28,084 nt of DNA, taken from Saccoglossus kowalevskii (taxonomy: Eukaryota; Hemichordata; Enteropneusta; Harrimaniidae). The translations under genes and the position numbers were made by a program. The stretch is taken from NCBI RefSeq assembly GCF_000003605.2, contig NW_003117443.1, forward strand, positions 157,371 through 185,454, written 5' to 3'. Every line of letters begins with the position of its first letter. The stretch's first letter is position 1. Below the pieces are notes generated by a model. That model was not told the DNA's origin and ran no database searches. It saw only the letters and a program-made list of their open reading frames with translations. This document shows positions 1-28,084 of this stretch, in pieces.

Positions 1-75
1 CCTGTCCCTTCCATCTTTGATGGTACGGGCAAGGTAAAAAGTAGGAGTGTGAACATATGTACCACTCATACTCAC

Positions 76-335
76 CATCTCTTAAGTCCTTAGCTCTCAT
101 CTTTCCTTGTTCTTGGTTCAATACATAACTGACTGCATGCGTACTATTCAAATTTGTTGGAAATCGAAACCCAGCATAATCAATTTCTTGCAATGGAGGC
201 TGCTGCACCGTCCGGCTCTTACTTTTACTCTTTCTCTTCCTCCTTGCCATATTCACCGGCGATATCGAATGTGGATCAAGCAAAGGACTGTCTTCATCAA
301 ATGTGTCCTCTCTCATTCTTTCCTCGACTTCAGCC
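76..335 (-). CDS. CFAP221: CFAP221 coding exon 6 (last exon in window)
   Basis: 260 nt. One base completes an arginine codon with exon 5, then come 86 codons and one leftover base (phase 1). It opens AEVEERMREDTFDEDSPLLD, passes through a very basic stretch RRKRKSKSKSR, and closes with YAGFRFPTNLNSTHAVSYV and LNQEQGKMRAKDLRD. The end matches human LRFPVDLSNPFAVATVLNQEPGK and KELRE. The acidic and basic middle is more charged than in the human protein and could be lineage-specific. The acceptor is TTTCGCAG and the donor GTGAGT (75-70). The reading frame must continue in an exon to the left of or at the window edge. Confidence 0.92.
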
Positions 336-3300
336 CTGCGAAATGTAAAATTAGTTAGACATCTCATTGCAGCATACAGATGGTTTATTTGTACATGTGT
401 ATATTTGAATTGATACACATCATAGACATAGGGGTTTAAGGATAATCTGATGATGACTTGACATTTAGGTCTATCTAGGGTTAACTCTGAACAAGCAAAA
501 ACTAAAAATTGGGTAATTAATTAATTTCTGGCTGACCTACATGTATATTTCACTCATTCTTGGGTTTATGTACATATCTCCAACAGAGGTGAAAAAGTTA
601 AAATGTTAATTTGGTTGGATTAAGTATTTTACTTACCGGTAGCATTGTAATTTTTTTTACATAAACTAAGCTGTATTGAACTAGACAGTGATAGATTTTT
701 GAAAATTGAAATAATCCCTAGTAAATGACAGCATTCAGTTATATTTGACAAGCAAACTACAAATTCAATATACATATATAATAATTACAATAACACTACA
801 AATTTAATTATAAGCAACAATATTAATCAACATACATGTAGCATGGAATATAACAAGAACAGAAAAGTTAAGTTGCGAAGCACTCAATGTTGTGTTGCTA
901 AAGAGGAAATGTCAAAATGAGCAACTCACCTAGCTAAGCCTGGCTCTGAGACACCAGTGAATGTACACACTAGGGGTTTAGAGTTAAACTGTGATATATT
1001 TAGCTGCAGTTTCATGTGTGCGGTGATGAAGTCTGTTGGGGTGAATGTTACAGCAATGCTGACTTCTCCGTTAGCTGGCACTATTCCAGATAGTGGTGAC
1101 ACACTAAACGCAGGATGAGACTCCAGGTAAGTCAACTGGTACTCAAAATCTATAGGTGCATTGCAACGGAGTGGGATGATTTTTGATAAACTGGGGAAAA
1201 AAATATAAATGACAAACAATGCTAATTATCAGTAAAATGAAGCATAAAACATAAACCTTAGTAACCAGCTAAGACACAACTCTGGATGAACATTTAAATA
1301 TTTTATCAACGTATCATTTTTAAATCAAACAGACTACAACTAACCATAAAATTTGCACTCCTAATTAAAGTTGCACTTAATTAACTTCATTGACACTTTG
1401 AGAACAGTAGCATGCTGACTACGGTAATGCATATTAAGGGACAAAATATTGTTCATATTGACATACTCCAAATTTTAATACAGTCATACATCTGAATCTC
1501 TTCATTCTAAATCATAACAGTTGTGTCATTATATGCATACATATTTCATATATGCAATTGCATACCATGGTTATATCAAGCATGTACAAGATATGATCAA
1601 ATTATCAGATTATATTTCCCCTACAAGTACAGTGAACATATGAAAAATACCCAGTCATGGCCCATTTTATGTATTCCACTGACTGGGCAGTGATACACAT
1701 ACATGTTCATTCAGCTGACTGTTGCGATAAATCATACCTGATGAATTACATGTATAATACAGTCAAACCTAATTGGGCCAGAACTTATAACTATGTAAGT
1801 CAAATGTAATGTAGACTTCATACATTAGTGCCCAAAAAAGCTCTGCATTATTAATCAAATTATACAATACAAAAATCAACTGTTCATTCACATCAAATGA
1901 ATAATTTCAATAAATGATACTTAAAAAACTATATTTCTTAAAAAACATATTTTGAGTTGAATACCTTGGACGCCAAGGCGAAAGTGGACGGTATTAGTTG
2001 GACCACATGACCAGCCATTTTCCTTTAGCAATCCAACTATCTGACTTTCAATTCACCTTGATGTTTCTTTTTAATGATAAAACTAACTATATCTGTCTGT
2101 GATTTGTTTTGAAGTTTAACATATTTTATTTATTGAACAAACCAAGACAGAAGTAACGGCAACTCAAAATTTAGTACTCACCTGTGAGATAGGGGTACTG
2201 GAGGAAAATGAACAATCTCTGGAAAATCAGCCGTGTTCATTACAGGGTAGGCATGGATTGGAATTAATAGGTTCTCATCATCCTGCCAACAAATGAAACC
2301 AAATCTTGTTAAAAAAGTAGAACATGGGAAATAACACAGTGATCATACAGAATGTGTATTTGAATGCCTCAAGCAAAAGTGCAGAAACGTCTGGAAAAAC
2401 ACACAAACTCTTGTATGTAAAACCAAAACAGTGTGTTCTTAAAAAGCAAACAGAAACTCTTGTATATAAAACCATAACTGTGTGTGTTTCACTGCGAAAG
2501 CACATACAAACTTTTATATGTAAAACCGAATAAAAAATGTCATTTAAACTTATGCTTATGCAGTATTTCACCAACTTTTTTTTAAGTTTTGACAGTATGG
2601 CTGTTGCATTGGATTCGGCTTATTTAGCTGCAGCTTTGCTTCAGGTTTGTATCAACAAACACTCGGCTTCGCTACAATGTCGTGTCAGCATTGCTACACC
2701 ATCACTTGCAATGCTTAAAGTTTTGTTTTAATGGTTTGGAGTGTTTTATTCTGTCAGTACATGTATTTCTGGGACACTAGATAAAGTTGCTTCCAAATAC
2801 TGTTCAACATATTGCTATACATGGGATTGTTTGAGAACTTGAACTGTGATCCCTTATGTGATTTGAATAATTGTATTGATTTCTGTTAAATATTATTACA
2901 ACTTGTGGGGCATAGTGATTTAGAAAATTTAGACAGATAATGTAAGCTTTGCAAAAACGTAACAGCATCTGGTAAAATATAACAGCATCACGATTGCAGC
3001 CTATAGTTATTACATTTATACATGTATATGTATTGGTTTGACCATAGACTTTAAATAGGTCTATGGTTTGACCATTTGATTCAAAATGACGGAATGGTGG
3101 CCATTTTTCTGCTAAAAAATCATCAAAAATCAAGCATTTCCGACATTCTGGAACCTGATCTCAGTTATGCATGGATTTTGTTACGACTTGGTACATACAT
3201 TAGACATTATTTGTTCTTGAGGCACGTCATTTTGTTTTTCAGATCAGATTCAAAATGACTGACTGGCGGCCATTTTGTATTAATGAATGTTCTTCCCGAA

Positions 3301-6300
3301 CAAAATCTCTCAATATAGACAAGTAGTCGTTTGACGATCATCATCATAATCAAGCATCAGCTTCTGGATCCATATCTCTGACATGTTTATGTTCCAACTA
3401 CATGTATACATGTATTACTATAAACAAAACTATATATTATCTTGAATTTGTTAAATGTAAACTGAGCAATGCATGGCTTATTCATAGATATAATACAAAT
3501 GTCTCTCATCACAAATACATGTATGAATTTTTTATACAGGCATGCCTAAATAGTTTTATTACAGAGTCTGTCAGGTTTTATAATTGATTGTCACTGCCTG
3601 TAAATTACTTTGAAGTGTGTGAGACACAAAATCACCAGTCAGCTGTTGACAATATATCATGTACACTGTATATGTAGCATGTACAATTGCAAATCAATTT
3701 CTGGATCTACATGTATAACATGATAAAATTGATGTACATTTATATAATGAATATATAAAATTTGAACATAATCAGTCAAAGCATGCCAGAGATATGGCTC
3801 TAGAAAAGCATTCATTAAAACAAAATGGCCACAAGTCAGCCATTTAGAATCCGATCTGAAAAATACAAGCCATGCATGACACTGTCCCTGTTAGTTATCA
3901 AACTTAAGATATATAATTTTGTTTATAGTAATATAGTACAAACATAATCATGTCAGAGATATGGATCCAGAAGCTGATGCTTGATTTATGGTGATTGGTT
4001 AACACTGAAATGGTTGACATTCAGTCATCTTGTATCTGATCGTCAAAGGAATACTTATCCATATTGAGAAATATTGCTGTGGAACAGCATTACCGTCATC
4101 GCCTTATTGTTCCGAACACCAAAACAGCTAAGTTGCCAGCTAAGTTGCTGACTGCTTTGGTGTACGCGTCTAAAAATCGTTATTTTACTTGACTTCCTCA
4201 AATCAACTCATTTTTAAGAGGGGCGCTTCTCGACTCAATGTGGACTCAAGTTAACACACCACTATTCCTCTCAGTGTGCTTGTTTTGTTTATTATTAAGT
4301 AGCTTATGCAATGTTCATTAATAATGATTAATAAAAATAAATTGAACCAATAACTTGAATGTGCCCCCACAATTTATCCATATGACTGACAATGGTTGTG
4401 TCGCCAGGAAGCTAACTGAAAATCGAAAGATTGGACTTGCGTGTGTGCTCTGAATCGTATATCGATTGCCACATCCTTCTTACCCAAGCCAAATGTACCA
4501 AATTCAGCACAGGCCTGTGCGCCAAGCCTGTATATTTTGTTGCATCAACATATTGAACAAGACACGGCAGTCAATCAACACAAACAAAGCTTGCAGGTAT
4601 TAAATTCGGGGCTTTGTGGAGGCTGAAACAAAAGTGACCTGTCTGGCATCGAGCATCTCACGGAGAACGGGTTCGGTGAAATTACCGCGATGAAAACCAC
4701 AATTGCCCATCACAACAGTGTCGCCTTCTCCAACTTACGGCCGACCATCTACTACTATACAGCCCCATTCCATTTGAAGGGCTGCGGAGAATATTGAAAT
4801 GGGTCACACCAACTTGATGCGGGCTATGCAATAATTCACGGTAAAATTTATGTTGGTTGTGTAGTATCGTTGCACTTTCACTGCCGGCTGACCGACTGGA
4901 ACATGTCCACAGACACGATTGCTCGCCGTATAAAAAAAATGAACACGGAAAAGAGTCAAGTTGAGAAATCATGTCGATGTAATTCATGATTCTGCCCATG
5001 TTATGTTCCGTCAGCTGTTCTTTCGGAATAGACTTAATTTTTGTTATCTAAATCTCGCTTGAATGTACATGTATGTACAAATACTCTCATCCAACAGCTT
5101 TCCTTTCCTTTCACTTCGCTAGCTGACTTAGATGCTTTGTTGGCTTTCAAAAACTCAATAAATTCCACTACTTCGGTGATTCCCTTTGTACGTGAGCGAC
5201 CGGTCGATTTAGAGGCGCGAGTTGATCCCGTTTCCCTGAGTTTTTCCGAGTCGACAATGCCGTGTCTATTAAGTACTGATCGATCTCCCAGTCTCATTGG
5301 CTAAATATCGCAGCGAAAATCCATTCAGCCACTGACGTACTATATATGACCGGGTTGTATGATGAAAGAACCTAGATTTTTGCATTGTGAAATTATTAAA
5401 ATAGTCGTGAAAAAAAATTTCCCCGATTGGACAACGCAATGTAATAATAAACTTGTGCGCAAAACTTCAACAGAAAGAACGTTCCATTATAATTTGGGGG
5501 TTGACGCTTTTAGTGCGACACTGTACATACAGTGTCTTATATTTTGATATCTCATTCACTGTAATATATGGCATTGTACACGGAATATTTAAATACATTG
5601 AAATTGGGGGTGTAATCCTTGAATCGATTTCCAGAACACTTGACTTGTGTGTGTCCCTCGCAAGGAGTGTGACATCTCCTTTTGGTGTTAGTTTGATCCA
5701 AGGGGGTCAGATAAGATAACGATCTTTAGACGCGTACACCAAAGCAGTCAGAAACTTAGCTGGCAATGTTGCTGTTTTGGTGTTCGAAACAATATGGCAA
5801 TGACAGTAATTAAAACAAAATAGTCACCCATTTTGAATACATCTGCATATCTATAACATGATGTAGAATGAATATATAAAATTTTAAGTCAAATCATGTC
5901 AAAGATACGGCTCATACAGCCACATTCATCAAAACAAAATGGACACCAGTCAGCCATTTTGAATCAGATTTGAAAAATAAAATGACGTTCATCAGGGACC
6001 CATAATGTATGTAACAAGTTTGAACAAAATCCATCCGTAAACGACCAAGAATCGGTTCCACAATGCAGATGCAATGCAATGCCGCCACTTGGCCATTTTG
6101 AATCAGATATTATATCTGTATATCTGTATCAAGAATGAATATATAAAATTTGAATCTGTCAAAGCATGTCAGCAGTACATTTGTTTGTATGTTGACGGTA
6201 TCCCCAATTATAGACCCAGGGTGTTTTTACTGGACGTCGACGAAATTCATTAAAATATATGTGTAAAAAGTGTGTTTCATTACATAACAATCATGATTGA

Positions 6301-9300
6301 TATGGTAGTTTGATTCATGCCTTTTATTAGAAAACTTGCATTAATTTTAGACTGCATGGCGAACTTACGCAACATGGTTCACACTTTTTCTATTCTGTTA
6401 TTCACTCAGGATGAACCCCCGATGTTGCAATACTGAAATAATCCATATATCTTTGAGTGATAGCTTTCAAAATGCCAAAAATGTGTCCGTCAAGTCATGA
6501 AACCTGGCCATTAAATTTTGAACATTGTTCTGAATAATCGTGTCCATTGATACTATCATCAATAGGGTGAGAACGATTAAACTATTTTTCGACGTGACCT
6601 GTTGGTGATCGTGAAAGGTGTTTAAATACTTCCTCCACATTTAGTTTACCTTTCGAAAATTGTGAATCACCAGTTTTTACACTGGCTGAAAAGCTTATAA
6701 TCTAATAAATACAGCGTAAATGTTAAGTGCTTGGATTTTGATCGCGTAATGGATATAATAAAGCTGGATGGTTAACAAATTAGTATGCAAATTAAATCAA
6801 TTGTCTCCAGTCTGTCACTAAACATATGTAAATGTATGGAGAACGTGTTTACTCACCAAATGCATCGCTCACAGTAAATTTGGATCAATGATAAAAAAAA
6901 AAAAAAAATACGGTTTCATAATTTTTTGAAAAATGCTTTATTTTCTCGTTTTTCCTCTTCAAATATAATTGGGGGAATGACATGGGCTTTTAATATACTA
7001 ACTCATCTACCAGGCAAATAGGTCTTTAACTGAAATGAATTAATTACCTTGCAATGAATTCGGATACAATCATAGTAATACCTCCATTCATCTGGTACAA
7101 ACTCTACTATAATATCCATTGTTAACCCCGGCACGAGACGTTCTTGCTTCTTGTACTTCACTCGGAAGTAAGCCGACGTAGGCGGTATTATATGCATCTG
7201 TAGACATTCACCAGAGATGTTGGCAATTCGCTGTGAAAACAAAACATACAGATTTTAATCACGCATATCCAAACATTCCCAAACTTACATCAGAAACATT
7301 GCCAGAATATATACATGTAGATAAGGATAATTTATTTATATCTTCACATGATACCAACTTCAAGGAATACAACAATTAACACAGATGGCAGAGTAGTGAT
7401 AGTTTCGCTACAGTACAGCTCAAAACAGGCTTAAATAACACATTATTTTATGTCCATGCCAACTCTGTGTTAGTGAACTCTAGCCTTGCATTAATTAAAC
7501 ATACTGTATTGCCATGATAAATCAATTTCCTAATTAGCATAATCTAAACTCGACATGAAGTGTTTATAGTATGGCTACAGACTAAACATTGATGGAAAAG
7601 AAAGGTTATCATACTGATAAATACATCCAAAGTAGTTAGTTGATGCATATGGCTTAGTTAAGTGCTCAAGAACATACACATACTCAAAACTTAGCTCAAA
7701 ACTTCCAACATGCTTGCCTCGCTATGATGCACATCAGCACGGTATTAACTTTAAATTATCAGAAGTCACTAGTGTGAACACAAGTCTAACAAGATAAACA
7801 TACCGGTAGTTGTGTGTGTTTTTTTTGCTTTTTTAATCATAGTTTGTTAACCAGAAAAATGTACATACCTACTTGCATTTTGATAATACATGTGATGGTA
7901 TATGTTGATTGATCTTGGTTTTTTCAGTACAAGAAATTATACAGGCATACATGTATATGCATAATATTGATAACTTTGGCTTTTATAATAAGCCAGTTGA
8001 CGGAAAATATTTTTCCTGAACAAGAATTAATGCCAGAAATCAGTGGTTATCCAACTAAATTTATTGCAACTAGTGATGATACCACAACTTACTAAGGTTA
8101 CTAAAATTAATACTGTGATTGCAAGTACAAAACTTATGATTTGAAACCTGGCATTTTGAAGTTTATGTATGACATACGACGACAGGTGTGGTCAACCCAT
8201 GAGCTCCGCTTGGTCATCTTTGATGACAGCGGAGCAAATAAAAATGGTTGGATGAATAAAAACTGGCAATGCACGATTTTTTCTTAGCATGAGAACAGCA
8301 TCAGAAAAACTCCTAAAAATTAATAGTATATAGTAATAGTACATCTAGGCAAAATTTGGCATAAATTATACTAGCCAATGTGTTCCTCAATTAATAATAC
8401 ATGCCGAGGGCCGAGTTGTGTAGGATATGGGACCCATAGCAACGTATACAACGTGTGTAAAATATATTTTTGCATGAAATTTGAACATATGCCTATTCAG
8501 AGTGCAATGATTACTAGCATGGATAAACTTGGTTTCGACAATGAGCTGTTATTGCCGTAAAAAGTGTTACATATTTCTTCAATGCTCAGTTTATCTTTCA
8601 AAAATTACTAATTTTCTTATTTAAAAAAATTCCCACTAAATATTCCAAATAAAAACTATGCCAATAGATGGTACTGCAACTTTGGTAAATCCCTTCCATG
8701 TTGTGATAGACATTCATTTGAGGTTGCTGAACCCATATTAACATAAATGAGCTATGGTGGTTGGGACAATGTCTGGAAAAACAAATGGCAGATACAGAAT
8801 CACATACCGGTAGAGTGTATTGATTTTATTAATGTTACGACTGAGTAATAATCATGGTTTGCAACACCTTGAAAACAAGTAAGATATTTGCCTATGAAAA
8901 CACAGAATGACCAGATTACGCTACTGTGATCATTTGCTACTAAGCAATGCATTAATGTATATTTTTATTTGAAACTTCTTTTAGACTATACTTTTCGTTA
9001 CCAACAAAATTAAAACCTATGCATATAACATGTGGAAACCCAAACTTTTTGTTTGTTTGACTGTACACTTTCAAACAGTGTGTGATGCCTATTTTAGAAC
9101 CAAATTACTATTTAAGGTATTTAGAGTATATATAGCATGAACTGTATACAAGTTTCCAAATTATAGTATACTATCAACTATCATTGTGCCATTTATCAAC
9201 TGAATTATTGTCTCGACTACAAATATTGTCATGCGTTGCTGTTCCAATTCAGCTTCGGATATGCACTAAACACTACTAACCTAGGAAATGTAATATTAGA

Positions 9301-12300
9301 TTTTCAAAGTTTATTTGACGCAGTGCTAAAAAAATTCAAAATGGCTATGCAGGAAACAACTCAGAGAGTCTGATGTACATCTCAGACTTCACATTGAATA
9401 TTTATTTTATACATAATATAGCCCATAGAATGTAATTCAGTGACTTGATGGTAACCTAAAATCTGAAAACTACCAGATTGATCTGCTCAGTCGGGCTATT
9501 CATACAATATTTTGCCAATAAAACTTTTAAGAACCGTAGGAAAATTTTCACTGTGACTGCCTGTTAACAATTACAGGATCATTTATATATTAACAATGAC
9601 ACTGGCTGTTGACAATCGCAGAGGCATTTTCACCATGACACTACCTGTAACAGGGACATTTTCACCATGACACTACCTGTAACAGGGACATTTTCACTGC
9701 AACTCTGCCTGTCAATACCAGAGACATTTACACTGAGCTTTCGAACTAAACACACAAAATAATTTTCCATGACCTATAAAATCCCTTAAAACTTTGCCTC
9801 CAACAAAAGTACATGTACAAGCATCTTTTAGAGCAATTTGCATCGTAATACTTAGTGTGTGAAAAAATACAAATATAGAGAAAAGACTGCAATCAACATG
9901 ACAATGCATTAAAAAAGTAATCAGAGAGATACCACTGGTATTTTGCTATTGATAATAGAAGCGTTCACGCACAGCTACTTAGCACGGGCTAAATACCTTA
10001 GCTCGTGCTGAGCAAACTTGTGTGAACACTTAGCATGAGCTAAGAAATGTAAAGATAAATTTTGGCCTGTTTTTTAATACCCTTAGCATGTTTTCCAGAC
10101 CCTTAGTACAGGCTAACAAAATGTGAATGAACGATTAGCTCAAGCTAAGCACTAAATATGCCATTGTATTCAATGTTCATTTGGACAATTTACTATTATA
10201 TTCATAACTATTCATTTCGGCATGCCATTTCCGACATGACGATCAACGCGAACAACAATACAGATTGTTCTTGAAAAAAAAAATAGCAATGAGACTCTGT
10301 GCTACTTTTTCTGCAATCTGCACTTGAACTTGCTGTGATAATGTTTTAAATGTATAACCATAAAACTAACATGTGTATCTTTTTTTACTATATTGAGTAA
10401 TCATAGTTAAAATGACTACCGGTAAAGATTTTTGTATATTTTCAACAAGTTTGGGCGTTGTATAGCCTTCTTCTGTCACAGTCCCTTCATCCCTGGTCTG
10501 GAAATGACTATTGTCTAAGGTGTGAAGTACCCCCAGTGTTTGGACCGCCCAGGGTATGCCTTTCCGCGAAGCATAGTCTCTTGATAGCACACACAGCATT
10601 CTATTGGATGATTGATTCATTGTTCTCTGCATATTCTAGTTTTTACAATCGCAGAAAACTAAATATTTTGATCAACCTTGATTGGCTCTATTTGTCATGT
10701 GTTTTAGAAAGATCAATGTAAAAATATCTTATTTAGGCATTCAACTTTTCCGTTTAAAATAAAGATGGCTTATCACCGATTCATTGCATTTTAAATGTTC
10801 GTGTTATTATTTTTGTTTTCAAGCATATATTTGGAATGTAGTTTACAATTTTGCTGGTGACCTGCAGTATCAATCTTTAGCACTGCCAGGAATATTTTGC
10901 CCCGATGAGAATTTAGGGGCACCATTTTGTTTTTGATTTACTGAACTTCCTTGGCGCGTTGTCAGCGTGTTGGCCCCTTTTATAGTAAGAAAACAGCATT
11001 CAACCATGATATTTTTTTTTCATTTGAATAGATACTTTTTGGTGATGACTGTGGTTAGTTTTTCTCTAGGATGTTCGTATTTTGATAAATCATGGCATGG
11101 AAATACTGACAAAGGGTGAACCACTGTGTTACATGTAAGTGGATTAAAAAGGCACTCAAGAAAGTTTACTTTTGGTGTTATAATGTGTTAAAATCCTCTT
11201 CAATCCTTTGTCTTACCAATGAACATTTTGATAAAACATGATAAAACAAGATCAAAGTAATTGGATGAGTCTTGCCGTCATTAAAAGGGGTGTGTACATC
11301 GCAGTTCGCCCCACGTGACAGGTGACCTTTCAAACACGGGAAATAAATCAAATCGACAAAAGTTTGTTGACGATCGGGAAGTTACAGTACTTTCTTGGTG
11401 GTTTTTGAAATTTTTGCTTTAATTTGTTACATGTGTATCATATAATATTTCAACTTTACCTTGATTTGCGACAAACAAGTTTAATATCAGATCCGAATTT
11501 TTATTATTCCTGTTTTTTACCGTGGTCAACATTAGTGATAGTACAAGATAGCAGGTTTAAAACAAGCCGTCAACTTGCTTCTTTTTTGTTACTCCGTTTT
11601 CACTTTCAGCAGCAGTGACCTTTGTTTAGGGGAAAATGTCACATGACCATATGATGACCAAAATGTGCTGAACGACTTTGAGAACTGTCAAACGCACTAT
11701 GTAGACAGATTTAGGGATCACCCTGCTACGCGGTTACGATCTTAAGCGTTATTAAAAATAAACATCAATGTTTATTTATTACTTCAAAATAATCATCGGC
11801 AAAACAGATAGATCAAAGGAAATTGGTACGTGGTTCATCCCATGATCACGGTAACATATTCTGTTCTGTTCTGTTTGCAGTTTGTAATTGCAATGCTTTG
11901 GTTTGTGATCGCTCAGCTTTGTGGCTACTTGTCCATGCTGTGAACAGTTTATTTACCCACAACCAGCCCTGGGACACTACACTGCCAAGCATTTCCAGAC
12001 TGGGGATAGAAGGACTGTGCTTCTGTGCATGATCACAATATGAGATTAGCTTAAATCTTATCCTCTACTTGACTTAGTGTGAGCACTACAAATCATATCA
12101 TAAAAAAAAATCTACTTACCAATGTCTGTTTATGCAGATTAGCCAAATCATATCCACCAAAATGAACAACTCCAGGTCTGGCTTGTACAAGACTGTTCTG
12201 ATTCACTTTGTGGAAGATTTCTATGAGTGAAAAATATTAATTAACACATTAAAAAAGATGTACACACAACAAGTTTTTGAAATATTCAGTAAATTATATT

Positions 12301-12829
12301 TTTGGACATGTCAAAATAATGAATTAGTATGCTTCCTCATCAGTCTATGGTTTCATGCTGTTACTGCAGATGAATAGTTACATAATAAGTTAACATCGAT
12401 TCCATGGTTCATAGTCAATTGTTAGTTGACCCATTTATGAGGTCAAGTAAATGAAACATACATGTAATTAATTTTAGAATTGCTTGCACTGATACTTTTA
12501 ATTGCTAGTTACTACAACCATGGACGTCAATGCTACAATTAATAACAACACGTCAACTGTGTTGATATCTTTGTTTTATTGTACTTTGACACAGATGACA
12601 TGAATTAAAAACGTAAGCGATTTAAAAGAAAATTTACTCAATTAAATACATCACAGCGATTAATTATCAACATTTACACACGCTATTGAAGCTTACTTGT
12701 TTCGAGGAGGTGATTCGGGACAGATTGTTTTTTCTTCGGGGCCACCAAGGTTTCTGGCACAACGATGCCATTTGTTCTAATCCCGTTTTTGCCTTGGTTA
12801 ACTGGTCGGGCGACCGCCATCATGGACAT
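76..12829 (-). CDS. CFAP221: CFAP221 (PCDP1), 5' six coding exons, gene runs off the left edge
   Basis: Cilia and flagella associated protein 221 belongs to the C1d projection of the axonemal central apparatus, where it works with CFAP54, CFAP46 and CFAP74 and binds calmodulin (known for the family). Six minus-strand exons with GT-AG introns join in frame into 346 codons plus one base, compared with about 840 residues in the human protein. Recalled human CFAP221 aligns along the whole stretch: VPNHLLE, QARPGVVHFGGYD, DEWRYYYDCIRIHCK, IPIHAYPVMN, SGIVPANGEV, ISQFNSKP and SYVLNQEQGK all have close counterparts. The first about 245 residues form PapD/ASH-type (MSP-like) beta-sandwich domains. 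The start ATG at 12,829 is preceded by an in-frame TGA two codons upstream. Introns are 476, 4,889, 4,765, 991 and 594 bp, with phases 1, 0, 0, 2, 2 and then 1 at the last donor. No coding defect was seen. The C-terminal exons lie outside the window. Confidence 0.95.
930..1190 (-). CDS. CFAP221: CFAP221 coding exon 5, second PapD-like domain
   Basis: 261 nt: one base completes the exon 4 serine, then 86 codons and two leftover bases. It carries LSKIIPLRCNAPIDFEYQL, SGIVPANGEVSIAVTFTPTD and LQLNISQFNSKPLVCTFTG, matching human IPLQCSCPVDFEFHI, SGIIPANGKMTVTIKFTP and LWISQFNSQPYECVFTG. The alternating hydrophobic pattern and the PxxG turn are typical of an ASH/MSP beta-sandwich. The acceptor is TTTCCCCAG and the donor GTGAGT (929-924). 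Confidence 0.95.
2182..2282 (-). CDS. CFAP221: CFAP221 coding exon 4
   Basis: 101 nt encoding DDENLLIPIHAYPVMNTADF and then PEIVHFPPVPLSH, followed by two bases of a split codon. It matches human GDDTLLVPIHAYPVMNS at the equivalent position, directly after HCK. The acceptor is TTGGCAG and the donor GTGAGT (2,181-2,176). It ends in phase 2 and joins exon 5 through a serine codon. It is short and was recognised from splice sites plus homology. Confidence 0.94.
2403..2530. repeat. Degenerate 50-bp tandem repeat, intron 4 side of exon 4
   Basis: About two and a half diverged units of roughly 49-53 bp. Each contains ACAAACTCTTGTATGTAAAA or a close variant followed by CC and a GTGTGT-rich tail, with unit starts near 2,403, 2,452 and 2,505. 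It lies in intron 3, just upstream of exon 4 on the minus strand. The open frames here are a by-product of the repeat. Confidence 0.7.
3035..3075. repeat. Short perfect hairpin with embedded direct repeat
   Basis: ACCATAGAC (3,041-3,049) pairs with GTCTATGGT (3,059-3,067) around a nine-base loop. GGTTTGACCA occurs on both sides as a direct repeat. It lies in intron 3 at the left edge of the interspersed repeat block. Confidence 0.7.
3090..4080. repeat. Interspersed repeat family, inverted copies left of transposon copy A
   Basis: A repeat family marked by ACAAAATGGCCACCAGTCAG-like sequence, then CATTTTGAATCAGAT and TGAAAAATAAAATGACG, occurs in reverse at about 3,100-3,290 and forward at about 3,746-3,912. 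Further inverted similarity links about 3,306-3,475 with 3,930-4,075 (TCAAGCATCAGCTTCTGGAT in one arm, its complement in the other). The whole block is a large imperfect palindrome. Forward copies continue at 5,809-6,180 on the other side of the DNA transposon. No coding capacity was seen, and the family type (MITE or satellite-like) cannot be told from this window. Confidence 0.75.
4093..5806 (-). mobile_element. Tc1/mariner-like DNA transposon, copy A (decayed)
   Basis: A 1,714-bp element ending in inverted repeats that start CCGTCATCGCC (left) and CTGTCATTGCC (right, read inward), flanked by TA (4,091-4,092 and 5,807-5,808). The terminal repeat itself folds: ACACCAAAACAG faces CTGCTTTGGTGT. 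Inside, on the minus strand, are broken pieces of an IS630/Tc1-type transposase: an N-terminal helix-turn-helix-like piece (5,297-5,034), a core piece (4,999-4,682) and a C-terminal piece (down to about 4,400). Comparison with copy B shows loss of all three catalytic acids: first Asp to Tyr (4,930-4,932), second Asp to Gly (4,705-4,707), Glu to Lys (4,590-4,592). It lies in intron 3 of CFAP221 in the same transcriptional orientation as the gene. Confidence 0.9.
4400..5297 (-). pseudogene. IS630/Tc1-mariner transposase remnant (copy A)
   Basis: Transposase that would cut and paste the element by a DDE mechanism. The visible N-terminal part resembles a helix-turn-helix region (SKSTGRSRTKGITEVVEFIE), followed by the core with MGNCGFHRGNFTEPVLREML and a C-terminal PEFNTC box. 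It is interrupted by frameshifts and stops, and it lacks about 50 bp, near 5,060-5,085, that copy B retains. All three catalytic positions are substituted, so it could not be active even if read through. Confidence 0.85.
5809..6180 (+). repeat. Interspersed repeat family, copies right of transposon copy A
   Basis: The sequence directly after the right TA (ATTAAAACAAAATAGTCACC then CATTTTGAAT) resumes the repeat unit interrupted at 4,090 (GAACAGCAT). A further full unit begins at about 5,868 with GAATGAATATATAAAATTTT, and a partial one at about 6,131. All are in the same orientation as the 3,746 copy. This is the host repeat into which the Tc1/mariner element jumped. Confidence 0.8.
6181..7047. 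other. Rest of CFAP221 intron 3, no gene seen
   Basis: AT-rich intron sequence with an adenine run at about 6,894-6,908. I see no conserved exon, no clear repeat family member and no hairpin comparable with those elsewhere in the window. Confidence 0.6.
7048..7230 (-). CDS. CFAP221: CFAP221 coding exon 3, PapD/ASH-like domain
   Basis: Exactly 61 codons, phase 0 at both ends. It opens RIANISGECLQMHIIPPTS and closes VPDEWRYYYDCIRIHCK. The last block is nearly identical to the human segment SPDEWRYYYDCIRVHCK and is the strongest single identification of the gene. The acceptor is TTTTCACAG and the donor GTAATT (non-canonical at +4, but the frame and homology both stop there). The neighbouring introns are the longest in the gene, and the downstream one carries Tc1/mariner copy A. 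Confidence 0.96.
8183..8252. repeat. Very strong hairpin in intron 2
   Basis: GCTCCGCT (8,203-8,210), a two-base bulge, GTCATC (8,213-8,218), a three-base loop, GATGAC (8,222-8,227) and AGCGGAGC (8,228-8,235) form a 14-bp perfect stem. Flanking CAACCCAT and ATGGTTG can extend it. The base composition is much more GC-rich than the surrounding intron. It could be the remnant of a palindromic mobile element or a structured RNA. Nothing in the sequence decides between these. Confidence 0.75.
9540..9735 (+). repeat. Minisatellite with 32-bp core units
   Basis: Two identical adjacent 32-bp units (9,625-9,656 and 9,657-9,688), each starting CATTTTCACCATGACACTAC and continuing CTGTAACAGGGA, are flanked by three or more diverged 34-45 bp versions on both sides. 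The exact identity of the central pair suggests recent slippage or unequal exchange. It lies in intron 2 of CFAP221. Confidence 0.9.
9959..10165. repeat. Array of palindromic TTAGC..GCTAA motifs, hairpin-forming
   Basis: Five copies of an imperfect 14-base palindrome (TTAGCACGGGCTAA, TTAGCTCGTGCTGA, TTAGCATGAGCTAA, TTAGTACAGGCTAA, TTAGCTCAAGCTAA) lie within about 180 bp. The first two pair with each other inside a longer hairpin closed by GTTCACGCA (9,963-9,971) and GTGTGAAC ending at 10,027. It resembles a foldback or MITE-type element with subterminal repeats. No clear target duplication was identified. Confidence 0.75.
10166..12119. other. Rest of CFAP221 intron 2, no gene seen
   Basis: Intron sequence without a recognisable exon, RNA gene or clear repeat. 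Short open frames near 10,366-10,721 and 11,424-12,032 show no family I know and lack convincing splice context. A TACCGGTA word lies at 10,417-10,424. Confidence 0.55.
12120..12220 (-). CDS. CFAP221: CFAP221 coding exon 2
   Basis: 101 nt: two bases complete the split codon from exon 1, then 33 codons. It encodes KIFHKVNQNSLVQARPGVV and HFGGYDLANLHKQTL, aligning with the human [22 protein letters not shown] segment at the start of the first PapD-like domain. The acceptor is CATAG (just above 12,220) and the donor GTAAGT (12,119-12,114). It ends in phase 0. It is too short to stand out as an open reading frame and was found by reading the splice sites. Confidence 0.93.
12697..12829 (-). CDS. 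CFAP221: CFAP221 coding exon 1
   Basis: Encodes 44 codons plus one base, beginning MSMMAVARPVNQGK and ending in VPNHLLET, which matches the VPNHLLES segment near the human N-terminus. The donor is GTAAGC (minus strand, 12,696-12,691) and the exon ends in phase 1. Three methionines lie within the first four codons, so the exact initiator could be codon 1, 3 or 4. An in-frame TGA just upstream excludes a longer N-terminus in this exon. The family N-terminus is poorly conserved before VPNHLLE. Confidence 0.9.
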
Positions 12830-13260
12830 AGATCACCGATAGATTCACAGGGGATTTAATCACACAATTCACAGGTGAGATGGTTTTGTACGTGTCGACT
12901 CTGCAGACTGCAGTGGTTGCTGGTTCGACCGTGTCCTCCGATGCGAAGATCAACTAGCTGCAGATCATGCTAAAAAAATTGTTGATACTCATCACTCGAC
13001 AGGACTTATGATCAAAATAGTGGACACAGCAACAAAAATACTCGCCGATGTTAATAATGCACTGGAATTATTGTAAATATAAAACGGTCCGAAGAGGAAT
13101 TGGCTTGTGAAACTGTACTATTTTGATATCAAAACAAAATGTCAGTACGCCGCCATCTTGAACTACTGCACCGTGAGCCAAACAACATCGCAGTATTGTT
13201 ACGCGCGACAACGTTAAATGTTGCCAGAGTTTTACATTAAAGTAATCATTATAACGGGAT
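12830..13260 (-). promoter_or_regulatory. Probable 5' UTR and promoter region of CFAP221
   Basis: The stretch directly upstream of the CFAP221 start codon must hold its promoter unless a non-coding first exon lies further out. It contains GCCGCCATCTTG (13,150-13,161), which matches the YY1 motif, and TGTTACGCGCGACAACG (13,198-13,214), a weak imperfect resemblance to the RFX X-box that controls many cilium genes. No TATA box was assigned. The YY1-like block also resembles the ACAAAATG..GCCGCCATTTTG repeat family of intron 3, so it may be repeat-derived. Confidence 0.4.
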
Positions 13261-13838
13261 TCTGTTTAATCGCATAGAAGTTTTTTTAAATTGTAGTTTC
13301 GAATATGCGTCAACAAGGTGGCTAATTGACTCAAATTTTGCGAACTTTTTTCTAAGTGGAGCATTGGTAGACAATCTCTAGGGAGTGAAGTGTCTGGGTC
13401 TTCCTGAATGTTTCTATGACGATATTGCGTCATTGGAGAAAATATATACCGTACATGTTTGTGAATTATTGGAGGAGAGAAATTTAACAGACCGACATGT
13501 TCTGAAAAATAAATTCGGGCTTCGTGCCTGGAATGTTAACTTTGTCGAGGAAATTAACTATGCCGTGACAGCCATTGTCACACTCCTCCTGGCCAAAACA
13601 TAATATTTGGGAAAATATATGACGACGCGCGAGACGCACTCGCAGGTTCGGGGCACATGGGCCCAACGATCACATGGAATCAGGGGGTTGGCCGGAAGTT
13701 AAATTTGCAAGCTAGATTCACAGAGAAAAATGCATTCAAAGTGCCACAGGGTACATTCAAGAATAATGCAAATATACAGATAACACAACGTAAAAAAATG
13801 CACCGGTTATCACTCCCATGATTTCAAATGTTTGGCCA
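13261..13838. other. Intergenic stretch, no supported gene
   Basis: A 72-codon open frame starting with GTG (13,385-13,603) after a CTCTAG that could serve as a splice acceptor has a plausible protein-like composition, but I recognise no family and it has no ATG. It is left unannotated as a gene. Confidence 0.5.
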
Positions 13839-13843
13839 ATTAG

Positions 13844-14689
13844 GGAATGACCATTTATTATTCCTGAGGGAGGGTCGGGCAATACTCAATCAAAATCAAT
13901 GGACCCCCCTTACTCATTTTGTAAAAGAGGGCACCCCCTTTAGAAAAAGTGAAAAATGTGTAAACCCCCCTCTATATATATATTTTCATGTGTTTTTATT
14001 GATCTTTTACATGAAGAACTTTAGTCTGTCTAATTTGTGGATATATCTTTATCAGATAAAATGTTTTACTATAAACAGCCTGAGTAGAGAAAAACTGTCG
14101 CCTCGAAAAAGCATTTTGATAAATAAACACTACTACTACTACTACTACAAGCAATCCACTATGCTTTTTCGGCAGATTTCATTTCTGTGAATTGAAATAC
14201 ACAAATTGACATATAATATTTTGAAATTTATATTCTACTATACAGTTTTACTCACTTGCCTCAATAAAGTCCATGTTATAAATTAGAACAGTCTCTTCAC
14301 TGAACAAGGTTATGCACCCAAGGCAATGGTGGCAATGAGGATGTTGCTCCTGGTGATGTTTTGTTGCCAGTGGTTTATGTGGCAGTGAAGATGGATTTCA
14401 GCTTTGATAAGACCTGTTTTGCAATAATGGATACTTATTTTAATTATATTTACACATTTTTAAACACAAGGGATTTGCATGTACTGAGATTTCATGTTTA
14501 TTTTTATTTTATTATATTTAAATGTATTCAGTTTATTTATTTTGTGTTCAATAAAAAGGGCGTAAAGTAAAAACAATAGTGTCGTTCACATCAGAGATCT
14601 CGGCACGTGCCTCAATATCACCCTTGTGGCTTTCAGTTGGAAAATACGCTGACCCCCCCTTCTGTTTTGTCTGAATAAATGGTCATTCC
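13844..14689. mobile_element. Non-autonomous DNA element with 16-bp TIRs and ATTAG target duplication
   Basis: GGAATGACCATTTATT at 13,844-13,859 is perfectly inverted at 14,674-14,689. The sequence directly outside both ends is ATTAG (13,839-13,843 and 14,690-14,694), a 5-bp target-site duplication. The 846-bp interior is AT-rich with C-runs near both ends and a short CTA/ACT microsatellite (about 14,128-14,149). No transposase was seen, so movement would need enzymes supplied elsewhere. The superfamily was not determined. Confidence 0.8.
14128..14149 (+). repeat. (ACT)n microsatellite
   Basis: Seven consecutive ACT triplets inside the 846-bp non-autonomous element. Confidence 0.9.
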
Positions 14690-14694
14690 ATTAG

Positions 14695-15400
14695 TGTGGT
14701 TAGTTGCTCAATACATGGCCAGTAAAAATATGTCACGATACGGGTCTTATCCTATCTCAAAATGATGCAAGACATGTATTCATCCACGCTCCATAATCTT
14801 CTCCCAAACACTAGTACATGTTTCTGTGCTATCGGTCTGCACTAGGCTAGCAGACATCACGAGGTGTGGAGGGCATTACAGAAATGCTATAAACTATGGA
14901 TATTCTGTAGTTTGTTTTGCGTCTACTTTATTATCTACTCTTTCATTCATTACACTTTATGTGAAACTAATTATTATTCATGACATATAATTAAATGTTC
15001 GCTTGGAATTTATTTGCGTGCAAAATCACCTTTCGTGAAAAGTATAAATAATTTCTATGCTATTATTTTTGACATTCAAAGGTAAATAAATTTATAGATG
15101 TCCTTGTTGTTATATGACATAAGAAACTATCAAGTGGGGAAAATCTATGAATTTATTTGTAAAACAACAAAAATAGCCCCTTCTCGACTATATGGGCGCA
15201 ATCAAGGATGTAATTCATTTCCATCTGGACTGCATTCAAGTTGCAGTTTGGATCTTGCATTATTTACTTTTGTATTTCAATTCCGCTAAAAGGGGTATTT
15301 CGTTTACAGTCAAAACAAAGTAATATTAGACTTTCAGTTGTGTGACAAAACAAACGCTGCCAGTGATACATTTCTGAGACTTGTAATAATACAAATATGA
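14695..15400. other. Intergenic stretch, nothing recognised
   Basis: AT-rich sequence. The only longer frame (15,098-15,289) has no recognisable family. No TIR pair or tandem array was seen. Confidence 0.55.
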
Positions 15401-15405
15401 TTTAA

Positions 15406-15562
15406 AGCGGGGGATTCGTCACCTGTGCATGCGTCAGATGGTCATAGCGTGTCATTGTTAACAAACAAGCGTCTGCCCATGAGCCTTTGCGTTGTTAGTG
15501 TGTGTTGTTATCGTCGCTTGGGACTCAATTCCCGCGCGTGCGCAGGTGACGACCCTCCCGCT
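15406..15562. mobile_element. MITE with TTAA target duplication (piggyBac or Kolobok style)
   Basis: TTAA at 15,402-15,405 and 15,563-15,566 flank an inward-facing inverted repeat AGCGGGGGATTCGTCACCTG / AGCGGGAGGGTCGTCACCTG of roughly 30 bp, with GTGCATGCG against its near complement CGCGTGCGC. The 157-bp element has no coding capacity. TTAA duplications are typical of piggyBac and Kolobok elements, and the assignment to either is inference. Confidence 0.75.
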
Positions 15563-15662
15563 TTAAACTTGTTCTTTCCGGTTCAATATTCAATGTACGG
15601 AAATAGCACTCGTGTGTGCGTGAGTGATAGAGGCTGGCGAAACTGTCTCACAACATGTTTTA

Positions 15663-17414
15663 CTGTCATCGCCATATTGTTCCGAACACCAAAACAGCAA
15701 CATTGCCAGCTAAGTTGCTGACTGCTTTGGTGTACGCGTCTAAAGACGGTTATCTTACTTGACTCCCCTTGGATCAAACTAACACCAAAAGGAGACGTCG
15801 CACTCATTGCGAGGAACACACACAAGTCAAGTGTTCTGGCAATCGATTCAAGGATTATACCCCCAATTTCAATGTATTTAAATATTCCGTGTACGTTGCC
15901 AAATATTACAGTGAATGAGACACTCTGTATGTACAGTGCCGCACTAAAAGCGGCAACCCCCAAATTATAATGGAACGTTCTTTCTGTTGAAGTTTTGCGC
16001 ACAAGTTTATTATTACATCGCGTTGTCCAATCGGGGGAAAACAATTTCGTAATTTTCTTTTCACGACTATTTTAATAATTTCACAATGCAAAAATCTAGG
16101 TTCTTTCATCATACAACCCGGTCATATATAGTACGTCAGTGGCTGAATGGATTTTCGCTGCGATATTTAGCCAATGAGACTGGGAGATCGATCAGTACTA
16201 TAGACACGGCATAGTCGACTCGGAAAAACTCAGGGAAACGGGATCAACTCGCGCCTCTAAGTCGACCAGTCGCTCACGTACAATGGAATCACCGAAGTAG
16301 TGGAATTTATTGAGTTTTTGAAGGCCAACAAAGCATCTAAGTCAGCTAGCGAAGTGAAAGGAAAGGAAAGCTGTTGGATGAGGGTATTTGTACACCCAAC
16401 ACACTGCCATCCACAAAAAACATATACCACACATTCAAGCGAGATTTAGACTACTCATATAAAAAATTACGTCTATTCCGAAAGAACAGCTGACGGAACA
16501 TAACATGGACAGAATCATGAATTATATCGACATGATTTCTCAACTTGACCCTTTTCCGTGTTCTTTTTTTTTTTTTTGATACGGCGAGCAATCGTGTCTG
16601 TGGACATGTTCCAGTATGTCAGCCGGCAGTGGAAGTGCAACGATACTACACAACCAACATAAATTTTACCGTGAATTATTGCATAGCCCGCATCAAGTTG
16701 GTGTGACCCATTTCAATATTCTCTGCGGTCCTTCAAATGGATTGGAGCTGTTTAGCAGTAGATGGTCAGCCGTAAGTTGGAGAAGGCGACACTGTTGTGA
16801 TGGACAATTGTGGTTTTCATCGCGGTAATTTCACCGAACCCGTTCTCCGTGAGATGCTCGATGCCAGACAGGTCACTCTTGTTTCAGCCTCCATATAGCC
16901 CAGAATTTAATACCTGCGAGCTCTGTTTGTGTTGATTGACTGCCGTGTCTTGTTCAATATGTTGATGCAACAAAATATACAGGCTTGGCGCACAGGCTTG
17001 TGCTGAATTTGGTACATTTGGCTTGGGTAAGAAAGATGTGGCAATCGATATACGATTCAGAGCACACACGCAAGTCCAATCTTTCGATTTTCAGTTAGCT
17101 TCCTGGCGACACAACCATTGTCAGTCATATGGATAAATTGTGGGGGCACAATCAAGTTATTGGTTCAATTTATTTTTATTAATCAATATTAATGAACATT
17201 GCATAAGCTACTTAATAATAAACAAAACAAGCACACTGAGAGAAATAGCGGTGTGCTAACTAGAGTCCACATTGAGTCGAGAAGCGCCCCTCTTAAAAAT
17301 GAGTTGATCCTAGGAGGTCAAGTAAGACAATCTTTAGACGCGTACACCAAAGCAGTCAGCAACTTAGCTGGCAATGTTGCTGTTTTGGTGTTCGAAACAA
17401 TAAGGCGATGACGG
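15663..17414 (+). mobile_element. Tc1/mariner-like DNA transposon, copy B (decayed)
   Basis: A 1,752-bp relative of copy A in the opposite orientation, with inverted ends CTGTCATCGCC (left) and CCGTCATCGCC (right, read inward) and TA at 15,661-15,662 and 17,415-17,416. It shares the folded terminal repeat. The plus strand carries the transposase remnants. Unlike copy A it keeps GAT (16,578-16,580), GAC (16,803-16,805) and GAG (16,918-16,920) at the three catalytic positions, plus the segment lost in copy A near 16,390-16,440. A thymine run at 16,563-16,577 and several indels break the frame. Confidence 0.9.
16165..17120 (+). pseudogene. IS630/Tc1-mariner transposase remnant (copy B)
   Basis: Pieces in several plus-strand frames read as a helix-turn-helix-like N-terminus, a TPNTLPSTKNIYHTFKR segment (about 16,390-16,445), an RNVCGH-like core around the first Asp, VVMDNCGFHRGNFTEPVLRE with the second Asp, and QPPYSPEFNTCELC with the Glu. 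The Asp-Glu spacing is about 37-38 residues after allowing for a one-base indel, which fits the DD(34-39)E/D range of the superfamily. Frameshifts and stops make it non-functional. Confidence 0.85.
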
Positions 17415-17704
17415 TATTTATTTCCAACGCGCGTGGTCGGCGCTTTTATTCAAAGCCGACGTTGTCAGCGGAATAGTGCACAAAATCGGGCAGGTTTCGC
17501 ACGTTAAACGTACTTTTACGTACACGTTACGTGCATTTAACGGACATTAGCTTTTCGTGTTAAGCAGGTAAAAACGAAGTGAACATTATCATTGTCGAAA
17601 AACAAGGATATTTGAACTGCCAAATCGCAGGTCGGCAGGAATTTGCGTCGCAAATTGTGACATCATCTATGGTCTATCATTATCAATAATATATTGTTTA
17701 GTGA
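17415..17704. other. Short intergenic stretch, nothing recognised
   Basis: Contains a dense set of ACGT-containing words (ACGTAC, TACGTGC) near 17,500-17,540 but no gene, RNA or repeat that I can name. Confidence 0.5.
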
Positions 17705-17840
17705 CATCCACTTGTTTCTTTGAGGTCCCCAGCTCTGGCCGACTCCTACCTGAGGCGAGGGCCAGTAGAAAGACTATTTTCCACGTCAAAAATGTGACTG
17801 GAGTGGTGCTGATCGGAGCTGCAAATCCAACGGGTCTTTG
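17705..17840 (-). pseudogene. Tyrosine-recombinase (DIRS/Ngaro-like) fragment
   Basis: The minus strand reads through about 40 codons as FAAPISTTPVTFLTWKIVF followed by LLALASGRSRPELGTSKKQ. The block LTWK.VFLLALASGRxRxE is the conserved N-terminal core of the tyrosine recombinase in DIRS/Ngaro-type retroelements (usually LTWKTVFLLALASGRRRSE). No catalytic R-H-R-Y set is visible, so this is a small decayed piece. No reverse transcriptase lies beside it. Confidence 0.6.
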
Positions 17841-17895
17841 AGGCTTACTTTCAATAGATCGCAGCGAAGCGGCTGCTCTGCTAAGTGCGGCATCT
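17841..17895 (-). pseudogene. Possible fragment of the 28S rRNA 3' end
   Basis: CGCTGCGATCTATTGAAAGT (minus strand, 17,866-17,847) is identical to the highly conserved 3' end of animal 28S rRNA as I recall it. The preceding ACTTAGCAGAGCAGC also matches, with only a few differences in between. The similarity fades after AAGTxAGCC. It is truncated on the high side by the 17,906-18,153 element. It runs directly into the recombinase-like reading frame. Confidence 0.55.
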
Positions 17896-17905
17896 ATAGT
17901 TCATT

Positions 17906-18153
17906 CAGAGGGAGTTGAAAAAATTTATGTATTTTAATAAATTATTAAATAATAAAATGTTATATTACTTTTATTTTACCACCCCCTCCTGGTCTTTTAC
18001 CCCCCTCTTTTTTATACCACTCTTTCCTTTATCACAACTTTGTTACGCGCTAATGTTATATGTAAATTTTAACGCGCGATGTAGACACACTCAATTATTT
18101 TACTATATAATATATAATTTATTAAAATACATAAATTTGTCCAACTCCCTGTG
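17906..18153. mobile_element. Non-autonomous element with 40-bp TIRs, hAT-like ends
   Basis: The left end CAGAGGGAGTTG and the right end CACAGGGAGTTG (read inward) continue into AAATTTATGTATTTTAATAA and then ATTAT on both sides, giving about 40 bp of near-perfect inverted repeat. GTTCATT flanks both ends (17,899-17,905 and 18,154-18,160). hAT elements usually make 8-bp duplications with CAG-type ends, and here 7 bp match exactly. The 248-bp unit has no coding sequence. Confidence 0.8.
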
Positions 18154-18160
18154 GTTCATT

Positions 18161-18685
18161 TTCTATCTCACAATCTTTTGCAAAATTCAATATGGAGTTA
18201 ACATTGTTTTGCTATAGATAAGATAGATACAAATGCTTTATTTCAACCACTCAGAAAATTTCTAATATGTTTTTCAAAACCATGGCAACAATTTACAACA
18301 ATTTATTCAATTTTATTTTGTTTACGCGGTACAGTTCACTTCGTGGCTAGAAATCATTGATTCAAATTGGAAGAACAATCGCTACCCGAATAAAATGGTG
18401 CATTAGATTAACAAATCATGTGTGTTCTTTTGACGATCTCCTGTCAATCAAGATCAGCTGACAAAGCCATGTTTTCAATGTATACATAGTGGGGCAGATA
18501 AGAGAAAAATCGTGCAAATGGTGATAAAAGCACCAAATTTGGCATAGTGACTTGTAAGGGGATACTTAAAAAATCCACCCGATTGGCCACTCAAAATTCC
18601 AAGATGGCGGCCATTTTTCAAGATGGGACTCCAGATAAGGGTTTTTCGCACTTACAGGGATGTACTTGGTCAATTGGAGTGATCT
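18161..18685. other. Intergenic stretch with a GGCGGCCATTTT block
   Basis: Contains CAAGATGGCGGCCATTTTTC (about 18,600-18,619), similar in kind to the repeat family around copy A. No gene was recognised. Confidence 0.5.
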
Positions 18686-19075
18686 TGGTGTCAATATATA
18701 TGGTTTTTGGTATGCTGAATTCAATTGTTCTAGCTTTACAATCTTCAGAGTACCAGTTGTACCAGAAAATGACAAATTAATAACAGAATACACATATTCA
18801 ATTTATTTTTTTATTTTTAAGGTTTGTTACTTTATAACATAGTAAACTTTTAAAAGATCAGTCGACTGAAATAATGACACCAAAAAGAAAAAACAATTAC
18901 TGACCATATTACATATTATTTATGTAAAATTATGTTAAAGTGTGCCAATAACATTTCAATTAAGTGAACATTGTGTCAATGGCTATGGTTTATAGCATGC
19001 TCAATTCCCTTTTCCCTAGTTTTACAACAGTAACAATAATACCAGTAACAATAATAATAACAAAATACAACAATT
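18686..19075. repeat. Diverged direct repeat downstream of the CXC pseudogene
   Basis: About 100 bp starting GTGTCAATATATATGGTTTT (18,688) is repeated in diverged form from 18,973 (GTGTCAATGGCTATGGTTTA). Shared landmarks in order are GCATGCT-like, CAATT, CTAG.TTTACAA and a final TAATAACAAAATAC or AATAACAGAATAC. It may be the remnant 3' flank of the element carrying the CXC gene. Confidence 0.45.
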
Positions 19076-19161
19076 CAAATAGTAAAACACCTTAAAACTA
19101 GCGTCTTTACATGTAATGGCATTATACAAACTTTAAATAATGAAGAATTTTGTCCTATTCC

Positions 19162-22100
19162 TCACTGCTCACACATGCAACTACAGAGAGCAGTGCAGCA
19201 GAGTCCTGAGCGAAAGCATTTGCATCTCGGGTTGCAGCCTTTCTTGCAAGAGCATTTGGTCAGTTCCTGACAGACTTTTGCGACTGGTGGAGGAGTTGAC
19301 CAACAGACTTGCCATATCTCCTGTCCATGTCCATCCCCAGGCATCAGGGCTGTTGATTTGAGGGTTTTGAATTGTTGCTCGACCCCATATGGTTCTACCC
19401 TGGTAGGCAGCACGCTTTGCATGTTCCATGAGGGCAGCCCTGGTTGGCGGAATTGAGTCATATGACCTCTGTTTGCGGGCAAAGAGATCCAACCTTGCCT
19501 CGTTCACACCGGCAGCAGCACTGGATCTGTCATACATAAGAACAACAAAGTTCTCTAGCTTCTGAAGGTCACAATCAGACACTTCACCCGGGCAGTGACT
19601 AAGTTTCATGAAGGTGTCAGACACTTCCCTGCAGACATCCCATGTCAGCCATGCTGATTTCTTTCCTCTACCACGGAAAGCAGAGACAACATCACACCCA
19701 GTGAAAGCATGAAAGTATACCATCCCACTGGATTTCTTGGGCCCTATTGCAGAAACAACATCATGGACTGGAATCCACCTAGCATTGGGCCTTGACCAAA
19801 AGCAATCCACATGCTTTCAAGACCAAGCTCCTACAAGGATGGCAGTAATGACACTGCTATTACGATCACATCAGTGTCATTGGCTTTTATGATAAGAGAC
19901 GTGCTGCCTTAAAGGGTTGCGTTCCTGGCATGCACATTCTAGTATCAGCTTCTTCATGAGAACATGGGGCCACACCATCCAAGGACTCCCTTCTGTTGCT
20001 GATGGCATCAACTCCTTTTGTCACGATAACAGTGCTTTCTGTGTCAGTCTCACACATTTTCTCTGCAAGATAATTAAACAGCTCTGTCTTGTTGCTAACA
20101 TCCCGCAGAAAATTTCTCCAGTTTGTTGGGGTCTTGGTTGTTTCTGTCACTCTTCGCCTAATACCTTGCTCTCTTTTCGACCTGGTCTCTGACTTCAGAC
20201 TTGATGTCTTGTATACATCAAATACTATGTTCACTTGCTTGTATTTGGCGCCATACGATTTGAGCTTGGGAACAATATCTTCTCTGGCATATTCACCAAA
20301 CATCTTTGAGCTCCTCAGGGGTGTGGCGTTGACAAGGGCTGAGCCATCAATGATGATAGTATCTCCATCTGGTTCTGTGTCTGGTAGGGTAACTTTTGAT
20401 TGAAGTATGTCAACAAGCTGTGACTTCTGGCACATATGAAGTTTGCCACTGTCACTGAGAGAGGCTGGAGCTGACTTGTTCTCATGCTTGAAAAAATCTT
20501 GTAAGTCACACTGTCTGACTTGGCAGGAGATGAATAGTCTTGAGAATAGCTGGCAGTTATCTTTCAACACTTTCTCCTTGGAACTGCTAGCAGCTTGTTC
20601 ATGTTTGAAGAAAGAAACCTTGTTCCTCTTAATTGGGTGGTAGAATGAACATTCTCCCTCTTTCTCCAAACCTCCAAACTGGAACTGTTGTTTTCCTCTG
20701 GCGTGATGTGTGTGAACCAATTCAGCAAGGGTTGGATCTGCAATGTTCTTTGTGTCTAGCACTATTAAATCTGCTGACATTTCTTGGAAGGGGCTAGACA
20801 TCTCCTGCAGTGCTGTTTGCAGTGCTTTCACCTTCTCAAGAAAACATTTTTGGGTGCTTGAAGTCTGCTCATGATGTTTGGTGGTGAAAGCTGCATCTTT
20901 CACACTGGAGATGGCCTCATAGCCAGCAACCAGGCGACTCACCTCTGGGCCAGCCACCATCCACCTACAAAGTGCCCCTGGGTCCTCAGTCAGTCCAATT
21001 GCTCCTCCATCACTTTTAATGACTGCATTGTTTTGCTCATGGGCTTGGTCAAAGGCCAAGGAAGAGAACTCTCTTTTTGTCTTGTGTACAACAAAGTTTC
21101 CTCTGTTAAACTCTCTGGCCACTTCTGGGTCCTGTTGCTCCAGGGACATCATGTCCCTGAGATGAATTGGAAGCCACCTCGCATAATTCACGTTGTTATT
21201 TGCAAAAAAGTAGGGGATCAGCTGTGTCAGTGCTTCTTGGTACAGTTCAAAGTTTCCTTCTCCGAATGAGCGGATTAGTATGAATATGGCAAGTTCCATA
21301 TCCAACACCAGACTCCAGAACTGGAACTGTGGACTCTCAAGTCTCCACTGATCATGCCAGTCTTGAAAGGTCAGAGTTGAATTGCCCAACTGCTCAGACT
21401 CTGAAAGGTAGTCTTGGTATGCCTGCTTCATCAGTGCATACAGACTGCATGCTGTGATCTGGTGGCCTAGTCTTGTTCTTGTGACACTTGACACAACCAG
21501 AAATGACTCCAGATGATGCAACTCCCGCTTCAGCAATGACACTAGCCCATCCACTGTCTTCTAACAATGTTCCAAGTGACCTGAATACAGCCATCTCTAT
21601 GTGAAGCCCGCCAAACATGACGAACTTGTCTTCTCCATATTCAGACCACTGCCATTGTATTTGCTTAGCCAAAGCAAACAGTGGATGATCAGCAGCGATG
21701 ACAGGGATCTGTCCTGGGTTAATGAAAGCCACTGTTTCTTGAATCTTCTCCAGGGCATGTTTTGATGGTTGCGACAGAGTGAGTCTGGTCACGGATCAAA
21801 GTCAGCAGTGAGGTGATGCTCACTTCAAATGACTTGCTCCACTTCTGTGCTGCATGGTGGGCTGCCCAAGTGATATTGACCACACCACCAACACTATCAG
21901 TGAGGGATACCTCTTCCAACCAAACATATTCTCTCGCAGGTCTGAGCGGATTGATTCAAGTGCTGGATATGAAAGGCTACTCACTGCAGGAGAATTGGGA
22001 TTTTTGGGAATAAATGCTGGCCGACATTGGTGAATGCATCAGGAAGCTCTGGAACCTTCTTTACCCTAACATTGGCACTGATTTTTAGTGCGTTACGTTC

Positions 22101-22532
22101 CTCACCATGGTGTTCAGAGGTTGGGTGTTGAAAGCGGAACATGCTGGTACCATGGAACGAAGATTTAGCTGTAGTTGCAGTTGGGTTGAGATCAATGTTG
22201 TCCACAGCTGCAGTTGTGAACACATGTCTCCTCAAGACAGGTGGGCAGACCACTCCGTCTTCCACATACTGGGCCACAACTGTCTCTCCCAACTGGGCTG
22301 ATATTTCGAGAACCCTATCATAAGATATACTGACCCCATTTTCATGAAGTATCTCTATGAGTTGCCTCTTTCTCGTCTTAGCAAACACGGACATGTCAAC
22401 ATAGACACCAAAAGGTGTCTCCCGGTCCTTGGAATGTCTGTGAATCTGTGTGTCTTTCTGTGACTTTGCAAAACAGTTGTACTGCAACAAATGTGACATT
22501 GCATTGTCTGATTTGGGAGTGCCATGCTGCAG
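19162..22532 (-). pseudogene. Relic of a large protein with FEN1/PIN-like nuclease motifs and a C-terminal CXC motif
   Basis: Intronless over 3.3 kb and coding for about 1,100 residues, with at least seven frame changes (near 22,015, 21,912, 21,742, 21,510, 19,935, 19,795, 19,325) and in-frame stops at 19,909-19,911 and 19,831-19,833. The longest intact piece is 19,887-21,554. Order of parts: an N-terminal block (HSKDRETPFGVYVDMSVF, RVLEISAQLGETVVAQYVED), a helical middle (NYARWLPIHLRDM, FDQAHEQNNAVIKSDGG, ALCRWMVAGPE), then acidic motifs IIIDGSALVN, VNIVFDVYKTSSLKSETRS, SHEEADTR, ANDTDVIVIA and HAFTGCDVVSAFRGRGKKSA, ending in CSCKKGCNPRCKC. I recall similar uncharacterised proteins from other marine invertebrates. 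The nuclease reading is inference from motif order. A possible splice acceptor (TCACAG) sits at 22,533. Confidence 0.8.
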
Positions 22533-23128
22533 CTGTGATTTACAAATAAATAAATAAAAATACTGGTCAAGTTTCGTCTCCGGCCACGGCAGTGGTTTAT
22601 TGCTTAACAATTATTTTCAGCTAAATTTTGTAAATATTGTGCGTATAAAACCCATTTTTACTGAATACAATTTATATTATGTGTGTTATCCCATTTCGTT
22701 TCGTTCCGTTTTGTTTCGTTTCATTGATTACAATAAGCCTCCGTATGCTCGTGTTGGAAGTGGCGGGAATGTCCCGGTGGGAAAGTTCAGGTGGACGTTT
22801 GGCCTGGTCGGGCTATGGTCCGCCAATTCGAGGCCTGTGGCGGTGTATGAAAGTGGTTGTTGTAAGAGGGGGCTTACAGCGGGCGCAGCAGCCCTATGAG
22901 TTTATTTCTTGGGGCCTATTGCAGACATTAGCATTTTAAAGGGGGCCTACTTGCTTCCCGTGTGGGCCCGCTTTAGAAGGTGAAAAACACCCCGCTTTCC
23001 CGCTAAATTTGGAACGCACATGGGGTAGTAACAGCATATAGAGTGACCCCCCGGGGTTGATGTGACTTGTTAGCTTGGCTATATATCTGGTAGCGTCGCG
23101 TATGTGTGGGCATCAAATACGAACACAA
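22533..23128. other. Intergenic stretch with TTTCG repeat and GC-rich palindromic part
   Basis: Degenerate (TTTCG)n at about 22,690-22,725. It is followed by a GC-rich segment (22,740-23,000) with several partly inverted words (GGGGGCC, GGGCCCGCTTTA, CCCCGCTTTCCCGC). These recall the AGCGGG ends of the 15,406 MITE, but no clean element borders were found. Confidence 0.4.
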
Positions 23129-23181
23129 GTTCAGCACCATTAATGAGGTTTGATTGACACGCCTCACTGACGGTGCTGAAC
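23129..23181. repeat. Hairpin with matched internal stem
   Basis: GTTCAGCACC (23,129-23,138) pairs perfectly with GGTGCTGAAC (23,172-23,181). Inside it, TGAGG pairs with CCTCA. Symmetrical five-base internal loops separate the two stems. The overall length of 53 nt resembles a small structured RNA or a foldback remnant. Confidence 0.65.
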
Positions 23182-23797
23182 GTTATCTTGCATGAAACGT
23201 AACTTGCAATTGACTGTGATGATGCATGTTTTGTGGAATACGGGAAAAGGGCCCGAAGCATGCGCACTGCGTACAAAATATAATGCAGACATTATTATTT
23301 ATTGACCCCCGCTCTGTCTATTGTGGTTATTTGAAGGCTGTACATGCTTTCTATTATACTAAACTGGTCACCAAATTTAACAAGTGTTTCTGCTTGTCAT
23401 TCTGATGCCGGCGTGAGTGTTGGCAAGACTAAATAAGTTTCCGAGTCGATAGTATACAAGCGCCACCAGTGGCTGTTCCCGGCTCCTTTTTTTTCGGATA
23501 AATCTGGTTATTGAATTCATTCCGTTGATCTGTTGCTGCTCCCAGTGTTGACGTGCAACAATCTCACAAAAGTAAATCTTAGTTTCAGGGTATTCACATA
23601 ATAAATTCTCAATTCCAGTGACGCGATGTCTCTTCCAGTGTCGATATATTTCCCGCCAATAATGGGGGGGGGGGGGCGTCGTTATCAGCAATCATTTGTC
23701 AATTACAGCTCCACTATAGTTGATTTTTTAGCAAGGTATCTGTTTTGTACATATACGGAGCTCAAAATGAAATTAAATTACTACATCCAGACGTAAC
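23182..23797. other. Intergenic stretch with a G-run, no gene assigned
   Basis: A guanine run lies near 23,663-23,676. A minus-strand open frame (23,377-23,691) has a protein-like composition (EIYRHWKRHRVTGIENLLCE) but no family that I recognise. Confidence 0.45.
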
Positions 23798-24003
23798 AAT
23801 CTAATAATTCAGGGAATACCAGAAAAAGAAGATGAAATCACTGACGACACAGTCGTCCAAGCAGCAGAAGCCGTGGGAGTGCATGTTTCCTAACATGACA
23901 TTGATATCAGCCATCGAACGCAACTTCCACATAATCGCGAGCAGGCAACATCAAACATCATGATAATCGTCCGTTTCAGGCGTCGGACAATTCAATTTAA
24001 TTA
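23798..24003 (+). pseudogene. LINE ORF1 (L1-type, RRM region) fragment
   Basis: The plus strand reads NLIIQGIPEKEDEITDDTVV, QAAEAVGVHVS, stop, HDIDISHRTQLPHNREQAT, SNIMIIVRFRRR. The order NLxIxGIPE, VGV, DIDxSHR and IIVRF is the conserved core of L1-like ORF1 proteins (Transposase_22 family), which bind the element's RNA. There is one internal stop and no matching endonuclease or reverse transcriptase beside it. It is a 5'- and 3'-truncated relic. The last two thirds are copied again in the tandem duplication. Confidence 0.75.
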
Positions 24004-24676
24004 AAGACGATCTCTAAAAATAACGGTAAACGAATACTTTAGTTTAATGAAGAATATAGAATGTAGATCAAACAAATGCCCGCGCGTAACATACGTATTT
24101 ATCACATATCAATAAAAATTATGCGACTTGATTCATGCCACGCCAACTGTTGAAAACTACCAGCCCGATATTTCGTACGGCCACTTTGGTTTGGTTTGTG
24201 AATATTTAGGAGATATTTACAATTAACTATTTTCCGAATATATTTTATCATATTTAAATCACTGACGACACAGTCGTCCAAGCAGCAGAAGCCGTGGGAG
24301 TGCATGTTTCCTAACATGACATTGATATCAGCCATCGAACGCAACTTCCACATAATCGCGAGCAGGCAACATCAAACATCATGATAATCGTCCGTTTCAG
24401 GCGTCGGACAATTCAATTTAATTAAAGACGATCTCTAAAAATAACGGTAAACGAATACTTTAGTTTAATGAAGAATATAGAATGTAGATCAAACAAATGC
24501 CCGCGCGTAACGTACGTATTTATCACATATCAATAAAAATTATGCGACTTGATTCATGCCACGCCAACTGTTGAAAACTACCAGCCCGATATTTCGTACG
24601 GCCACTTTGGTTTGGTTTGTGAATATTTAGGAGATATTTACAATTAACTATTTTCCGAATATATTTTATCATATTT
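23835..24676 (+). repeat. 421-bp perfect tandem duplication (two units)
   Basis: Unit 1 is 23,835-24,255 and unit 2 is 24,256-24,676. I see one difference (A at 24,091, G at 24,512). The junction shares only a two-base overlap with the flank. The unit starts inside the LINE ORF1 fragment and includes about 250 bp of AT-rich downstream sequence. The near identity indicates a very recent duplication or an assembly artefact. Confidence 0.95.
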
Positions 24677-24960
24677 AATAAACAATTTAAGCCTGATTGC
24701 TTGAATACTCAATATTGATTGCTTTGATGCTCAATCCTGGTTGCTTTGATATTGATTTGCATTTACCTTTAGTGAACCTCTCTCAGATTTGTTCATTTCA
24801 TTCATTTTTGTTATTGTCAACAAATATTATTGTCATTTGTGTTACAAATTATATTTTCGCTGATTTCATCTTGACCAATACGAGTATCTATTTTGTGTTT
24901 GATATGTAGGTGCTTTGGGTAAACATCTATTAATAATATACAAGTTGCGATGGGGCAGGG
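24677..24960. other. Short intergenic stretch, nothing recognised
   Basis: AT-rich, with repeated ATTGCTTTGAT / GGTTGCTTTGAT words near 24,715-24,750. No gene was seen. Confidence 0.5.
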
Positions 24961-24966
24961 GATGTT

Positions 24967-25083
24967 GTCACGTGACTGCATTGGTATATATGGTTATGCT
25001 ATCAGTTGGACATGAATTGCATTAGCGAATGAAGGCACAGTAAATTATAGCGTAACGTAGAGCGCATGCGCCCTAGCCACGTG
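24967..25083. promoter_or_regulatory. Promoter-like cluster: CLEAR/E-box, NRF1 site, E-box
   Basis: GTCACGTGAC (24,967-24,976) is the full palindromic CLEAR/USF-type E-box. GCGCATGCGC (25,062-25,071) is the consensus NRF1 palindrome. CACGTG (25,078-25,083) follows after six bases. Such grouping is typical of CpG-type animal promoters. No coding exon that it could drive was recognised on either strand in the window. Confidence 0.45.
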
Positions 25084-25336
25084 TTATGCACTGTATGTAG
25101 TAACTTAGAAATGCAAAATGGACGAGAACATGAAATGTTTAATATTATGAGGTACTTTGAGGTGTATTCGTAATAACATTATTATTATACATCCTTCCAA
25201 GGATGCATCATGGGAATGCCGAAATCCAAACAGTTTAGAACAGAATCAGCGAACTTCTTTGTGTGGAGTCCGGTCAAACCCTGGTGTTTGTTTTTTGGCG
25301 ATCCGCTCCGCTAGGATTGCCCTTATAATCACTCTT

Positions 25337-25366
25337 GTGGGTTTGTGTGTGTGTGTGTCTGTGTGA
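25337..25366 (+). repeat. Short (GT)n tract
   Basis: An interrupted run of GT dinucleotides. Confidence 0.85.
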
Positions 25367-25487
25367 TTTCCAGTGTTTTCACGTATTATTTCTTCTGTGA
25401 TTGTTTTGGCTTAGACGATTTCGCCCAAACTTGGCAGGTAGGTCACATCTTCACCCTGGTTATTAGGGAAAATGTGAAAAAATGTGG

Positions 25488-25806
25488 TCCACCTTGCTAT
25501 AGCAACAGCCCAAAACTGTTTTTGGATAGCTTCGCGCCAAATGTATCTCCTCCTACAAATTTGGGATAAAACACCTCAGACATAGCTCATTCTACTCAGC
25601 TTGAGTGTTGTCGCAAAGTTACTATTTGAATTGTTGACCCCAAAGTAACGGCTTCTAACTGCTCTGTGATTTTTTTCTGGCTTGGCTGATTTTGTCCATA
25701 CGTACCATCACTAATAAAAAAAAAAACCTGGCCCACCGCTGCCATGGCAACAACCAAAAACTGATTTTTGAATACTTTCGCCCCAAATTTATTACCTCCT
25801 ACCAGT
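25488..25806 (+). repeat. Diverged direct repeat pair, about 244 bp apart
   Basis: About 75 bp at 25,488-25,560 (TCCACCTTGCTATAGCAACA then GCCCAAAACTGTTTTTGGAT) recurs at 25,732-25,806 (CCCACCGCTGCCATGGCAAC then AACCAAAAACTGATTTTTGA), both continuing CTTTCGC.CCAAAT and CTCCTAC. It is an old tandem duplication or two copies of an interspersed repeat. Confidence 0.7.
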
Positions 25807-25829
25807 CTTGTAAATATAGCAGTGTTCAA

Positions 25830-26073
25830 ATGATCATGCTTTTTATTTTGGCTACGTTGCGCACTGGTAAGAGATCACTGGCGCCGACATTGTTACATTG
25901 TATCAACGTAATCCTAACACAACTTTGAATGAACTGTAAATTCTGCCTTCAATATAGAAAATACTATCGCATAACGGTTGGAAATAATAAATTTAACAAC
26001 AGAATACGTCCTAACAATAAATAAAGTAACTTCTAAAGACTTAATCTTTTTTTGCGAACTTCGTATACGTGAT
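25830..26073. other. Short intergenic stretch, nothing recognised
   Basis: AT-rich sequence between the direct repeat and the long inverted repeat. No feature was seen. Confidence 0.5.
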
Positions 26074-26265
26074 TCGGTTTCAGTTATAAACCGACGCAAT
26101 CTGATTAAAATCTGATGTAGTGTACGGAGTTTAATTATTTTGGCTATAAACTTACTTTTAATTTTATTTTTTATTACTCTTGTTATTAATGCCTTTTTAT
26201 TTTATTATTTTACTTTGATTTTTTTTTAATTCCGCCCTACATACATCTGACCCGATGCCTATGTA
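26074..26265 (+). repeat. Left arm of long inverted repeat
   Basis: About 190 bp matching the reverse complement of 26,943-27,120 with scattered substitutions. Landmarks are CGGTTTCAGT, CTGATTAAAATCTGATGTAG, TTTAATTATTTTGGCTATAA, CCGCCCTACATACATCTGA and GCCTATGTAA. The left arm has 16 extra bases after CAGT. Confidence 0.85.
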
Positions 26266-26942
26266 ACGAGATTTCAACGAGATCCACTATCGACGATTTT
26301 AGTCAACGAATCACAGACCTCCTTCTATAGCGAGAAAAACACGGCTTTTCGGTAAGTTTATCATTGTCAAATGCAACGAAAGTAATTTTTTTATGTTTAT
26401 ATTGTGGCTCGAATGGTTCGAGTTTAGATCGTTATTTTGCGTAGTTATTCTGGGAGTGACGACTTTGTTTCACCGGTTCGACCGAACACCAGTGTCCTTT
26501 TCCAGTCGCTTGCCCTGGAGACGGTTGATGTTTTGTTGGCGATGGAGCCAAAATCGTCTATGGTATTGAAGCCGTAGCTGTAAATATTCATCAAAATGTA
26601 TCAACATTTTATACATTATACAATAACTCTTTATTAAAGTAATTGAGCTGATCTGGACTGGAATAAAATATTCTTTATTTGGAACACATCGCAATTGATC
26701 AGGAAATATTCAATGTAATGACAAAAATTGTAAAATGCTGTGAAATTTCTTTTGTAATTAAAATTATACTAGCAATTTTCTATTAATTATTTATTCAAAC
26801 GGGCAAAATATAATGTACAGAAAGAGTAGAGTATTGCTATTGCCCGTAGAGTATTGCTACACTGAAAAGTAAGCAACCGACAGCCTGTATAAAAGGGTGG
26901 CTGTGATTGGCTGTTACTTACGCGAGATTTGAACGGGACTTA

Positions 26943-27120
26943 CATAGGCGTCTGATCAGATGTATGTAGGGCGGAATTAACAAAATCGCAAAATCAAAAT
27001 TAAAGTATAATAATAAAAGGGCATTACTTACAAAAGTAATAAAAATAAAATTAAAATAAGTTTATAGCCAAAATAATTAAAGCCCGTACACTACATCAGA
27101 TTTTAATCAGACTGAAACCG
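26943..27120 (-). repeat. Right arm of long inverted repeat
   Basis: The inverted partner of 26,074-26,265. The two arms enclose about 680 bp, so this is either one foldback-type transposon of about 1.05 kb or two solo copies of a 190-bp element in opposite orientation. No clear target duplication was found outside the arms. The enclosed DNA has a minus-strand open frame (26,470-26,694) of unknown nature. Confidence 0.85.
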
Positions 27121-28084
27121 ACGTTATCTGCACGTTCATATCCTACCACGACAACAGCCGAACACATGTTGCTTGTTTTTGAGCGAAGCGGATCGCCAAC
27201 CAGCCTACCGACTTGTAGTAATGTTTGTTATTACTGACTGCAGCTGTTTTGTGGAACACACCTGAGTATTCGTTCGATGAATTAGGGAATTTCTCTGATA
27301 AGCATGTGCACTGGTCGTTACAAAAACATTCACTGCTCTTGTGTATTTGTGGTTTTGATTTTTTAATTTAACTAATATCTCAGCTGTGTTTCTGATAAAT
27401 GTTATTCTCTAATAAATCGTAGTTCAGTTTGGTCTACAGTATGGAGCTGTTTTCGTGCAAATTGTATCTTTAAGGTTACCGATTCGTGCGAGCAGAATTC
27501 ATTTCACTGCATTTCACCAACTCAATTTCCTGTTGTATTTTTCGAAATTTAATTTATATCATTATTTCTTCAATATAATAAACAAGGCATATGTATGAGC
27601 AGTCGATAGTACACAATTTCACCAACAGTCTCTCAAAGCTCTAATATTCTCATACATCACAAAATAATATTACACATATTCCCAATTTGTCCATTTATTT
27701 CATATAACCTAAATACTACTATTGAGTTTAATTATTATCAGCACATAAAGAAAGAAACCCATCACTGTGAGTTATATTTGACGAATAACTATGAAACTAG
27801 CAGTATCAAGTGTCATAATTCAACCCCATTACAATATTACACATTTTTGACACTAACATACCCAGTAGTGATATAGAATAATTGTGGGATAAGAGATAAG
27901 GCTACACATTTTCAGTAAATAAGCTGCACGCCAATACTATGCTATTAATTGAAACGAGTTCTTATACGATTAAAATTGTCCCCAATTTCCAGAATACGCT
28001 TACTCACATCTGTAATACAATGAATAATGCAGAAAATAAAATAAACGATAATAATAGTAGTTAGTGTGGATGGCTATATTATTT
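27121..28084. other. Right-edge intergenic stretch, no gene seen
   Basis: AT-rich. GGCGATCCGCTTCGCTC (complement of about 27,182-27,198) resembles GGCGATCCGCTCCGCTA near 25,298-25,314, suggesting a shared small repeat. Nothing else was recognised. Confidence 0.5.

Follow-up and report, generated by a model that had tools for sequence, protein, structure and literature searches.

A decayed DNA transposon in Saccoglossus kowalevskii, probably of the AcademX lineage, with transposase-like and FEN1/XPG-like nuclease regions

The stretch of Saccoglossus kowalevskii DNA analysed here (the window; 28,084 nt, on contig C1090 of the 572-Mb genome that was searched) carries on its minus strand a transposon relic, the features of which are collected in Table 1. 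All of the protein motifs named in the original prediction are present on that strand, with HEEADTR and NDTDVIVIA occupying longer spans than the coordinates first given for them, which correspond to EEAD and DTD. The relic was placed at 19,162-22,532, and is found instead at about 18,487-22,510. Because the motifs sit in three frames, the gene is broken: a 557-residue open piece (19887-21560) contains IIIDGSAL, VNIVFD and HEEADTR, a second frame holds NDTDVIVIA and the CXC motif, and FTGCD lies in the third. There are six frame changes between successive matching pieces, which lie in frames 2, 0, 1, 2, 1, 0 and, at the CXC motif, 1.

Table 1. Features of the transposon relic, in window coordinates.
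Feature	Positions	Strand	Evidence
Whole transposon relic	18487..22510	-	3′ terminal inverted repeat to 5′ truncation point
3′ terminal inverted repeat, TAGTGGGGCAGATAAG... read inwards on the + strand	18487..18548	-	end cross-matches
Cys-rich CXC-like tail CSCKKGCNPRCKCFRSGLCCTALCSCMCEQ	19165..19254	-	motif; recurrent across loci
Motif CSCKKGCNPRCKC	19216-19254	-	
FEN1/XPG-like nuclease domain, three frames (IIIDGSAL, VNIVFD...K...R..R, HEEADTR, NDTDVIVIA, FTGCDVVSAFRGRGKKSA)	19325..20366	-	motifs, fold, profile
Motif FTGCDVVSAFRGRGKKSA	19652-19705 (Asp 19691-19693)	-	
Motif NDTDVIVIA	19855-19881 (DTD 19870-19878)	-	
Motif HEEADTR	19938-19958 (EEAD 19944-19955)	-	
Motif TSSLKSETRSKR	20172-20207	-	
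Motif VNIVFD	20217-20234 (Asp 20217-20219)	-	
Motif IIIDGSAL	20334-20357 (Asp 20346-20348)	-	
Transposase C-terminal part with probable catalytic Glu (FDQAHEQN)	20301..21560 (Glu 21036-21038)	-	profile E 3.3e-148
Transposase fragments, two frames, with second Asp (ADHPLF)	21397..21955 (Asp 21688-21690)	-	profile E 8.4e-14, 3.3e-35
Transposase fragment with first catalytic Asp (VDNID)	21984..22510 (Asp 22200-22202)	-	profile E 2e-60

Family profiles match minus-strand pieces of 18400-23300 in order, with E values of 2e-60, 8.4e-14, 3.3e-35, 7.4e-15 and 3.3e-148 for the transposase profile and 5.1e-51, 4.9e-5 and 9.1e-70 for the nuclease profile; rows from the window are among the members of both profiles. 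On the plus strand, the best E of the same profiles anywhere in the window is only 0.11; the minus strand adds two stray matches, at 0.14 and 0.89. The ordered matches on the minus strand are beyond chance. The window copy is broken, and most likely has no role today in transposition or as a nuclease. The window contains no tRNA gene, and no Rfam family above threshold.

The N-terminal half of the protein, originally described as large and unknown, looks like a DDE transposase of the RNase H fold that carries a helical insertion, judging by its conserved residues and fold matches. Across the family, the first Asp is kept in 13/15 loci and is followed by Asn in 16/16, the second Asp is kept in 17/19, and the probable catalytic Glu in 21 of 23; the His of GGLHIEM (21601-21603), within the middle fragments, is present in all 21 loci. 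DDE transposases top the fold comparison of this part, for which the structure model is of low confidence, and the best matches are P element transposases. With P element, Hermes (hAT) and ISCth4 transposases it shares predicted RNase H-like strands and a helical stretch between the second Asp and the Glu, at 6-11% identity in the alignment rows listed. We know of no FEN1-like fusion in any of these three. Pfam DUF6589 matches the transposase part weakly in 5 of the 47 members of the transposase alignment (best E 0.0039; the two cases with bit scores reach 15.3 bits, the cut-off being 27), and a literature search found no paper mentioning this domain. The KDZ transposase, XPG and TCR models have no match at E≤1 among members of the transposase and nuclease alignments, although a more remote relationship to them may exist. 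In one other copy (L032:3361-4917, minus strand), two Cys/His-rich, zinc-finger-like repeats lie upstream of the transposase part, in a region that the window copy has lost through its truncation.

The proposal that the C-terminal half is a FEN1/XPG-like nuclease is borne out by its fold and by the order of its acids. This half matches the FEN1/XPG-like fold, in agreement with the FEN1/EXO1-type 5′-nuclease superfamily. Seven acids of the FEN1-type active site occur in matching sequence order, an order and fold shared with FEN1, EXO1, XPG and T5 D15 5′-nucleases at 9-15% identity in the structural alignments listed. By the motifs characteristic of FEN1, the relic has K/R after the second Asp and G.GKK.A after the last, but differs from the EAEA pair of FEN1 in that its second acid is Asp (EEAD). 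Also unlike FEN1, EXO1, XPG and T5 D15, the nuclease is joined to a transposase. Its acids are conserved across loci at least as well as the DDE residues. Among the 42 members of the nuclease alignment, none matches Pfam XPG_N or XPG_I at E≤1, and sequence comparison with the host's XPG-like exons is weak.

The C-terminal motif had been likened to the DNA-binding CXC motif of Tesmin/TSO1 proteins. A Cys-rich tail of like pattern does recur, in 6/30 loci, many of the loci being truncated or broken, and belongs to the transposon family. Its identity as a Tesmin/TSO1 CXC domain is putative only: just one of the six tails reaches Pfam TCR, below the cut-off (13.6 bits vs 23.5), and the tail of the window copy has no Pfam match at E≤10.

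The 3′ border of the relic is sharp, as the window and a 95%-identical copy (L046) diverge at TAGTGGGGCAGATAAG (window 18487). Matched to the ends of other copies, the 3′ end of the window copy scores 50 (L033), 57 (L045), 66 (L035) and 122 (L046), against a shuffle background of 30-40 (20 shuffles, one locus, five of the queries); as DNA it is found at five places in the genome, its own included. Similar, outward-pointing terminal 60 bases occur at L035 (3′; best cross-match 66), L033 (5′ 67, 3′ 62), L045 (5′ 77, 3′ 67) and L036 (5′; 62), and less certainly at L042 (5′; 51). An end is visible in 7 of the 21 loci scanned. Outside that count, among the matches listed, are two end-like matches positioned and oriented as a terminal repeat should be: L014:1345-1403 (score 50) for a 3′ end and L025:285-322 (score 44) for a 5′ end. 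In the assembly L033 is 5,031 bases long, of which 1,822 are N, and is flanked by AAA at both ends (a candidate 3-bp target-site duplication, TSD). L036 has TTA at both flanks, a candidate TSD provided that its weak 3′ end (score 35) is right, and L045, of about 5,776 bases with no N, has flanks without a 3-bp match. On the 5′ side of the window copy, family homology begins near 22508 (profile match), and its own 5′ end is gone. Directly above the truncation, 22512-22607 corresponds to residues 2-33 of the reading frame there and belongs to another dispersed repeat family, with 66-76% protein identity to three further sites in the genome.

Searches of the genome with three protein pieces returned 84, 32 and 67 match rows, with several rows per copy. 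Thirty distinct loci, window included, were used (20 fetched regions plus loci cut from the searches, with same-contig loci removed). Iterated HMMER searches started from open pieces of 830 (L034) and 352 residues (L032) join pieces of these loci, including the window. Rows of the final transposase alignment were picked greedily by agreement with profile placement (46 of 51 candidates kept, 5 dropped); an earlier version was dropped as MAFFT had misplaced fragments. The nuclease alignment took 42 of 63 listed pieces, the shorter ones being omitted by hand. Long open frames in L031, L033, L035 and L039 were rejected as intact copies, as they contain runs of X over assembly gaps. The 16-kb contig of L049 (C3205) carries several tandem copies of one family member, about 3 kb apart. 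The dN/dS ratio of the window copy is 0.45 (157 codons) and 0.38 (70 codons) against L043, and 2.25 (101 codons), 1.18 (53) and 0.22 (108) against L046, where changes are few. Between L049 and L044 the ratio is 1.00 (157 codons); for the window copy it is saturated against L044, L035 and L045, as also between L046 and L045. These ratios give thin hints that the protein may be under selection within the family, with single copies decaying freely. No relatives were found in plasmids, nor in viral contigs (three of eight scans; two scans gave 4 and 18 pattern matches, unconfirmed).

Other repeats lie elsewhere in the window. A MITE-like element (17906-18153) has 40-nt inverted ends, 93% complementary, with GTTCATT on both flanks, and is presumably hAT-like by its ends. 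A 421-base tandem duplication (23835-24676; 420/421 identical) is either recent or an assembly artefact. Members of a dispersed repeat family pair at 91-94% identity (4090-4197 with 15660-15767, and 5719-5812 with 17327-17420), and similar reading-frame fragments of this family are found at 5411-5719 (+) and 15583-16071 (-).

Academ DNA transposons of the AcademX lineage encode a nuclease of the XPG kind. The lineage was reportedly set out by Kojima in 2020 (cited in PMC10045372). With good confidence, the relic derives from an autonomous DNA transposon, the copy being truncated at its 5′ end and broken in frame; its most likely place is the AcademX lineage of the Academ superfamily. It is a probable member because it has two defining features of that lineage, an encoded nuclease and a DDD/E transposase, the latter seen in the conserved D, D and E of the family; the assignment follows features described for the lineage. 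According to PMC10045372, TSDs of 9-10 bp in AcademH and 3-4 bp in AcademX are tied to an encoded helicase and nuclease, respectively, in a passage that gives no nuclease type. In the present family, the short TSDs are candidates only. According to PMC10294476, 100 curated bivalve Academ elements average 5,565 bp, or about 5.6 kb. Copies of the present family are of similar length. A literature search on AcademX structure yielded nothing beyond the PMC10045372 passage, and passages of PMC10799480 and PMC9587614 contain no description of AcademX. The architecture had been thought undescribed, but AcademX transposons with a transposase and a nuclease are already published (PMC10045372). Since a very similar transposon class seems already known, the relic most likely adds a member to the AcademX-like transposons and does not represent a novel gene type.

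A separate, unnamed superfamily of DNA transposons with a DDE transposase and a FEN1-like nuclease would fit the P element transposases as best fold matches, the comparison with Academ by description rather than by sequence, and the unsettled TSD length (3 bp in L033, a candidate in L036, absent in L045). We consider it rather unlikely, as AcademX in its published description agrees with the accessory nuclease, with the length of the element and with the 3-bp candidate TSDs. Far less probable is a decayed or retrocopied host gene for a structure-specific nuclease, despite the FEN1/XPG fold and acids: the transposase part with its Glu shares the open piece 19887-21560 with IIIDGSAL and HEEADTR, terminal inverted repeats are present, the copies are numerous and divergent, and Pfam XPG_I, searched against this genome, hits three other places and not the relic. 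The suggestion that the gene is mobile is upheld. Its terminal inverted repeats are of the kind borne by DNA transposons and speak against its having been retrocopied; a retrocopy of a host nuclease is rejected on account of these repeats and the fused transposase. Just as improbable is a protein in which the nuclease does the main work and the RNase H-like half only binds. The nuclease acids are indeed at least the equal of the DDE residues in conservation, but D, D and E are themselves kept in most loci, in the proportions given above.

A complete AcademX-like element of this family is estimated to encode a single protein of ~1,200 residues, from the roughly 1,115 codons still covered by the window copy and some 120 further N-terminal residues in L045. 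The protein is predicted to begin with an N-terminal region, followed by the DDE transposase and its helical insertion, then the FEN1/XPG-like 5′-nuclease, and to finish in a short Cys-rich CXC-like tail. The transposase would bind the inverted-repeat ends, cut them and join them to the target, the nuclease may act on the opposite strand, trimming or cutting 5′ flaps or branched ends as the element is excised or the short target gaps are repaired, and the tail might assist in holding DNA. A stricter version is doubtful. In it, one covalent DDE-FEN1-like-CXC polypeptide would leave second-strand cutting or the removal of 5′ flaps to its FEN1-like domain, instead of to the DDE domain or the host, and its CXC tail would serve as an additional DNA clamp; we know of no record of such a clamp for AcademX. 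If true, it would place transposition and end-repair chemistry in one protein.

A type of protein that Pfam did not recognise here is explained as a transposon protein, and the residues mapped provide a guide to the possible joint working of a transposase and a flap-type nuclease. For annotation there is a warning: genes of this kind are transposons, and not host repair nucleases.
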